NCBI RefSeq assembly: GCF_902168435.1
Contig: NZ_LR656178.1
Location: forward strand, 57,783 to 121,782
Direction of reading: 5' to 3'
DNA length: 64,000 nucleotides
Source of the DNA: Bacillus marasmi
GTDB lineage: Bacteria; Bacillota; Bacilli; Bacillales; Cytobacillaceae
Shown here piece after piece: positions 1 to 64,000 of the stretch. The position numbers and the translations under genes are program-made. The number at the start of each line of letters is the position of its first letter. The first letter of the stretch is position 1. The notes under the pieces are model-generated. The model had not been told where the DNA came from and made no database searches. It saw only the letters and a list, made by a program, of their open reading frames with translations.

Positions 1-151
1 AATGTAATTGAACCGGACTAAGCTGTTCTTTTTTTACTAAGTGGACTTGTTTCAACAGATCGTCCTTCATAATTTCATATTGTCCGTTTTGGTAGTCATA
101 AATGACTTTATAAATTTTACCTAGATACAGCACTTTATCATTAATTGTCAT
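1..151 (-). CDS. hypothetical protein (partial, C-terminus beyond window)
   Basis: Only the first 50 codons are visible, read leftwards from an ATG at 151-149. A good ribosome site (GGGAGGAA) lies about 6 bases upstream of that ATG. The visible protein starts MTINDKVLYLGKIYKVIYDY and is a small, polar, beta-rich sequence with no family I recognise. The frame is open to the window edge, so the length and function are unknown. It is divergent from the MFS transporter gene to its right. Confidence 0.55.
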   Translation of the reverse strand, partial: MTINDKVLYLGKIYKVIYDYQNGQYEIMKDDLLKQVHLVKKEQLSPVQLH

Positions 152-335
152 GTTAATTCCTCCCTTATTTACATCATACAAGTTATCTGTGAAATTAGTT
201 TTTAGACGATGTAAAGCTTTCGTAAATATATAGGGAATATTAGGTAATACCAAGATTTTTAAACAATAGCTCATTCTTTTCTTGACTTCTGATTTTAATC
301 CTAAGAAGATAGAGGTTATGGAAAGGGTGATGCGA

Positions 336-1610
336 ATGGAAATGTCTCAAAATCAAGGGTTTCCTCAATCTCCAGAACAGCAATCAAAGAGTATATTTTC
401 TAATAAAATTGTTCTGGCAATAATGTCCTCCAATTTCTTGCTACAGCTAGGAATATGGGTAAGAAATTTTGCAATTCTTCTGTATGTCACAGACATAACA
501 AACAATGATCCGTTGTATGTGTCCCTCATCTCAGTTGCCGAGTTTGCACCAATCTTTATTTTTTCATTTATAGGTGGGACCTTTGCTGATAGGTGGAAGC
601 CAAAGCTAACGATGGTTTGGTGTGATGTTCTTTCTGGAATTTCCGTTTTTGCGGTACTACTTACGCTTATGTATGGAACCTGGCATGCTATTTTCTTTGC
701 AACGTTCCTGTCAGCTGTGTTGTCGCAGTTTTCGATGCCATCAGCGATGAGATTGTTCAAACAACATGTTCCAGGGGAGCAGCTCCAGTCGGTTATGGCC
801 ATGTTCCAATCTTTAATGGCAATATTCATGGTAGTTGGTCCGATGATTGGTACGTTTGTGTATCAGAAGTTTGGTATTAATGTATCGATTGCTGTTATGG
901 GCGTGATGTTCTTTCTATCTGCTTCAGTTTTAACAAGACTACCAAAAGATTTAGAGAAGGCAGAAAAAGGAGAAAACAACTTCAAGAAGGAATTGATTGA
1001 TGGCTTTCGCTATGTAATGTCTAAGACAGTATTGAAAGTAATGGGTGGCATGTTCGTTGTAACGGGATTAGCAGTCGGGTTAATTCAGCCGCTCGGAATA
1101 TTTGTTGCGATTGAAAATCTCGGAATGACGAAGGAGTTTCTACAGTGGTTGTTGGTTGCCAATGGTGTAGGAATGCTGGTTGGTGGCGGTGCCATCATGG
1201 CGATCTCTAGGAAAGTGTCACCACAAATGCTCCTTTCAATTGGGATATTAGCTAATATGATTGGTACGATTGGAATTGGTTGGTCGACAAGTGTCACTCT
1301 CACGATTGTGCTACAGGTATTTAACGGCTTTTTCTTCCCGTGTATTCATATTGGAATAAACACATTGATATTGAAAAATTCTGATGAAAATTTTGTTGGT
1401 CGTGTCAATGGTGTCCTCAATCCACTGTTCATGGGAATGATGGTTGTTGGAATGAGTTTATCTGGTGTCGTAAAAGTTCCATTAACGCTATTCGGAGTCT
1501 ATTTGCTGTCAAGCGTTCTTTTCTTAATCGGGACGTTGTTGTTAATACCTCTTTTCAGAACGCGAGAAGAGGGGATCAATGGAGAACATGCAATTGAGAC
1601 TAGAGAATAA
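336..1610 (+). CDS. MFS transporter, DHA3-like drug/efflux exporter
   Basis: This is a polytopic membrane protein of about 424 residues with roughly 12 hydrophobic segments, the usual size for a major facilitator. The loop after the second membrane segment carries the MFS motif A in the form GGTFADRWKPK. Overall layout resembles the DHA3 (macrolide/siderophore exporter-like) group, so proton-driven export of a small molecule is the likely role; the substrate cannot be told. The open frame extends upstream to a TTG at 282, but GGAAAGGG at 320-327 is well placed for the ATG at 336, so I chose that start. The gene is alone and ends in a bidirectional terminator shared with the ArsR gene. Confidence 0.85.
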   Translation: MEMSQNQGFPQSPEQQSKSIFSNKIVLAIMSSNFLLQLGIWVRNFAILLYVTDITNNDPLYVSLISVAEFAPIFIFSFIGGTFADRWKPKLTMVWCDVLSGISVFAVLLTLMYGTWHAIFFATFLSAVLSQFSMPSAMRLFKQHVPGEQLQSVMAMFQSLMAIFMVVGPMIGTFVYQKFGINVSIAVMGVMFFLSASVLTRLPKDLEKAEKGENNFKKELIDGFRYVMSKTVLKVMGGMFVVTGLAVGLIQPLGIFVAIENLGMTKEFLQWLLVANGVGMLVGGGAIMAISRKVSPQMLLSIGILANMIGTIGIGWSTSVTLTIVLQVFNGFFFPCIHIGINTLILKNSDENFVGRVNGVLNPLFMGMMVVGMSLSGVVKVPLTLFGVYLLSSVLFLIGTLLLIPLFRTREEGINGEHAIETRE

Positions 1611-1615
1611 TAGTC

Positions 1616-1649
1616 AAAAAACGCTAGGTTATAGGACCCTAGCGTTTTT
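1616..1649. terminator. bidirectional rho-independent terminator
   Basis: A 12-bp perfect stem AAAAACGCTAGG / CCTAGCGTTTTT with an 8-10 base loop sits between the convergent MFS and ArsR genes. It has A and T runs on both sides, so it can stop transcription in either direction. The ArsR stop codon lies inside the stem. Confidence 0.85.
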
Positions 1650-1968
1650 CGTCGTTTTCAACAATATGTTTCAACATGGACAGCTTGTTGCTCCAAAATT
1701 GTTCATAGTAAGCAAGCCACTGTTTTACTTCTGTCAATGGTTCTGGATGGAGGTGAAAGATTTTTTCCCGACCAGATTTCCTTCCGGTTACTAAATTGGC
1801 TTCTGTAAGAATTTGCAAATGCTTAGCGATTGCGGTCCTGCTTATAGTGAAATGTGAGGTGATTTCTGATATCGGTAGTTCTTGTTCAGATAAAATGCGT
1901 AATACCTCACGTCTGGTTGGATCAGCAATGGCCTGAAACACATCATGTTTTTTGGCTGCTGAGTCCAT
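1639..1968 (-). CDS. ArsR/SmtB-family winged-helix transcriptional regulator
   Basis: A 109-residue protein with the ArsR winged-helix layout: ADPTRREVLRILSEQELPIS, then a recognition helix region ISRTAIAKHLQILTEANLV. It lacks the CxC metal site of arsenic sensors, so it belongs to the SdpR/YceK-like non-metal branch often paired with SRPBCC proteins. It is immediately followed upstream in the operon by the SRPBCC gene (2-base gap), and the two are presumably co-transcribed. Two palindromes in the promoter (2418-2433 and 2449-2462) are the obvious autoregulatory sites. The inducing signal is unknown. Confidence 0.9.
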   Translation of the reverse strand: MDSAAKKHDVFQAIADPTRREVLRILSEQELPISEITSHFTISRTAIAKHLQILTEANLVTGRKSGREKIFHLHPEPLTEVKQWLAYYEQFWSNKLSMLKHIVENDEKR

Positions 1969-1969
1969 A

Positions 1970-2389
1970 CTAACTCACCATTTGTTGACGGAGGTTTTCG
2001 ACGATGCCAATCCAGCCTTGGTTCATACGATCACGGATAACAGAGGACTTTTCGCCAGCTTTACCAACCACTTCATCCGCATGCTTCCAACCGCCATGAA
2101 TGACAGTGAATTCTGTTTGGTCTCCTGATTCTTTTAGTATAAAGGTCAAAACCCAACCATCAGTATCCCATGTAAAGGAAAGGCGATGAGGGGGTTCCAA
2201 TTCGATGACTTTACATGGTGATGGTCCAAAAGGTGATTGCAAATGAAATTTGTGACCGAGCTCTGGTTTGAAATCATTTGGCATAAACCATGCACCAATC
2301 CCGTCTGCTGTTGACACCTTTTCCCAAACTTTTTCAATAGGAGCGTTAATGATTACGGTTTGCTTAATATCTTGTAGTGTGTTTTCCAT
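1970..2389 (-). CDS. SRPBCC (AHSA1-type) domain protein
   Basis: About 139 residues with the START-like AHSA1 pattern: [20 protein letters not shown] at the N-terminus, then GAWF, LSFTWD and a C-terminal helix with GW. The fold forms a hydrophobic pocket for a small ligand. No catalytic role is evident. I start at the ATG at 2389 (MENTLQDIK) because GTGGGA lies 6 bases upstream; the longer TTG start at 2407 has no ribosome site. The ArsR regulator gene follows directly, a very common Firmicutes pairing in which the regulator controls the pair. Confidence 0.88.
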
Positions 2390-2417
2390 AGATATTCCCA
2401 CTTTCAACCTAATTTAC

Positions 2418-2462
2418 GAAACCATTCGGTTTCTTATTCTAATATATAAAACCGTTTGGTTT
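2418..2462. promoter_or_regulatory. paired palindromic operators for the ArsR-family regulator
   Basis: Two near-identical palindromes stand upstream of the SRPBCC-ArsR operon: GAAACCATTCGGTTTC at 2418-2433 and AAACCGTTTGGTTT at 2449-2462. Their centres are 30 bp apart, about three helical turns, so two dimers would bind the same DNA face. Inference: this is the operator of the ArsR-like protein encoded at 1639-1968. Confidence 0.7.
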
Positions 2463-2532
2463 CATGTCAAGTTTTGAAAATCATCATCATATAATAGAAT
2501 TGTTGAAAAATAATAATTCGGATGTGGTGATT

Positions 2533-2790
2533 ATGTTTTTTCTAATGCTTACATTTACACTTATTCTTGGGGTTACAGGTGGGTATTTACTTTCGGCTGG
2601 AAATGATTTGTATGGAACGATTTTTATTGTTGCAAGTGCAGTCAGTTTGATTTTTACTTTGGCGTATTATGCTCAAAAACGGAAAAATCATTTTCGAAAT
2701 TGGGACTGCGTAGATTGCGCATTGCCGGATTGTGATTGTGATCCGGACTGTAAATCAGATTGCGATTGTGGAGGACCTAACTGTGATTAA
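2533..2790 (+). CDS. small membrane protein with Cys/Asp-rich tail
   Basis: About 86 residues: two hydrophobic helices in the first ~55 residues, a short basic stretch (QKRKNHF), then a tail made almost only of Asp and Cys, with DC/CD dipeptides (eight or more Cys in the last 28 residues). I do not recognise the family. The tail looks suited to binding a soft metal or an Fe-S/Zn site, but that is inference. An upstream ATG at 2464 lacks a ribosome site and overlaps the ArsR operator, so I favour the ATG at 2533, although its own ribosome site is weak. The next gene starts inside its 3' end. Confidence 0.55.
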   Translation: MFFLMLTFTLILGVTGGYLLSAGNDLYGTIFIVASAVSLIFTLAYYAQKRKNHFRNWDCVDCALPDCDCDPDCKSDCDCGGPNCD

Positions 2791-3244
2791 AGAAATGGTC
2801 ATGGAAATAATCTCGTTGAAATATGTGCCATGCCACCGTATAAAAGAACGATCATTGGTGATTAGTGGGAGGCAATTCCCGTTATGCTATCGGTGTATGG
2901 CAATACTAATTGGCTATGTATTTTTGCCGGTATTGTTAGTTTATGATTATTCTTTTCCATTGTGGTTGGGCATGGCACTTAACTTCCCGATGATGATTGA
3001 TGGGACAGCCCAAAGAATGGGTATACATATGAGTAATAATTTTTTGCGATTTTGGACAGGACTGTTGTGTGGAATTGGTCAATCAATGTTGATTATTTAT
3101 ATTAGTCGCATACTATTCATTATCATCCAAACTAACGCGTTAAAGCACTGGGGGACAGTCCCCCAATGCTTTACAGTGATAAAGTGTATTGGATTTGATT
3201 TGGTCCAATTGGGGTTATTGCTTGGATTCGATATCCGATACTAA
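2783..3244 (+). CDS. DUF2085 family membrane protein
   Basis: The N-terminal half shows the DUF2085 signature: a CH pair (VPCHRIKERS), then GRQFPLCYRCMA followed by hydrophobic helices with GMALNFPMMIDG and a GLLCGIG segment. Function is unknown in the family; the conserved Cys and His residues suggest a metal or thiol role at the membrane. The GTG at 2783 has GGAGG 8 bases upstream and overlaps the preceding gene by 8 bases, implying translational coupling. The last 30 residues are read through a palindromic repeat (3141-3173) and into antisense of the next gene, so the natural C-terminus may be altered. Confidence 0.7.
   Translation: MIKEMVMEIISLKYVPCHRIKERSLVISGRQFPLCYRCMAILIGYVFLPVLLVYDYSFPLWLGMALNFPMMIDGTAQRMGIHMSNNFLRFWTGLLCGIGQSMLIIYISRILFIIIQTNALKHWGTVPQCFTVIKCIGFDLVQLGLLLGFDIRY
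3141..3173. repeat. REP-like palindrome
   Basis: A 15-bp inverted repeat (14 of 15 pairs) with a CAG loop: TAAAGCACTGGGGGA and TCCCCCAATGCTTTA. The GC-rich core stands out from the AT-rich surroundings. It forms the end of the minus-strand gene at 3171 and lies inside the 3' part of the DUF2085 frame. No other copy was noticed in the window. Confidence 0.6.
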
Positions 3245-3422
3245 GTAGTTGTGAAAGGGTTTCGGCACAGTTTGGATGGGTTGGTTCAATAGGTGCATGT
3301 TTACTTTTGAAGAGTTGCAGGAATTGATTGGTTGATGAACATTGGATAATAACCACATGCTTCCCGGTCCAAGCTTGGCCGATGATTGGTACCATTTGCG
3401 TTCTATTCGTAAACCTCCGCAT
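3171..3422 (-). CDS. hypothetical protein, 83 residues
   Basis: The frame reads MRRFTNRTQMVPIIGQAWTG and continues to the C-terminal GPNQIQYTLSL. Composition is protein-like and it has an ATG at 3422 with AAGGTG 6 bases upstream; a longer TTG start at 3437 is less likely. I do not recognise a family. It overlaps the 3' end of the DUF2085 frame on the other strand by about 74 bases, so one of the two ends may not be native. Its stop codon lies in the palindrome at 3141-3173. Confidence 0.45.
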   Translation of the reverse strand: MRRFTNRTQMVPIIGQAWTGKHVVIIQCSSTNQFLQLFKSKHAPIEPTHPNCAETLSQLLSIGYRIQAITPIGPNQIQYTLSL

Positions 3423-3565
3423 AGCATACACCTTCAAATTCGTTGTTGTGATACTATATGCAAATTTATTGATTATGCGCCATCAAGATTACCCTTTAAT
3501 ACATGTTAAAAACTAAGGTTGAGAAGAATTGAAACGGATATTAATTTACATAATTTGCTACCTTG

Positions 3566-3595
3566 ATGCATCTCTTATACAGAGGTGCATTTTTT
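3566..3595 (+). promoter_or_regulatory. hairpin with T-run covering a ribosome site
   Basis: ATGCATCTCT (3566-3575) pairs with AGAGGTGCAT (3581-3590), one G-U pair, loop of 5, directly followed by TTTTT. The 3' arm contains AGAGGTG, the only ribosome site of the gene starting at 3596. It could be a terminator/attenuator or a translational switch. Confidence 0.5.
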
Positions 3596-3988
3596 ATGAA
3601 TCGGAAATATTATCGAACTCTTACCTTATTAATAATCGTGATTTCTCTATATTTTGTTGTTTTCCGGACAAGAACCGCTACCTATTTCGGTGAAGACCAA
3701 GATTGGCAAGTCAAGGTACAATCAAAATTAACTGGTTTAAACGGTAGTTATACGATAAAAATTCATTATAAAGGAGAAAAATCGATTCAAGTGAAGGATT
3801 ATCAAATAACTCCATTTTTTGAAGGACTTTATGAATCAGAACTCATCAATGGACAAATCATATATGAATGCACAGATGATTGTGGTTATTTTGATAGAAA
3901 TGAGAATTTGACCTTTTTCATTGTTTGGGTTGAAAAGGGAAATCAAGCTGAAAAGATGAGACTAATTAAAATGATAAAGATTCAATGA
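3596..3988 (+). CDS. hypothetical membrane-anchored protein
   Basis: About 130 residues. MNRKYYRTL is followed by one hydrophobic segment (LLIIVISLYFVVF) that should act as a signal anchor, and then a polar extracellular domain of about 100 residues with two close cysteines (ECTDDCGYFDRNE) that could form a disulphide. No recognised family. I chose the ATG at 3596, with AGAGGTG 5-10 bases upstream, rather than the upstream ATG at 3563. The ribosome site is buried in a hairpin (3566-3590). It stands alone between a convergent small gene and the racemase gene. Confidence 0.6.
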   Translation: MNRKYYRTLTLLIIVISLYFVVFRTRTATYFGEDQDWQVKVQSKLTGLNGSYTIKIHYKGEKSIQVKDYQITPFFEGLYESELINGQIIYECTDDCGYFDRNENLTFFIVWVEKGNQAEKMRLIKMIKIQ

Positions 3989-4155
3989 AACAATGATACT
4001 ATTAACGATTTATTGTTAACCGTTATTATAACCATTATTATTTCGATATAACATTTGTATTGGTGTATAGAATCTTTCTATAACCTGACACCGTTTTAAA
4101 AAATTATAATTTAATAAGAAGCAATATTTAAATATTATAATGAAGCGGTGATAGT

Positions 4156-4860
4156 ATGGAGAAAATAGTTGGAATTATTGGTGGAATGGGACCATTAGCT
4201 ACTGTCGATTTAATGAATAAAATTATTTTTTACACACCCGCAAAAAAAGATCAAGATCATATTCATGTTATTGTCGACAATTATGCACAAATACCCGATC
4301 GAACTACGGCTATTATGGGGAAAGGGACAGATCCTACGCCATATATGATAGAAGCTGCTCAACGGCTAGAGAACGCGGGTGCAAGTTTTCTCGTAATGGC
4401 GTGTAATACAGCTCATTATTACTACGATATTATCACTAATGCTGTTACTATTCCTATTTTACATATGCCATCAGAAACTGCTTTATTTTTACATAAAAAT
4501 GGTTTAAAAAGGGTGGGATTGTTAGCTACCGATGGGACCATCAATACATACTTATACCAAAGGTATTGCCAAACCTATGGTATTGATGTCATTGAGCCAA
4601 ACGAACACATGCAGCAAAACGTAATGGATGGGATATACGCAATCAAAGAGAGCGATTTAGAGAAAGGGCGCCATCTTCTATCAAATGTGGCGAATGCGTT
4701 GATGGAAAGTGGAGCTGAAGCTATTATTGCTGGATGCACAGAGATTCCAATTGTACTAAAATCTACACGAAATGTTTTTATCATTGACCCAACAGAAATT
4801 TTAGCGAAAACAATTATAGAAAAAGCCTGTGAGGCTGAATCATTATATGCAACAGTGTAA
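4156..4860 (+). CDS. aspartate/glutamate racemase family protein
   Basis: 234 residues, normal for the cofactor-independent Asp/Glu racemase family. The start GIIGGMGPLATVDLMNKI is typical. The two catalytic cysteines are present: C83 in MACNTAH and C194 in AGCTEIP. These act as an acid/base pair inverting the alpha carbon of an amino acid. Whether the substrate is aspartate, glutamate or a broader set (RacX-like) cannot be told. A LysR regulator gene follows in the same direction about 100 bases downstream and may control it. The ATG has GCGGTGATAGT as a weak ribosome site. Confidence 0.9.
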   Translation: MEKIVGIIGGMGPLATVDLMNKIIFYTPAKKDQDHIHVIVDNYAQIPDRTTAIMGKGTDPTPYMIEAAQRLENAGASFLVMACNTAHYYYDIITNAVTIPILHMPSETALFLHKNGLKRVGLLATDGTINTYLYQRYCQTYGIDVIEPNEHMQQNVMDGIYAIKESDLEKGRHLLSNVANALMESGAEAIIAGCTEIPIVLKSTRNVFIIDPTEILAKTIIEKACEAESLYATV

Positions 4861-4962
4861 ATTAATCCGAAATACGACGTCTTTCATGGTTTAGTGGTAG
4901 AATGTATAGATGTTCCGTTATTATACCAATATACTAACAACTTTGATTGGGAGAAAGAAGAT

Positions 4963-5838
4963 ATGAATATAGAAAATATAGAAGCCTTCATCTATGTTTG
5001 CCAGCTTGGCAGTTTTAATAAGGCAGCGGAGGCTCTTTATTTAACGCAACCCTCTGTGACTGCACGAATTCAATCTCTAGAACGTGAAATGGATTTAATG
5101 CTGTTTAATCGGAAGGGAAACAAAATTTCCTTAACCGAGAAAGGCGAATATTTCTTTCCACATGCCCAAAAAATCTTACTATCTTATCAGGAAGCAAAGT
5201 ACGGCTTACACCAAGTTACTGGTCCCTATGAACTCGTCCTAGGTTGTGCTTTATCTATATCCAATAATGTTCTCCCTGATATTTTGCCAGATTTTAAAAA
5301 AGCGTTTAAAGATGTGAAAATCAAAATCATAACTGGACATTCTAAAGATATTTTACAAAAGGTCATTTCGAATGAAGTTCATTTTGGTATTATCAGAACA
5401 GAAACCCATCCTAAAGTAGACTCTATTTGTCTTTATCATGACCCAATTAGTTTATTCGTGCCGTCCAATCATCCATTATTAATAAATGAAATGGTTACGG
5501 TGGAAGATATATGTGAACAACCTTTAATCTTTTTTGATTATGGATCAATTGATTGGCTTATGATACATCGTCTGTTTCAAAGTAAAGATTTAAAACCCAA
5601 CATTTATTTAGAAGTTGACCATATGGAGACAGCTAAAAATTTGGTGATGCGTGGCTTAGGTATAAGTTTTTTACCTGAACATTGTGTAAAAAAAGAAGTG
5701 GATAACAATCAGCTTTATAGAGTGGAAATGACTCCACCCATTCAAACAAATATTAGCATTGACTTAATCTATCAAAAAAATAAACCGAAAGATGTTTTTA
5801 TGGATTACTTTAAAAATAAAATGTTTGATAAGCAATAG
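4963..5838 (+). CDS. LysR-family transcriptional regulator
   Basis: 291 residues with the LysR layout: N-terminal helix-turn-helix (FIYVCQLGSFNKAAEALYLT and QPSVTARIQSLE), a linker helix, and a periplasmic-binding-protein-like effector domain to the C-terminus. Such proteins act as tetramers that sense a small molecule. I chose ATG 4963 because GGGAGAAAGAAG precedes it; an in-frame ATG at 4894 has no site. It follows the Asp/Glu racemase gene, so an amino-acid-related signal is plausible. Terminator at 5858-5888. Confidence 0.92.
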   Translation: MNIENIEAFIYVCQLGSFNKAAEALYLTQPSVTARIQSLEREMDLMLFNRKGNKISLTEKGEYFFPHAQKILLSYQEAKYGLHQVTGPYELVLGCALSISNNVLPDILPDFKKAFKDVKIKIITGHSKDILQKVISNEVHFGIIRTETHPKVDSICLYHDPISLFVPSNHPLLINEMVTVEDICEQPLIFFDYGSIDWLMIHRLFQSKDLKPNIYLEVDHMETAKNLVMRGLGISFLPEHCVKKEVDNNQLYRVEMTPPIQTNISIDLIYQKNKPKDVFMDYFKNKMFDKQ

Positions 5839-5857
5839 TGCAAGGAATGAAGGAATG

Positions 5858-5888
5858 GGAAATCCAGTGAAAATGGGTTTCCTTTTTT
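5858..5888 (+). terminator. rho-independent terminator after the LysR gene
   Basis: GGAAATCC (5858-5865) pairs with GGGTTTCC (5875-5882) with one G-U pair, followed by TTTTTT. It lies between the LysR gene and the tautomerase gene. Confidence 0.6.
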
Positions 5889-5956
5889 ATGTTCTAAAAA
5901 AGGATTCTCTTGATTGTTACAGAATTGTATTTACATACATTATGGAGGTGATTTCA

Positions 5957-6187
5957 ATGCCAGTTATTACAATAAAGATGGCTAAAGGAAGAAGCGTGGA
6001 ACAAAAGCAGCAATTTGTGGAGAAAGTGACAAAAGAAGCTGTTAAAACATTAGGAGTGAAACCGGAATGGGTCACAATCCTATTTGAAGAATACGAACGT
6101 GAGAACTGGGCGTCTAATGGTCAGCTTCATTCAATAAAATTTGGTGATGGATTTGGACAACTCGCCACAGAAAAAGCTCAGAATTGA
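5957..6187 (+). CDS. 4-oxalocrotonate tautomerase family protein
   Basis: 76 residues beginning MPVITIKMAKGRSVEQKQQF. After removal of Met the N-terminal Pro is the general base of this family, which moves protons between keto and enol forms. The rest (KPEWVTILFEEYERENWA) matches the 4-OT core, though the protein is slightly longer than the usual ~62 residues. GGAGGTG lies 7 bases before the ATG. The epimerase gene follows after only 10 bases, so the two are probably co-transcribed. The true substrate is unknown. Confidence 0.88.
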   Translation: MPVITIKMAKGRSVEQKQQFVEKVTKEAVKTLGVKPEWVTILFEEYERENWASNGQLHSIKFGDGFGQLATEKAQN

Positions 6188-6197
6188 GGCGTGGAAA

Positions 6198-7097
6198 ATG
6201 AGGATAGTCATAGCTGGAGGCTCTGGTTTTATCGGAAAAAAGTTAACACAATACCTTTACGAAAAGGGCCATGATGTTATCGTTTTATCTAGAAAAGCCG
6301 AAACTATTACTGGGGCTATTTCGCATATTAAATGGTTAGTAGATGAAGCAAAACCCGAAAAATTATTGAAGTCTGTAGATGTCTTCATTAATTTAGCAGG
6401 AGTATCGATAAATGCCGGACGTTGGACCGAAAAGCATCAGAAGGAAATATATGAAAGCAGAATGACAGCTACAGATGAACTTCTACGGATAATAGCTGCA
6501 TTGGATGAAAAACCATCTGTTTTGATAAATGCTAGCGCAATAGGAATTTTCCCTCCATCAGAAACCAACATTTATACAGAAAACTCAAAAGAGGTTGCCA
6601 ATGATTTTCTCAGTCGCACTGTCGGTGACTGGGAAAATAAAGCGGGTACAGTTGCTGAATATGGAACTCGACCAGTTTTTATGCGATTTGGAGTCGTATT
6701 AGGTAATGAAGGTGGTGCACTGCCACTAATGGCTCTCCCATATAAACTGTTTGTTGGTGGTCCCGTTGGTTCGGGTAAACAATGGGTTTCCTGGGTACAT
6801 GTAGAGGATGTAGTAAGGGCAATTGACTTCTGCATTGAAAATCAACATATTCGTGGTCCTGTGAATGTCACTGCACCTAACCCAGTTTTGATGGACGATT
6901 TTGGTCGATCAATCGCTGCAGTTACACATCGTCCGCATTGGCTACCAGTACCTGCTTTAGTGATGAAGCTAGTACTAGGTAAAAAAAGTGCGCTTGTGCT
7001 TGAAGGTCAGAAAGTGATTCCAAATGTACTGGTAAACCAAGGCTTTCGATATCAATTCCCTAACCTTAGTTGCGCACTTATGGACCTTCTAAAATAG
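6198..7097 (+). CDS. TIGR01777 family epimerase/NAD-dependent oxidoreductase (YfhF-like)
   Basis: 299 residues. The N-terminus MRIVIAGGSGFIGKKLTQYL is a Rossmann GxxGxxG dinucleotide-binding motif. SAIGIFPPS, VGDWENKA and the GGPVGSGKQWVSWVHVEDVV block are hallmarks of the TIGR01777 extended SDR family, which ends in a DUF1731 C-terminal domain, seen here near the end (ALVLEGQKVIPNVLVNQGFR). The catalytic Tyr position is changed, as often in this family, and its substrate is not known. GAGGCGTGG precedes the ATG at 6198; the longer frame overlapping the tautomerase is not used. Confidence 0.88.
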   Translation: MRIVIAGGSGFIGKKLTQYLYEKGHDVIVLSRKAETITGAISHIKWLVDEAKPEKLLKSVDVFINLAGVSINAGRWTEKHQKEIYESRMTATDELLRIIAALDEKPSVLINASAIGIFPPSETNIYTENSKEVANDFLSRTVGDWENKAGTVAEYGTRPVFMRFGVVLGNEGGALPLMALPYKLFVGGPVGSGKQWVSWVHVEDVVRAIDFCIENQHIRGPVNVTAPNPVLMDDFGRSIAAVTHRPHWLPVPALVMKLVLGKKSALVLEGQKVIPNVLVNQGFRYQFPNLSCALMDLLK

Positions 7098-7177
7098 CTA
7101 ATCTGGATAAGTACGGTTGATTATGATAATTACCACCTCTTTTTTATTGAATAATTTTTTTCATAGGAGGGTTTCAG

Positions 7178-7627
7178 ATGGAAACGATTAAGACGATGTT
7201 TGAGCATATGGCTTGGGCAAACGAAAGAATTCTTGATGTCATGAAAACCAATAACAAAGACAATAAAGGGTTTATTCGGCTATTTTCTCATCTGTTAATG
7301 GCAGAAAAGGTTTGGCTAACGAGATTAAAAGGAATGGATAGTCAGGCCATCCAAATTTGGCCTAATTTCAATATGGCTGACTGCGAGAAACTTGTTAAAG
7401 AAAATAATGAAGATTATTCAAACTTGCTTAGCAATCATCAAAAAAATAACCTCGAAAACTTAATTATTTATAAAAATAGCAAAGGAACAGAATTTCAAAA
7501 TTCAATAAGAGAAGTTTTGACCCATGTTGCCCTGCATGGACAATATCATCGTGGTCAGATTAATCAGCAACTAAGAGATAATGGATTAGAGCCAGTCAAT
7601 ATCGATTTCATCACTTATACTAGATAA
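7178..7627 (+). CDS. DinB family protein
   Basis: 149 residues with the four-helix DinB/YfiT fold pattern. Candidate metal ligands are H38 in LFSHLLMAEKVW and H120/H124 in THVALHGQYHRGQI, the usual His triad. Members are metal-dependent thiol-transfer or hydrolase enzymes, or of unknown role; nothing here tells which. AGGAGGG is 7 bases before the ATG. It is a single gene between the epimerase and HIT genes. Confidence 0.9.
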   Translation: METIKTMFEHMAWANERILDVMKTNNKDNKGFIRLFSHLLMAEKVWLTRLKGMDSQAIQIWPNFNMADCEKLVKENNEDYSNLLSNHQKNNLENLIIYKNSKGTEFQNSIREVLTHVALHGQYHRGQINQQLRDNGLEPVNIDFITYTR

Positions 7628-7755
7628 TTATTTTTTCTAAACATCTTTATATTGTGATGAAAAAATAGCAATTAAGTGGATTTTGTAAACAAACTAGACA
7701 AAATATCTATGTATAGGGGAATGGAATACTAATAGAAATTAAGGTGATTTGAAAA

Positions 7756-8121
7756 ATGTCATGTCCTTTTTGTTGTGAAAAGATTGAAAAAATTATTGAA
7801 AACGAATTAGCTTTTGCAATATATGATCAATACCCTGTAAATGAGGGACACCTCTTGATTATTCCTAAGAGGCATGTGAGCAGTTATTTTGAAACAAGTA
7901 ATGAAGAGCGGTTAGCTATGAATGAATTATTAGAGGATGGTAGACATGTCCTTGAAAAAACATATGCGCCACAAGGTTATAATATAGGCATTAATTGTGG
8001 GGAAGCTGCCGGACAAACTATCTTTCATGTCCACGTTCACTTAATTCCACGTTTCACAAATGATATCGCTAATCCACGAGGAGGAGTAAGAGGTGTAATT
8101 CCTGAAAAGAGAATTTATTAA
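7756..8121 (+). CDS. HIT family protein (nucleotide hydrolase/transferase)
   Basis: 121 residues. The histidine triad FHVHVHLIPR (H91, H93, H95) is intact, where the middle His attacks the alpha phosphate of a nucleotide conjugate. CPFC near the N-terminus is the zinc-binding pair seen in many members. EGHLLIIPKRHV is the conserved upstream block. The protein is likely cytosolic. It is a single gene with its own terminator (8123-8156). Confidence 0.93.
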   Translation: MSCPFCCEKIEKIIENELAFAIYDQYPVNEGHLLIIPKRHVSSYFETSNEERLAMNELLEDGRHVLEKTYAPQGYNIGINCGEAAGQTIFHVHVHLIPRFTNDIANPRGGVRGVIPEKRIY

Positions 8122-8122
8122 T

Positions 8123-8156
8123 AAAAAGTGAGGGAACTCGTTTCCACTCACTTTTT
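8123..8156 (+). terminator. rho-independent terminator
   Basis: A 10-bp perfect stem AAAAAGTGAG / CTCACTTTTT follows the HIT gene stop directly. Confidence 0.85.
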
Positions 8157-8269
8157 ATTATTTTCATACCCCACTGATAAATGAATCTCTCTATTTTCGT
8201 TTTATAGGAAAAAAGTGACCTACACTCCGTTTTCTCCATAAACTAATTCAAAACTTCTATAAACGTGTT

Positions 8270-8288
8270 GATTATGAAAATCATTATC
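8270..8288. promoter_or_regulatory. Fur box
   Basis: The sequence GATTATGAAAATCATTATC matches 17 of 19 positions of the classical Fur consensus (GATAATGATAATCATTATC). It lies about 210 bases upstream of the P1B ATPase gene in an otherwise empty 340-base spacer. Fur represses or activates with ferrous iron as co-factor. Confidence 0.65.
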
Positions 8289-8428
8289 AATAATAATTAT
8301 TAATTTAAAATAATTACTATTTATTTTTTAGAAATCCTGTGTTATCATAGGTTTAACCTTAAAAACAACGGTATATAAGAGCTTTATTTAATTGAGTTTG
8401 TTGCTATCTTAAAATAATGATGTCGAAT

Positions 8429-8463
8429 ATCATTCTCAATTATATTGTTTTATTGAGAATGAT
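8429..8463. promoter_or_regulatory. 12-bp inverted repeat before the metal ATPase gene
   Basis: ATCATTCTCAAT (8429-8440) and ATTGAGAATGAT (8452-8463) are perfect inverted repeats with an 11-base spacer. Each arm resembles a Fur/PerR-type half site (TGAGAATGAT). It ends about 33 bases before the start codon, so it may also form an RNA hairpin in the leader. Confidence 0.5.
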
Positions 8464-8496
8464 TTGTTGATTAGAAAAGAAATCGGAGGGAATTAT

Positions 8497-10416
8497 ATGC
8501 TTGCTGAGGCAAAAACGATTGAGCGGCCAGTAAATATTGAAGCACCACTCTTTGAAAAATTTAAACCACATGTTGAATTATTTGCTGCTTTATTCAGTGG
8601 AATCCTTATTATTGCAGGCTGGATTCTTATGAAATACGAGTTGCAAACTGCTGCAATTATCATTTATATTGCCTCTTATGTCATCGGGGGGTACTCGAAG
8701 GCTAAAGAAGGCATTGAAGACACTATTGCCAACAAAGAACTTAATGTTGAAATGCTGATGATACTTGCAGCACTTGGTTCTGCATTCATAGGATATTGGA
8801 ACGAAGGAGCAATACTGATATTCATTTTTGCATTAAGTGGGGCACTCGAAACCTATACAATGAATAAAAGTCAGAAGGAAATTTCAGCCTTAATGGATCT
8901 ACAGCCAGAAGCAGCGGTTCGTATCATCGATGGTGTTGAGGAAATGGTTCCAATTAAACATTTATGTGTAGGTGACAAAATCTTAATTAAGCCTGGTGAA
9001 AGGGTACCGACTGATGGAAGAATTATTGAAGGGCAAACGAACCTAGATGAGGCAGCCATAACTGGAGAATCAATGCCTGTTAGCAAAACGATTACTGATG
9101 AGGTTTTTGCAGGCACGGTGAATCTTCGAGGAACAATTATCATTGAAATGACAAAGCCAAGCGGTGAAACTTTATTTCAAAAAATCATCACGCTCGTTCA
9201 GTCTGCTCAAAGTGAAAAATCTCCTTCACAGCAGTTTATTGAGCAATTTGAAGGTAAGTATGTAAAAACAGTGTTAATTGCTGTTGGTCTGATGATGTTT
9301 GTGCCACATTATGCTTTGGATTGGAGCTGGACAGAAACCATCTATCGGGCAATGATTTTATTGGTAGTTGCTTCACCATGTGCTCTTGTTGCAGCGATTA
9401 TGCCTGCAACCTTATCTGCAATTTCTAATGGGGCGCGGCACGGAATTTTATTTAAGGGGGGCGTTCATTTAGAAAATCTCGGTAATCTTCAAGCAATAGC
9501 TTTTGATAAAACAGGGACATTGACGAGGGGTAAACCCGAGGTGGCAGACGTGGTAGTACGCCAGGATTTAAGCTTAGATCAGTTTTTATTACATGTGGCC
9601 TCAATAGAAAAGTATTCAACTCACCCTCTTGCAACTGCAATAGTCCGTTTTGCAAATCAAAATCATCAAAGAGTACTATTAAAACCTGAATACATGGAGG
9701 ACCTTGCCGGTTATGGTGTGCAAGCAACAATAGATAATGTTCACTGGAAGGTGGGTAAGGCTGATTTTGTAGGACGCGAGGAAGCTGAACAATTTCAGAA
9801 TAGTATTGCATTAACGCTTGCCCAACAGGGAAAAACCATCGTTTATGCAAGAGATGATAAGGGTATTGCCGGTCTAATTACCTTGTCGGATTGTGTACGG
9901 GATGAAGCACTACAAGCAATCCGTTCTTTAAAAGCTGAAGGCATTCATACGGTCATGCTAACGGGCGATAGTAACAAAACGGCGACAGCCATAGCAGAAC
10001 AAGCTGGAATTGATCATTTCATATCCGAATGTTTACCTGAAACGAAGGTAGAGGAAATGAAAAAGCTAAAAAGTGACTATCGTACAGTTGCGATGGTTGG
10101 GGATGGAATTAATGATGCTCCTGCTCTAGCTACGGCTACGGTTGGTATTGCGATGGGAGAAGGTACAGATGTCGCGCTAGAAACTGCTGATGTTGTGCTA
10201 ATGAAAAATGACCTTCCAAAAATTGCGGAAGCTGTAAAGCTTTCGAAACGGATGAATATGATCATCAAACAAAATGTAATTTTTTCGATTGCTGTCATCA
10301 TGTTGCTAATAATATCTAATTTTTTACAATCTCTTGCACTTCCATTTGGGGTACTCGGACATGAGGGCAGTACGATATTAGTCATATTGAATGGATTAAG
10401 GCTTTTACGTTCCTAA
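8497..10416 (+). CDS. pfeT: P1B4-type metal-transporting ATPase (PfeT/ZosA-like iron exporter)
   Basis: 639 residues. The P-type ATPase core is complete: TGES actuator loop, phosphorylated Asp in DKTGT (D337), and GDGINDAP hinge. The membrane metal site is SPC (residues 293-295) and the last helix carries HEGST (H622), the pair that marks subgroup P1B4. There is no N-terminal metal-binding domain. In B. subtilis the related PfeT (formerly ZosA) exports ferrous iron and is PerR/Fur-controlled, so the upstream Fur box fits iron efflux; zinc or cobalt remain possible. Start chosen at ATG 8497 (CGGAGGG 7 bases upstream). Terminator follows at 10423. Confidence 0.88.
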   Translation: MLAEAKTIERPVNIEAPLFEKFKPHVELFAALFSGILIIAGWILMKYELQTAAIIIYIASYVIGGYSKAKEGIEDTIANKELNVEMLMILAALGSAFIGYWNEGAILIFIFALSGALETYTMNKSQKEISALMDLQPEAAVRIIDGVEEMVPIKHLCVGDKILIKPGERVPTDGRIIEGQTNLDEAAITGESMPVSKTITDEVFAGTVNLRGTIIIEMTKPSGETLFQKIITLVQSAQSEKSPSQQFIEQFEGKYVKTVLIAVGLMMFVPHYALDWSWTETIYRAMILLVVASPCALVAAIMPATLSAISNGARHGILFKGGVHLENLGNLQAIAFDKTGTLTRGKPEVADVVVRQDLSLDQFLLHVASIEKYSTHPLATAIVRFANQNHQRVLLKPEYMEDLAGYGVQATIDNVHWKVGKADFVGREEAEQFQNSIALTLAQQGKTIVYARDDKGIAGLITLSDCVRDEALQAIRSLKAEGIHTVMLTGDSNKTATAIAEQAGIDHFISECLPETKVEEMKKLKSDYRTVAMVGDGINDAPALATATVGIAMGEGTDVALETADVVLMKNDLPKIAEAVKLSKRMNMIIKQNVIFSIAVIMLLIISNFLQSLALPFGVLGHEGSTILVILNGLRLLRS

Positions 10417-10422
10417 AATTGC

Positions 10423-10447
10423 AACAGCAGAAATGCTGTTGTATTTT
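10423..10447 (+). terminator. rho-independent terminator
   Basis: AACAGCA / TGCTGTT stem with a short loop, followed by a T-rich run, just after the ATPase stop codon. Confidence 0.65.
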
Positions 10448-10662
10448 TATGGCATTTTAACGTAAATATGTTCAAACATTAATGACGATTTTTTACATTC
10501 TTTGCATTGATAGATGAATGAAAACGCTTAAATTTGTTGTTTTTTTACAAATATCTATAGTTATTACCAAAATTTGTACGTAACATTACAGCACTTTTAA
10601 TCCTTTTGTAACATAGCAGTTGAATTCTTCTGTTATAATTAGTTGGCGAGGAGGAGAAGTGC

Positions 10663-11727
10663 ATGCCAGAATTTAAGCGTATGATTCTCTTAGGTGTTAC
10701 AACGATGATGTGTGTTTCAGGTACCTTTGCTATAAAAACAGAAGCCAACACTGAAACTATACAAAATATTCAACAAGAGTTAAATCAAACGGCTAAAGAA
10801 AAGAAATCAATTAATGATGAAATAGCCAAAATACAACAAGAAATGGATTCGTTAAATAACTACATTGCAGAGAATAAGACTAAAATGGATAATACCCAAA
10901 AAAGAATTGACGAATTAAATCAGCTTATTGAAAAAAATAAAGAGGAAATCGTCATTCTAGAGGATAAAATCCATAATCGTAAAGAGGTTATGAAAAATAG
11001 GCTTAAGGCTCTTCAAAATGATGACAATAATTTTAATTTAGTGATTAAAGTTTTAATAGAGTCTAAGAGTCTTGATGATTTTATCCAACGTGCTAGTGCT
11101 GTAAATGCTCTTCTGGATGCGGATAATGATATCCTTGAAGCACAAAAACAGGATTTAAAGAGAATTGAAGAGCATAAAAAGGAAATCGATAAACAACAGC
11201 AAATCCTAAATGAAGAACAGCAAACACTAGCAAAACAACAGGAAGAGCTAAACAACAATTTACAATCGCGTCAGGAAAATCTTTCTGTTATGCAGGATAA
11301 ATACAGTCAAATAGCAGAACAGGAAGCCGGAATCGCTGCTCAATTAAAAGCCGCTCAAGACAAAATTCGTGCAGAACAAGCGGCAGCAGCTGCAATCGCT
11401 AGTGTAAATCAAGGCGGGCAGCAAACTGCGCCTACAGGTAATGGACGAGAAATGTATGTTTCTGCGACAGCTTACAGCCCAGAGGAATCTGGTCCAACTA
11501 CAAGATTAGGCCATAATATACACGAAAACCCAAATTTGAAAATAATTGCTGTGGATCCAACTGTAATTCCACTTGGAAGTAGAGTATGGGTTGAAGGCTA
11601 TGGTGAGGCAATAGCTGGAGATACTGGTTCGGCAATTAAAGGCTACAAAATTGATGTGTTAATGCCTACAAAGGCAGCAGCACTGCAATGGGGCCGTAAA
11701 ACAGTAAAAGTCATTGTCCTAAATTAA
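10663..11727 (+). CDS. secreted coiled-coil protein with C-terminal 3D domain (cell-wall lytic type)
   Basis: 354 residues. A signal peptide spans about residues 1-28 (ILLGVTTMMCVSGTFAIKTEA). Residues ~30-235 are one long Q/E/K-rich coiled coil like the PcsB/CwlO N-terminal region. The last ~95 residues form a 3D domain: VSATAYSP, IIAVDPTVIPLGSRVW, GDTG and KIDVLMPT supply the three conserved Asp. Such domains are found in peptidoglycan lytic transglycosylases and stationary-phase factors (YocH, MltA-like), so the protein likely acts in the wall. GAGGAGGAG precedes the ATG and an extended -10 (TGTTATAAT) is at about 10631-10639. Confidence 0.88.
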   Translation: MPEFKRMILLGVTTMMCVSGTFAIKTEANTETIQNIQQELNQTAKEKKSINDEIAKIQQEMDSLNNYIAENKTKMDNTQKRIDELNQLIEKNKEEIVILEDKIHNRKEVMKNRLKALQNDDNNFNLVIKVLIESKSLDDFIQRASAVNALLDADNDILEAQKQDLKRIEEHKKEIDKQQQILNEEQQTLAKQQEELNNNLQSRQENLSVMQDKYSQIAEQEAGIAAQLKAAQDKIRAEQAAAAAIASVNQGGQQTAPTGNGREMYVSATAYSPEESGPTTRLGHNIHENPNLKIIAVDPTVIPLGSRVWVEGYGEAIAGDTGSAIKGYKIDVLMPTKAAALQWGRKTVKVIVLN

Positions 11728-11743
11728 TAGAATCATAATTTCC

Positions 11744-11785
11744 AAAAAGCATGTAGCTCATTCAATTGAGTTACATGCTTTTTTT
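11744..11785 (+). terminator. rho-independent terminator
   Basis: A long stem AAAAAGCATGTAgCTCA / TGAGtTACATGCTTTTT with one mismatch, directly after the 3D-domain gene. Confidence 0.85.
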
Positions 11786-11957
11786 ATGAAAAATGATAGA
11801 AAGCGCTAGGAGGGAGATTTGTAGACTGTTGTTCCACTTTTAACATGTAGGACAAACATCCATTTCGATTGCTGTTGGGTATAAATACAAGATAAATATA
11901 TGATTGCGAATAACCTATAAAGACATTAGACAATCATGTACAAAGGAGATGGAAGTA

Positions 11958-12524
11958 ATGGGTAATAGGAACTATTCTAAAGTACATCATGAAGAAGACC
12001 GCTATTATCTTGGTTACAAGGAAGGATATCGTGAAGGTTATCAAGATGGGTATCAAGATGGGTTAAAGCATTCCCGTAATATTAAACATGATCATGAAAA
12101 AGATGATAACAAACATTGTGAATATAAAGAACAAAACAAATATCAAGAAAATGATACAAACAATGATCAAGACAAAGAAAAGCTGCACACTACAAAAGCG
12201 AGCGAAGATTTTATTAGCGAATATATAGACGAGAATTGTGAGATTGAAAACAAAGGAAAGGTAAGGGTAGAACTTAGAATCGTCAGAAATGACGATAATA
12301 ATATGAAGGAACAAGAAGATTTTGATGATGAAAAGGTGGAATACCGCAGGGATCGTAAAAAGGTTTATGAAGAGGATAACATTGAATATCGCAAGGATCG
12401 CATGAAAAATATTCATAAAGACGAAAAAAATGACTACGAAAAACCACACCGTTACTCTGCTTTTGATCACTTTTTCAATGATAGAAAAGATACAAGAGAA
12501 TCGAATAGAAGAAAATCGTATTAA
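11958..12524 (+). CDS. highly charged repeat protein of unknown function
   Basis: 188 residues, almost entirely Lys, Asp, Glu, Asn, Arg, Tyr and His. Near the N-terminus is a tetrad repeat, GYKEGYREGYQDGYQDG, and two later segments repeat the pattern EYRRDRKK/EYRKDRMK. No membrane segment, no recognised family; intrinsically disordered in appearance. AAAGGAG lies 8 bases before the ATG at 11958, so I reject the upstream start at 11904. Similar charged proteins occur among Bacillus spore-coat-associated proteins, but nothing here proves that. A copy of the GCTGGGACA-type repeat begins just after the stop. Confidence 0.65.
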   Translation: MGNRNYSKVHHEEDRYYLGYKEGYREGYQDGYQDGLKHSRNIKHDHEKDDNKHCEYKEQNKYQENDTNNDQDKEKLHTTKASEDFISEYIDENCEIENKGKVRVELRIVRNDDNNMKEQEDFDDEKVEYRRDRKKVYEEDNIEYRKDRMKNIHKDEKNDYEKPHRYSAFDHFFNDRKDTRESNRRKSY

Positions 12525-12532
12525 AGGAAAGA

Positions 12533-12996
12533 GTTGAGGCAGAACTATATTGTCTGCTATTAAAACCGAATAATTTTTTATGGAAGCCTATATTAATGTT
12601 CAGTGTGATTTTCATGTTTATATGAGAAAATAGGCGGAGAATTTCCCCTTATTGTATGTAAGGGGGCTAATTAAGCTGAAATAAGCGGAAAATTTCCACT
12701 TAACTACTCCAAAAAAGACAAAATCCAGTGATTTTTATGAAATAAGCGGAAAAACTCCTGCTATTTCAAGGGAAATACCCATATTTCCCAAAATAAGCGG
12801 AATTATTCCACTTATTTTCAAACATAAAAGAATCAACATTCGGGTTAACAGACCCACAAAAAAATCTTGCACTGTGATCCATATTTATTTCAGGGAAGTG
12901 CCTATGAATAAAAAAAACGAACTATTAGGAAATTCTAAGTTGGAATTTCGCAAGATAGTTCGTTTTTTTGTAGCTGAAATACTTATGTCCCAGCCT
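12533..12996 (+). repeat. interspersed repeat family 1, copy A
   Basis: About 464 bp and clearly homologous to copies at 29718, 41828 and 55309. The left end is degraded; the right end TGTCCCAGCC is intact. The inside holds several AATAAGCGGA/TCCGCTTATT hairpins and, near the right end, a long inverted repeat around CGAACTATTAGGAAATTC with flanking T-run that resembles a terminator. It fills the spacer between convergent genes and has no coding potential. Confidence 0.85.
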
Positions 12997-13007
12997 TTTT
13001 TTTATTA

Positions 13008-13370
13008 TCAAATTTCACGCAGTTTACTTCGAATTTCTATTAATGCTTCTCGCGTCTTTTCAAGCTCGAAGATGACATATTTATATTTTTTATGTCCGCT
13101 TAACTCCAAATGAATGAGTGGTACGTAATGTTCAAATGAAAAAAAGTACCATTCCTTTTCGTAATAAAAAGTTCCTTCGTAAATATTCAGAAAAGCAACC
13201 GATGTTCCGGGAATTCGTAGCATCCACAGCGGCGGTTTATAATGTTCAACATAGACACGTTTAATACATTGATAGGGAATCCTTAATTCACGCTTTAAAG
13301 CTAATAAACTAACAGTACCAGATAGCTTTAACACTAATTCGTGATCGGTAAAGTGTAATTCTCGAGCCAA
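13008..13370 (-). CDS. hypothetical protein, PH-like beta-rich
   Basis: 120 residues. Alternating hydrophobic strands (ELVLKLSGTVSLLALKRELR, IPYQCIKRVYVE, TSVAFLNIYEGTFYY) and a C-terminal helix (EKTREALIEIRSKLREI) suggest a bacterial pleckstrin-homology-like fold; the WMLRIPGT turn and final helix fit this. Function unknown. GGAGGTG lies 6 bases upstream of the TTG at 13370 (giving MARELHF), which therefore is the better start than the GTG at 13391 that overlaps the ribosome site. It is convergent with the repeat element and divergent from the peroxiredoxin gene. Confidence 0.7.
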   Translation of the reverse strand: MARELHFTDHELVLKLSGTVSLLALKRELRIPYQCIKRVYVEHYKPPLWMLRIPGTSVAFLNIYEGTFYYEKEWYFFSFEHYVPLIHLELSGHKKYKYVIFELEKTREALIEIRSKLREI

Positions 13371-13552
13371 GAAATTCACCTCCGGAAACACAATTAACCC
13401 ATCATCATTATAACATTTTACGATTTGGAAAAATTCGAAATTTTTTCGTCAAAAAATAATAATGAGGATAATAAGCTGCTTTGTACATTAAAACTAAAGT
13501 TTTGGAAATGCTATTGGAACGAAGTGGAATATGAAATTGAGGGAGGAATAAC

Positions 13553-14086
13553 ATGGAGGCGTCTTTAAAAATAGGTGATGCTGCGCCTAATTTTACTTTA
13601 CCCGCAACCAAAAAAGAGAAGATTTCACTCTCTGATTATTATGGAAGAAAGAATGTAGTTGTAGCGTTTTATGGAATGGATTTTACACCAGGCTGAATCA
13701 AGGAAATTGCCTCTTGGAAAGAGGATTACAAGAAGTTTGAACAAGCGAATGCAGAAATTTTAGCCATTAGTGTTGATCATATTCACTCACACCGTGTCTT
13801 TGAAGCAAGTATGGGTACATTGCCATATCCGCTCCTATCTGATTGGCATAAAGAAACCGTTAAAAGTTACAGTGTATTCAACGCTAAGGGGGAAACCGCT
13901 GTTCGTTCCGTGTTTGTCATAAATCAAGAAGGCATATTAACTTATCAAAATACTTCTTTTAAAGCGGATAACCTGCAGCATTATCAGGCAGTATTTGATG
14001 AATTGGAAAAATTGAATGATAAACCAAAATCAAATATATGGATGAATCAAGAAACTACCTCTCAACCTAATGAATACTTAAATTAA
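13553..14086 (+). CDS. candidate selenoprotein peroxiredoxin (in-frame UGA at peroxidatic residue 48)
   Basis: 177 residues of AhpC/TSA (BCP/PrxU-like) peroxiredoxin when the TGA at 13694-13696 is read through. [19 protein letters not shown], then FYGMDFTPG, then UGA, then [14 protein letters not shown]. The UGA stands exactly where family members have the peroxidatic Cys of the TPGC motif. The frame is otherwise intact to the C-terminus ([15 protein letters not shown]), with no second stop or frameshift and no other Cys. GGGAGGAATAAC precedes the ATG. A stem-loop at 13710-13724 fits a bacterial SECIS. Sec-containing peroxiredoxins are known in Firmicutes. The alternative is a pseudogene made by a single TGC/TGT-to-TGA change. 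Confidence 0.65.
13710..13724 (+). promoter_or_regulatory. candidate bacterial SECIS stem-loop
   Basis: CCTCTT (13710-13715) pairs perfectly with AAGAGG (13719-13724) across a GGA loop. There are 19 bases between the UGA and the loop, and the loop begins with G. Published bacterial SECIS models ask for a small apical loop with G in the first two positions at roughly this distance. It is inside the reading frame, as bacterial elements are. Confidence 0.55.
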
Positions 14087-14094
14087 TATAAGTC

Positions 14095-14135
14095 TAATAA
14101 AAATACCTTGCATACTTTGCAAGGTATTTTTATTA
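14095..14135. terminator. bidirectional rho-independent terminator
   Basis: An 18-bp perfect inverted repeat (14095-14112 and 14118-14135) around ACCTTGCA/TGCAAGGT with AT-rich outer arms on both sides. It separates the peroxiredoxin gene from the convergent coat operon. Confidence 0.9.
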
Positions 14136-14157
14136 GACAAATCATTTTAAATGATCA

Positions 14158-14457
14158 TCATTCACCAGTTAACTTAAGTGCAGTATTGGTAATTTTTAAA
14201 TCTAATTGAAGTTGTTCCTCCAAGTTACTTGGATGATACATTCCTTTAGCTATCATGTAATTTGAAATGCTCTCGTGAGTGGCGACAGCGCTTCGTAATT
14301 GTTCCTGTAGTTCTGCTTTGACCTCAGGCGTATTGCATTCGGTTATGGCAAAGGCTAAATTTCGAACTCCTGCTTTTGTGGAGATAAGGAAATCTGTAGC
14401 AATTACCTGATCCGTCATGCCTCCCATGCCCATCAAGCTTTTTATCATATCATTCAT
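14158..14457 (-). CDS. yraD: spore coat protein CotF-like (YraD type)
   Basis: 99 residues, the same length as B. subtilis YraD. A ferritin-like helical pair typical of the Coat F family is visible: MTDQVIATDFLISTKAGVRN and ELQEQLRSAVATHESISNYM, then KGMYHPSN. Coat F proteins are assembled on the forespore under late mother-cell control. Its start overlaps the stop of the preceding short gene (ATG within AATGAATG), so it is translationally coupled to the yraE-like gene. No sigma-K promoter could be assigned by eye. Confidence 0.8.
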   Translation of the reverse strand: MNDMIKSLMGMGGMTDQVIATDFLISTKAGVRNLAFAITECNTPEVKAELQEQLRSAVATHESISNYMIAKGMYHPSNLEEQLQLDLKITNTALKLTGE

Positions 14458-14660
14458 TGATTTTCACTCCCATTAGTTATGAATTGTTGAAGGCGATTAA
14501 CAGCATTTGTCCCTGCAAGAACTTCAGCATTAAGAATAGTCTTTAACTCAGGATCTTGTACAAGTTTTCCCATTAAAAACGATTTCGTTAAACTTAAATT
14601 TTTGAACGTTAAAAGTTCATGAACTTCGAGCGTTTCGTGTAAACCCATATATTTTGTCAT
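14454..14660 (-). CDS. yraE: spore coat-associated protein (YraE type)
   Basis: 68 residues beginning MTKYMGLHETLEVHELLTFK. It resembles the short Coat-F-associated proteins YraE/YraG of B. subtilis, which pair with a longer Coat F partner. The HETLEVHELLTFK block recurs in the divergent gene at 14820 (YHETMDTHEMINFK), showing the two are paralogues. AAGGAG lies 7 bases upstream of ATG 14660, so the upstream ATG at 14690 is not used. First gene of a two-gene operon. Confidence 0.72.
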   Translation of the reverse strand: MTKYMGLHETLEVHELLTFKNLSLTKSFLMGKLVQDPELKTILNAEVLAGTNAVNRLQQFITNGSENQ

Positions 14661-14819
14661 GTCATGCTCCTTTAAATGTTTTAATAACATTTTGTGTAAT
14701 TTAAGCAGTTTACCTATTGTTAAATATTGTTATTTTTTCACACCAAAAGAACTGAATACTATCCAAAAAAGACGGCAAATTAAATCTGTATATAAAGACT
14801 GTTTTTGGAGGGTTTTACT

Positions 14820-15026
14820 TTGGAAAATGGGGTGCTAGCTTACCACGAAACGATGGATACGCATGAAATGATTAATTTTAAAACAGTGTGTTTAATGAAA
14901 TCAAAGCTTATGCAAGGTATTTGTTTTGATAATGATTTAAAAGCACTTATGCAAAAGGATGTGCAACAATCTGTTCAAGCACTTCAAGAATTAAAAGGAC
15001 TCTACACTAAAGCACGTACAGAATAA
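14820..15026 (+). CDS. yraG: spore coat-associated protein (YraG type)
   Basis: 68 residues from a TTG start at 14820 that has GGAGGG 7 bases upstream. MENGVLAYHETMDTHEMINF is clearly paralogous to the YraE-like protein on the other strand. It opens the divergent operon yraG-yraF-adhB, an order also seen in B. subtilis. Likely a spore-coat component made late in the mother cell; evidence for the role is family context only. Confidence 0.72.
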   Translation: MENGVLAYHETMDTHEMINFKTVCLMKSKLMQGICFDNDLKALMQKDVQQSVQALQELKGLYTKARTE

Positions 15027-15045
15027 TTTAGTTTGGAGGTGTATC

Positions 15046-15408
15046 ATGAACCAGGATTATTTAGATCCAAAATATGCAGAAGGAATGCCAAAGATGGCTG
15101 ACTCAGCATTTGCGATGGACTTTCTTTTAGGAATAAAGACAGGAATTCGCTATTATGCGGTCACATTAACTGAAACTGCAAGTCCTGAGCTTCGTCAGGT
15201 TTTATACAAGCAGATGGAGCAAGCCATTGATTTACATACTGAGGTAACGGAATTGATGTTAAACAAGGGCTGGCTCTATCCAAACGATGTAAATAAGCAG
15301 ATAGAATTGGATTTGAAATCAGCCGACATGGCTATCACTATAGCTAATATGGAGCTTTTTCCACTGGATACTGACCGCCGCGGCACCTTTGCGACACCGA
15401 ATATATAG
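15046..15408 (+). CDS. yraF: spore coat protein CotF-like (YraF type)
   Basis: 120 residues (B. subtilis YraF is 122). The Coat F ferritin-like block is clear: MADSAFAMDFLLGIKTGIRY, QVLYKQMEQAIDLHTEVTEL and KGWLYPNDVNKQIELDL. It pairs with the short YraG-like protein upstream (19-base gap) and is followed by adhB after 20 bases, so all three should be one transcript. TTTGGAGGTG is 6 bases before the ATG. Confidence 0.82.
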   Translation: MNQDYLDPKYAEGMPKMADSAFAMDFLLGIKTGIRYYAVTLTETASPELRQVLYKQMEQAIDLHTEVTELMLNKGWLYPNDVNKQIELDLKSADMAITIANMELFPLDTDRRGTFATPNI

Positions 15409-15428
15409 CAGGTTTGGAGGACAGATGC

Positions 15429-16568
15429 ATGAAAGCTGTGACCTATCAAGGGATAAAAGATGTTGCTGTAAAAGAAGTACATGACCCAACGATTCAAAAA
15501 GCAGATGATATGATTGTAAAAATCACAAGTTCAGCGATTTGTGGTTCTGATTTGCATTTAATACATGGTATGATCCCGAACACACCAGAGGATTACGTAA
15601 TTGGCCATGAGCCAATGGGAATTGTTGAAGAGGTAGGTCCTGAGGTGACGAAGGTGAAAAAGGGTGATAGAGTTATCATTCCATTTAATGTTAGCTGTGG
15701 GCAATGCTGGTATTGCCAGCACGATTTAACGAGTCAATGTGATACCTCCAATCCGCACGGTGAGATGGGCGGATTTTTTGGTTATTCAGAAACGACTGGA
15801 GGTTATCCTGGTGGGCAGGCAGAATATTTACGAGTGCCATACGGGAATTTTACTCCCTTTAAGATTCCAGAAAATTGTGAAGTGGAAGATGAAAAACTAG
15901 TCTTATTGTCTGATGCCGCACCAACTGCATATTGGTCGGTTGAAAACGCTGGTGTTACACAAGGTTCTACGGTCATTATCCTTGGTTGTGGTCCAGTAGG
16001 ACTGTTGGCACAAAAATTTGCGTGGTTTAAAGGTGCGAAACGTGTAATTGCCGTTGATTACATCGATTATCGACTTGAGCACGCAAAACGGACGAACAAT
16101 GTGGAAATTGTTAATTTTGAAAAGGAAGAAAATGTTGGCAACTATTTGAAGGAAATCACCCAAGGCGGTGCTGATGTCGTTATTGATTGTGTTGGTATGG
16201 ATGGGAAAATGAGTCCTCTTGAGTTTTTGGCCACTGGTCTTAAATTACATGGGGGATCAATGGGAGCAATTGTGACGGCAACCCAGGCAGTACGTAAGGG
16301 CGGAATGATTCAAATAACAGGTGTTTATGGAATGAGATATAACGGTTTTCCTTTAGGCGATATATTTTCGAGGAATGTAAATATTAGAACTGGGCAAGCT
16401 CCCGTTATACCTTATATGCCATACCTTTATGATGTGTTCTCCAAAGGGACAATTGATCCCAGTGATATTATCACCCACATGATTCCATTAGATGAAGCGA
16501 AACGCGGCTATGAGGTGTTTGATACGAAAACCGATGGCTGCATAAAGGTCATCTTGAAACCACATTGA
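15429..16568 (+). CDS. adhB: zinc-dependent alcohol dehydrogenase AdhB
   Basis: 379 residues, medium-chain dehydrogenase/reductase. Catalytic zinc site: AICGSDLH and [12 protein letters not shown]. Structural zinc site: [15 protein letters not shown] (four Cys). Rossmann motif GCGPVGL. The sequence runs closely parallel to B. subtilis AdhB, including [20 protein letters not shown], and belongs to the glutathione-independent formaldehyde dehydrogenase-like branch. Substrate in vivo is unknown. Its place behind yraG-yraF is conserved in B. subtilis and suggests expression in the sporulating mother cell. I start at ATG 15429 after TTTGGAGGAC. Confidence 0.88.
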
Positions 16569-16581
16569 ATTTATATTAACC

Positions 16582-16622
16582 AAAAAGCCTGAAGAAGTCC
16601 TGAAGATTCTCCAGGTTTTTTC
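16582..16622 (+). terminator. rho-independent terminator
   Basis: AAAAAGCCTG...CAGGTTTTTT stem with internal GAA/TTC pairing, directly after adhB. Confidence 0.75.
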
Positions 16623-16710
16623 GTTCCTACTAATCCCTGATTATTTGTTTCATGTGGTAAAATTAAAACGATATTACCTATGCCATTTATTAGTCAGAAA
16701 GGAAAATAAA

Positions 16711-16869
16711 ATGAAAACGGAAAGTGAATACATAGAGTGGTTTAAGAAAAAACTGCTCGAACTCAAACCGATACCTGTAATCGAAACAGAACAAGCAGTT
16801 CTTCATATTCAGGCAAGTCAACCGCTAGAAGAGGACAAAGAATCTGATCAATACATAAAGTCAACATAA
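16711..16869 (+). CDS. hypothetical small protein, 52 residues
   Basis: MKTESEYIEWFKKKLLELKP followed by a polar C-terminal half. AGAAAGGAAAA lies upstream of the ATG at 16711; an earlier in-frame ATG at 16645 has no site. No recognised family. It sits 12 bases before the TPR gene and is likely its operon partner. Confidence 0.5.
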   Translation: MKTESEYIEWFKKKLLELKPIPVIETEQAVLHIQASQPLEEDKESDQYIKST

Positions 16870-16881
16870 AGAGGGAATGTG

Positions 16882-17502
16882 ATGGGGCTACAGGAAGAAA
16901 CGTATAATCATGCAATTGATTATATGAAAGATGAATTATTTGACGAGGCGACCGACCTTCTTGAAAAGCTGGTTGAAGAGAGGCCACATTTTAATCAAGC
17001 GCGATGGGCACTCGGTATTGCTTATACATTATCCGGCTACCCACATAAGTCTTTGCTGATCTGGAAGGGGATAGTAGACGGGAATGAACACGGGCTTAAT
17101 CATGCGATTTATCAAGTTGAACAAAAATTACCCGTCTACATCGAAATATATCAAAAGTATAATAAAGCATTGGAGCATATTCAGAGCGGCAAATATACTG
17201 AAGCTTCTTTGCTTTTTGAAGAATTACTGACTATGAAGGAGGATATACCGCTTCCTGTTGTCTTTTATCAAGCATATATACTGACGAAAATGATTTTGGG
17301 CGATGAGAAAAATGCGTTTGATGAAATGGTTCAATTTCCTGCTTATGTTCGCAAAAGCCTTGTCATTCAAGACTTAGGTGAAGAAATACATCAATACTTG
17401 GAATCATATCGAAACACAAAAGAAATATTTACAGATAAAGTTAACCGAAAATCGACCATACTGGAGTCAGTAGAATCATGGCTCCAAAATATTTTGAGGT
17501 AA
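16882..17502 (+). CDS. TPR-repeat protein
   Basis: 206 residues of paired helices with tetratricopeptide spacing: YMKDELFDEATDLLEKLVEE, then ARWALGIAYTLSGYPHKSLL, and later IQSGKYTEASLLFEELLTMK. TPR arrays are protein-binding scaffolds; the partner is unknown. GAGGGA lies upstream and either GTG 16879 or ATG 16882 could start it. No signal peptide or membrane helix, so cytosolic. It follows a 52-residue gene and ends before the terminator at 17530. Confidence 0.78.
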   Translation: MGLQEETYNHAIDYMKDELFDEATDLLEKLVEERPHFNQARWALGIAYTLSGYPHKSLLIWKGIVDGNEHGLNHAIYQVEQKLPVYIEIYQKYNKALEHIQSGKYTEASLLFEELLTMKEDIPLPVVFYQAYILTKMILGDEKNAFDEMVQFPAYVRKSLVIQDLGEEIHQYLESYRNTKEIFTDKVNRKSTILESVESWLQNILR

Positions 17503-17529
17503 TGAGGAAATAGTAGTTGATGAATCAAT

Positions 17530-17576
17530 AAAACGAAAAAACTTGGCTGATCCTATCAACCAAGTTTTTTCGTTTT
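17530..17576. terminator. bidirectional rho-independent terminator
   Basis: AAAACGAAAAAACTTGG pairs with CCAAGTTTTTTCGTTTT, serving the convergent TPR and YvbH genes. Confidence 0.9.
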
Positions 17577-17577
17577 A

Positions 17578-18195
17578 TTAGTTATTAATGTATTTTTCAA
17601 AAACCTTGCCAAAATCTTTTTCATGATATTGTTCACGGACTTGGGTAAGCCATTTAAATCCAAACTCTGTTAATTCTTGATATTGGGTAGCAAGGTTAAT
17701 TTGTGCATCTGTCCGAGAGTTCTGGAGAATAGTGTTAGCCTTATCAAGGCTTAATTCTGCCATTCGTGTCATGACAGTATTTTCATGTGTGACATCGGAA
17801 ATGTAGGTTAATGTTTTATAAAGGTCCTTCAGTTTTTCTATTTGATTTTTTTGAACATCAATATCAAACTGAACTTCACCAATTTTGAATTTGATTTCAA
17901 CATCTAGATCGATTTTACCAGCAGTTTCAAGCAGAACGTTAGTAATTCGATTGCGGGAATATGGATAGCGTTTTAAAGTTCGCTTCGATGAAACAGCACT
18001 TTCACCATCAACATGGATTAACGCCAAATTCGTAAAACAATATTCATCCTTCTTCGTCTTAATCAGAAAGTAAATCTTTTCCTGATCTTCATGCATCACG
18101 TAATCATCAGCATCTGTTTTATCGTAATCTGATGGATCTATGATTTTCCCAATATCTGATAAACCTAATGCATCTGCAGCAATTTTTTTAAACAT
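17578..18195 (-). CDS. yvbH: YvbH-like PH-domain protein with oligomerisation tail
   Basis: 205 residues. N-terminal two thirds are a bacterial PH domain (EDQEKIYFLIKTKKDEYCFT, SKRTLKRYPYSRNRITNVLL), followed by a helical YvbH-like oligomerisation region (DLYKTLTYISDVTHEN to the end, FGFKWLTQVREQY). The two-domain order matches B. subtilis YvbH. It probably forms rings or higher oligomers in the cytosol; cellular role unknown. I chose the ATG at 18195 (MFKKIAADALG), with GGACGGGG upstream, over the one at 18213. Confidence 0.87.
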   Translation of the reverse strand: MFKKIAADALGLSDIGKIIDPSDYDKTDADDYVMHEDQEKIYFLIKTKKDEYCFTNLALIHVDGESAVSSKRTLKRYPYSRNRITNVLLETAGKIDLDVEIKFKIGEVQFDIDVQKNQIEKLKDLYKTLTYISDVTHENTVMTRMAELSLDKANTILQNSRTDAQINLATQYQELTEFGFKWLTQVREQYHEKDFGKVFEKYINN

Positions 18196-18300
18196 TAAAC
18201 CCCGTCCTCTCATGATTTATCCTCAACCATTCTATGATACTCGTACATTTAATTATTCAAAAGATATATCGACATGTGCGTTAATATCATAGAAATTAAA

Positions 18301-18897
18301 CTAACCGATTTGTAAAATAGGGTGTGTAGCAGGATAATGAAAATACTGCCGAACAGCGAGCGAAACTCCCTTGGCTATATTCGTTGCCATAGTATAAATG
18401 AGATGGAGATCGGAAAATAGTAGTGAAGACTCCAAGTCAGGATCATTTTTGACAACAACACCCATGACACTACAATGACCAATGGGAGGAAGATCACTCC
18501 CAAGTCCTTTACCTGGTTTTAGCTGGCCATTTTGGATGATAATCGAGTTTACGGTTTCTTCATTCCCAAGTACACTATCAATAGCGACTACAAAACTGTT
18601 ATCCGGAAGCGAAAGGGTTGAAATTTCTTCCTCAATCGTAGTCGCGTCTAATGGATATTGCAAATTACCTAGTACTGTTAAATGTCGAGGAAATAAATCA
18701 TCTAAAAGCGTACCCACGAATGGTCCTAGGCTGTCACCGCTTATGCGATTGGAACCAATTGCCGCAACAAAAATGTGCTGTGTTCCTTGTGGAATTAATG
18801 AATAGAGAGAATCACGGATGAATAATGGTGATAACCGATGGTTAAATGGTATCATTCCTGTTAAATTAAGTGAGACTTGGTCCATTTGGTTGCGCAT
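18301..18897 (-). CDS. yyaC: spore protease-like protein YyaC (DUF1256)
   Basis: 198 residues matching the YyaC family, a GPR/HybD-like protein of sporulating bacteria. Visible blocks: AAIGSNRISGDSLGPFVGTL, LQYPLDATTIEEE, AIDSVLGN and KPGKGLGSDLPPIGH. The fold is that of hydrogenase maturation/GPR proteases, with acidic residues in GD and VAIDS as candidate metal or catalytic residues. It is thought to act in the forespore. Start at ATG 18897 after TAGGAG; the longer frame to 18915 lacks a site. Confidence 0.88.
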   Translation of the reverse strand: MRNQMDQVSLNLTGMIPFNHRLSPLFIRDSLYSLIPQGTQHIFVAAIGSNRISGDSLGPFVGTLLDDLFPRHLTVLGNLQYPLDATTIEEEISTLSLPDNSFVVAIDSVLGNEETVNSIIIQNGQLKPGKGLGSDLPPIGHCSVMGVVVKNDPDLESSLLFSDLHLIYTMATNIAKGVSLAVRQYFHYPATHPILQIG

Positions 18898-19023
18898 TGT
18901 TACTCTCCTAGTCATAAGGATTGAATGCTTGAGAAATAGAGTTGATGATTAAATATTCAGCTTTCATTGTCGATATTCCTGCCAAAAATACAAATTCCAT
19001 AAATTGCTACGGAGATGAATGTT

Positions 19024-19644
19024 TTGAATAAAAATTTTGCAAAATGGTATGACTTTTTTATGAATCCACTTGAAAAAGGGAAATTTAAAACAATACGAGC
19101 TGAATTATTAGGTGATGCAAATGGTAAAGTATTAGAAATAGGCTCAGGAACTGGTGTTAATTTCCCGTTATATGAAAAAGCGCAAGCTGTGCATGCCATA
19201 GAGCCCAATCTTGCCATGATTGAAAAGTCAATTCTAAAAAAGAAGCATGCGAGAGTTCCAATCGAAATCCACAATGCAGGCGCCGAAAGGCTTCCTTTTG
19301 ATACGAATAGCTTTGATTCAGTTGTGGCGACACTAGTGTTTTGTACCATCCCTAATGTTGATGAAGCGCTAAATGAAATAAAACGAGTGTGCAAACCAGG
19401 TGGCTCGATCCTTTTCTTTGAACATGTAAAATTGGAAAATCCAGTCTTGTCGAAATTACAGGATTGGTTAACCCCTACGTGGAAATCACTTTGTGATGGA
19501 TGCTGTTTAAATCGAAATTTAGAGCAGCTATTGAAATCCCATAGAATGGAAATAACAGAAACAAAGGAATATTATAAGGGTCTATTCGTCCTCTGTAAGG
19601 TAACAAATCATGATAAAACTGAAATGTTCATTAAGGGAGATTAA
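19024..19644 (+). CDS. class I SAM-dependent methyltransferase
   Basis: About 206 residues. SAM-binding motif I is VLEIGSGTGVNFPLY; an acidic end of strand 2 follows (HAIEPNLAMIEK), then FDSVVATLVFCTIPN (motif IV) and LNEIKRVCKPGGSILFFEHV. This is the UbiE/COQ5-like Methyltransf_11 layout; substrate unknown. CDGCC near the C-terminus is an unusual Cys cluster. CGGAG abuts the ATG at 19015, which is too close, so I prefer the TTG at 19024 (9 bases away); the difference is only three residues. A DUF454 gene follows 41 bases on. Confidence 0.87.
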   Translation: MNKNFAKWYDFFMNPLEKGKFKTIRAELLGDANGKVLEIGSGTGVNFPLYEKAQAVHAIEPNLAMIEKSILKKKHARVPIEIHNAGAERLPFDTNSFDSVVATLVFCTIPNVDEALNEIKRVCKPGGSILFFEHVKLENPVLSKLQDWLTPTWKSLCDGCCLNRNLEQLLKSHRMEITETKEYYKGLFVLCKVTNHDKTEMFIKGD

Positions 19645-19685
19645 ATTGCCCATTAAGACGAGATCAAACAGCAAGGGGGAATTCT

Positions 19686-20054
19686 ATGAATCAACTCGTA
19701 AAAGCACTCTTAATTGTGATTGGAACATTGTCAATTGCACTTGGAGTAATTGGAATTATCATCCCCTTACTACCAACAACACCGCTTTTGTTACTAGGAG
19801 CGGCGTGTTACATTCGCTCCTCTGAAAAATTGTACAAGCTGTTGCTGAAAAATAAATGGCTCGGAGGCTATATTGAGGATTTTCAAAAGAAGAAGGGAAT
19901 CACGCTGAAAAATAAAGTGATTAGTATTACGGCACTTTGGCTTTCTATGGGAATCTCACTTTATTTTTCCATTACAACCCTTTGGATGAGTATTTTGTTG
20001 GTCATCATAGCAGTATCAGTTAGTGCATTCATCTTGTCATTCCGTACTTTATAA
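19686..20054 (+). CDS. DUF454 (YbaN) family inner-membrane protein
   Basis: 122 residues with three or four hydrophobic helices. The family signature LGVIGIIIPLLPTTPLLLLG is followed by ACYIRSSEKLYKLLLKNKWL and the polar loop IEDFQKKKGITLKNK. Function is unknown. AAGGGGGAATTCT precedes the ATG. Probably co-transcribed with the methyltransferase upstream. Confidence 0.92.
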   Translation: MNQLVKALLIVIGTLSIALGVIGIIIPLLPTTPLLLLGAACYIRSSEKLYKLLLKNKWLGGYIEDFQKKKGITLKNKVISITALWLSMGISLYFSITTLWMSILLVIIAVSVSAFILSFRTL

Positions 20055-20061
20055 TTAGAAA

Positions 20062-20097
20062 AAGCAGAGAATCATATCAATGTGACTCTCTGCTTTA
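20062..20097. terminator. bidirectional rho-independent terminator
   Basis: AAAGCAGAGAaTCA pairs with TGAcTCTCTGCTTT between the convergent DUF454 gene and the gene at 20107. Confidence 0.82.
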
Positions 20098-20106
20098 TAG
20101 TAATGG

Positions 20107-21780
20107 TTATTTTAATCCTTCAATCTCCACTTTTTTCGCCGGTAAGAAATCTTCTTCCGTATCCATGTATGTTACTTTCACAACGTCACCTTCTTTTAAG
20201 TAAATAGCAAGTGGGCTATTTTCTGAAGAGATAGTGTAATTTTTATTATTATCAAGGAGAAAGCTTACAATCGTAAATTCACCTGATTTCTCTTTATAAA
20301 CACGTACAACCGTCCCGCTAGCCTGTTTTTCATCTGCTTTTGAGCTTCCTTTTACCGTGCTGCCACCACGTTGAAGAGCTGTTTTATATTGCTTCAGCGC
20401 TTCATTCGGAGTGCTTCCATATACTGATATTTCAGGATTTGCTGCTGAAACGATGAAGTAATTTTGTAAGAAACCATTTGAATCAAGAACAGGTGATAAC
20501 CAGCTTGCTTCACCATAGAAATTATAGAGGATAGGCATGGCTCCATACCATTTTTTCTCGATAAATTTCTTCTCTATAATTTGGAGTGCCCCTTGTGAAT
20601 CCATGTACGATTCTTCCATATTTCCAGTATAATATGTTGCCTCACCAGTGCGAGCATTCGTTAATGAGTAGCCAAGCATCGAATCGACGCCTTCCTTCGG
20701 ACTTGTGAAATCGGTAAAATAAAACATTTCTCCATTTTCATCGAAAATTGGACTTACATTTGCTTCTGTTCCTTCATCAGAAGGGAGCTTTACATCAGAT
20801 TTACCGAACTTGCTGTTCCAAAATCCGTGAATATAATTTCCAAAATAACTATTTTGCAAACTTACAACCTCTGGTGAAACAGCTCCATCAATAAATTCTG
20901 GCACTTTTTTTAATGAGTAGGAATCTGTTTTCCCCGTTTTAGGGTCGACCATAACAATCCCTTTAACTTCAAACCCGTTACGAGCAGAGATAAACTCCCC
21001 ATAGGAACGGATATAAAAAGGAGTTCCGTCGTCATCGATTTCTAATTGAACATCACCATAAAAAATGGCATTTGGATATTGCATACGCATATGTCTTTCA
21101 ATTTGCTTGTTAAAGAATGAAGATGGCGTATAGCTCATTTCAGATTTTACGAACTTTGGATTTGCAGATGAATCCGTTGCACTGACGGTAAAATAACCTG
21201 GAGTTACATCTCCATTCATCCATTTAAAGAAACCGGAAAATTCAACTGGAGCAATGTAAACATATTTTCCATCAATTTTCTGGATTTGAAGATTCCCTAA
21301 TTCATAATAACTAGTGTTTGGAACCTGTCCAAATGCCTTTTTCATTTTATTTCGGGCAAATTGCGGAGGTACGCTTGCAGGCGTTTCTTTTTCATCAAAG
21401 GTCTCTATTTCTACTTTTTGTTTCATGTTTGCAGATTCAAATTTTTCGTTTGCATTAAAGACAAATGCAGTAAGGAAATAAACTCCAATCGCAAAGCTTG
21501 CTAAAAATAACAATCCTTTAATCTTTTGCTCTAATCCGGTTGAAAAAATGGCTCCGACAGCAGCGAAAACTATGGCAGGAGCCCATAATATCGTTATGTT
21601 TCGGTCTAGATTTGTAATATAAAACGTCGCAAGAACTATGACTGAAAATAAGATAATAGTTCCGAGTAAAAATGTTGCAGACGGCTGTTTAACACCTTTT
21701 GCCTTTGGGCTAGAAAAGGGTACTAGTAACAGCGCAAATATTAATCCCGCAATAAGTGAAAAAAGAAAAAAATTCCCCAT
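20107..21780 (-). CDS. large membrane-anchored protein of unknown function
   Basis: 557 residues. The N-terminal ~110 residues hold four hydrophobic helices. The remaining 440 residues are beta-rich and should lie outside the membrane, with repeated tracts of the type GYFTVSATD, IKGIVMVDPKTGKTDSY and GYSLTNARTGEATYYTG that resemble PepSY-like or cell-wall-associated repeats. An OB-like C-terminal end follows (SGTVVRVYKEKSGEFTIVSF). I do not recognise a named family. ATG 21780 has AAGGAG 7 bases upstream, better than the ATG at 21786. Single gene. Confidence 0.7.
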   Translation of the reverse strand: MGNFFLFSLIAGLIFALLLVPFSSPKAKGVKQPSATFLLGTIILFSVIVLATFYITNLDRNITILWAPAIVFAAVGAIFSTGLEQKIKGLLFLASFAIGVYFLTAFVFNANEKFESANMKQKVEIETFDEKETPASVPPQFARNKMKKAFGQVPNTSYYELGNLQIQKIDGKYVYIAPVEFSGFFKWMNGDVTPGYFTVSATDSSANPKFVKSEMSYTPSSFFNKQIERHMRMQYPNAIFYGDVQLEIDDDGTPFYIRSYGEFISARNGFEVKGIVMVDPKTGKTDSYSLKKVPEFIDGAVSPEVVSLQNSYFGNYIHGFWNSKFGKSDVKLPSDEGTEANVSPIFDENGEMFYFTDFTSPKEGVDSMLGYSLTNARTGEATYYTGNMEESYMDSQGALQIIEKKFIEKKWYGAMPILYNFYGEASWLSPVLDSNGFLQNYFIVSAANPEISVYGSTPNEALKQYKTALQRGGSTVKGSSKADEKQASGTVVRVYKEKSGEFTIVSFLLDNNKNYTISSENSPLAIYLKEGDVVKVTYMDTEEDFLPAKKVEIEGLK

Positions 21781-21991
21781 AATCATTCTCCTTCATGAAT
21801 GTCATAGTATCTATTACGTTTAACATAACAAAAAGTTTCAAGTAAAGAAAACGAGATACAAAATGCATGGAAAAATATACAATTAATGGATATTTAGTGT
21901 CAAATTTTCGACTATCTTGTCAGAATATTTAAATTTTACCCCAAATAATGTTACGGTTAGTATATGGAATAGCCACTTACAACGTGGTTAA

Positions 21992-22045
21992 GGTTATAAA
22001 GCATTTAATACTATTAAATGCTAATAACCATTTCTATAGAAATGG
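21992..22045 (+). promoter_or_regulatory. two adjoining leader palindromes before the KamA-type gene
   Basis: First, an extended inverted repeat from GGTTAT (21992-21997) to ATAACC (22024-22029) encloses a perfect 10-bp stem AGCATTTAAT / ATTAAATGCT. Second, the perfect 18-base palindrome CCATTTCTATAGAAATGG (22028-22045) overlaps it by two bases and covers the first G residues of the ribosome site GGAGGAA. The arrangement could be an operator pair or a leader RNA switch. Confidence 0.5.
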
Positions 22046-22055
22046 AGGAAACTAG

Positions 22056-23189
22056 ATGAAACCAAAATATCTAACATCGATCAATCAAATTGATGGACTG
22101 ACAAATGAAGAGAAGGAAGAGTTAAAGCCGATTACTGATCAATTTGCTTTCCGATCAAATAGCTATTATTTAAATTTAATTGATTGGGAGGATCCTAATG
22201 ACCCAATCAGAAAAATAATCATCCCTAACAATGGTGAGCTTTTAGAGTACGGAAAATGGGATGCCTGTGATGAGGAAACAAATTATGTTGTGCCAGGATG
22301 TCAGCATAAATATCAAGCTACTGCACTTTTAGTGATATCCGAAGTTTGTGGAGGGTATTGTCGTTATTGCTTCCGTAAGAGACTATTTATTAATGATGTG
22401 AAGGAAGCGAATATAGATTTTACACCAGGGCTTCATTATATCCGCGAACATCAAGAAATTAGTAACGTCCTATTGACTGGTGGAGATTCACTAATGCTAT
22501 CTACCAAAAAACTCAGTAACATTATTGAGCAACTTCGAAAAATTGATCATGTAAAAATCATTCGATTAGGATCCAAGCTACCTGCATATAACCCAATGAG
22601 AATATATGAAGATAAAGAACTATTAGAACTCATTCGAAACAATTCTACTCCCGAAAAAAGAATATATGTTATGTCACACATCAATCATCCCCGAGAGCTT
22701 ACTTCTGAAACTAAACAAGCGTTTCAAGCATTAATCGAAGCTGGTGCAATAGTCATGAATCAGACGCCTGTATTAAGAGGCATAAATGATGATTCAGATG
22801 TGTTGGCCGATCTTCTCAGTCAATTATCATGGATTGGAGTTAACCCATACTATTTCTTTATTAATCGACCTGTAGCAGGAAATTACGATTTCGTGCTTCC
22901 TTTGGAAGAAGCCTATACATTAGTTGAAGAGGCAAAAGCCAAAACCTCGGGATTAGGTAAAAGGGTACGATTAGTAATGAGCCATAGTTCAGGTAAAATT
23001 GAAATACTAGCGATTCAAGCTGGAAAAGCCTATTTAAAGTATCATCAATCTAAGGAAGGGAACTATGGCAAATTAATGGTCTTGGATTGTCCAAATGATG
23101 CAAGTTGGTTTGACGACCTACCTGGCAATGAGTTGTATTGGAAAAAATATACAAACACTCAAGAACAATGTGTTCTTCAGGAAGTATAA
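22056..23189 (+). CDS. KamA-family radical SAM aminomutase
   Basis: 377 residues. The radical-SAM cluster motif CxxxCxxC is at C98, C102, C105 (EVCGGYCRYCF), followed by LLTGGDSLMLS. The C-terminal MSHSSGKIEI contains the Lys expected to bind PLP in lysine 2,3-aminomutases. Members shift an amino group from the 2 to the 3 position of lysine or glutamate. It is shorter than the ~470-residue B. subtilis KamA, so the substrate is uncertain. GGAGGAA is 8 bases before ATG. The gene is alone, with an elaborate palindromic leader. Confidence 0.85.
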   Translation: MKPKYLTSINQIDGLTNEEKEELKPITDQFAFRSNSYYLNLIDWEDPNDPIRKIIIPNNGELLEYGKWDACDEETNYVVPGCQHKYQATALLVISEVCGGYCRYCFRKRLFINDVKEANIDFTPGLHYIREHQEISNVLLTGGDSLMLSTKKLSNIIEQLRKIDHVKIIRLGSKLPAYNPMRIYEDKELLELIRNNSTPEKRIYVMSHINHPRELTSETKQAFQALIEAGAIVMNQTPVLRGINDDSDVLADLLSQLSWIGVNPYYFFINRPVAGNYDFVLPLEEAYTLVEEAKAKTSGLGKRVRLVMSHSSGKIEILAIQAGKAYLKYHQSKEGNYGKLMVLDCPNDASWFDDLPGNELYWKKYTNTQEQCVLQEV

Positions 23190-23203
23190 ATATTCATTAT
23201 TCG

Positions 23204-23992
23204 TTACACCGTTTGAATTAGCCGACTTACTCTTTGAACAAATGATTTGATTAACGAATTTGTTTCCTCTGCTGCTTTTGTTGGTAGCTGATGTTTGGCG
23301 TTTTGGATCAACTGTAGCTGACTATTTGGAACCCTTGATTCAATCATTCGTGCATACTGATGAAATTGTCTGTTCTTCTCACCATATAGTAACAGTGTCG
23401 GTGTGCTAATTTTCCCTATTGATTGGGTACTTTGATAAGTTAAACTTGATTGATAATATTGCCTAATATTATCGGAACAACCTTTTTTCGACTCGCTCAA
23501 AAGTTCACGAAACATTGATTTATTGTCAGCATTGCTAAAACAGATTGCATATCTCAACGGAGTTATCAATTTGGTTTTTGAAAATAGTATAGCTAGCTGA
23601 AGTTCTTGCTTTAGTCTCCAATCATTAACCTCAGGCATAGGTGCAAGCAATATGGCTCCTTTTGCTCGGTGTGGATAGGTTAGCAAAAAGTCTAGCACGA
23701 CTGTACCGCCTGTGGAATAGCCACATAGGAAGGCTTGCGTGATTTGTAAATGGTCCAATAATTGCTTTATGTCTTTTGATATTCGCGAATGGGTGACAGG
23801 TTCTTTCGAAAAAGAACTATTGCCGTGTCCGCGGATATCAAAGACAATCGTTTGGAACTCCTTTGATAGCTCGTTGACCTGATACTTAAAGTTCGAGCTA
23901 GTTAACAAAGGGGGATGAACAAAGACGATTGGAACACCTTCTCCTTGAACCTGATAGTAAAGATTTGTTCCTTCAACCTTTAATTTTGGCAA
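23204..23992 (-). CDS. alpha/beta-fold hydrolase
   Basis: 262 residues with the classical fold order: VFVHPPLLTSSN (oxyanion region), FDIRGHGNSS, nucleophile elbow GYSTGG (Ser93), and a C-terminal NAKHQLP that carries the catalytic His. The acid is probably in LLLYGEKN or nearby. No signal peptide, so cytosolic. An esterase, haloperoxidase-like or MenH-like activity is possible; none can be chosen. Convergent with the KamA-type gene, with only 14 bases between stops. Confidence 0.87.
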   Translation of the reverse strand: MPKLKVEGTNLYYQVQGEGVPIVFVHPPLLTSSNFKYQVNELSKEFQTIVFDIRGHGNSSFSKEPVTHSRISKDIKQLLDHLQITQAFLCGYSTGGTVVLDFLLTYPHRAKGAILLAPMPEVNDWRLKQELQLAILFSKTKLITPLRYAICFSNADNKSMFRELLSESKKGCSDNIRQYYQSSLTYQSTQSIGKISTPTLLLYGEKNRQFHQYARMIESRVPNSQLQLIQNAKHQLPTKAAEETNSLIKSFVQRVSRLIQTV

Positions 23993-24283
23993 TGAGTATT
24001 ACCTCCGTTTCAAAAAAATTCCTCTATCTTTTTTATCTTTTTTATCCATAAAAACGAAGTATAAGAACAAATTGATTTAACATTACATGTCAAGATTTTT
24101 TACTATTATATTCTTTGTCTAAAAAACAAGAAAAATTCTCCTTCCTTTCATGAAAATGGTGTAAAAATTCCAATAATTTGATAAATTAGTTGTTGGGTAT
24201 TATTTTTGTAAAAAATTAGTAGAGAATATGTGGTTAGATGAAAAAACATTCCCTACTAATCTAGTTAAGGAGGAGAAGTTTTC

Positions 24284-25642
24284 ATGAACATCAAGAGCTT
24301 TGCACTATTTTTGTGTTTGCTATTGTTAGTATCATTCACGTTGTTTGGCTGCTCTGCAGAGGATGCTGCATCAAAATCTGAAAAAGAAAGCGAAAATACT
24401 AACAACGTACAAGAAGAAAAAGATGAGGGAACAGAGGTAGCACAATCGATAAAAGACATTTTAAAGGAAAACCCAGGCAAGTACTCAGGCACAAAGTACA
24501 ATAAAGCAATAGTCCACAAAGAATTAAATGAATCAAATTTTCAAGATAAGGATAGCTTTCAAATCTATAATGCACTTCTAGCATTGATGCGAGAAGGAGA
24601 AAATTATCGACCTTATTATAAGTTTTTTGAAAAGTTTAATCCTGAAATTGAAACGAAAATTAGCCAAATACCTGGTGGAATGAAGCTAAATAAGAATGGT
24701 GAGGTTGCCTTAAATGCAAATATTGCTATTTTGCTAGATGCGAGTGGCAGTATGGCACAGCAGGTAGGTGGAAGGTCGAAAATGGACTTAGCAAAGGAAG
24801 CAATTAATAATTTTGTTGCTTCAATGCCAGAGGGAGCAAACGTTTCACTTCGTGTATACGGTCATAAGGGGAGCAATAGTGACAGTGATAAAGAATTGTC
24901 CTGTGGTAGTACTGAGCTTGTGTATGATTTAAAGGCTTATAATCAAGGGGAGTTTTCCGAATCTCTTGGCAGCTTTCAACCAACTGGTTGGACACCAATC
25001 GCCAAGGCCATAAACGAAGCCAAGGCTGATTTTGAAAAAGCAGACAAGCCTGGGCAAAATATCATATACGTCGTAAGCGATGGGGTTGAAACCTGTGACG
25101 GAGACCCTGTTCAGGCGGCAAAGTCATTGCATGATTCAGAAATTGAGGCAGTTGTCAATATTATTGGTTTTAACGTTGATAGCGCGGGTCAAAAGCAGCT
25201 CTTAGAGGTTGCACAAGCCGGTGGTGGTGAATTTGAAACAGTTGATTCTGCTGAAGATTTTAATCGTATCTGGGAAGATGAGCGTCGTCACCTCTGGAAT
25301 GAATGGTGGGACTGGAGCAATAAGAATTGGAATAAAGTTTGGGATGAGCAAAATAAAAAATCCAATAACCTTTGGGAAAAGAACAATAAGTTTGGTAGTT
25401 TAGCCTACGATGAGCAAAATCGTTTAAGTGAAGCCGCCTATTATTTAAATGATCAAGAGCAAATCAGCTATGATATCCGTGTTGAAGTGGATAGTTTAAT
25501 TGATCAGCGTTATGAGATCATTAAGAAATACCAAGAAGAAAACTATGAAAGTTTAAAAGACGAGCTAAAAACTAATGGAGAAAACCTGAAAAACGCCATT
25601 AAGGAAAAGGGCGAGGAAATGAAGAAGAAATACGAAGATTAA
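24284..25642 (+). CDS. VWA-domain lipoprotein with Trp-rich C-terminal region
   Basis: 452 residues. Lipobox LFGCS with the lipidated Cys at 23. A von Willebrand A domain spans about residues 145-335, with a MIDAS motif DASGSM (D152) and a distal VSDGVETCDGDP. Beyond it lies a run rich in tryptophan (WEDE, WNEWWDWS, NKVWDEQ, NNLWEKNN, about residues 328-370) followed by a charged helical tail. VWA domains bind partners through a metal ion; the partner is unknown. It should face outward at the membrane. AAGGAGGAG precedes the ATG. Resembles B. subtilis YwmC/YwmD only in the VWA part. Confidence 0.88.
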   Translation: MNIKSFALFLCLLLLVSFTLFGCSAEDAASKSEKESENTNNVQEEKDEGTEVAQSIKDILKENPGKYSGTKYNKAIVHKELNESNFQDKDSFQIYNALLALMREGENYRPYYKFFEKFNPEIETKISQIPGGMKLNKNGEVALNANIAILLDASGSMAQQVGGRSKMDLAKEAINNFVASMPEGANVSLRVYGHKGSNSDSDKELSCGSTELVYDLKAYNQGEFSESLGSFQPTGWTPIAKAINEAKADFEKADKPGQNIIYVVSDGVETCDGDPVQAAKSLHDSEIEAVVNIIGFNVDSAGQKQLLEVAQAGGGEFETVDSAEDFNRIWEDERRHLWNEWWDWSNKNWNKVWDEQNKKSNNLWEKNNKFGSLAYDEQNRLSEAAYYLNDQEQISYDIRVEVDSLIDQRYEIIKKYQEENYESLKDELKTNGENLKNAIKEKGEEMKKKYED

Positions 25643-25650
25643 AAAATAAT

Positions 25651-25689
25651 AGCTTGCATCCATTGATAATTAGTGGATGCAAGCTTTTT
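25651..25689. terminator. rho-independent terminator
   Basis: AGCTTGCATCCA pairs with TGGATGCAAGCT, then TTTTTC; it lies between the convergent VWA and diguanylate cyclase genes and overlaps the end of the latter. Confidence 0.85.
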
Positions 25690-26821
25690 CTTTGGTTTGA
25701 TATGTCTTACAATTGTTAGTACTATATATTTGATTTCGCCCATTAAGCTTAGCTTGGTATAAAGCTTGGTCTGCTTGATGAATGATGTCTTCAGGTGTTG
25801 AATGAACATCAGGAACTATGGTAGCGATTCCAACACTGATTGTAACAAATGGACTGATGTCAGATTGTATATGCGGTAGTTCTAGTTCCTCGACTAAGGC
25901 CCTAACCTTTTCGCCAATGATCACAGCATCCTTCATATTGGAATTTGGAACGATAATGGCAAATTCCTCGCCCCCATAACGTGCCGGTAGACATATCGGT
26001 AGTTCAGTGATTCCGCAGAGAACTTTAGCGACACTTTTCAAGCAATTATCCCCATTGATGTGCCCGTATGTGTCATTATATTTTTTAAAGAAGTCGATAT
26101 CAATTAGGATAAGGGAAAGAGATTGCTTGAATTTTTTAGCAATCTTCAACTCTATCAATAGCTGTTCATCGAAGGAGCGACGATTAGCAATACCAGTTAA
26201 ACCATCACGGTTTGATCGGTATTCCAGTTCTTGATTTAATTCAATGAGCTTCTGTTCAGTTTCCTTGCGTTCGGTAATATCATTCACCATTCCAATTACA
26301 TAAGTAAGATCGCCTTCGTTATTTGGAAATAACGATGAAGTTACTTCACCCCATACAATTTGACCATCTTTACGGATATATCGTTTTTCTAATGTGTAGG
26401 AATCGATTTCTTGGTTCACCAGTTGATGCAACAAATCATAATTTACTTTGGCATCATCAGGCACACTAATATCGTTTAATGTTAGTGATGTTAATTCCTC
26501 TTCAGAATATCCTAACATTTCTAGTAATTTAGGGTTCACCATAACAGGTCGTCCGTTTTCATCAATGAGGGATACGCCAATTCCTGCTTTTTCAAAAATG
26601 GTTTGAAATCGTTTTTTATTTGCTTCAAGTTGTTTCGTTTGGTATTTATTTTTATCATGCATTTTCCCTAACATCCAAAAGATGGGGAAGTATATCGCAA
26701 ATAGAACCATCTGAAAAATCAAACTATGTGTATCAGTTAATTTGAGGTGATCATGGGAAATCCAAACAATTACTTGGAGCATAACAAGAAATATCCCAAT
26801 CATTCTTCCGTTAAATTTCAT
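25670..26821 (-). CDS. PAS-GGDEF diguanylate cyclase, membrane-bound
   Basis: 383 residues. Two N-terminal hydrophobic helices (residues ~7-55), a PAS domain (about 70-190: GIGVSLIDENGRPVMVNPKL, PAC motif YVIGMVNDITERKE), then a GGDEF domain (about 205-370). The active-site loop is RYGGEEFAII, so it should make cyclic di-GMP from two GTP. DGLTGIANRRSFD and DIDFFKKYNDTYGH are the expected metal/substrate blocks. GGTGGTGGAG precedes the ATG. No EAL domain nearby, so output is not evident from context. Confidence 0.93.
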   Translation of the reverse strand: MKFNGRMIGIFLVMLQVIVWISHDHLKLTDTHSLIFQMVLFAIYFPIFWMLGKMHDKNKYQTKQLEANKKRFQTIFEKAGIGVSLIDENGRPVMVNPKLLEMLGYSEEELTSLTLNDISVPDDAKVNYDLLHQLVNQEIDSYTLEKRYIRKDGQIVWGEVTSSLFPNNEGDLTYVIGMVNDITERKETEQKLIELNQELEYRSNRDGLTGIANRRSFDEQLLIELKIAKKFKQSLSLILIDIDFFKKYNDTYGHINGDNCLKSVAKVLCGITELPICLPARYGGEEFAIIVPNSNMKDAVIIGEKVRALVEELELPHIQSDISPFVTISVGIATIVPDVHSTPEDIIHQADQALYQAKLNGRNQIYSTNNCKTYQTKEKACIH

Positions 26822-26936
26822 GCTCCACCACCTTTGAAAGTATATAAATATAATATCATAAGCACCTTAATATTTTACCATTTCAATGCATCTGCATAAC
26901 TTTGGTATTTGTATTTTGTTTGAACAAGGAATAATA

Positions 26937-26963
26937 AAACCTGTGGTGATTCACCACAGGTTT
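26937..26963. terminator. rho-independent terminator
   Basis: AAACCTGTGG pairs with CCACAGGTTT across TGATTCA, downstream of the gene at 26970 (minus strand). Confidence 0.75.
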
Positions 26964-26969
26964 AGTATT

Positions 26970-27785
26970 TTATTTCTTCTTTAGTTTAGATGGGTTATTA
27001 ATTTTATAAGCGATGGACCCCTCAAACAGAAGTGCTTCGTCATCAATATCCTTACCTTTAGGTAGGGATTTCTTTACGATTTTACCATCAAATTCAAGAG
27101 ACTCGCCGGGAGCAAGTTCGAATTTCTTCAAGGTTTTGCTATGAGCACACCAGGCAAGACCAACCTCTAATGGAGCCTCGCTTTCAACGATGACATTTTC
27201 AAGTACAACCACTTCGTCATTTTCCTCATTAAAATGATTCCAACTAAGGGCAAACTGCTTTACCTGTGCCGTAAAATGAACCTTTTCCTCTGGTAAAACA
27301 AGCTTTGGTGCTTTTTCTTTTTTAGGTTTTGTAGCTTTCGTTTTGCTTGATACGGACGCTAAGGATTTGGTCATCGATTCGGGTGAAGATTGCGTTTCAT
27401 TATTTGCAGCATTCGTATCAGCGAGTGATGCTTCCATTTGATCCGTAGTTGTCTGTATCATCAGTTCTTTACCAAAATTTGAAGACTGCATTTCTTTTAA
27501 TAACGCAGGGTTGATGCAAGATAGGTGTCCATCTTGAAATTGAATCACAAGTGTATCATGTTCACCAGTTATCCCATAGGATTCATAGCCAATAATTGTT
27601 ACAAGACGTTGCAACGTACGCTCCTTGTACCAAAATTCCTTCTTAACCTCCTTAGCTCCGCTTAAACCCCATTCGCGAACCTTCTCAGCATAATGTCTCT
27701 CATCAGTAAAATGTATGTATTCACCTTTTGGTGGTATGTAGTGAGTTGTATTGGCATTTTCGATATGCGGTAAAATAATCGCCAT
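26970..27785 (-). CDS. hypothetical two-domain protein with disordered linker
   Basis: 271 residues. Residues 1-110 form one domain (EYIHFTDERHYAEKVREWGL, LVTIIGYESYGITGEHDTLV), residues ~115-165 are a Ser/Thr/Lys-rich disordered linker, and the C-terminal ~100 residues form a second beta-rich domain (HFTAQVKQFALSWNHF, AWCAHSKTLKKFELAPGESL, EGSIAYKINNPSK). No signal peptide and no recognised family. AAGGATGTGG precedes the ATG. Single gene with its own terminator. Confidence 0.7.
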   Translation of the reverse strand: MAIILPHIENANTTHYIPPKGEYIHFTDERHYAEKVREWGLSGAKEVKKEFWYKERTLQRLVTIIGYESYGITGEHDTLVIQFQDGHLSCINPALLKEMQSSNFGKELMIQTTTDQMEASLADTNAANNETQSSPESMTKSLASVSSKTKATKPKKEKAPKLVLPEEKVHFTAQVKQFALSWNHFNEENDEVVVLENVIVESEAPLEVGLAWCAHSKTLKKFELAPGESLEFDGKIVKKSLPKGKDIDDEALLFEGSIAYKINNPSKLKKK

Positions 27786-27951
27786 GGTTCCACATCCTTT
27801 CTAGCTTTATTTTACAATGGTTAAAGTATAAAAAGCCAACGCAATTGTCCTCGTGAAGTATTTCGGAATCAGAAATAATATATTTGAATTGTTTCGTGCT
27901 TCAATGTAAGATTTTATTTGAACCAAAAAAATACATTAAAGGTGCGCAAAC

Positions 27952-29040
27952 ATGTCATTTACTATCATCCTATCGGTTATTATTTCAATTGTTCTTTACG
28001 GACTGATTTGCTATTATATCGGTCGAAACGGTTGGGCTTTACTAAATTCAACTCCATTAGGCAAATACAAAAAGAGCTATATTAGCTTTATCGTGTTTTT
28101 ATCGCTTTCAATCTTTATTGGAATCATGTTACCTTTTAACGTTTTTCAATGGATAAGTGGTTATTGGATGATGCTATTAAGCTACAGTCTCCTGATTTTA
28201 CCGCTAGCAAATTTGCTTTATTTTTTATTAAAAAAGAAATATAAGCTATCAATTGGAATAGGAGTAATTGCAGTTTTCATATTTATTTTTCTATATGGTT
28301 CATACAATGCTTGGATTCCAACTGTGCGCAATTACACGATAGAGATTAACAAAAAATCTGAACGTAAGGATCTAAAAATCTTAATGGCCTCTGATATTCA
28401 TTTAGGGCAGTTGGTAGGAAAAAGCCATCTTGAGCGATTAGTGAAATTGGTTGGAGAAGAAAAACCGGATATAGTGTTATTGCCAGGGGACATCATTAAC
28501 GATAATATCGAGCCTTATCTTAACCAAAATATGGGAGAGGTGCTAGGGAAAATTGATGCTCCGCTTGGAGTTTATGCGGTTTTGGGTAATCATGACTATT
28601 ACGGTGATGATAAGGACGAGATTTTAGCTGAAATGGATAAGCTTGGAATTGCTGTATTAATGGACGAATATATTAACATTCAAGATTTTTATGTCGTTGG
28701 TAGGAAGGAACATACGGATAACAGTCGAATAAAACTAAATGCCTACCTAAATAATTTGGATAAAAATAAACCAATCATTATGATGGATCATCAGCCAAAG
28801 GATTTAAAGGAAGCTAAGGACTTTGGCGCGGACCTTCTGTTGTCTGGCCATACACATAGAGGTCAAATTTGGCCAGCTAGCTTGCTGACAAATTTCATCT
28901 ATGAAAATGATTATGGATATTTGAAAAAGGGGGAGCTCCATTCCATTGTTTCATCCGGATTTGGATTGTGGGGACCTCCAATTAGAATTGGCACAAAGGC
29001 AGAGGTTATGGTCATTCAGGTTGAGTTTGTGGGCAAATAG
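27952..29040 (+). CDS. membrane-bound metallophosphoesterase
   Basis: 362 residues. The first ~130 residues contain four hydrophobic helices. The rest is a calcineurin-like phosphoesterase domain with all five metal motifs: SDIHLG, GDIIND, GNHDYY, MDHQP and GHTHRGQ, where the Asp/Asn/His residues bind two metal ions. It resembles the YkuE/YpbG-type membrane phosphoesterases, some of which act on UDP-diacylglucosamine or membrane lipids; no substrate can be given. Followed 18 bases later by bluB and probably co-transcribed. Confidence 0.9.
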   Translation: MSFTIILSVIISIVLYGLICYYIGRNGWALLNSTPLGKYKKSYISFIVFLSLSIFIGIMLPFNVFQWISGYWMMLLSYSLLILPLANLLYFLLKKKYKLSIGIGVIAVFIFIFLYGSYNAWIPTVRNYTIEINKKSERKDLKILMASDIHLGQLVGKSHLERLVKLVGEEKPDIVLLPGDIINDNIEPYLNQNMGEVLGKIDAPLGVYAVLGNHDYYGDDKDEILAEMDKLGIAVLMDEYINIQDFYVVGRKEHTDNSRIKLNAYLNNLDKNKPIIMMDHQPKDLKEAKDFGADLLLSGHTHRGQIWPASLLTNFIYENDYGYLKKGELHSIVSSGFGLWGPPIRIGTKAEVMVIQVEFVGK

Positions 29041-29057
29041 ACACAAGGGGGAAAAGT

Positions 29058-29705
29058 ATGTTTTCACAAGCAGAAAGGGAAGCAGTATATAAAACAATCT
29101 ATAATCGTCGCGATATTCGCTCATTCTTACCAGATTCGGTTTCGGAGGAGAAACTAAATCGAATATTAAACGCAGCTCATCACGCGCCTTCAGTCGGATT
29201 CAGTCAGCCCTGGAATTTTGTTATCATCACTTCAAATGATGTAAAAGAAAAATTGGCATGGGCTGCCGATAAGGAAAGAAGGGCACTTGCCATTCATTAT
29301 GAGGAAAATGAAGAAAAAGAATCAAAATTTTTAGGCTTAAAAATTCAAGGTCTGAAGGAAGCACCCATCACCATTTGTGTAACCTGTGATCCAACGAGAG
29401 GTGGCTCGCATGTGCTCGGTAGAAATTCTATTCCAGAAACCGATGCGCTATCGACTGCCTGTGCCATTCAAAATATGTGGTTGGCGGCCTGTGTAGAAGG
29501 TTTGGCGATGGGCTGGGTGAGCTTTTATAAGAAGAATGATGTTCGAGACATCTTAAATTTACCACCGCATATTGATCCGTTGGCGCTCATTTCAATTGGC
29601 TATACTGACCATTATCCAGAGAAACCGTTATTAGAGCTTGCTAATTGGGAGAAACGCCAGGAATTAGAGCCGCTAATTTTCCATAATCAATGGGGAGAAA
29701 AGTAA
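29058..29705 (+). CDS. bluB: 5,6-dimethylbenzimidazole synthase BluB
   Basis: 215 residues, flavin nitroreductase fold. RRDIRSFLPD, HAPSVGFSQPWNFVII and VLGRNSIPETDALSTACAIQ followed by NMWLAACVEGLAMGWVSFYK match BluB, which breaks down FMNH2 with oxygen to make the lower ligand of vitamin B12. The C-terminal motif YTDHYPEKPLLELANWEKRQ is also typical. AAGGGGGAAAAGT precedes the ATG. No other cobalamin genes are in the window; it follows a phosphoesterase gene and ends at repeat copy B. Confidence 0.85.
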   Translation: MFSQAEREAVYKTIYNRRDIRSFLPDSVSEEKLNRILNAAHHAPSVGFSQPWNFVIITSNDVKEKLAWAADKERRALAIHYEENEEKESKFLGLKIQGLKEAPITICVTCDPTRGGSHVLGRNSIPETDALSTACAIQNMWLAACVEGLAMGWVSFYKKNDVRDILNLPPHIDPLALISIGYTDHYPEKPLLELANWEKRQELEPLIFHNQWGEK

Positions 29706-29717
29706 TATATAAAAGCT

Positions 29718-30158
29718 GGCTGGGACAGAACTAAATGATTTTATGGAAGACAATATTAAAGTTCCTTGGTGATTTTCATGAAGGTGCGAGAAAAAATAAG
29801 CGGAGAATTTCCCGTTATTGTATGTAAGGGGAGCTAATTGATCTGAAATAAGAGGAGAATTTCCGCTTAACTGCTCCTAAAAAGACAAAATAATGTGATT
29901 TTTATGAAATAAGGGGAAAAACTCCTTTTATATGAAGGGAAATATGGGTATTTCCCAAAATAAGCGGAATTCTTCCGCTTATTTTTAAACACAAACAAAC
30001 TGGTTATCAGACTCATTGCAAAAAAATTTGCACACAGTTATTTTAAGGTAGTGCATATTGAAAAAAGAATAAAAAAACTGAACTATTTTGAAATTCCATG
30101 TAAGAATTTCCTAATAGTTCGGTTTTTTGTTTAGCTGAAATACTTATGTCCCAGCCTC
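29718..30158 (+). repeat. interspersed repeat family 1, copy B
   Basis: About 441 bp with both ends intact: GGCTGGGACA (29718-29727) and TGTCCCAGCC (30147-30156), a 10-bp terminal inverted repeat. It contains a perfect internal palindrome around AATAAGCGGAA/TTCCGCTTATT at about 29957-29984 and a terminator-like inverted repeat at the right end. It fills the spacer between bluB and a convergent gene. Confidence 0.88.
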
Positions 30159-30163
30159 TTTTA

Positions 30164-30403
30164 TTAAGATGTTTGCTGTTCTTGCTCGTGATCTTGTTCG
30201 ATGATGTGGATAAGCGAGCTTCTTTTCACCCAGTATTGGAAGTTATCAACAGGAAAGACACCTCTACAGTTGGAGTTATACATTTGAACAACAACGCTTT
30301 CCGGGGTTAATTCAACAATCTTTAGCTTTGCGGCGTTGCTAATATTGGGAATAAAACTGGAGGTAATTTCAAACTCCATATTGTTTACTAATTTTAACAT
30401 CAT
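30164..30403 (-). CDS. hypothetical protein, 79 residues
   Basis: A small soluble protein starting MMLKLVNNMEFEITSSFIPN, with alternating strands (KLKIVELTPESVVVQMYNS) and an acidic Gln/Glu-rich end. AAGGAGACAA precedes the double ATG. No family recognised. Its 3' end touches repeat copy B. Confidence 0.6.
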   Translation of the reverse strand: MMLKLVNNMEFEITSSFIPNISNAAKLKIVELTPESVVVQMYNSNCRGVFPVDNFQYWVKRSSLIHIIEQDHEQEQQTS

Positions 30404-30529
30404 TTGTCTCCTTCATTAACATAGTTTCACAGTGTATTCTCTCCAGTTATTAGAGATTTATCCATAAAACGGATAAATTGACCAATAAAAAATGACATAA
30501 CCAGCTCGGGCTATATCATATCATTCATT

Positions 30530-30745
30530 CTATATGTTTTGTACTTGTTCATCAAATAATTGTTTTTGCTTCGTAATAATTTCGATGGCTTGATCTGAAA
30601 CAGAGCTTAATTCTTGATATAACTCTTTGGATGATTTACCATCTCCCTCTTGGACCTCCTGAAATACTTGTTCAGCAAGCTTCCGTCTCTTATGTCCGAT
30701 TTCTCGTAACTCGTCACCGAGTCGTTCAAACTGCATTCGATCCAT
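30530..30745 (-). CDS. hypothetical helical protein, 71 residues
   Basis: MDRMQFERLGDELREIGHKR and the rest (VFQEVQEGDGKSSKELYQEL) form two charged amphipathic helices, probably a short coiled coil. AGGAGG lies 7 bases before ATG 30745, so the longer frame to 30787 is not used. No recognised family. Confidence 0.65.
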   Translation of the reverse strand: MDRMQFERLGDELREIGHKRRKLAEQVFQEVQEGDGKSSKELYQELSSVSDQAIEIITKQKQLFDEQVQNI

Positions 30746-30827
30746 ACAACAACCTCCTGGTTTTGAGACTGATATCTCAAAAAACAATATGTATCATTAG
30801 GTTATCCGAATCAAGTAATACTATTCT

Positions 30828-31664
30828 TTATTTATTCAATTGCTTTAAAATGATGTTCTCAAGAGTTCGCCATGGAAGGAGTTTTTTTAAAATAATGTTT
30901 TGTTTGACCCCTTTACCAATCGGATAGCGAAGCTTGGGTGATTTTTTCATAGTCGATATGTCTGCAACAAGTTTTGCCACATCATATGGATTTCCGTGAT
31001 TTGCTTTTCCTGCTTTGACCTGGTTTAAGATCTGATTCATGTACTGATGATAGGGTGAATCCTGATTAACGGGTATTGAGTCAACACTCGACCAAATATT
31101 GGTTGAAAAGGAACCAGGTTCAATTAGGACAACATCAATACCAAATGGCTTTAACTCAAGACGCAAGCTTTCGCTATAGCCTTCAAGGGCATGCTTTGAG
31201 GCAACATAGGGCGACATTCCTGGAAAGCCAATTTTTCCACTAATACTGCTCATGTTGATGATTTTACCATAGCCTTGATTGCGCATGATAGGGAGGAGAG
31301 CATTAGTTACGTTGATGACGCCAAAAAAATTAGTTTCAAATTGCTGTCGGTAGTGATCAACAGGAATTTCCTCACTGAAACCACCAAGTGCATAACCTGC
31401 ATTATTAACTAGCACATCAATGGTTGAGTACTCGGATAAATGCTCTGTAAACTGTTGGATGCTTTCGATTGAAGTGACGTCAAGGAGGTGAAAAGAAATT
31501 AAGTTTGAGATTCCTTCTTTCTTGGCGAGTTCCTCAAGCTGTTTGGCTTTTGAGAGGTCTCGTACCGTCGCGATGACGTGGAAATGGCGCTTGGCTAGCT
31601 CTATTGCACTTAATAACCCAAAGCCACTAGATGCCCCTGTGATGATCGCGGTTTTATGGTTCAT
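30828..31664 (-). CDS. short-chain dehydrogenase/reductase
   Basis: 278 residues. Classical SDR: TGASSGFG cofactor motif, NNAGYALGG, and the catalytic Ser (INMSSISGK) with YVASK (Tyr and Lys). The residue pattern after strand 2 (ATVRDLSKA) favours NADP(H). The C-terminal extension is of the length seen in retinol-dehydrogenase-like members. Substrate unknown. I start at ATG 31664 because AAGGAG lies just upstream; the ATG at 31679 lies over that site. Confidence 0.9.
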   Translation of the reverse strand: MNHKTAIITGASSGFGLLSAIELAKRHFHVIATVRDLSKAKQLEELAKKEGISNLISFHLLDVTSIESIQQFTEHLSEYSTIDVLVNNAGYALGGFSEEIPVDHYRQQFETNFFGVINVTNALLPIMRNQGYGKIINMSSISGKIGFPGMSPYVASKHALEGYSESLRLELKPFGIDVVLIEPGSFSTNIWSSVDSIPVNQDSPYHQYMNQILNQVKAGKANHGNPYDVAKLVADISTMKKSPKLRYPIGKGVKQNIILKKLLPWRTLENIILKQLNK

Positions 31665-31734
31665 TTTAATCTCCTTCATTGTGCTTTTCTTTATTTTAAC
31701 TGGAGAAATCGTTATGGAGCAATGGAAAGGAGAT

Positions 31735-31765
31735 AAAGCGGCCCAAATATTGGTCCGCTTTTTTT
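31735..31765. terminator. rho-independent terminator
   Basis: AAAGCGG and CCAA pair with TTGG and CCGCTTT, with a long T-run on the plus side. It lies between the SDR gene and the small gene at 31777. Confidence 0.65.
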
Positions 31766-31776
31766 CGTAATAGGAG

Positions 31777-31911
31777 TTAAAAGTTTTTATTTTTCAAATC
31801 GCGTTTGGTGATTTCGCTTCTTATGTCCGTATCTTTGTTAAACTCAGTGTCCTGACGTTTGTTATTTGGGTATTTGTTCATACGTTCACGATTGTCATTC
31901 TTATTAGTCAT
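31777..31911 (-). CDS. small hydrophilic protein, 44 residues
   Basis: MTNKNDNRERMNKYPNNKRQ followed by DTEFNKDTDIRSEITKRDLKNKNF in total 44 residues. CGGAGG lies 8 bases before the ATG at 31911. The upstream extension of the frame is not coding. Rich in Asn, Lys, Asp and Arg and probably unfolded. Its size, composition and place next to a SASP gene suggest a minor spore protein, but this is inference. Confidence 0.6.
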   Translation of the reverse strand: MTNKNDNRERMNKYPNNKRQDTEFNKDTDIRSEITKRDLKNKNF

Positions 31912-32016
31912 AATAAAAACCTCCGTTTTTAATAAAGCTTGTGATAAATTTGAATGTTGACTCCCGCTCCTATCACCGTGGCAAAAAATCAACACTGTGC
32001 ATAAAACACAGCCTAA

Positions 32017-32048
32017 ATAAAAAATAGGAAAGGACCCGAGTCGGGCCC
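32017..32048 (-). terminator. rho-independent terminator of the SASP gene
   Basis: On the minus strand GGGCCCGA pairs with TCGGGTCC and is followed by a T-rich run. Confidence 0.65.
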
Positions 32049-32113
32049 ATTCCATGGAAAACAACAAAGACCAGAGATAGAGGAGGGATGTTATGGTATA
32101 TAACGACCTAACC

Positions 32114-32308
32114 CTACTGGTTTTGTTGGTTACGCAATGATTGTTCACCCAGGGCAATGAGTCGTTTTGTCATCTCGCCACCGACTGAACCATTTGCACG
32201 TGCGGTCGTATCAGCACCAAGTTGAACACCAAACTCATTGGCAATTTCTGCTTTCATTTGCTGTAATGCGTTTTCTGAACCAGGAACCAAAAGTTTGTTT
32301 CTAGCCAT
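32114..32308 (-). CDS. alpha/beta-type small acid-soluble spore protein
   Basis: 64 residues. The family signature is complete: [20 protein letters not shown] including the GPR cleavage-site region ([10 protein letters not shown]), and [15 protein letters not shown]. These proteins coat forespore DNA, protecting it from UV and heat, and are degraded at germination. GCGGGAGTG precedes the ATG. It is monocistronic with a terminator and would be under forespore sigma-G control, which the sequence does not prove. Confidence 0.95.
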
Positions 32309-32479
32309 GATCCATCACTCCCGCCGCATATTTTTTGAGCTATATGAATAGCTCATTGTTTAATTTCCCCGTAATCCGAATCGTGATTCCCTGTATTTTT
32401 TTCCTAAAAGTTGCACTATTTAAATATTTTTTTAAAATTGCTAATTGTAAAACTTGTTATTATGTGGTAATTTTCTATA

Positions 32480-32508
32480 TGTTAACTAAAATATTATTTA
32501 AGTTTACA
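32480..32508. promoter_or_regulatory. candidate BirA (biotin repressor) operator
   Basis: TGTTAACT (32480-32487) and AGTTTACA (32501-32508) form an imperfect inverted repeat (7 of 8) with a 13-base spacer, ending 42 bases before the bioB start. The arms resemble the TTGTTAAC-type half sites of BirA in Firmicutes. Confidence 0.5.
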
Positions 32509-32550
32509 AAAAACAAATGCTTTTACTTTAATAAAAAGGGGACAAGAAGG

Positions 32551-33546
32551 ATGGAAGTAACAACAAAGAAAGATTGGAAAACACTAGCTCAAAGTATTAT
32601 TGATGGATATCAAATTACAGAAGATGAAGCACTTGCGATTGTCCAAGCGAAGGATGAGGAAGTTCTTGAAATCATGAATGCTGCCTATATGATTCGTCAC
32701 CATTATTTTGGGAATAAAGTAAAGCTTAACATGATTATTAATACTAAATCTGGTTTATGTGCAGAGGATTGCGGATATTGCTCGCAATCAATCGTGTCAG
32801 ATGCACCGATTGAAAAATATGGCTGGTTATCTAAAGAGGAGATCGTTGCGGGGGCACAGGAATCTATTCGCCGTAAAGCAGGCACATACTGCATCGTTGC
32901 ATCTGGACGTCGTCCAACTGATCGCGAAATTGACCATGTTGTCGAAGCTGTTCAAGAAATTAGCCAAACTACAGATTTAAAAATTTGCTGCTGTCTTGGC
33001 TTTTTAAATGAAGAACACGCGAAAAAGCTTTCAGCTGCAGGGGTTCATCGTTATAATCACAACATTAACACAAGCAAAGCGAACTATGAAAATGTATGTT
33101 CTACTCATACATACGAAGACCGTGTTGATACAGTGGAAACTGCTAAAGATGCTGGAATGTCACCATGTTCAGGTGCAATTTTCGGAATGGGTGAAACAGA
33201 TCTTGAAGCGGTACAAGTTGCAACAACTTTACGCCAATTAGATACAGACTCAATTCCTTGTAATTTCTTAAACCCAATTGAAGGAACTCCGTTAGAGGGA
33301 CAAAAGCAGTTAAATCCGCGTAAATGCCTGAAGCTATTGGCCATGATGCGATTTGTAAATCCAACTAAAGAAATTCGTATGAGCGGTGGACGCGAAGTGA
33401 ATTTCCGCTCTTTACAAGCTCTAGGTTTGTTTGCGGCGAATTCAATTTTCGTTGGTGACTACTTAACTACTGCTGGTCAAGAGCCAACTGCTGACTGGGG
33501 CATGATTGAAGATCTTGGCTTTGAAATCGAGCAATGTGCTCTATAA
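32551..33546 (+). CDS. bioB: biotin synthase
   Basis: 331 residues. Radical SAM motif GLCAEDCGYCSQS (C70, C74, C77) binds the 4Fe-4S cluster; the later CNFLNPIEGTPLEG and MSGGREVNFRS blocks with conserved Cys, Asn and Arg bind the 2Fe-2S sulphur donor and substrate. The enzyme inserts sulphur into dethiobiotin. I start at ATG 32551; the long upstream open frame contains a hydrophobic non-homologous stretch and no ribosome site. No other bio genes are adjacent. A BirA-like operator lies upstream. Confidence 0.95.
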   Translation: MEVTTKKDWKTLAQSIIDGYQITEDEALAIVQAKDEEVLEIMNAAYMIRHHYFGNKVKLNMIINTKSGLCAEDCGYCSQSIVSDAPIEKYGWLSKEEIVAGAQESIRRKAGTYCIVASGRRPTDREIDHVVEAVQEISQTTDLKICCCLGFLNEEHAKKLSAAGVHRYNHNINTSKANYENVCSTHTYEDRVDTVETAKDAGMSPCSGAIFGMGETDLEAVQVATTLRQLDTDSIPCNFLNPIEGTPLEGQKQLNPRKCLKLLAMMRFVNPTKEIRMSGGREVNFRSLQALGLFAANSIFVGDYLTTAGQEPTADWGMIEDLGFEIEQCAL

Positions 33547-33674
33547 TATGTTTTAAGGATTTGTCAATTACAACCTCTAGTAGCTGTAATTTGTGTCTTG
33601 ATGGTGTAAAAAGCATCGAATTACAGTTTCATAACAGAAGATTGTCTGCTTAGATGGTATGAATAACACAAAAA

Positions 33675-33714
33675 CGCACCACCTAGAACCGCAAACAGCA
33701 GGCTAGGTGGTGCG
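33675..33714 (-). terminator. rho-independent terminator
   Basis: CGCACCACCTAG pairs perfectly with CTAGGTGGTGCG; the T-run is on the minus strand, so it serves the molybdoenzyme gene. Confidence 0.8.
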
Positions 33715-33732
33715 ATAAACTTATAAAAACGA

Positions 33733-36123
33733 TTAAATTTTACGTTCGACTTGAACGAGCATCGTTTGGTGGGCATTACCCTTTGCCAACGGTGTTTTTC
33801 GTTGGCTCGTTAAAACGTTGGCACAGCCGCCTGTGTCGACACCATTTCTATCAGGTTTATACCAAGCACCAGCTTGCATTGCTACAACGCCAGGCATAAT
33901 TCGGACCGTTACTTGAACTGGCATGAGGATGGTGCCACGATCATTATAAATCTTGATTTTATCTCCAGATTTAATTTTACGTTTTTCGGCGTCAACTGGG
34001 TTCATCCAGAGAACTTGTTCAGTTAAATCCTTTTGCCAAGGATGATTGGCAAAACATGAATTTGCTCTATTTTTCGCTTTCCAGGTGATGCATTGGAGTG
34101 GATACTTTTCAGTCAACGGATCACTCGGACCTTCCCATTCTGGAACGTATTTTGGAATAGCCGGAATTTCGGAGTGTTCCATATCATACAACGCCTTTGA
34201 GAACAGTTCGATTTTTCCAGAAGGGGTTTCGAAAGGATGATTGGCTGGATCTTCAATCTGATCTTTAAAAGCAATCCTCGGCTTATCATAACGCCACATA
34301 TGAACTCTTGATTTTTTCAACTCATCTAGGGTAGGGGCACTAGGCTCAACCTTTTTGGTTTCTTCTAAAATGAATTTAATCCAACCTAACTCGTCTCGTC
34401 CTTCAGTAAATTCCTTTTCTACGCCAAGCTTTTTAGCTACCTCAGCTAGCCATTCATAATCGGAGCGAGATTCAAAATAATTATCAACGACCTTTTCAGA
34501 AAGAACAAAGTAATCACCGGATGCCCAAGTTTCTCCTAAATTCCAACGTTCGAAGAAGGTATTCTCCGGAAGCAGGATATCGGCAAACTTAGCACTTGGC
34601 GATAAGAAGTTATCACTTACGACAATAAACTCCACTAGACTTTCATCTTCAAGGATTTTGATTGTTTTATTGATGTCAGGCTGCTGGTTGACCAAATAGT
34701 TTCCAGCTAGATTAATAATCAATTTCACATTCGTTGTTAATTGGTCAACTCCTTGTAGACCATCTTCAGGTGTAATCGACTTGGCATCAGTAATTGCATC
34801 TGTCCAGGACATAATTGAAATAGATGCTTTTGCTGGATTTTCAGGAATCGGAACGCCAACAGGGAATTTACGTGGGATTCCACCGTAACCCGAAGCCCAT
34901 GCACCTGCTTTACCGACGTTACCAGTAATGGTGGCTAGCATAGTACCGCCACGGGCAATCCGTTCACCGCTTGCATGACGTTGTGGCCCCCAGCCTTGAA
35001 TAAGAGCAGCCGGCTTAGCATTGGCATATTCACGAGCAAATTCACGAATTTTTTCTGCTGGTACTTTACAGATGGCTTCAGCCCATTCTGGTGTTTTTTC
35101 AATTCCATCCTTTTGACCGAAAAGGTAAGCAACTAATGATTCATTTGCTGGTACTCCATCAGGCATATGGTCTTCATCAAAGCCCACTACGAACTGATCA
35201 AGGAAGGCTTTGTCATGGAGGTTTTCTTTTACAATTACATAAGCCATTGCATCCATTAAAGCATTATCGGTTCCTGGTAAAAGCGGTATCCATTCATCTG
35301 CATAAGCTTGTCCAGAGTTTGAATAACGAGGATCCACTAGGATAAACTTGATACCCTTTTCTTTTAGTTTTTTAAAGTAATGATTTGTGTGACCAAAGAT
35401 TGTCTCAGCTGGATTATGCCCCCAAAGCACGACTAACTTTGTGTGCTCAAGCGTATCAAGACTGCTTCCTGTTGCGGCTGTTCCATAAGTGTAAGGAGTC
35501 GCAGCTGCTGTATTCCCCATACTGACGGAATGGTAGTAATTTAAATAACCACCAGTCATCGCCATAAGACGGCGTGCAAAATTCGCACCCATCATTGTTC
35601 CGCCTGAGACCGCGGTACCTTGATGAACATAGCGTGCGGTTGGACCATAGGTTTCAGTAATCCGCTTCGTTTCATTCGCAATCGTATCAATTGCTTCTTC
35701 CCAGGAAATTCGTTCAAATTTTCCTTCACCACGTTTGCCCACGCGTTTCATTGGATATTTCAATCTGTCTGGATGGTACTGATATTTGCGGTAACCACGA
35801 CCTCGAACACAGGCCTTCATGTATGGATTCGATTCATCTAATTCTTCATCAGTCCTTGTGCTAATTCGAGTGATAACCCCGTCCTGCACATGTGCTTTGA
35901 TCACACATTTTCCACCGCAATCAAAGGTACTGCAGGTAGGAATGATGGTTTCTGGACCGCTACTTACTCCAGGACTTTTCGTTTTCGTTAGCCGTTTCGA
36001 AGCCCAAATACCTCCGCCCGCGAGTGCAGGTATGGAGAGTGCACCGGTCCATTTTAATAAACTTCTTCTTGAAAGTTTTTTATCTGCTAGTTCTTTTGCA
36101 AGTGTTTTATTTTCATCACTCAT
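33733..36123 (-). CDS. Tat-exported molybdopterin oxidoreductase, DMSO reductase (DmsA) type
   Basis: 796 residues. A twin-arginine signal (SRRSLLKWTGALSIPALAGG, R19-R20) sends the folded enzyme across the membrane. A 4Fe-4S site follows: C64, C69, C73 and C105. The body has the Mo-bisMGD domains (WGHNPAETIFGHTNHYF, DPRYSNSGQAYADEWIPLLP) and the C-terminal molydopterin-dinucleotide-binding domain (MNPVDAEKRKIKSGDKIKIY). Sequence is nearest DmsA/YnfE-like S- or N-oxide reductases; the Ser in YYHSVSMGN may be the Mo ligand. No FeS or membrane-anchor subunit gene is adjacent, only a TorD-like chaperone gene. Confidence 0.9.
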   Translation of the reverse strand: MSDENKTLAKELADKKLSRRSLLKWTGALSIPALAGGGIWASKRLTKTKSPGVSSGPETIIPTCSTFDCGGKCVIKAHVQDGVITRISTRTDEELDESNPYMKACVRGRGYRKYQYHPDRLKYPMKRVGKRGEGKFERISWEEAIDTIANETKRITETYGPTARYVHQGTAVSGGTMMGANFARRLMAMTGGYLNYYHSVSMGNTAAATPYTYGTAATGSSLDTLEHTKLVVLWGHNPAETIFGHTNHYFKKLKEKGIKFILVDPRYSNSGQAYADEWIPLLPGTDNALMDAMAYVIVKENLHDKAFLDQFVVGFDEDHMPDGVPANESLVAYLFGQKDGIEKTPEWAEAICKVPAEKIREFAREYANAKPAALIQGWGPQRHASGERIARGGTMLATITGNVGKAGAWASGYGGIPRKFPVGVPIPENPAKASISIMSWTDAITDAKSITPEDGLQGVDQLTTNVKLIINLAGNYLVNQQPDINKTIKILEDESLVEFIVVSDNFLSPSAKFADILLPENTFFERWNLGETWASGDYFVLSEKVVDNYFESRSDYEWLAEVAKKLGVEKEFTEGRDELGWIKFILEETKKVEPSAPTLDELKKSRVHMWRYDKPRIAFKDQIEDPANHPFETPSGKIELFSKALYDMEHSEIPAIPKYVPEWEGPSDPLTEKYPLQCITWKAKNRANSCFANHPWQKDLTEQVLWMNPVDAEKRKIKSGDKIKIYNDRGTILMPVQVTVRIMPGVVAMQAGAWYKPDRNGVDTGGCANVLTSQRKTPLAKGNAHQTMLVQVERKI

Positions 36124-36796
36124 AAGCTAATTCCTCCTTCAGCTGGCTCGTTAATTCTATTTCAAGCTCTAAATACTCCATTAATAACTGAGAAACTCCC
36201 TTGAAAAGGTCATTTTCTGCTGCTTCACTTAATCGTTCGCATAATAGCGGGCCCCAAACTAATAAGTGCTCCTGCAAAAATGAAAGCTGTTCATCCATAT
36301 AAAAGCTCTTACTAGCGTGATCCGTGCTTAATAATGTTTGTAGTATTAAATAGCTTAGAAATTCTAACTCAGTCACGATATGGTCGTCAGGCTCATTATT
36401 TTCTCGGACAAAGCTTAAACCATGCTTCCGATAGCATTCTCTTACTTGAATAGTCTGTTCATCGAACATAATATGTTCTCTGCTTAAGTAAACGGATTCC
36501 CAAAGTGGAGCGGGTAAATTGCCCGGACCTATAAAGAGTCGAGTGTACTCTTCTCTAACTGAGTTGACGGTATTTCCCTCACCTAAAAGGTAGGTGGTGA
36601 TTCCCTCTTGAATGGTTTGACAAGAGTGGCTAATTTCACATAAATAATGGAAGCGGGGATCTTCGGCTATTTCCATGAAGTTTTCACGGTCAGGTGGGAC
36701 ATCCATGATACGTCGGATTAATTGATTAATGTACAATCTACTTTGTAAAATCGAAACAGTATCTGTATGAAGCTTAATTTCTGTACCTGTAAACAT
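36116..36796 (-). CDS. TorD/DmsD-family molybdoenzyme chaperone
   Basis: 226 residues, all helical. EYTRLFIGPGNLPAPLWESV with YLSREHIMFDEQTIQVRECY is the typical TorD/DmsD motif region. These chaperones hold the Tat signal of the molybdoenzyme until cofactor is inserted. Its stop overlaps the start of the molybdoenzyme gene by 8 bases, so the two are coupled. I start at ATG 36796 after AAAGGAATTC; the frame to 36847 is upstream noise. Confidence 0.88.
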   Translation of the reverse strand: MFTGTEIKLHTDTVSILQSRLYINQLIRRIMDVPPDRENFMEIAEDPRFHYLCEISHSCQTIQEGITTYLLGEGNTVNSVREEYTRLFIGPGNLPAPLWESVYLSREHIMFDEQTIQVRECYRKHGLSFVRENNEPDDHIVTELEFLSYLILQTLLSTDHASKSFYMDEQLSFLQEHLLVWGPLLCERLSEAAENDLFKGVSQLLMEYLELEIELTSQLKEELAYE

Positions 36797-36950
36797 GGTT
36801 GAATTCCTTTCTATTACTTTATTAAAATAGTAATATATGTTAATCATAGCTAGTAAATATTATCTTTTTCTTAAAAAAATGGAATGTAATATAAATTTCA
36901 TTAGTTTTTTAATAAAATATGGATGATGAGAATAGGTATCAATTATATGA

Positions 36951-36984
36951 AAAAAGCTGAAGGACTAATAATGTCCAACAGCTC
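36951..36984 (-). terminator. rho-independent terminator
   Basis: AGCTGaaGGAC pairs with GTCCaaCAGCT; T-run on the minus strand, serving the gene at 36994. Confidence 0.7.
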
Positions 36985-36993
36985 AGTTTGATT

Positions 36994-37344
36994 TTAATAA
37001 AAATAAGGAAACGGGATGATGAAAGGGGCGACGAAAACTGTATAGGGGAAACGACGACGACGGAAACGGCGAAAACGCCTTCTACCGTAACCACCACCAA
37101 ATCCTCCATACACCCGTGTTTCTGGTGATTCCATTACATCTTCTTCCACCGTTTCTGGAACTAATATCGTTACATTCCTATCATCCATATCTTCGAGAAT
37201 TCCTTCAATTTGCTGACCATTTGCCATCGTACCAATAACATGAAAGTTCATATACTTATGACAAGCACTTTTTACGTTACGGAATTCATCATCACGATAA
37301 TATAAATGTCCGTGATGATTGCCAAACTCATTTTGATGATACAT
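36994..37344 (-). CDS. hypothetical protein with Sm-like core and Arg-rich tail
   Basis: 116 residues. A His-rich start (HQNEFGNHHGHLYY) is followed by NFHVIGTMANGQQIEGILED, which has the look of an Sm/LSm-type strand pair, then a Gly/Arg tract (GGYGRRRFRRFRRRRFP) and a hydrophobic aromatic end. Comparable proteins occur in many Bacillus genomes, but the role is not known to me. The Arg tract may bind nucleic acid or membrane. GAGGAGGG precedes the ATG. Confidence 0.7.
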   Translation of the reverse strand: MYHQNEFGNHHGHLYYRDDEFRNVKSACHKYMNFHVIGTMANGQQIEGILEDMDDRNVTILVPETVEEDVMESPETRVYGGFGGGYGRRRFRRFRRRRFPYTVFVAPFIIPFPYFY

Positions 37345-37503
37345 AACAAATCCCTCCTCAGTGTATAGGGTATTCAGGGGAGCTAATACTTGTTAAATTC
37401 AAAAAGAGTGAATGAATCTATTTTTTAATGAACTATTGAATGGATTGTGTTATAATAAACTGGTTTCAAATTATGTTAAAATATTAATGCCACATTTTAA
37501 TAA

Positions 37504-37540
37504 AGAGGTTCTAGCTACCCTCTCAAAAAAACTAAGGAAA
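37504..37540 (+). ncRNA. preQ1-I riboswitch aptamer
   Basis: AGAGGTTCTAGCTACCCTCT followed by CAAAAAAACTAAGGA is a textbook class I preQ1 aptamer: the P1 stem AGAGG/CCTCT, a C-containing loop, and the A-rich tail ending in the AAGGA-type strand that forms the pseudoknot. It stands directly before queC and a terminator, so preQ1 binding should switch the operon off. Confidence 0.93.
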
Positions 37541-37573
37541 ACAGTACTGCTTTCTTAGTAGTGCTGTTTTTTT
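37540..37573 (+). terminator. riboswitch-controlled attenuator terminator
   Basis: AACAGTACTGC pairs with GTAGTGCTGTT (11 pairs, two G-U), followed by TTTTT. It starts at the end of the preQ1 aptamer, as in other que leaders. Confidence 0.85.
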
Positions 37574-37593
37574 ATGTAAAGGAGCATGAAGAA

Positions 37594-38253
37594 ATGAAAA
37601 ACGACAAGGCCGTAGTAGTTTTTAGCGGAGGCCAAGACAGTACAACATGTTTATTTTGGGCCATGCAGCAATTTAAAGAAGTTGTCGCTGTTACCTTCGA
37701 TTATAACCAGCGACATATCACTGAAATTCAATGTGCAAAAAATATTACGAAAGAACTAGGAATTAAACACCATATATTAGATATGTCCTTACTTAACCAG
37801 TTAGCTCCTAATGCTTTAACAAGAGCTGATATTGAGGTCAAGGATGGAGAAGAAGGAGGGCTTCCTTCGACATTTGTACCTGGGCGTAACCTATTGTTTA
37901 TGTCCTTCGCAGGGGTGCTTGCCTATCAAATCGGTGCAAAACATATTGTGACTGGCGTTTGTGAAACAGATTTTAGTGGTTATCCCGATTGCCGAGATTC
38001 TTTTATTAAATCTCTGAATGTCTCGTTAAACCTTGCGATGGATAAATCATTTGTGATTCATACACCACTAATGTGGTTAAATAAAGCAGAAACATGGAAG
38101 CTTGCTGACGAGCTTAATGCGTTTAATTTTGTCAGAGAAAAGACATTAACCTGCTATAACGGTGTTATCGCTGATGGCTGTGGTGAGTGTCCGGCTTGCA
38201 AGCTCCGTCAAAAAGGTTTAGAGGACTATTTAACTGAAAGAAAGGAGCAATAA
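37594..38253 (+). CDS. queC: 7-cyano-7-deazaguanine synthase QueC
   Basis: 219 residues. The ATP-pyrophosphatase P-loop [12 protein letters not shown] lies near the N-terminus, and the C-terminal cluster [10 protein letters not shown] with an earlier Cys binds zinc. The enzyme turns 7-carboxy-7-deazaguanine into preQ0 using ATP and ammonia, in queuosine synthesis. I start at ATG 37594 after AAGGAG. First gene of queC-queD-queE-folE behind the preQ1 riboswitch. Confidence 0.95.
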
Positions 38254-38256
38254 AAT

Positions 38257-38739
38257 ATGTATGGTTTTCGCATAGTTGATAAGCTCCAAAAAATAGATGA
38301 GGATATCAAACGAAATCAATTAAAATACCACAATAAACGGGTGATGATTAGTAAGGAATTTACCTTCGATGCAGCGCATCACCTTCATGCATATGAAGGG
38401 AAATGTAAAAATCTTCACGGTCATACGTATAAGGTGATTTTCGGGATTAGCGGTTACCCAGATGAACGTGGTTTAATGATGGATTTTGCGGATTTAAAGG
38501 AAATTTGGAAGCAAGAAATTGAAGTACACTTAGATCATCGTTACTTAAATGAAACCTTGCCACCAATGAATACAACCGCTGAGAATATGGTTGTGTGGAT
38601 CTATGAAAAAATGCATGAAGCTTTGCAAAAAGAGGAAAGACAAGAGCAATATTTAGGAGCAAGAGTAGAATTTGTTCGACTATACGAAACTCCTACGAGC
38701 TTCGCTGAAGCAAGACGGGAGTGGATGGAGCTTGAGTAA
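38257..38739 (+). CDS. queD: 6-carboxy-5,6,7,8-tetrahydropterin synthase QueD
   Basis: 160 residues. Zinc ligands and active site are visible: FDAAHHLHAYEGKCKNLHGH (catalytic C50, His ligands at 54 and 56), HLDHRYLNE and a final Glu region. The enzyme converts dihydroneopterin triphosphate into 6-carboxy-tetrahydropterin. A ~30-residue N-terminal extension before the core is somewhat long but within the Bacillus range. AAAGGAGC precedes ATG 38257, three bases after the queC stop. Its 3' end overlaps the likely queE start. Confidence 0.95.
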   Translation: MYGFRIVDKLQKIDEDIKRNQLKYHNKRVMISKEFTFDAAHHLHAYEGKCKNLHGHTYKVIFGISGYPDERGLMMDFADLKEIWKQEIEVHLDHRYLNETLPPMNTTAENMVVWIYEKMHEALQKEERQEQYLGARVEFVRLYETPTSFAEARREWMELE

Positions 38740-39460
38740 AATCCCAGTGCTGGAAATTTTCGGTCCGACGATTCAAGGCGAAGGGATGGTCATCGGTCAA
38801 AAAACGATGTTTGTCCGTACTGCAGGTTGTGATTATTCCTGTTCGTGGTGCGATTCTGCCTTTACTTGGGATGGAACAGGAAAGGATCAAATCAAGCAAA
38901 TGAATGCTGAGGAAATTTGGGATGCGCTCAAAGAACTCGGTGGAGATGGATTTTCATTTGTAACGATATCCGGCGGAAATCCAGCATTATTAAGAAATTT
39001 AGATGAATTTATCAACTTATTAAAAGGAAAAGGAATTAAAATCGGCTTGGAAACGCAAGGGAGCAGGTGGCAGGATTGGTTTTATCAGATAGATGAATTA
39101 ACGATTTCTCCAAAACCACCAAGTTCGAGCATGAAAACAGATTTTTCGGTATTAGATGAAATCATCGATAAATTGAAAACACGGAATCACCAAAACCATG
39201 TGAGCTTAAAAGTGGTTGTTTTTGATGTAGCTGACTATGAGTACGCGAAGAGCGTCCATTTGCGCTATCCAGAAGTGCCATTTTTCCTACAAACGGGGAA
39301 TGATGATTTGCAGACAATCGATCAAAAACCACTATTAGCGAAACTGATTGCGCAATATGAATGGTTGATTGATAAAGTTATGAAAGATCATCAATTACGC
39401 GATGTTAAAGTATTGCCACAGCTTCATACCTATATTTGGGGAAATAAGCGAGGCGTATAG
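38732..39460 (+). CDS. queE: 7-carboxy-7-deazaguanine synthase QueE
   Basis: 242 residues. Radical SAM enzyme with the cluster motif CDYSCSWC (C33, C37, C40); ring contraction of 6-carboxy-tetrahydropterin gives 7-carboxy-7-deazaguanine. The protein starts KIPVLEIFGPTIQGEGMVIG and ends RVLPQLHT-type/WGNKRGV, close to B. subtilis QueE. I start at TTG 38732, inside the queD end, because GGGAG lies 9 bases upstream; the longer frame to 38672 is queD antiphase. Translational coupling to queD is likely. Confidence 0.93.
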   Translation: MSKIPVLEIFGPTIQGEGMVIGQKTMFVRTAGCDYSCSWCDSAFTWDGTGKDQIKQMNAEEIWDALKELGGDGFSFVTISGGNPALLRNLDEFINLLKGKGIKIGLETQGSRWQDWFYQIDELTISPKPPSSSMKTDFSVLDEIIDKLKTRNHQNHVSLKVVVFDVADYEYAKSVHLRYPEVPFFLQTGNDDLQTIDQKPLLAKLIAQYEWLIDKVMKDHQLRDVKVLPQLHTYIWGNKRGV

Positions 39461-39535
39461 GGTTATTTTTTCCAATAATAAGAAATCCTTAATAATAAAA
39501 TAAAGATGAAATAGATGTCCGTAGGGGGAAGTAAA

Positions 39536-40102
39536 ATGTCAAAGGTAAATCGTGCCCAAATTGAGGAAGGGATACGTTTAATATTAGAGGCAGTTGGAGA
39601 AGATCCAAATCGAGAAGGATTGCTCGATACACCTAAGCGAGTTGCCAAAATGTACGAGGAAGTGTTTTCGGGTCTTACTATCGATCCTAAAGAATACTTC
39701 GAAACCATTTTTAGCGAGGATCATGAGGAATTAGTACTTGTTAAGGATATTCCTTTTTACTCCATGTGCGAGCATCATCTTGTTCCGTTTTATGGTGTTG
39801 CACATGTTGCATACATTCCAAGAAATGGTCGAGTTGCAGGATTAAGTAAACTAGCTCGAGCGGTAGAAGCTGTTTCACGTCGTCCTCAGTTACAAGAACG
39901 AATTACAGCAACTGTTGCTGATACGATAATGGAGACATTGGATCCACACGGTGCGATGGTAGTGGTTGAAGCTGAGCACATGTGTATGACAATGCGCGGC
40001 GTTAACAAGCCTGGCGCTAAAACCGTAACATCTGCAGTTCGCGGTATTTTTAGTGAAGATGCAACAAAACGTTCTGAAGTATTAGCTTATATTCATAATT
40101 AA
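39536..40102 (+). CDS. folE: GTP cyclohydrolase I (type IA) FolE
   Basis: 188 residues. The zinc site is SMCEHH (C78, H81) with [11 protein letters not shown] (C150). The enzyme makes dihydroneopterin triphosphate from GTP, the shared precursor of folate and queuosine. AGGGGGAAGTAAA lies before ATG 39536. In B. subtilis the fourth gene of this operon is queF, but here it is folE; the gap from queE (75 bases) has no terminator, so the riboswitch may control it too. Confidence 0.95.
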
Positions 40103-40107
40103 GAGTG

Positions 40108-40138
40108 AAAACCACTTCATACTTGAAGTGGTTTTTTT
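40108..40138 (+). terminator. rho-independent terminator of the que-folE operon
   Basis: AAAACCACTTCA pairs with TGAAGTGGTTTT across a TACT loop. Confidence 0.92.
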
Positions 40139-40208
40139 ATGTTTCATAGTGCATTAACCTCCCTTGGTTAGGTTAAATTAACAAAAATACACAAGTAGGA
40201 GGAGTAAG

Positions 40209-41003
40209 ATGAAGCGAGCATTTCTATTCATACTAACGCTCATGTTCATAAGCATGATTCATCCTGCTAATTTCACGTTAGCCACACCGAATGAATTAAA
40301 GGCTGCTGTTATCATAGATGATTTTGGTGGTGGCGTTGGTGGAGTAAAAGAATTTTTGGAAGGGAATATAAAAATTACGGCAGCAGTGATGCCCTTTACT
40401 GAAAATGCTAAGGCTCATGCAAAGTGGGCTCATAAAAATGGGATTGAAGTGATGGTGCATTTACCGATGCAACCAAAAAAGGGAAAAAGATCTTGGCTTG
40501 GGCCAAAACCGATTACTGTTGATTTATCAAAGGAAGAGGTCAAGAAGCGCGTCAGAGAGGCCATAAAAAGTGTTCCTTATGCAAAAGGGTTAAATAATCA
40601 TATGGGATCCTTGGCAATTGAAAATGAAGAAATTGTGCGGGCGATTGTCGAGGTGGCGAAGGAAAATAGATTGTACCTTATCGATAGTGGAACAAGCCCT
40701 AATTCCAAAATTCCAAAAATCGCCACGGAATTAGGCGTACCATTTTTAGTTAGAGATGTATTTTTGGATGATATCTCATCGAGTTCATATGTTTCGAAAC
40801 AAATGCGACTTCTTGCGAAAATTACAGAAAAAAATGGTCGTGGTATAGCAATCGGACATGTAGGTGTAACAGGAAATGTTTGTTCAAAAGGCGTTTTTTC
40901 ATCTATGAAACATTTTGGGGATAAAAACATAAAAATTGTACCTGTCTCGGAATTAATATATGATGATTTTAATAAAAAATATTTTAAACAGCTTCACTAT
41001 TAG
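40209..41003 (+). CDS. divergent polysaccharide deacetylase family (YibQ-like), exported
   Basis: 264 residues. Signal peptide in residues 1-25 (FLFILTLMFISMIHPANFTL). The domain begins KAAVIIDDFGGGVGG and continues with TAAVMPF, VMVHLPMQP, NNHMGS and IDSG..., the pattern of the divergent deacetylase fold (Polysacc_deac_2) with Asp and His residues for a metal site. It probably modifies a wall or surface glycan. GTAGGAGGAG precedes the ATG. The HAD gene follows 22 bases later. Confidence 0.88.
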   Translation: MKRAFLFILTLMFISMIHPANFTLATPNELKAAVIIDDFGGGVGGVKEFLEGNIKITAAVMPFTENAKAHAKWAHKNGIEVMVHLPMQPKKGKRSWLGPKPITVDLSKEEVKKRVREAIKSVPYAKGLNNHMGSLAIENEEIVRAIVEVAKENRLYLIDSGTSPNSKIPKIATELGVPFLVRDVFLDDISSSSYVSKQMRLLAKITEKNGRGIAIGHVGVTGNVCSKGVFSSMKHFGDKNIKIVPVSELIYDDFNKKYFKQLHY

Positions 41004-41024
41004 ATATAGAGGTGTATTTGTAGC

Positions 41025-41825
41025 GTGAAATGTGTGTCATTGGATCTCGACGGTACTTTATTAAATTCTCATTTTGAAATGACTGAAAAGAGTGTTAATA
41101 CGATTGTCAATCTTCAGGAACAGGGGATAGAAGTAATTATTAACACTGGAAGGGCCTTTACTGATGTAGTAAAAGTCCCGGGAATTCGTGAGCTTAACTG
41201 CCCAATTGTTTGTGTCAATGGTTCGATTCTCTTCTCCAAAACAGGAGAACTTCTTTTTGAAGCGACTTTGAGGAGAGAAATCTACGAACCCATTATTTCA
41301 ATTTTAACAGACCTAGATGTTGGCATTCTTATTTACACTGATAAGGGTGGTTTTCCTTCAACATTACCACCATTGCATTCAAAAAGTAAAACGGAATTAG
41401 ATGAGATGTTTACAAGCTTTGATTATCATGGATTATTGATGAAAGATGATTTAAAAATTTATAAAATCATTGCTCTAGTCTATCCTGAACAGCTTGAGAG
41501 GGTGGATGAAGTAAAAAAAGCATTAGCACATTTTGAAAATATTTCGATGGCATCATCATTTCCGAATAATGTGGAAATTACATCTCGCGAAGCCCATAAA
41601 GGGCGAGCCATATTACGTTATGCGGAGCTAAACGATATCGAGTTTGAAGAAATTTACGCATTTGGTGATGGCGGGAATGATTTATCGCAGTTTGAAGTGG
41701 CAACAAAGTCAGTAGCAATGGCGAATGCACCTAAGGAAATTCGTGAAGCAGCTGACATTATTACAAAAAGCAACGACGAAGATGGTATCAGTTACGCAGT
41801 TAAAGAACTTTTGAAATTAATATAG
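41025..41825 (+). CDS. Cof-type HAD-IIB family hydrolase
   Basis: 266 residues. HAD motif I is DLDGTLLNS (nucleophile Asp), motif II INTGR, motif III Lys region, and motif IV FGDGGNDLSQF. Type IIB cap between. Members dephosphorylate sugar phosphates, FMN or other small phosphates; substrate unknown. GTG 41025 is the start, with AGAGGTG a little far upstream. It follows the deacetylase gene and ends two bases before repeat copy C. Confidence 0.9.
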   Translation: MKCVSLDLDGTLLNSHFEMTEKSVNTIVNLQEQGIEVIINTGRAFTDVVKVPGIRELNCPIVCVNGSILFSKTGELLFEATLRREIYEPIISILTDLDVGILIYTDKGGFPSTLPPLHSKSKTELDEMFTSFDYHGLLMKDDLKIYKIIALVYPEQLERVDEVKKALAHFENISMASSFPNNVEITSREAHKGRAILRYAELNDIEFEEIYAFGDGGNDLSQFEVATKSVAMANAPKEIREAADIITKSNDEDGISYAVKELLKLI

Positions 41826-41827
41826 AC

Positions 41828-42274
41828 GCTGGGACATAAGTTTTTCAGCTAAACAAAAAACCGAACTATTATGTGAAATTCTTCCCAAGAATTTCCTAAT
41901 AGTTCGGTTTTTTATTCTTTTTTTCAATAGGCACTACCTTGAAATAACTGTGTGCCAATTTTTATGCACGTTAGTCTGTTTACCCGAATGTTGATTTACT
42001 TGTGGTTAAAAATAAGCGGAAGAATTCCGCTTATTTTGAGAAATATGGGTTTTTTGCTAAGAATAAAGGGAGTTTTTCCGCTTATTTCATAAAAACCATT
42101 GGATTTTGTCTTCTTGGGAGCATTTAAGCGGAAATTCTCCTCTTATTTCAGATCAATTAGCTCCCTTTACATACAATAACGGGAAATTCTCCGCTTATTT
42201 TTTCTCATACTTACATGAAAATCACACTGAACTTTAATATAGACTACCGTAAGATTATTTAGATCTGTCACTGC
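41828..42274 (-). repeat. interspersed repeat family 1, copy C (inverted)
   Basis: About 447 bp in the opposite orientation to the other three copies. The GCTGGGACA end is at 41828-41836 next to a terminator-like hairpin (AAAAAACCGAACTATT / AATAGTTCGGTTTTTT). The far end near 42270 is degraded (TGTCACTGC). AATAAGCGGAAGAATTCCGC-type palindromes lie inside. Confidence 0.88.
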
Positions 42275-42310
42275 TTCTTTAATAGTAAATAAGTTTAGTT
42301 TAGTGACTCT

Positions 42311-42587
42311 CCTGAGCAAGCCGTTTCCGCTTTTCGAACTGTCTAGCTCCAGCGGCTAGGGGCTTGGGTCATAAGCCAATCCGGCCAGTAGGTCAAAGTA
42401 CGACCTTCTGGCCGGCTCGTCTTATGCCTGTCGCCCCTGAGCAAGCCGCTTCCGCTTTTCGAACTGTCTAGCTCCAGCGGCTAGGGGCTTGGGTCATAAG
42501 CCAATCCGGCCAGTAGGTCAAAGTACGACCTTCTGGCCGGCTCGTCTTATGCCTGTCGCCCCTGAGCAAGCCGCTTCCGCTTTTCGG
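42311..42587. repeat. tandem 125-bp palindromic repeat, 2.2 units
   Basis: CCTGAGCAAG recurs at 42311, 42436 and 42561, so the period is 125 bases. Each unit folds on itself: CATAAG/CTTATG, CCGGCCAG/CTGGCCGG and CTAGGGGC/GCCCCTGA arms. The GC content is much higher than the surroundings. The last unit stops directly at the YlbC stop codon. Same family as the array at 63482-63880. Confidence 0.9.
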
Positions 42588-42589
42588 TG

Positions 42590-43726
42590 TTAATCCGCGA
42601 AGAAGTTTTGTGTGTAATATGGCTGACTTTCATCATTAAATGCAACGCCGACACCTAAAAACTCATACTCTGATCTCAATATATTTTCCCGGTGTCCGAG
42701 TGAATTCATCAAGCCTTCATGTGCGAAAATACTACTAAACTGTCCGTAGGCTAAATTCTCACCAGCGGAGGTAAATACCACTTGGTCTTCCTGCATTCGA
42801 TCGAACGGTGATTGTCCGGCTAAATTTTGATGATCAAAGTAATTATTTACTGCCATATCTAAGCTATGGTCCCGCGCAGTTTCCTTCACCCGATCATTCC
42901 AAGTTAAAATCGATAAACCGTGATTTACCCTAGTAGCGTTTGTAAGGTCAAATAGCTGATATTCAAAGCCTTCTCGTAGCTGAACAGATTCAGCAGTATA
43001 AAAATCCTGCTTTCTATCTTCCATTTTTTCACTAATAATTTGAAGTGCAGTAACGGTATTATTTTCATGCTTATCATAAAAAATGGTGACATAGTTGCCA
43101 TCCAATAAATAGATATCATGGTCCCGACTCTCTTCAATTTGGTAATAATAGGTTCCCTTTTCAATTTTGGAAAGGGGTTTACCGAGCTTTTGACGAACCA
43201 TTTCCTTAGTTGCATTCATTGTAATTCCTTTAGTAGAGGTGATAAGATCCTGATTCGTATATAGACCTACTACTTTATTGTTATCATCATAAGTGGCCAT
43301 GAAGAAATGCTGATAATTTTGATGATAGGTTGACCATTTCAGACCGTATTCATTATAGGTGGATCGTTTTGGGACTCCAACTGTAGCTTCGACCTTATCT
43401 TTCGAATCGCCTATTTCAATATTATAGACCGAAAAGCTTTGTGATATAGGCTGATCTAATTTAGGCTTGTCTAGCTGGAGAGTAGATGTTTCTTCCTTTT
43501 CAGTGTCTTCAGGATTCTCGCCAAATGCGGTTAATAGTTGATGAATACTATCAAAAAATGAATCGATGGCATCTGAGTACTTTGGATGATCTTGAGCGTT
43601 ATCGATACCATCGCTAATTTTTTCATATGTTGGTCCAAAATCACTTTGGATGATTTGATTTTCGATTAATGGCCATGAAATGATTAACACAACTATAACC
43701 AATAGTGTTTGGATGAATCGCTTCAT
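42590..43726 (-). CDS. ylbC: YlbC-like exported CAP-domain protein
   Basis: 378 residues. One N-terminal membrane anchor/signal (LLVIVVLIISWPLI). The middle (about 95-235) matches the CAP-associated N-terminal domain (YNIEIGDSKDKVEATVGVPK, TMNATKEMVRQKLGKPLSKI), and the C-terminal ~125 residues are a CAP/SCP domain (TNATRVNHGLSILTWN, HSLDMAVNNYFDHQ, AGENLAYGQ, GHRENILRSEYEFLGVGVAF) with the His residues of the family pocket. It matches YlbC of B. subtilis in domain order. Cell-surface protein of unknown function. Confidence 0.88.
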   Translation of the reverse strand: MKRFIQTLLVIVVLIISWPLIENQIIQSDFGPTYEKISDGIDNAQDHPKYSDAIDSFFDSIHQLLTAFGENPEDTEKEETSTLQLDKPKLDQPISQSFSVYNIEIGDSKDKVEATVGVPKRSTYNEYGLKWSTYHQNYQHFFMATYDDNNKVVGLYTNQDLITSTKGITMNATKEMVRQKLGKPLSKIEKGTYYYQIEESRDHDIYLLDGNYVTIFYDKHENNTVTALQIISEKMEDRKQDFYTAESVQLREGFEYQLFDLTNATRVNHGLSILTWNDRVKETARDHSLDMAVNNYFDHQNLAGQSPFDRMQEDQVVFTSAGENLAYGQFSSIFAHEGLMNSLGHRENILRSEYEFLGVGVAFNDESQPYYTQNFFAD

Positions 43727-43954
43727 TTATAATCCCCCATTCTACTAAAATTGTATCCAATTTAAGCAAATAATAAAAGCAGTAATCATGCCCAATATAC
43801 AAAGTCTCTATTCTCGTTTATTAGTATTTCGAAATACGAATTATATCTCAAGATCATTGTTTTTTCATTCGGATTTTACAACAGATTCATTCTTGAAACA
43901 TTCAGAAATGTAAGTTATATTAATCAAATAACAGACAATTAGGGAGGGCTTTAC

Positions 43955-45133
43955 ATGGTTGGTGCACCATATAGTGAATACTCAAAAAAAATGATGCTAC
44001 TTGGATCAGGTGAACTAGGAAAAGAGGTAATTATTGAAGCGCAGCGCTTAGGAATCGAAACGATTGCGGTTGATCGATATGAAAACGCTCCAGCAATGCA
44101 AGTAGCGCACCGTTCCTATAGCATTGACATGTTGGACGGAGCAGAATTGAGAAAAGTGATTGAAACTGAAAAACCGGATTTTATCGTTCCAGAAATCGAA
44201 GCTATCGCAACTGAAACATTAATACAGCTTGAAAAAGAAGGCTATCGTGTTGTTCCAACCGCAACCGCTGCGAACTTAACAATGGACCGCGAAGGGATTC
44301 GGCGACTTGCTAGTGAAACTCTAGGTTTACCAACGGCAAATTATGAATTTGCGAATACGCTTGAGGAATTAAAAGCTGCTGTTCAAAAAATTGGGACTCC
44401 ATGCGTAATTAAGCCAGTCATGAGTTCTTCTGGTAAAGGGCAAACAGTATGTCGTACGCTTGATGATGTCGAAAATTCCTGGAATGAGGCAATGGCAAGC
44501 GGAAGAGGTAAGAAAACAAGAGTAATCGTTGAGGAATTTATTCACTTTGATTCAGAAATCACACTACTCACAGTTAGATCAGTTTCTGGCACTACATATT
44601 GTGCGCCAATAGGCCATATCCAAAAGGATGGAGATTACATCGAGTCTTGGCAGCCACATTTCATGAGTGAAGCACAAATTGCTGAAGCAGAGGATATTGC
44701 GAAGAAAATTACCGATTCTTTAGGAGGCTACGGATTATTTGGTGTGGAATTATTCCTAGCACCTGACCGCGTCTATTTCAGTGAAGTATCACCACGCCCA
44801 CATGATACTGGAATGGTTACTTTAGTTACTCAAGATTTATCAGAATTTGCGCTGCATGTGCGAGCGATATTAGGCTATCCGATTCCTGAGATTAAACTAT
44901 TGTCTCCTGGTGCAAGCCGCACTTTAAAAGCATGGGAAGAAAGCAAAACATACCAAATCACTGGTATCGAGGAAAGCTATTCCATTCCAAATACTCAAGT
45001 GCGCGTGTTTGGGAAGCCAGAGACAAAGGTAGGTCGTCGAATGGCCGTGGCGCTAAATGCTGCGGAAACAGTCGAGCTAGCTAGGGAGCGGGCGGAAGAA
45101 GCAGTTGCAAAAATGAAGGTAATATACAACTAA
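43955..45133 (+). CDS. purT: formate-dependent phosphoribosylglycinamide formyltransferase PurT
   Basis: 392 residues. ATP-grasp enzyme: [57 protein letters not shown] and GRRMAVAL are all PurT hallmarks. It transfers formate to GAR with ATP, the folate-independent route of purine step 3. AGGGAGGGC precedes the ATG. Monocistronic, with a terminator at 45205. No clear PurR box was seen. Confidence 0.95.
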
Positions 45134-45204
45134 CCACAAAAACTCTAATTAGGTTAGTGATATTCAGATGATTTTCGAACGGCTGTAATTTATATGAATC
45201 TACT

Positions 45205-45249
45205 AAAAAAGCAAGGAATGGTTTGAAATATATCCATTCCTTGCTTTTT
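45205..45249. terminator. bidirectional rho-independent terminator
   Basis: AAAAAGCAAGGAATGG pairs with CCATTCCTTGCTTTTT between purT and the convergent deacetylase gene. Confidence 0.9.
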
Positions 45250-45286
45250 AACGTTGGGTATTTCGAGCATTTAAGTACATTACGAA

Positions 45287-46222
45287 TTAGAATTGTACCG
45301 GTGGGATGCTTGGATTTATTGGCTGAAGGTCGAATTGCTGAGATGTTAAATATTGCAAAAGTGCAGGTAATTGAGCCAATGTTTCCTGTTGTTCGTGAAG
45401 TAAAATCACGATTGGTGCAGTTGAATTCATTCTAGCTTCAATTTGGGAGATAACAGTATCTACAAGGCGCTGATCGCGATAATACCAGTCTTTACTATCA
45501 ATATTCCAATCCCACATTTGTAGGCCTTGTGTTACTACTGCTTGCTTATATTCATCGGTCATATACGGCGCACTACCATATGGTGTACGAATTAAGATGG
45601 AGTCCGTTCCCGTCACTTCTTTAATTGTATTCCGTGTTTGTTCCATTTCAGAAATAACCGTTTGCGATGATTGGTAAAATATATCCGTTCGATGTGATAC
45701 ACCATGAGAGGCAACCGTATGGCCGGAAGCAACCATTTGTCTTGCTGCATCAGGATATGACCTAATGTTTCCATCAATCATAAAAAAAGTAGCCTTCGCT
45801 CCATATTGGGAGAGAATAGAAAGGATTTCTGGAGAAAATGGTTTTGGTCCATCATCGAAGGTTAAATAAACCGTTTTTTTCGCTGGAAGAGCCCCCGCAT
45901 GACCAGAATTTGAGAGATTACCAGTTTGATTTGAACTATTTAATTGAGAGTTTACTGTATTCTGTCCAGTATCAGAAACAATACCAGCAGCAGTTTTTAT
46001 AGTATATACGGTGTCTAGCGGTTTAAGTCCAGTTTGCTTTTCAGGAAGTTCCGTTAAGGCAACCGTAGCTACCGCCCTTGTTGTACGAGAGAATTCAAAT
46101 ATTTCGTTTGGTATGGTCCAGTTGCTGTTCTCGTAAAATCGTAAACTATTCATATATACAAGCCATAAAACAAATATAAATAATGGAATCATAGTGATAT
46201 TTTGTTTATTATTAAGAAACAT
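45287..46222 (-). CDS. NodB-family polysaccharide deacetylase, membrane-anchored
   Basis: 311 residues. N-terminal anchor (MIPLFIFVLWLVYM) and a variable linker, then the NodB domain: TVYLTFDDGPKPFSPEILSI, catalytic/metal His in ASHGVSHRTD, RTPYGSAP and a late LLHE. These enzymes remove acetyl groups from N-acetylglucosamine or -muramic acid in the wall. I start at ATG 46222 (AAGGGG 9 bases upstream) rather than the TTG at 46255. Its exact target is unknown. Confidence 0.92.
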   Translation of the reverse strand: MFLNNKQNITMIPLFIFVLWLVYMNSLRFYENSNWTIPNEIFEFSRTTRAVATVALTELPEKQTGLKPLDTVYTIKTAAGIVSDTGQNTVNSQLNSSNQTGNLSNSGHAGALPAKKTVYLTFDDGPKPFSPEILSILSQYGAKATFFMIDGNIRSYPDAARQMVASGHTVASHGVSHRTDIFYQSSQTVISEMEQTRNTIKEVTGTDSILIRTPYGSAPYMTDEYKQAVVTQGLQMWDWNIDSKDWYYRDQRLVDTVISQIEARMNSTAPIVILLHEQQETLAQLPALLQYLTSQQFDLQPINPSIPPVQF

Positions 46223-46351
46223 ACTCGATAACCCCTTGCTGTTAAAAATAACCAACTAATCTGCTCATACTCATTTTAACAAAATGTTAATAATATTCCA
46301 GTTATTTTTAACATTTTTCGGGAGAATTCGAGTTTATTTTAATAGATAAAC

Positions 46352-46374
46352 AAAAAGCCAGCTATAAGCTGGCT
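46352..46374 (-). terminator. rho-independent terminator of racA
   Basis: AGCCAGCT pairs with AGCTGGCT across a 3-base loop, with TTTTTG on the minus strand. Confidence 0.8.
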
Positions 46375-46900
46375 AAAATCCAAAAATGCTGCTGAAAATA
46401 TTCTTCTTTTTTCCAGTTTTCACGGGCTGTTGATGATCCAAAACAAGTGGCAGCTCCATTAATGTTTTCTTTTTTAGGTCTGACAATTCCTCCTCTAATT
46501 CCTCGATTTGGCTAGTTAACGAGGTAATAAGCTCTTGGAGATCTTCAATTTCGCGACGATGCTGTAAAAGCTGGTAAGTAGCAACAGAATCTGCTTTTTG
46601 ATTAATTTTTTGTTCCAAGCTTTCGATTTTTGATACTATGTCTGAAATAACCTTGTCATTTTGTTGTGGTGCTTTAATCGTCCCAGTTCGGGGCGTTTTT
46701 TCTGGTAAAGGAGCGATTTCGTGAAGTAGGATACCACTGTTGATCTGACCTTGGATGAATTTTAAATAATCGATTGCTTCGTCATTAAACTGATAGTGAC
46801 CGCGTTCATTACGTTCTAATTGCAGTCCTAACTGCTTCACCCATCGTTTGATCGTGCTTACAGAGACACCTAACAATTTTGCAACTTCACTTGTGTTCAA
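46373..46900 (-). CDS. racA: chromosome-anchoring protein RacA
   Basis: 175 residues. Residues 1-50 are a MerR-like DNA-binding head (MNTSEVAKLLGVSVSTIKRW, QLERNERGHYQFND), then a long coiled coil (about 85-150), and a basic tail ending KTGKKKNIFSSIFGF that should touch the membrane/DivIVA. In B. subtilis RacA binds origin-proximal sites and tethers the chromosome to the pole during sporulation. TTG 46900 is the start: AAAGGAGG lies 8-9 bases upstream. A larger protein with the same head is encoded next door. Confidence 0.88.
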   Translation of the reverse strand: MNTSEVAKLLGVSVSTIKRWVKQLGLQLERNERGHYQFNDEAIDYLKFIQGQINSGILLHEIAPLPEKTPRTGTIKAPQQNDKVISDIVSKIESLEQKINQKADSVATYQLLQHRREIEDLQELITSLTSQIEELEEELSDLKKKTLMELPLVLDHQQPVKTGKKKNIFSSIFGF

Positions 46901-46989
46901 AATAAGCTCCTCCTTTATTATCAACTATTTTCAGCAAGCTTGATTAAAATATCCACCAAACAGCTTACCTACAGAAATGATCAAATAAG

Positions 46990-48213
46990 TTATACCCAAA
47001 ATTTCCACCATTTCTTAGTTTCTTTTAATTCTTTTGCTACTGCTGTCGTTCGGAAGCTAGCAACCATGTCCTGGAACATTGCTTCACGTGTGCGAATTTC
47101 ATGTTTAAAATTCATCCGCTCCTCGTGAAGCGTTTCTAAATACAACTCCCGATCTTTATTAATGGCTTCTACTAAATTGCTTAGTTCATGTTGGGTTGAG
47201 CTAGTGACATTCGAGATGGAATTGGAAAGGGAACGAAACGTATCATTTGCATTTTTTGTCGCCTTTGCAAAGTTTTCCGATAAAGAAACGATTGTATCAT
47301 TTGTATTTTCCGTTGAAACGGCTATTCTTCTCGATAGGTCATCAATAGACTCTGATGTGTGTTCAGCAGTTGTAGTAATGAAATGCGATAATGTAACAAG
47401 GTTATCAGTGGTGTTTTCAGCGGTGGCGTTTAATTGACTGGATAAGGCTTCGATTGATTCTGTCGTATTCTCTGAGGTTGCGGTAATAATATGAGATAAA
47501 GTAACAATGTTTTCAGTTGTATTTTCATTTGTTTCATTAATGATAGTGGTGAGGTCTTGTATATCTGACTTAGTATTTTCACTTAATTTGTAAATGGAGT
47601 TTGATAGAGTTTTAACCGTTTGCATGGACCCCTTCGAAATTTCCTTTTTCACTTCATCAATGACCTCCTTTCGAATGCCATTGCGAATTTCAGCCTTAAC
47701 CTCACTTAATAAGTTTTGTTTATAGGCTTCCATAACGTTGAAGAATTCTTCTAAATTTGGGAGAGCTTGATTCTGTTGAATCTCATGGGCAATGGGCTTA
47801 GTGATTACATTTGTTTCGTATTCGACGTCCCTTTGCGTAAGCTCAGTTGTTGTTTCAGGTTGAGAAGTTGGGTGTGGTTCTTCTGACTTTAATTTTTGAA
47901 TCTCTGTCGTTATTCCAGAGTTTGCATTAGCTTTTGGTTTGCTTGTTTTTTGGGCTTGTTCCCGCTTATGCTGTTCCTGTTCAGATAAAATGGCCTTGAT
48001 TTTTTCTACACTAGTGTTATTTTCTCGTAAATTCTTTACCTTAATTAACTTGGCAAGCTCTAAATTAGTGTAATATCGAGCACCTTGTTTCGTACGAGGG
48101 ATGATTAGTAAGCCATCTAAATCCTTCTCCCAACGTTTGATTGTTCCTACTGGTATACTAAGGAGCTTGGATATTTCTTGAATGGTATATGTTTTAATGT
48201 TAGGACTATTCAT
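46990..48213 (-). CDS. RacA-like protein with eight 18-residue helical repeats
   Basis: 407 residues. The MerR-like head (TYTIQEISKLLSIPVGTIKR, residues 9-62) is like RacA. Residues ~65-195 are charged/helical. Residues 210-353 are eight tandem repeats of exactly 18 residues, pattern xxENTtesIxxLSxxixx (for example TAENTTDNLVTLSHFITT). The end is KETKKWWKFWV, an amphipathic Trp-rich membrane-touching motif. I do not recognise this as a named family; Bacillus MerR-head proteins with DUF3967-type ends are similar. It lies just upstream of racA in the same direction and could be a DNA-membrane tether. Start at ATG 48213. Confidence 0.8.
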   Translation of the reverse strand: MNSPNIKTYTIQEISKLLSIPVGTIKRWEKDLDGLLIIPRTKQGARYYTNLELAKLIKVKNLRENNTSVEKIKAILSEQEQHKREQAQKTSKPKANANSGITTEIQKLKSEEPHPTSQPETTTELTQRDVEYETNVITKPIAHEIQQNQALPNLEEFFNVMEAYKQNLLSEVKAEIRNGIRKEVIDEVKKEISKGSMQTVKTLSNSIYKLSENTKSDIQDLTTIINETNENTTENIVTLSHIITATSENTTESIEALSSQLNATAENTTDNLVTLSHFITTTAEHTSESIDDLSRRIAVSTENTNDTIVSLSENFAKATKNANDTFRSLSNSISNVTSSTQHELSNLVEAINKDRELYLETLHEERMNFKHEIRTREAMFQDMVASFRTTAVAKELKETKKWWKFWV

Positions 48214-48433
48214 GTTTATGTCATCCCTTCCTATATGATTAATAGTCTATTAACGACTTTTTTTACCTGTCTGTGAATTGCTTTAAAATAGTATTCAGCA
48301 TCACCTACGTGATATTCCTGCCTCTTGACAAAACTTCTCAAAACAAGACTTCATTCTCCACCAGCTTGGAAAAAGCGCAGAATTGTTGAAGTATGTCGGT
48401 GTAGCGTTTGAATCCTGTTTGCATAAATGCGAA

Positions 48434-48477
48434 AAAGCGCTTAAGGCTTCTATCTTATATAGAAGCTTTAAGCGCTT
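48434..48477 (-). terminator. rho-independent terminator
   Basis: AAAGCGCTTAaGGCTTCTAT pairs with ATAGAAGCtTTAAGCGCTTT, at the end of the AbrB-family membrane gene. Confidence 0.9.
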
Positions 48478-49574
48478 TAATTTTCAGGTTTATTAATACG
48501 TTGAAAAAACCATTTTAGCAGGGGAGGTATGGCAAAATAAATAAACAATAAGCGAAACATTTGAAATCCTGCAACAAAGGATAAGTCAGCTTTAACCTCG
48601 TGCGCGATAATCCCCATTTGGTCCATTCCGCCTGGTGCTAAACTTAAAAATGCAGTTACATTAGAAGTATGATAGATCATACCGAGGATATAGCTTAACA
48701 AAATAGTTGCACTAACCAAAATCATACCGCTTACCAATGAGAGCCATAATATATTCCGGTTATTTTTTAACTTATCCAGATTTAACAATAAACCAAAGAA
48801 TACACTAATCATAAGTTGAGATCCATCAATAATCACAGGTGGTAACTCAGGACCCTGCAAACCCGTTAAGTTTAAGCATATCGTTCCAATAATCGGACCA
48901 AGGAGAAAGGGAGTTGGAGCATTGATTTTTTTCCCAAAGAGCGCAAACAAAACAACAGTAATACCATAGATAATTAGTTCCAAATATGAATCGTTCAAGC
49001 TATAACTTGATGATTGTGAACCAAGCTGTAGTGGAACTGATGTATCTCCGCCATACAAAGGACTAAAAACAAGTAATGGGACAGAGAAAATAATTACAAA
49101 TAAGCGTATGACCTGTAAAAATGTCACTATTGTAACATCAATTCCCTTTGTTTCTTGAGCAAAATAAACCATTTGTGTTAATCCGCCTGGAATACTTCCT
49201 GTTAAGATGGTTGGGAAGTTAAGCCCGGATATCTTAGCTACTACAAAAGCCAGCAAAGTACATATGATTAACGTTATTGTCGTAAATAAAAACATAACAG
49301 GTAATTGCATTGTGATTGTTGTTAAAACCGCTTTTGTAAAAGAAAGACCGATAGAGTAACCAAGTATGATTAATCCGGTATCACGGATGATCCCCGGCCA
49401 ATAAAAGGAAATGTTAAAAAGCTTCGAGAAAATTAATATAAAGACCATCGGACCCAGCAGCCATGGAACCGGAATATGTAATACTGAAAAAACGGTACCT
49501 CCGAGTAATGCTGTAAATAATGTAAGAATAAATTGGACAATGTTTGATTTTGAGCTAAATGCATAAATATTCAT
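48477..49574 (-). CDS. AbrB-family (PF05145) membrane protein
   Basis: 365 residues, about ten hydrophobic helices in two similar halves. Each half has a PVPWLLGPMV / APTPFLLGPIIG motif and a SIPGGLTQM / LAPGGMDQM motif, the hallmark duplicated layout of this family (often labelled ammonia monooxygenase/AbrB-like regulator but actually a transporter-like fold). Function unknown. Single gene with a strong terminator; unrelated to the transition-state regulator AbrB. Confidence 0.87.
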   Translation of the reverse strand: MNIYAFSSKSNIVQFILTLFTALLGGTVFSVLHIPVPWLLGPMVFILIFSKLFNISFYWPGIIRDTGLIILGYSIGLSFTKAVLTTITMQLPVMFLFTTITLIICTLLAFVVAKISGLNFPTILTGSIPGGLTQMVYFAQETKGIDVTIVTFLQVIRLFVIIFSVPLLVFSPLYGGDTSVPLQLGSQSSSYSLNDSYLELIIYGITVVLFALFGKKINAPTPFLLGPIIGTICLNLTGLQGPELPPVIIDGSQLMISVFFGLLLNLDKLKNNRNILWLSLVSGMILVSATILLSYILGMIYHTSNVTAFLSLAPGGMDQMGIIAHEVKADLSFVAGFQMFRLLFIYFAIPPLLKWFFQRINKPEN

Positions 49575-49691
49575 AAATGTTTATAAATCCTCCTAATCTC
49601 TCCAATGTTCAGTCTATCATAAGCGACGAAATCTGTAAGTAAATGTTATATAATAGTATCAATTTGATAAATGTAGAATGGTTGTGGTTTT

Positions 49692-50324
49692 ATGAATAGT
49701 TTCTATCCTTTAAATATCCGTTTATCAGGAAAAAGAATTGTGATTGTTGGTGGAGGCAAAATGGCAGAGCGAAAAGTTCGTTCATTATGTACTGCCGGGG
49801 CATTCCTTGAGGTGGTTAGCCCTGACCTAACAGTTGGCTTACAGGGGATGCTGGAAAAATCTTTGTTTGTTTGGAAGCAGAAAACATTTTCTCAAGAGGA
49901 TATTGTTGATGCATTTATGATTATTGCCGCAACAAATAATGCAACGGTTAATCGTCTTGTAAAGGACTATGCCTCTAATAACCAACTAGTGTGTTTACTT
50001 GATCAGCAGCAGCAATCCGATGTTCATTTTCCAGCAATCGTAAAACGAGGCAAGCTCACGATTGCGACATCAACATCTGGAGCTAGTCCAGTACTTGCAA
50101 AAAAGATATCAAGAAGGTTTTCGAATGAATTTGACGACCGATATATTGAATATTTAGATTTTTTAGCGGAGGCTCGACGCCTGATTTTAGAGTATGTGGA
50201 AGATATGGAAACGAGGAGAGAATTACTTACAGAAATCGTCAGCCAATCATTTTTAGATAGCAGACAGCGCTTGGCAGATTTTCAAAATTTATTAATAGAA
50301 AGAAACATACAACTGCCTATTTAG
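49692..50324 (+). CDS. precorrin-2 dehydrogenase-like (siroheme synthase Met8/YlnF type)
   Basis: 210 residues. Rossmann motif VIVGGGKMAERKVRSLCTAG, then VVSPDL, AATNNATVNRLV and the family-typical FPAIVKRGKLTIATSTSGAS. This oxidises precorrin-2 to sirohydrochlorin with NAD; some members also insert iron. The ATG has no strong ribosome site (GTTGTGG 5 bases upstream). It stands alone here, not in a sulphate-assimilation operon. Confidence 0.9.
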   Translation: MNSFYPLNIRLSGKRIVIVGGGKMAERKVRSLCTAGAFLEVVSPDLTVGLQGMLEKSLFVWKQKTFSQEDIVDAFMIIAATNNATVNRLVKDYASNNQLVCLLDQQQQSDVHFPAIVKRGKLTIATSTSGASPVLAKKISRRFSNEFDDRYIEYLDFLAEARRLILEYVEDMETRRELLTEIVSQSFLDSRQRLADFQNLLIERNIQLPI

Positions 50325-50528
50325 GAGTGACGGTCATTTGCTGATAGCAATTTGACTATTTCGTGAAGATTGTTACATATTTACTTGTTAATGGTAAAAT
50401 AAAGTATATTCGAATTCTTAATACTATTCACGTTTTTCATATTCGCAAATAATAAAAACGCTTTCATTCATTTATCATCTTTAAGACTTCCACATATATC
50501 ATCAATTATGAAAATTGGAGGAGATAGA

Positions 50529-50963
50529 ATGAACGAAGAAATGAAATCATTATTGCGCGATGTGCTCAAGGAAGAGTTTGCAGAGGTTCATCAAACTGTT
50601 TGCAAACTTCGAAAGGATGTAGATGAGTTTAGAGCGGACACAAAAGAGCGGTATGAAAAATTGGAAACTGCGATGAGTGATATCGGTTTACGATTGGATG
50701 CTATCGAGAATAGCTATGAAGTAATGTCGAGAAGTCTAGACAAGCTAGAGCATGATCATGCTCGGAAGGAAAAGAAGATCAGTAGTATCATCGTACAGTA
50801 TCAGCATTTAGAGTCATTTATTACTAAAGAAATAAGGCGATTATCGTCGATGAATATGAATCAAAAGACCATCGATTTACTCTCAGCCAGATCAATTCAG
50901 CATGAGGCTGATATAAGAGAACTTAATCGTGTTATTCAAGAAAACCCAGGTCATTTAAGTTAA
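50529..50963 (+). CDS. hypothetical coiled-coil protein, 144 residues
   Basis: Almost the whole sequence is charged heptad-like helix (HQTVCKLRKDVDEFRADTKE, IGLRLDAIENSYEVMSRSLD). No signal peptide. GGAGGAGATAGA lies before ATG 50529, so the ATG at 50508 is not used. No family recognised; coiled-coil proteins of this kind are often phage- or cell-structure-related, but nothing decides this. Confidence 0.65.
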   Translation: MNEEMKSLLRDVLKEEFAEVHQTVCKLRKDVDEFRADTKERYEKLETAMSDIGLRLDAIENSYEVMSRSLDKLEHDHARKEKKISSIIVQYQHLESFITKEIRRLSSMNMNQKTIDLLSARSIQHEADIRELNRVIQENPGHLS

Positions 50964-51030
50964 TAAAAATTTTCCTTTATTTTAAGATAATTTTTTATTA
51001 ATATTATTCTTATATCCTGATAAATACAGG

Positions 51031-51066
51031 TTAGGTGCAGCATAATAGCTGACCTAGCTTTTTTTT
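51031..51066 (+). terminator. rho-independent terminator
   Basis: TAGGT/AGC pairs with GCT/ACCTA followed by a run of T; it separates the coiled-coil gene from aspartokinase. Confidence 0.65.
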
Positions 51067-51203
51067 GATTATTTCAGAGAATTTAGTCCTCCCTAAAAAA
51101 ACATTTGTTCACACCGAGAAGAAAATGCTTGATTCTTTTGGAATAAAAGGTGATAATAATAAATAAATTTGACATAGACATTATATGAGCAGGGGTTGTT
51201 ACT

Positions 51204-52565
51204 ATGAAAGTTGTGAAATTTGGGGGTTCATCATTAGCATCTGGTGAACAAGTTGAAAAGGTCTTTAATATCGTTACAAGTGATCCGGAGCGTAAGATTG
51301 TTGTTGTATCTGCGCCTGGTAAACGTTTTTCAGACGATATTAAAGTAACTGACCTTTTAATTGAATGTGCCGAGCGTTATATGTTGCATGGCGAGGCAGA
51401 TGAATTAGTTAATAAAATTGTAGAAAGATATTCTATTATTGCTGATGACTTAGGTGTTCCTTCAGATATAATAAATACGATTAAAGAAGACTTATTAACA
51501 TTGCTCAAGGGTGATCAAAGTTCACCAGAACGTTACCTTGATGCGATTAAAGCAAGCGGTGAAGATAACAACGCAAAGCTAGTTGCGGCTGTATTCCAGC
51601 ATAAGGGAGTAGATGCTTCCTATGTAAATCCAAAAGATGCTGGTCTTTTAGTCAGCAATGAGCCAGGTAATGCACAAACACTTCCGGAATCTTACGAGCG
51701 CTTGCATTCATTACGAGAACGCTCTGGCATTGTTATTTTCCCAGGCTTCTTCGGGTATAATGAGTTCGGTCAAGTACTAACATTCTCCCGAAGTGGTTCA
51801 GATATTACTGGTTCGATTTTAGCCAATGCGGTGAAAGCAGATGTATACGAAAACTTTACCGATGTGGATGCGGTTTATTGCGTTAATCCTAATATTGTAA
51901 AAAATCCTAAAGACATTAAAGAAATGACTTACCGCGAGATGCGTGAACTGTCATATGGAGGTTTTTCTGTGTTTCATGAAGAAGCGCTCCTTCCTGCATT
52001 TAGAGCTGGCATTCCAGTAAATGTAAGGAATACAAATAACCCAACGGCACCAGGGACGCTCATTGTAAATAAACGTAACGGTTCTACTGGTCCGGTTGTC
52101 GGGATTGCCAGCGATGGTGGTTTTTGTAGTATTTATGTCAGCAAGTATTTAATGAACCGTGAGATCGGGTTTGGTCGTAAACTCCTACAAATTTTAGAGG
52201 ATTTTGGTTTCTCATATGAGCATATTCCATCAGGTATTGATGATATTTCGATTATCCTTAGCCAAAAGCAAATGACCGAAGAAGCAGAAAAGAAAATCGT
52301 TGAGCGAATTTACAATGAACTTCATGCTGATGAGGTAAAAATCGAACATGATTTAGCCTTAATCATGGTTGTAGGTGAAGGAATGCGTCATAACGTGGGT
52401 ACAACTGCTCGTGCAGCAAAAGCGTTAGCTAACGCTCAAGTTAATATTGAAATGATTAACCAAGGCTCTTCAGAGGTTAGCATGATGTTTGCAGTTAAAG
52501 AAGAACTTGAGAAACGTGCGGTTCAAGCGTTGTATGAAGAGTTTTTCGTAGCTGTACCCGTATAA
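51204..52565 (+). CDS. yclM: aspartate kinase (class III, YclM/ThrD-like)
   Basis: 453 residues. Amino-acid kinase domain: KVVKFGGSSLASGEQVEKVF, VVVSAPGKR, GFFGYNEFGQVLTFSRSGSD and DVDAVYCVNP. The C-terminal ~130 residues hold two ACT domains that give feedback control. Length and order match the single-chain aspartokinase III of B. subtilis. It makes 4-phospho-aspartate for lysine, threonine and methionine. ATG preceded by GCAGGGGTTG. Just upstream of the proline T-box, but in another pathway. Confidence 0.93.
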   Translation: MKVVKFGGSSLASGEQVEKVFNIVTSDPERKIVVVSAPGKRFSDDIKVTDLLIECAERYMLHGEADELVNKIVERYSIIADDLGVPSDIINTIKEDLLTLLKGDQSSPERYLDAIKASGEDNNAKLVAAVFQHKGVDASYVNPKDAGLLVSNEPGNAQTLPESYERLHSLRERSGIVIFPGFFGYNEFGQVLTFSRSGSDITGSILANAVKADVYENFTDVDAVYCVNPNIVKNPKDIKEMTYREMRELSYGGFSVFHEEALLPAFRAGIPVNVRNTNNPTAPGTLIVNKRNGSTGPVVGIASDGGFCSIYVSKYLMNREIGFGRKLLQILEDFGFSYEHIPSGIDDISIILSQKQMTEEAEKKIVERIYNELHADEVKIEHDLALIMVVGEGMRHNVGTTARAAKALANAQVNIEMINQGSSEVSMMFAVKEELEKRAVQALYEEFFVAVPV

Positions 52566-52624
52566 GACTTGCTTGACTTTATGAAAAGAGTTCTGCCATA
52601 ATAGATTCAAATTATAGAACGTTG

Positions 52625-52855
52625 ATAAAGGACTAGTATGCGTGATACATTCTGTGACAGAGAGCGGCGTTTAAAAGCTGGAAGACCCGCCACAGGAAAC
52701 CGCAGAACCTACCTTTGGAGTCCTGTGTGAAAAGCATAGGCGCAAACTGGCGTTATCAGTTCAAGTGGGATGTCTAATAACATCCAATCAAGGTGGTACC
52801 ACGGAAGTTAAGCCCTTTTCGTCCTTATTATAGGAGGAAAGGGCTTTTTATTATG
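52625..52855 (+). ncRNA. proline T-box leader (specifier CCU)
   Basis: Stem I runs from AAGGACT (52627-52633) to GGAGTCCT (52717-52724). The specifier loop reads GAA-CCT-ACC with CCT at 52708-52710, a proline codon. The T-box sequence AAGGTGGTACCACGG is at 52790-52804, and the terminator AAGCCCTTTT...AAAGGGCTTTTT at 52811-52852. Uncharged tRNA-Pro should favour read-through into proB. Confidence 0.93.
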
Positions 52856-52880
52856 AGGAAATATGTGTAAAATTTAGATT

Positions 52881-52924
52881 GTAAGGTGTGCAAGTCACCG
52901 ACACACACCTTACGCTTTTCGATT
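52881..52924 (+). repeat. hairpin plus fragment of the 125-bp repeat flank
   Basis: GTAAGGTGTG (52881-52890) pairs with CACACCTTAC (52904-52913) and is followed by GCTTTTCGATTTT, the same bases as the flank CTTACGCTTTTCGATTTG of the 125-bp repeat units. It lies between the T-box terminator and proB. Confidence 0.5.
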
Positions 52925-52939
52925 TTGGGGGATTTATAA

Positions 52940-54031
52940 ATGGAAAAGAAGCGGGTTGTAGTTAAAATCGGTAGTAGTTCGTTAACCAATTCCAAGGGTG
53001 AAATTGATTACGAAAAATTTACAGACCATATTCAGGCTCTTGCAAAATTAAGAGCAGACGGACATGAGATTGTCCTTGTTTCGTCAGGGGCAGTTGCGGC
53101 GGGATTTACAAAGCTAGGTTACCCATCAAGACCTGTAACGCTGAAAGGAAAACAGGCTGCAGCAGCAGTAGGACAAACCTTATTGATTCAATCATATATG
53201 GAATATTTAAGCAATTTCGAAATTATTCCTGCGCAAATTTTGTTAACTCGTAATGATTTTTCGAAAAGGGATCGGTACCGCAATGCTTATTCTACATTAA
53301 CCGAGCTTTTGGAAAGGGGCATTGTGCCAATCATTAATGAGAATGATACCGTTTCAGTTGAAGAACTGACCTTTGGGGATAATGATATGCTTTCCGCGCT
53401 AGTAAGCGGTTTGGTACATGCCGAGCAATTGATCATCTTAACTGATATTAATGGGCTATATGATGATAATCCACGTTCAAATCCAAACGCGAAAAAATTT
53501 GATTTTCTTAACGAAGTAACTGATGATATGCTTGCTGTTGCTGGAGGTGCTGGATCTAGTGTTGGTACTGGTGGAATGTTATCTAAATTGATAGCAGCAA
53601 AAACAGCTTTATCTCTAGGCGTTCGCGTATTTATAGGGCATGGTCAGGGAGAATTAAAATTGGTAGATATTCTAGAGGGAAATGGCGATGGCACATACAT
53701 CGGCAGTGATGAACTCCAGACTGTCAACAGTAATAAACAATGGATAGCTCTTCATTCAGCAGTTTCAGGTCAAATCTACGTAGACCAAGGTGCTGAAGAT
53801 GCTCTCCTTTTCAACGGAAAAAGTTTATTGCCTGCAGGAATATATCATGTTGAAGGTTCTTTTGAAAAAGGCGAAGTGGTTGAGGTCTATGGACCTTCTG
53901 GACTACTTGGTAAAGGGGAAGTTTTATTTTCAAACGAAGAACTTTCAAAAATGATGGGGAAACGAACTGGCGAGCTTGAGAATTGTACAGCTGTTGCCGT
54001 CATTCATCGTGATAAATGGGTAAAAGTATAA
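52940..54031 (+). CDS. proB: glutamate 5-kinase
   Basis: 363 residues: amino-acid kinase domain ([56 protein letters not shown]) and a C-terminal PUA domain (~275-355). It phosphorylates glutamate, first step to proline. The ribosome site is GGGGGATTTATAA, 6-8 bases upstream. It is the first gene of proBA behind a proline T-box, so made when charged tRNA-Pro is low. Feedback inhibition by proline is usual for the family. Confidence 0.95.
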
Positions 54032-54046
54032 AGGGGAGGAATTAAA

Positions 54047-55294
54047 GTGAGTGAAGTAAAACAAAAAGGGGCATTGGCAAAAAAGGCTAGTTTTGCATTA
54101 ATTGGAGTATCAACTGAGCAAAAAAATCACGCACTAACAAAAATTGCAGAGCAACTCTTAGTTGATCAGGAATATCTAATTGCCGAGAATCAAAAAGATA
54201 TAGAGCAAGGTAAGAAAAAGGGCTTAAATGACTCTGTACTAGACCGTATCCTACTTAATGATAAAAGAATTTCAGACATGGCTGAAGCAATTGGTTTGCT
54301 CGTGAAGCTAGAGGATCCTGTAGGTGAAACGCTTGAATCGATTGAAAAAGACAATGGATTAGTGATCAAAAAGCGTCGAGTACCTATTGGTGTGATCGGA
54401 ATGATTTATGAAGCTAGACCGAATGTTACGATTGATGCCGCAACATTGTCTTTAAAAACCGGGAACGCTGTCATTTTAAGAGGTAGCTCATCTGCACGCT
54501 TTTCAAACATCGCATTGGTTCAATCGATTCATCGCGCTTTGGAAAAAACCGATTTGCCATTAACGGCAGTACAATTAATTGAAGACACGAGTCATGAAAC
54601 AGCGAATGAATTGTTTCATTTAAATGAGTATTTAGATGTATTAATTCCACGTGGTGGAAAAAATCTAATCGATACCGTTGTACGTGAAGCTTCTGTTCCT
54701 GTATTGGAAACAGGTGCTGGAAACTGTCATATTTTTATCGATGAAACAGCAGATGTTGAGATGGCAGAATCAATTGCAATTAACGGAAAAACACAGCGAC
54801 CATCAGTTTGTAACGCAATTGAAACCATCCTAATCCAAGAAAATTGGTTTAATAAAAATGGAGAGAAACTCTTAACATCCCTTGAAAAACATTCGGTAGA
54901 AATATATGGTGATGAAAAGGTTTGCGCAAAATACCCAGCCGCTAAAATGGCAACAGAAGAAGATTGGGCTACTGAATATTTAGCGTTAAAGGTAAGTGTG
55001 AAGGTAGTTAACGGAGTGGAAGCTGCGATTACACACATTAATCAATATGGTACGCGTCATTCAGAAGCTATCATTACTGAAAACCAAGCTAGTGCAGATA
55101 TGTTTTTAACCAAAGTGGATGCAGCAGCTGTTTATCATAACGCTTCAACTCGCTTCACTGATGGATTTGAATTCGGTTATGGTGCAGAAATTGGAATTAG
55201 TACGCAAAAGCTTCACGCACGTGGACCTATGGGGCTACCAGCTTTAACTTCAAGCAAATTTTATGTTTACGGAAATGGCCAAGTTCGAGGCTAA
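54047..55294 (+). CDS. proA: gamma-glutamyl phosphate reductase
   Basis: 415 residues, aldehyde-dehydrogenase-like. [29 protein letters not shown] and the active-site region [13 protein letters not shown] (catalytic Cys) are typical, as is the ending [20 protein letters not shown]. It reduces gamma-glutamyl phosphate with NADPH. GTG start 54047 with GGGGAGG 8 bases upstream; 15 bases after proB, co-transcribed. Repeat copy D begins 14 bases after the stop. Confidence 0.95.
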
Positions 55295-55308
55295 CAGAAC
55301 TTGAAAGA

Positions 55309-55804
55309 AGCTGGGACAGAACTAAATCGTTCGCTATTAAAACCGTATGATTTTTTATGGAGGACTAAATTAAAGTTCAGTGTTGATTTTCATGTAGGTA
55401 TGAGAATCTAAATAAGAGTAGAATTTCCCTTTATTGTATGTAAAGTGGGTTAAATGAGCTGAAATAAGAGTAGATTTTCCGCTTAACTACTCCATAAAAG
55501 ACAAAATCAATTGATTTTTAGGAAATAAGTTGAAAAACTCCCGTTATTATAAGGGAAATATGGGTCTTTTCCAATATAAGCGTAATTCTTCCACTTATTT
55601 TCAAACACAAGGAAATCAACATTCGGGTTAACAGACCCTCAAGCAAAAACTATTGCACTCAATGTGTAATCCAATCCACATTTATTTCAGGGTAGCTCTA
55701 TAGTAAATAGGAATAAAAAAATCGAACTATTAGGAAATTCTAAGTTAGAATTTCGCATGATAGTTCGGTTTTTTGTTTAGCTGAAATACTTATGTCCCAG
55801 CCTC
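55309..55804 (+). repeat. interspersed repeat family 1, copy D
   Basis: About 496 bp, the longest copy. Ends: AGCTGGGACA (55309-55318) and TGTCCCAGCC (55793-55802). Interior blocks match copies A-C, with AATAAGAGTAGAATTTC/CCGCTTAA-like hairpins and a right-end inverted repeat around CGAACTATTAGGAAATTC. Located between proA and the convergent DUF1284 gene. Confidence 0.9.
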
Positions 55805-55809
55805 TTTAT

Positions 55810-56271
55810 TTAGCCTATTTTCCAATTTTGATCTAGCTCCCCAATATGTTTCTCCTTCAGCTCCGCGATACCTTGTTTGCATACTCCATACTGTAGCCAA
55901 GAGCAGCCTTTACAAAGATAATCTAAATCATTCGCCTCAACTTTGCTGGCAACTAATTTCATTAGTTTTGATTTTGGATAATTTTTTCCGATTATTAATC
56001 CTAAATGTTTAATGACCTTTAGATCCATTGACAATACATGCTTTTGTGAGCCAATATTAGCTTCACATATTCGATCACCACGATTTGGACAGGCCATGCA
56101 CACATTATCAAAGCCTGCAACGACTGTAATCGGAAAATCAGACTTCTCATCGCGCAGCTCAGAAACTATCTCTTTCATTGTTTCTACGAAGCTTTCACTA
56201 TAACCCATTCCTCTAAAGCCTTGAACACATAAAAGATGATGTCCTCTTAAATACAATCGTGCCACCGCCAT
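55810..56271 (-). CDS. DUF1284 family Cys-rich protein
   Basis: 153 residues. The family start YLRGHHLLCVQGFRGMGYSE is intact. Ten cysteines, including CMACPNRGDRIC and CKGCSWLQYGVC, suggest Fe-S clusters or zinc; the family is annotated as a predicted iron-sulphur binding protein. Function unknown. The ATG has only a weak GTTAAGAGA upstream. Its 3' end abuts repeat copy D. Confidence 0.87.
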   Translation of the reverse strand: MAVARLYLRGHHLLCVQGFRGMGYSESFVETMKEIVSELRDEKSDFPITVVAGFDNVCMACPNRGDRICEANIGSQKHVLSMDLKVIKHLGLIIGKNYPKSKLMKLVASKVEANDLDYLCKGCSWLQYGVCKQGIAELKEKHIGELDQNWKIG

Positions 56272-56490
56272 TCTCTTAACATATTAATCAAGTAACGTAA
56301 ACTTGTATAATTATTAGGTTAACATATTTACCACTTCCAGAAAATAGTGATTTTAAATCCATTGTCTTACATCAAAAATTTTTTGGTATTATTCCAATAA
56401 AATGGAAACAATATTGACATCAAATGACCATTACCCCAGTGAACCCCGATAAGATTGCAATATCATGATAAAACATAAGGAGAGATTTTC

Positions 56491-58563
56491 GTGGAAACGT
56501 CTTGTCATAAAATACTATTATCTGCTACTCTCGCCTTAAGTTTGCTTTTAAGTGCCGGTATTTTTGGAATAAATCATGTAGCTGCAAAGGAGGTCATTGC
56601 TACGATTCAAAATCAGCGAACAATACCTTCATTATTAAGATTGCGCATTATGCAAACGACGGACGTGCATGCTCATATATTAAGCTACGATTACAATAAA
56701 GATGCTGAGTTTCATAAAGTTGGATTGGCAAAAACGGCCACTTTAGTGAAGAATGCCAGAAAAGAAGTGAAAAACAGCCTATTGGTTGATAATGGCGACT
56801 TAATTCAAGGCACTCAGCTAGCTGCATTTAAAGCGAAATATGACATCCTAAAACCAGGTGAAATTCATCCAGTTTTTAAAGCTATGAATTTAATGGGCTA
56901 TGATATAGCAACATTAGGCAATCATGAATTTAATTTTGGTGTCGACTTCCTTAAGGAAGCCTACAACGATGCAAATTTTCCATATATCAATGCAAATGTA
57001 TACTATGATGATCATGATATGAATCCAGAAAATGATAAAAACATGTTTAAGCCTTATAAAATCTTAAAGAAAAAATTTACTGATGAAACTGGTAAAAAGC
57101 ATAACTTGAAAATAGGTTTTATTGGATTTATGCCACCACAAGCAATGGTCTGGGATAAAGCAAATCTTAACGGCAAAGTGATTGTGAAAGATATTGTAGA
57201 GACAGCCAGGAAGTTTATTCCCGAAATACAAAAGAAAGATGTAGATCTTGTAATTGCACTTGCTCATACTGGCTTTAAGCCAACAATCGATGATTCTGAG
57301 AATGCAGTATATCCGCTGAGCACAATCCCCGGTATAGATGCTATTGCATTTTCGCATACACATAAGCTTTTTCCGGCAAAAGCAGCAACCGCGTTAGATG
57401 GATCCTTACTGGGTCCAGATAAACAACCATTACCAGGCATTGATAACCGCAAAGGAACAATAAACGGTGTACCAGCAGTACAAGCTGGATTCGGTGGTGG
57501 ATCACTTGGTATTATCGATTTAGAACTAAATAAAGTAAACGGTAAATGGATGGTTGTTGATTCACAATCCTATACACGTGAAATATGGATGGAAAATAAG
57601 GATTCCGCTGCGGGGAGTATGAATTATTCGAGTATAGTTCAGCCGGATGAAGAAATCGTTAAAGCGGTATTAGGTGACCATAAAGCGACGGTACAATATA
57701 TTAATACACCTATTGGCAAAACAAGTGACGACATCCAAAGTTATTTTGCGTTAGTTCAGGACGATCCCTCGATTCAAGTGGTGACAAATGCACAAAAATG
57801 GTACGTTGAAAAATACATAAAAAAGATTAAACCGGAATATCAACATTTACCCATATTGTCAGTAAGTGCTCCTTTTAAAGCAGGCAGAAATGGTTTTGAA
57901 GATTATACTGAAATTAAGAAAGGAAATTTATCGATAAGAAGTACTGGTGATTTATATGCATATGATAATACTTTACAGGCAATCAAAGTGAATGGGGCTG
58001 TAATTAAGGAATGGCTAGAAATGTCTGCAGGACAATTTAATACGATTGATCCGCTAAATAAAGAGGTTCAAGGTCTATTAAATCCAAATTATCCAGCATT
58101 TAATTTTGATGTGATGGACGGCGTTCTATACCAATTTGATGTTACTAAGCCCCCTAAATATGATATTACTGGGAAGTTGATCAATCCCGCTTCTAATCGT
58201 GTCATTAACTTAACTTATAACAATAAACTAGTGGATCCCAATCAGGAATTTATTGTTGTAACAAATAACTATCGTGCAAGTGGAGGAGGGAATTTCCCAG
58301 GGGTTGGTGGAAGTGAGGTCGTATTAGATGCAGTAGCTGAAAATCGTCAAATATTAATGAAGTATATCGTTCATTTTATTGAAATAGTACCTACGGTCGA
58401 TCAAAACTGGTCAATTGCCCCAATTAATAACCGGGTCAAAATTAGCTTTACAACTTCACCTAAAGGTAAGAATTATATCAAAGCAGGAAGCAGAATATCA
58501 TTTACAAAACAAATTGATGAACAAGGTTACGGAATCTATAAATTAGATTTAGGAAAAGACTAA
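56491..58563 (+). CDS. cpdB: exported 2',3'-cyclic-nucleotide 2'-phosphodiesterase/3'-nucleotidase
   Basis: 690 residues. Signal peptide to about residue 32 (ILLSATLALSLLLSAGIFGI). Metallophosphatase domain: TTDVHAHILSYDY, DNGDLIQGTQ, GNHEFNFG, ALAHTG and AFSHTHKLFP bind two metals. The C-terminal 5'-nucleotidase domain has KAGRNGFEDYT and NNYRASGGGNFPGVGG, which bind the base. Layout is CpdB; no LPXTG anchor or SLH domain is visible, so the protein is likely secreted. It releases phosphate and nucleosides from RNA breakdown products. GTG start 56491 with AAGGAGAG 7 bases upstream. Confidence 0.92.
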   Translation: METSCHKILLSATLALSLLLSAGIFGINHVAAKEVIATIQNQRTIPSLLRLRIMQTTDVHAHILSYDYNKDAEFHKVGLAKTATLVKNARKEVKNSLLVDNGDLIQGTQLAAFKAKYDILKPGEIHPVFKAMNLMGYDIATLGNHEFNFGVDFLKEAYNDANFPYINANVYYDDHDMNPENDKNMFKPYKILKKKFTDETGKKHNLKIGFIGFMPPQAMVWDKANLNGKVIVKDIVETARKFIPEIQKKDVDLVIALAHTGFKPTIDDSENAVYPLSTIPGIDAIAFSHTHKLFPAKAATALDGSLLGPDKQPLPGIDNRKGTINGVPAVQAGFGGGSLGIIDLELNKVNGKWMVVDSQSYTREIWMENKDSAAGSMNYSSIVQPDEEIVKAVLGDHKATVQYINTPIGKTSDDIQSYFALVQDDPSIQVVTNAQKWYVEKYIKKIKPEYQHLPILSVSAPFKAGRNGFEDYTEIKKGNLSIRSTGDLYAYDNTLQAIKVNGAVIKEWLEMSAGQFNTIDPLNKEVQGLLNPNYPAFNFDVMDGVLYQFDVTKPPKYDITGKLINPASNRVINLTYNNKLVDPNQEFIVVTNNYRASGGGNFPGVGGSEVVLDAVAENRQILMKYIVHFIEIVPTVDQNWSIAPINNRVKISFTTSPKGKNYIKAGSRISFTKQIDEQGYGIYKLDLGKD

Positions 58564-58567
58564 ATAA

Positions 58568-58600
58568 AAACAGGATGACTCAATGCGAGTTATCCTGTTT
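58568..58600 (+). terminator. rho-independent terminator
   Basis: AAACAGGATgACTC pairs with GAGTtATCCTGTTT just after cpdB. Confidence 0.85.
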
Positions 58601-58757
58601 ATTTATTGTCAAGCTTCATCATTCTTCTATCGAATCTTGTAGAAAGTCGCTGTATTTATACAAATTTTTCAAGGTCAATTTGTAGTATAATAGTTACTGA
58701 CAATTCTGAAAAACAAGAATATTTAAAACATAATTGAGAAGAACAGGAGGTAGGAAT

Positions 58758-59369
58758 ATGGGCTATCAATTTATCAGAGCAGACATTGATAATAACATTG
58801 CAATAATCAGCATTAATCGCCCACCCCTAAACACTTTAAATAGACAAATATATCATGAATTGCTTTCTATGATTGATGAACTAGAAGCTTGCAATGAAGT
58901 CTCTGGAATAGTCATTACTGGTGGAGGGGAAAAAGCTTTTGTTGCAGGAAGGGATTTAATACAAATGCAACATTTAAAGCCTTTCAGTATACACGAATTA
59001 ACAACCATCGCCAGAGCTGCTTTAACAAGAATTGAAAGAGTGTCTAAGCCAGTTGTTGCTGCGGTTAATGGATTAGCCTTAGATAGCGGCTTGGAATTAG
59101 CTTTAGCCTGTGATTATTGTATTTGTACGAATCAAGCTACATTCGCATTCCCTGTAATGGATGAAACAAAACAGCAAGGAAGTAGAACCAAGAGAATGGA
59201 ACGAGTACTAAGTCAGGAGAGGGTAAAGGAACTTGTAACGCATCGTGTAGTTTTCGGTGCAGAAATAGCACTAGAATTGCATATTGTAGATGAAATTGTT
59301 TCTACAACTGAATTATTATCAGTCTCAAAGGACTGGGCCGGAAAACTTGCCTTAAAAGGTGTCATATAA
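58758..59369 (+). CDS. short enoyl-CoA hydratase/isomerase-like protein
   Basis: 203 residues, against about 258 in the family. Crotonase fold is clear: IAIISINRPPLNTLNRQIYH, GGGEKAFVAGRDLIQM (first oxyanion block) and VAAVNGLALDSGLELALACD (second). In the last block LDSG stands for the usual GGG. The block carrying the catalytic Glu (normally FGQPEV...GIIPG) reads FAFPVMDETKQQGS, so that Glu is missing, and the C-terminal helices are cut short. It may be a binding or inactive homologue. GGAGGTAGGAAT precedes ATG 58758. Confidence 0.82.
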   Translation: MGYQFIRADIDNNIAIISINRPPLNTLNRQIYHELLSMIDELEACNEVSGIVITGGGEKAFVAGRDLIQMQHLKPFSIHELTTIARAALTRIERVSKPVVAAVNGLALDSGLELALACDYCICTNQATFAFPVMDETKQQGSRTKRMERVLSQERVKELVTHRVVFGAEIALELHIVDEIVSTTELLSVSKDWAGKLALKGVI

Positions 59370-59591
59370 AACTATATTATTAAGTTCAATCACAATTAAA
59401 TAGTAGTGAACGTATTGATAGTGGGAATATCTGACATAAAGTTGTCAGAAATTATTGTGATATAGGACAGGAATCTTGATGTAAATCATAGAATCTAATT
59501 TGTATATAAATCGTCATGACATAAGTCGAATGAGTTACTCTTTATTAAGATTTGTGTGAAATTATATCGAATCCAGAAAGGGTGAGATCAA

Positions 59592-60368
59592 ATGTCAAGT
59601 CCGGTAATATACAAAGTAGATGGGCAAATAGGACATATCATCCTGAATCGACCTGAAAAGCAAAACTCTCTTACGGAAGATCTAGTGGTTAGGGTAGTAG
59701 AAGCTTTAAGAGTAGCAGAAGAGGACCCGGAAATTAAAGTCATAATCCTTTCTGGTGAAGGGAAAAGTTTTTGCGGTGGGGCGGATTTAGAGGTCTTAAT
59801 GGCGTTAGAAAATGCAAGTGAAACCTCTAAATGGATTGAAATGACAGCTTCACTCGCAAAAACAATCGTCGATTTAGATAAATATGTTATTGCAGCTATT
59901 CAAGGATATGCAACTGGTGCAGGGTTTGGAATCGCTCTTGCTTCTGATTTTATCATCGCAGACAGGTCTGCAAAGTTTTCCCTAAGCTTTTCTAGTTTAG
60001 GTCTTATTCCAGATTTAGGATTAACCAAGAATTTAGTAGACTACTTGCCTCTGTCATTAGCAAAAGAATGGATCTCATCAGGAAAGATTATTTCAGCAGA
60101 CGAGGCTTACCAGCAAGGAATTATCAATCGGCTTGTAGATGGCTCGCTTTATGAAGAGGCTGTAGATTTTGCGCAGTTCATTTTGAATGGACCACCGCTT
60201 AGCAACAAGTATGTAAAGCACTTGTTAAATCGGGCCAGATCTAGTAATTTGGATGTCGCCCTTATGAATGAAAATATGGTGCAAACCGTTTTGTTGCAAA
60301 CAGAGGACCATAAAGAGGCAGTTCGCTCATATTTTGAAAAACGCAAACCACAGTTTTCTGGAAATTAA
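59592..60368 (+). CDS. enoyl-CoA hydratase/isomerase family protein (YhaR-like)
   Basis: 258 residues, full length for the crotonase family. GEGKSFCGGADLEVL forms the first oxyanion site; AIQGYATGAGFGIALASDFI the second. FSLSFSSLGLIPDLGLTKNL replaces the usual QPE region, so the acid/base residue may differ. C-terminal helices are present. Acts on a CoA thioester, perhaps in fatty-acid or phenylacetate degradation. GAAAGGGTG precedes the ATG. A 220-base spacer with no detected feature separates it from the shorter paralogue upstream. Confidence 0.88.
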   Translation: MSSPVIYKVDGQIGHIILNRPEKQNSLTEDLVVRVVEALRVAEEDPEIKVIILSGEGKSFCGGADLEVLMALENASETSKWIEMTASLAKTIVDLDKYVIAAIQGYATGAGFGIALASDFIIADRSAKFSLSFSSLGLIPDLGLTKNLVDYLPLSLAKEWISSGKIISADEAYQQGIINRLVDGSLYEEAVDFAQFILNGPPLSNKYVKHLLNRARSSNLDVALMNENMVQTVLLQTEDHKEAVRSYFEKRKPQFSGN

Positions 60369-60386
60369 TAGATAAATTTATTTATT

Positions 60387-60419
60387 AAAAAGGAAGGAGC
60401 TGCGTACTCCTTCTTTTTT
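60387..60419. terminator. bidirectional rho-independent terminator
   Basis: AAAAAGGAAGGAG pairs with CTCCTTCTTTTT between the convergent hydratase and HAD genes. Confidence 0.85.
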
Positions 60420-60424
60420 GTTGT

Positions 60425-61216
60425 TTACGATGGCAACAAACCTAATTGTTTTAAACCATTATAAATACCAGAGTGATAAACATCAGTTGTAGTAAAATTG
60501 GCATATTGAAAAAGTCCAGGATTACTGTTACCCATCGCAACACCTTCTCCAACCAAGGCGAGCATCTCTTTATCATTTAAGCCATCACCAAAGGCAATCG
60601 CAGACTTAGCAGGAATGTTTAAAGCCTTTAGCATTGCTTTTACAGCAATCCCTTTATTAATATCTGCCACAAGCAAGTCAAAGGAATGACTCATCCCATC
60701 AACATTGATCGGGGATAATATAACACCATTATCTGTTGGGTAATGCTCTCTTTCACCGTGGTGATTCGTAATCAATGTTGCGGAGAAGATTTCATTTACA
60801 TCATTGTTCGTGAAGGGTTTATTTTTAGTAAATAAAAAATGCTTTAAAAAATCATGAGTTTTACGAGATTTAGGGTTAACTAGTATATTTTCCGTACTAC
60901 TGTAAAGGATCAAATCATGATGATGTTGTGATGCAATGGCTATATAATTTTCTATTACAGTCGAATCAATATGTTTTTTAAAGACTTCCTGGCCGTTATA
61001 AACTGCATAAGAGCCGTTGTAGGAAATAAATGAGTTAACCTCTAGTTCTGTCGCTAATTCCTGCAGCTCGTGGAGTGGTCTTCCTGTTGCTAAGACAACC
61101 TCAATTCCTTTTCGCTTCATTTCCGTTATTGCTATTTTGGTAGAAGCCTCGATCGAATGGTCTGGACGAAGAATTGTCCCATCAATATCTAAGAATAAAA
61201 TTTGATAATCTGGCAT
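60425..61216 (-). CDS. ykrA: Cof-type HAD-IIB phosphatase (YkrA-like)
   Basis: 263 residues. Nucleophile motif DIDGTILRPDHSI, motif II ATGRP, motif IV FGDGLNDKEM. A type IIB cap lies between. The sequence and length are close to B. subtilis YkrA, one of several Cof-type phosphatases with broad sugar-phosphate activity. It stands alone, convergent with the enoyl-CoA hydratase gene. ATG 61216 preceded by AAGGAGTTTC. Confidence 0.85.
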   Translation of the reverse strand: MPDYQILFLDIDGTILRPDHSIEASTKIAITEMKRKGIEVVLATGRPLHELQELATELEVNSFISYNGSYAVYNGQEVFKKHIDSTVIENYIAIASQHHHDLILYSSTENILVNPKSRKTHDFLKHFLFTKNKPFTNNDVNEIFSATLITNHHGEREHYPTDNGVILSPINVDGMSHSFDLLVADINKGIAVKAMLKALNIPAKSAIAFGDGLNDKEMLALVGEGVAMGNSNPGLFQYANFTTTDVYHSGIYNGLKQLGLLPS

Positions 61217-61314
61217 TATGAAACTCCTTATGTTTGGTTAAAAATTGAAAGGCTTAATATTATCAGAATAGCACATTTAAACATTGATTTGGTTTGTATT
61301 AGCGAATTAGCATG

Positions 61315-61341
61315 AAAAAGGCTACCTATTGGCTGGTAGCC
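61315..61341 (-). terminator. rho-independent terminator
   Basis: On the minus strand GGCTACC pairs with GGTAGCC, followed by TTTTTC; it serves the DUF1906 gene. Confidence 0.75.
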
Positions 61342-61368
61342 TCCTTTATTTTGCGTATGAATATTGTT

Positions 61369-62016
61369 TTACCACAGTAGATCAAAAAGCCTTTGGTTAA
61401 TTAAATTTGTGTCGATGGGACACTCCTTTGCATCACGCCCATATTGCCAGCCCCACACGTTTGCTTGGCAGTTTGGCTTTGTCGGCCGAAAACGAGGAGG
61501 ATTACCAGCTTTAGAGACTCCCGCTTCTGGACGAGCACTCCACAGAATCACCTGGTTGGCGAGGGCATTATTCTCAGCAACTGCGGCACAGTAGCCTTGT
61601 TGAAAGTTCTTTTCCAGAGGGTCAAAATATATCCCGGCCATGTAATCACTATTACGCATCGTATTAATATACGAGGTTATCCAGGCAGCATCGACTGCGA
61701 AATACCGCTCGATATTGGCGAAAAGTATTTTCCCGCGTGGTACGCCAAGACGCCTTGCTTGATAAATCATGTTGTTAGCAACTGTTCGAGCTTGCCGCTC
61801 GCCTGTAGCACTTCTAAAATTACTATAAATCGGCATCACCTTTGTGCCGCTATTTCTAATCAGTTGGATTTCAGATCGTGTTAATCCTTCAGCGGCATTG
61901 GGTACAGTGACTAAATAACGACCCCAGTAGGCTGGTTTCCCAAAATTATTTAGGACACAATCATATAATTCTTGATTGACCGCTTGAGCTGAATCAACTC
62001 CCCAAATATGATTCAA
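61369..62016 (-). CDS. DUF1906 glycoside-hydrolase-like protein
   Basis: 215 residues. GVDSAQAVNQELYDCVLNNF, YWGRYLVT, GTKVMPIYSNF, RGKILFANIERYF and a final VWGWQYGRD are the DUF1906 (Rv2525c-like) pattern, a TIM-barrel glycoside-hydrolase-like domain found in wall-binding and spore-related proteins. No signal peptide, which is usual in Bacillus homologues. GGGGAGAATG lies before the ATG. Function unproven. Confidence 0.9.
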   Translation of the reverse strand: MNHIWGVDSAQAVNQELYDCVLNNFGKPAYWGRYLVTVPNAAEGLTRSEIQLIRNSGTKVMPIYSNFRSATGERQARTVANNMIYQARRLGVPRGKILFANIERYFAVDAAWITSYINTMRNSDYMAGIYFDPLEKNFQQGYCAAVAENNALANQVILWSARPEAGVSKAGNPPRFRPTKPNCQANVWGWQYGRDAKECPIDTNLINQRLFDLLW

Positions 62017-62164
62017 ACCATTCTCCCCTTTCGAGATAAAGCCTTAATCGTACAATATATGATTCACTTAACTAATGAATACTCGAAATAGGAAAAAGGG
62101 GGAGAGTACGTCTTTTTATGAACTAACTCTTCATGCAAAATAATGAAACAGGGTAACCAAAATA

Positions 62165-63367
62165 TCAATGCTGAATTTCATAACCTTTTTTTGTTAAGTC
62201 CTGAAAAATAAATTCAACATGATGTTGGTTTTTAGTTTCTAAAGATAAATGGAGCATTGCGAATCCTGGAAATATTTTTTCACCTATATGCTCTAGTGAA
62301 AGATTTAACACATTTGCCTCTAGATTGGTAATATTCCCTAGAAGTTTCTCCAGTTCACCTGGTTTGTCCTTCAAGAATAAGCTGAAGTGGACAAAGCGTC
62401 CAGCCTCCACCATTCCTCGTTCAATGATTCTTGAAATAAAGCTAACATCAACATTGCCACCGCTAATAAGGGCAACGGTTTTCTTTCCTTCTATCGGGAT
62501 TTTATGATACAGCAAAGATGCTAACGAACAAGCACCCGAGCCCTCCACAAGTAATTTGCTTCGCTCTAGCATCATGAGCATGGTTCGGGCAATTTCCATT
62601 TCATCCACACAAAAAATATTATCCACGTATTTTTGGACAATTTGAAAGGGGAGTTCACCAGGTTTTTTTACGGCAATTCCATCAGCCATGGTTGGCATTG
62701 AATCAACAGTTATGACTTTATTTGATTGTACCGATTGTTTCATACTTGGACAGGCGAGTGCTTCGATACCGTAAATTTTAACGTTAGGTTTTTGCTCCTT
62801 TATCGCCATCGCTAAACCAGCAATTAAACCACCGCCACCAATTGGACAGATAACCGCTTCAACATCAGGTAATTGCTCCAATATTTCCAGACCAACCGTT
62901 CCTTGCCCAGCAATCACATACTGATCATCAAACGGATGGACGAAGGCAGCTCCTGTTTGTTGTTTTAACTCAAGTGCATAATTCAGCGCTTCATCAAAGA
63001 CAGAACCATGCAATTCAACCTCTGCACCATATTGTCTTGTTGCAAGAAGTTTACTTATCGGAGCACCCTTTGGCATGACAATGGTACAAGGAATATTTAG
63101 TAAATGACTGGAAAAGGCTACACCTTGCGCATGATTTCCGGCGGATGCTGCGATTACTCCTTTTTCGACTTCAGTCTTCCTTAAAGAGAGCATTTTGGTA
63201 AAGGAACCTCTAACCTTAAAAGAACCCGTTTTTTGCAAATTTTCAAGTTTTAAATAAACTTCATTTTTTGCGAGCTTGCTAAATGTTTTTGAATACTCAA
63301 GAGGGGTTTGATGGATCATTCCTCTCATTTTTTCACGTGCAGAATAAATATCTTCTAAACAAATCAT
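62165..63367 (-). CDS. ilvA: threonine ammonia-lyase (dehydratase) with C-terminal ACT domain
   Basis: 400 residues. PLP-dependent fold type II: TGSFKVRG (K51 binds PLP), AASAGNHAQGVAF and GGGGLIAGLA, with a C-terminal ACT-like domain of about 75 residues (FSLFLKDKPGELEKLLGNIT). It deaminates threonine (or serine) to 2-oxobutyrate, feeding isoleucine synthesis or catabolism. Length fits the shorter ~400-residue class (IlvA/TdcB-like with one ACT). GGGAGGAGG precedes the ATG and is complementary to an upstream leader segment (63441-63452), so translation may be regulated. Confidence 0.93.
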   Translation of the reverse strand: MICLEDIYSAREKMRGMIHQTPLEYSKTFSKLAKNEVYLKLENLQKTGSFKVRGSFTKMLSLRKTEVEKGVIAASAGNHAQGVAFSSHLLNIPCTIVMPKGAPISKLLATRQYGAEVELHGSVFDEALNYALELKQQTGAAFVHPFDDQYVIAGQGTVGLEILEQLPDVEAVICPIGGGGLIAGLAMAIKEQKPNVKIYGIEALACPSMKQSVQSNKVITVDSMPTMADGIAVKKPGELPFQIVQKYVDNIFCVDEMEIARTMLMMLERSKLLVEGSGACSLASLLYHKIPIEGKKTVALISGGNVDVSFISRIIERGMVEAGRFVHFSLFLKDKPGELEKLLGNITNLEANVLNLSLEHIGEKIFPGFAMLHLSLETKNQHHVEFIFQDLTKKGYEIQH

Positions 63368-63372
63368 GAAAA

Positions 63373-63452
63373 ATGCCTCCTCCCTAATATTGTTAACTTT
63401 CCCAATCTGTTTATTCTTTAACAGGATTAGGATACAAAGGGGGAGGAGGCAT
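63373..63452 (-). promoter_or_regulatory. leader RNA inverted repeat hiding the ilvA ribosome site
   Basis: On the minus strand the leader holds ATGCCTCCTCCC (complement of 63441-63452), and 56 bases later its perfect complement GGGAGGAGGCAT (63373-63384), which is the ribosome site of the threonine dehydratase gene. The 12-bp stem would block initiation; the loop contains alternative pairings. Confidence 0.6.
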
Positions 63453-63481
63453 ATTCAATATTGGGATAGAACGTCATTACC

Positions 63482-63880
63482 CGTGCGCTTACGCTTTTCG
63501 ATTGTCACCCCTGGGCAAGCCGCTTACGCTTTTCGATTTGTCTAGCTCCAGCGGCTAGGGGCTCGGGGGCATAAGCCAATCCGTCCAGAAGGTAAAAGCC
63601 AACCTTCTAGCCGGCTCGTCTTATGCCTGTCGCCCCTGGGCAAGCCGCTTACGCTTTTCGATTTGTCTAGCTCCAGCGGCTAGGGGCTCGGGGGCATAAG
63701 CCAATCCGTCCAGAAGGTAAAAGCCAACCTTCTAGCCGGCTCGTCTTATGCCTGTCGCCCCTGGGCAAGCCGCTTACGCTTTTCGATTTGTCTAGCTCCA
63801 GCGGCTAGGGGCTCGGGGGCATAAGCCAATCCGTCCAGAAGGTAAAAGGCAACCTTCTAGCCGGCTAGTCTTATGCCTAG
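63482..63880. repeat. tandem 125-bp palindromic repeat, 3 units
   Basis: CCTGGGCAAG recurs at 63510, 63635 and 63760, period 125. Units are nearly identical to one another and diverged from the 42311 array by about one base in ten. The same internal arms are present (GCATAAGCC/CTTATGCC, CCGTCCAGAAGG/CCTTCTAGCCGG). The last unit is cut at TTATGCC. Confidence 0.9.
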
Positions 63881-63911
63881 TATAGTAAATAGGTCAAATA
63901 AATAGAAAAAG

Positions 63912-63994
63912 GCCACCGTTTTCATTGTAAAATGGAAGAACCTATCACAGAACTTCCAATATTACTACCCTTCCAAGGAGATGAAAACGATGGC
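63912..63994. repeat. 14-bp inverted repeat over a possible start codon
   Basis: GCCACCGTTTTCAT (63912-63925) and ATGAAAACGATGGC (63981-63994) are complementary at 13 of 14 positions. The right arm holds the ATG at 63990. It resembles the edge of a mobile element or a leader hairpin. Confidence 0.4.
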
Positions 63995-64000
63995 ATATTC
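63990..64000 (+). CDS. start of a truncated gene, possibly a transposase
   Basis: ATG at 63990 with AAGGAG 9 bases upstream begins M-A-Y-S before the window ends. MAYS- starts are common among IS630-type and some IS3-type transposases, and the inverted repeat around it fits a mobile element, but four residues prove nothing. An alternative in-frame run from ATG 63932 (MEEPITELPILLPFQGDEND) is also open to the edge. Confidence 0.3.

Follow-up and report, generated by a model that had tools for sequence, protein, structure and literature searches.

A putative selenocysteine peroxiredoxin with an in-frame UGA at its peroxidatic position in Bacillus marasmi

The gene and its surroundings

The window, i.e., the whole 64,000-nucleotide stretch of Bacillus marasmi DNA that was analysed, carries a predicted selenocysteine (Sec) peroxiredoxin gene with the following features:

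13540..13552, plus strand: ribosome-binding site AGGGAGGA and spacer, read from the sequence
13553..14086, plus strand: predicted Sec peroxiredoxin gene, AhpC/TSA family, 177 aa (frame reading and PF00578 match)
13694..13696, plus strand: UGA codon 48, predicted Sec at the peroxidatic position (TGA of relatives, 2ywn alignment, invariant columns)
13710..13724, plus strand: putative bSECIS hairpin, in which 13710-13715 pair with 13719-13724 around the loop GGA at 13716-13718 (frozen codons, compensatory pairs, bSECIS model)
14092..14138, no strand assigned: bidirectional terminator-like hairpin of 20 pairs with a 7-nt loop, right after the stop

The frame opens with ATG at 13553, has AGGGAGGA immediately 5' of it and runs through 177 codons to a TAA stop (14084-14086). 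Its only internal stop was TGA at 13694-13696 (codon 48, context DFTPG-U-IKEIA), and the number of Cys codons was zero. The original prediction had described a peroxiredoxin frame broken only by TGA at codon 48 (FTPG-U-IKE), with neither another stop nor a Cys, and re-reading returned the same frame. The protein matched Pfam PF00578 at 118.1 bits (gathering cut-off 26).

The terminator-like hairpin suggests that the transcript ends there, and the gene appears to stand alone: its neighbours encode two Coat_F proteins and, upstream on the opposite strand, a 127-aa protein. A promoter scan returned 5 hits against 4.0 expected from shuffles, and none of them was taken as a promoter. Elsewhere in the window, 8464-10413 encodes a P-type ATPase (E1-E2_ATPase) with an SPC motif seen by eye, probably a metal-ion pump. 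When the window was screened for another UGA gene, by requiring an open frame before and after the codon as well as a stem, only two sites passed: 13694 and one on the minus strand at 15736, which sits opposite a dehydrogenase gene and was rejected.

Conservation of the UGA codon and of the hairpin behind it

Six search peptides, none covering codon 48, retrieved 44 relatives from named genomes (titled Bacillus sp., Neobacillus, Mesobacillus, Cytobacillus, Rossellomorea and others). TGA occupied codon 48 in 44/44 of them and Cys in 0/44; the TGC or TGT codon that the original prediction had named as the result that would speak against it was likewise found in none. Because all 44 relatives carry TGA at that codon, it is, judged by this comparison, neither chance nor a sequencing error. 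One relative, L044 from Neobacillus sp. SuZ13, had its frame broken after about codon 104, being either a pseudogene or an assembly error; for its broken frame it was omitted from profile A1, which comprised the window protein and the other 43 loci (44 rows).

Substitution patterns were alike on the two sides of the UGA. Between the window gene and L002, dN and dS were 0.11 and 2.1 after the UGA and 0.07 and 3.6 before it, with dS in the window pairs near saturation and undefined in 6/8 pairs after the UGA and 3/8 before; a closer pair, L027 and L029, gave dN/dS values of 0.020/0.77 after and 0.029/0.46 before. By these estimates, purifying selection is acting on the frame past the UGA as on the frame ahead of it.

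In 193 genomes of the family, where the best candidates of each genome (at most 19, E up to 1e-25) were scored with A1, 51 matches exceeded 200 bits; they came from 50 genomes, and each had exactly one TGA. The next score, 126.7 bits, marked the start of a different Sec peroxiredoxin group (17/193 genomes, one TGA each), and stop-free matches began at 99.8 bits, with one 92.7-bit TGA match among them. In 398 genomes of the class (at most the best nine candidates per genome, threshold 1e-32), 29 matches in 28 genomes passed, 29/29 with one TGA: the window's own, three whose scores place them with it (L100-L102) and 25 of the other group. In 398 genomes of the phylum (again at most nine, threshold 1e-30), 12 matches passed: the window's own, four others with TGA and seven stop-free; all except the window's own scored 117.5 bits or less, and one phylum match, L128, had a TAG besides its TGA. 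Among the matches listed for the 193 family, 398 class and 398 phylum genomes, there was no Cys orthologue of the subfamily. The three genome sets (family, class and phylum) partly overlap, and the genomes of the 44 loci may share species with some of those in them.

The other Sec group (L103-L127; 25/398 class genomes) reads WTPV-U in 25/25 members and differs in downstream sequence and hairpin; among the listed matches of the family-set search, none in the window's own genome belonged to it. A midpoint-rooted tree of 51 rows was built from the window protein, 16/44 loci, L100-L102, 10/25 loci of this other group, 10/11 phylum loci, 7/9 other matches of the window's genome and four Prx2 copies. 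The subfamily formed one clade of 21 rows, 21 of them Sec (support 98/95), including L128, which sits on a very long branch and whose placement is unsure.

Past the UGA lies the hairpin CCTCTT-GGA-AAGAGG, with six pairs, beginning 13 nt past the UGA and with 19 nt from UGA to loop. Passages of PMC13188914 give a bSECIS model with a loop of 3-9 nt, G in its first two positions, a stem of 4-16 bp and 16-37 nt from UGA to loop; the window hairpin (loop GGA, 6 bp, 19 nt) agrees with the model as given there. Its codons were frozen across the window and 43 loci: Ser was TCT in 44/44, Lys AAA in 44/44 and Glu GAG in 42/42 Glu rows, and 0/46 other well conserved degenerate columns of the same 44 rows used a single codon. 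Pairing was scored in alignment A2 (40 sequences, 34 distinct), which held 36/44 loci, the window and L100-L102 and left aside the near copies L005, L010, L017, L021, L026, L027, L029 and L032. Across it, 99.5% of stem cells paired, and sliding the stem partners lowered this to 65.7-68.6%. Double-sided changes occurred in 3/6 stem pairs, a level reached in 0/500 shuffles; this covariation consists of four cells in two divergent sequences, L101 and L102, and with partners slid by +2 the covariation score was 0.094 versus 0.113 for the true pairing. Further pair types in the stem were not above shuffles (116/500 as high), L011 disrupts the lowest stem pair, and the 50-nt hairpin region showed no excess fold stability over shuffles (z -0.14). 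A comparable stem-loop geometry was common to four UGA candidates of the window's genome versus 29 of the 2639 window TGAs (both strands; at least 5 perfect pairs, three of them G-C), the peroxiredoxin gene being among the 29. Taken from these alignments, the hairpin after the UGA is under selection and has bSECIS form.

The surroundings of the window gene were kept only in L002 among the 44 loci, several of which have short flanks, and single neighbour genes recurred in L040 and L042. Among the flanks of the 44 loci, no partner gene was seen travelling with the Sec peroxiredoxin: the most recurrent flanking genes occurred in 12, 11 and 9 of them, and by visual inspection these resemble genes for ABC exporters and iron-siderophore uptake.

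Decoding, catalysis and electron donors

All parts of a Sec machinery were found in the window's genome: i) selA (478.9 bits); ii) selB (361.5 bits, cut-off 242); iii) tRNA-Sec (62.2 bits, Rfam gathering cut-off 47; called tRNA-SeC with anticodon tca by ARAGORN); and iv) selD, which has an in-frame UGA of its own (TIGR00476, 326.7 bits, cut-off 125) and lies on the same stretch as selA. These genes are on contigs C33, C29, C13 and C33 respectively and the window is on C43 of the same assembly (contamination 3.26). Their absence was the other result that the original prediction had held to be decisive against it. In the family set, selA was present in 172/193 genomes and in 50/50 of those with the Sec peroxiredoxin (P 0.0012, relatedness of the genomes ignored).

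Other candidate selenoprotein genes were seen in the same genome. An FdhA gene (L142, G000:C35:88224-90248) has its UGA in the context NRT-U-HAPS and, past it, a hairpin whose loop is GGUCU, and a further FdhA-family match (C37:109126-109875) has one TGA. Between selA and selD lies a small Rdx-family (SelW-like) protein gene (L001, 3001-3234, minus strand; CMM-U-NYAP; PF10262 78.2 bits, cut-off 22.6) with a bSECIS-like hairpin. A second, AhpC-like Sec peroxiredoxin is encoded at L049 (1354-1929, minus strand, G000:C29; FTFV-U-QTEL), with relatives that follow the first Sec peroxiredoxin downstream, at ~0.2 kb in L023, L031 and L032 and at ~1.4 kb in L033. Since five COX1-family proteins exceed the cut-off, the organism likely respires aerobically.

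The machinery genes and the TGA in every relative back the proposal of the original prediction that this UGA is read as Sec, and on such genomic grounds insertion of Sec at codon 48 seems to us close to certain. A true stop, ending a pseudogene or a 47-residue fragment, would agree with the standard code, with the 91-aa ATG frame that persists downstream of the UGA and with the frame of L044, broken farther down; it is nevertheless extremely improbable, given the same TGA in 44/44 genomes, purifying selection on both sides of it and a window gene with no other stop, where decay would have scattered them. Hardly more credible is decoding of the UGA as a residue other than Sec, be it Trp, the product of near-cognate readthrough or Cys charged on tRNA-Sec. 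UGA readthrough and insertion of Cys by the Sec machinery at low selenium are known elsewhere, but Trp would abolish the catalytic residue, and both the Sec machinery of the genome and the selected hairpin directly past the UGA argue against such a reading.

Returning to Sec at codon 48, the position aligns with the Cys of the solved peroxiredoxin 2ywn. Thr45, residue 48 and Arg118 were invariant in A1 and are presumably the peroxidatic set of peroxiredoxins; the Pro of PxxxTxxC/U was replaced by Gly in 36/44 rows, the window protein included, and was Pro in the remainder. That 13553-14086 encodes a Sec peroxiredoxin, whatever its electron donor, is very probable, and its having peroxidase activity is likely. 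On established biology, SelB with Sec-tRNA would bind the hairpin and decode the UGA, and the selenolate, aided by Thr45 and Arg118, would attack peroxides. A role as peroxide sensor or relay, or as a selenium-responsive switch, rather than as a detoxifying peroxidase would be compatible with the nine further peroxiredoxin-family matches of the genome, which could handle bulk detoxification, and with surroundings kept only in L002. We consider such a role unlikely, as no partner gene was seen travelling with the gene and the catalytic Thr and Arg are invariant.

Cys was lacking in the window protein and in 34/44 relatives (the broken frame of L044 counted). Of the ten relatives with Cys, L011, L030 and L034 carry scattered single ones, and the others belong to a side lineage: a Cys at +103 from Sec was common to L037-L043 and the more distant L100, and one at +72 was found in L038-L043 and L100, L037 having only that at +103. 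From its position in the alignment, this lineage may hold a resolving Cys, with +72 and +103 a possible pair, so that the subfamily as a whole cannot be called Cys-free. Because the distant L101 and L102 are also without Cys, lack of Cys may be a derived state or one gained twice.

Since the window protein has no Cys, its oxidised Sec would need an outside thiol, and resolution by such a thiol is probable. The selenenic acid would be resolved most likely by bacillithiol with bacilliredoxin or by thioredoxin, making the window enzyme a 1-Sec counterpart of the 1-Cys peroxiredoxins. The genome encodes BshC and two BrxA/B-type proteins; these, and the analogy with AhpE, would make bacillithiol with bacilliredoxin the natural donor, and we give an even chance to its being the main one, a choice that draws on the absence of Cys and on pathway genes common in bacilli. 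Direct reduction of the selenenic acid by thioredoxin is nearly as likely: the NCBIfam models with the highest scores, none of which reaches its cut-off, carry "thioredoxin-dependent" in their names, but the window protein has no Cys for the usual thioredoxin-reduced disulfide. Tentatively, the Bacilli clade, found only in Sec form and Cys-free in its main branch, might be an obligate 1-Sec peroxidase, glutathione-peroxidase-like, that draws its electrons from bacillithiol.

Place among known peroxiredoxins

Sec peroxiredoxins have long been known, as passages of PMC1794560, PMC5029168, PMC9312934 and PMC13188914 attest. A 2006 tally gives 3 selenoproteins, from 3 families, for Bacillales in passages that do not name them (PMC1794560), and passages of a 2016 survey (PMC5029168) report that Sec is used by aerobes as well as by anaerobes. 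Among the matches listed in a literature search whose sources lay mostly outside subscription journals, no Sec peroxiredoxin in Bacillaceae could be recognised. As far as the searches show, what is new is a subfamily spread among Bacillaceae that was encountered solely in Sec form and is mostly Cys-free: a peroxide enzyme present in 50/193 family genomes, where 172/193 carry selA. Standard-code gene calling would be expected to stop or split such genes at the UGA, and an enzyme without Cys lends itself to clean tests of how a selenenic acid is reduced in bacteria that make bacillithiol.

The window protein matched 14 NCBIfam families, in each case below the cut-off. Like the Sec peroxiredoxins of reviews (TxxU) and PrxU of Eubacterium acidaminophilum (NF040737), it belongs to the AhpC/TSA family and has a predicted peroxidatic Sec with UGA and bSECIS (as described in passages of PMC13188914 and PMC9312934), and all 44 rows of A1 matched NF040737 (best E 3.9e-26). 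However, it scored 72.3 bits versus a cut-off of 270, so that it falls outside PrxU in the NCBIfam definition, the type that the original prediction had mentioned; moreover, the PrxU model has 233 positions and the window protein 177 residues without Cys, and PrxU comes from a strict anaerobe, by the title of a reference, whereas the window's genome has COX1-family oxidases. By these comparisons the window protein is a member, itself without a resolving Cys, of a subfamily separate from and shorter than NCBIfam PrxU. BCP/PrxQ, represented by a copy in the same genome (L047), resembles the window protein in length and in the TPGC/TPGU motif, but it has a second Cys nearby (TPGCTTEAC) that is missing in the window protein; membership was rejected on this lack of a nearby resolving Cys and on the score against NF006960 (70.5 bits, cut-off 140).

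AhpE is a 1-Cys peroxiredoxin reduced by mycoredoxin/mycothiol, according to passages of PMC4360819; it has a single redox residue and needs an external thiol, as proposed for the window enzyme, but uses Cys in place of Sec. Profile A1 scored 2ywn at 107.4 bits, 5zte at 101.7, 2cx3 at 100.5 and the AhpE chains at 94.5; by these scores, with AhpE below 2ywn, the subfamily does not stand out as particularly close to AhpE, which had no row in the tree. The second Sec peroxiredoxin of the genome, L049, scored 163.6 bits against NF040737 (cut-off 270) and fell among AhpC-like rows of the tree, with a long-branch warning. It shares the predicted peroxidatic Sec and the bSECIS geometry of the window gene but has 191 residues and, unlike the Cys-free window protein, keeps an N-terminal Cys. 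Its C-terminal resolving Cys has been lost (GVPANW versus GLCPANW in the Cys paralogue L048), which, in a Sec peroxiredoxin unrelated to the first, might point to a repeated shift to resolution by an outside thiol after the gain of Sec.
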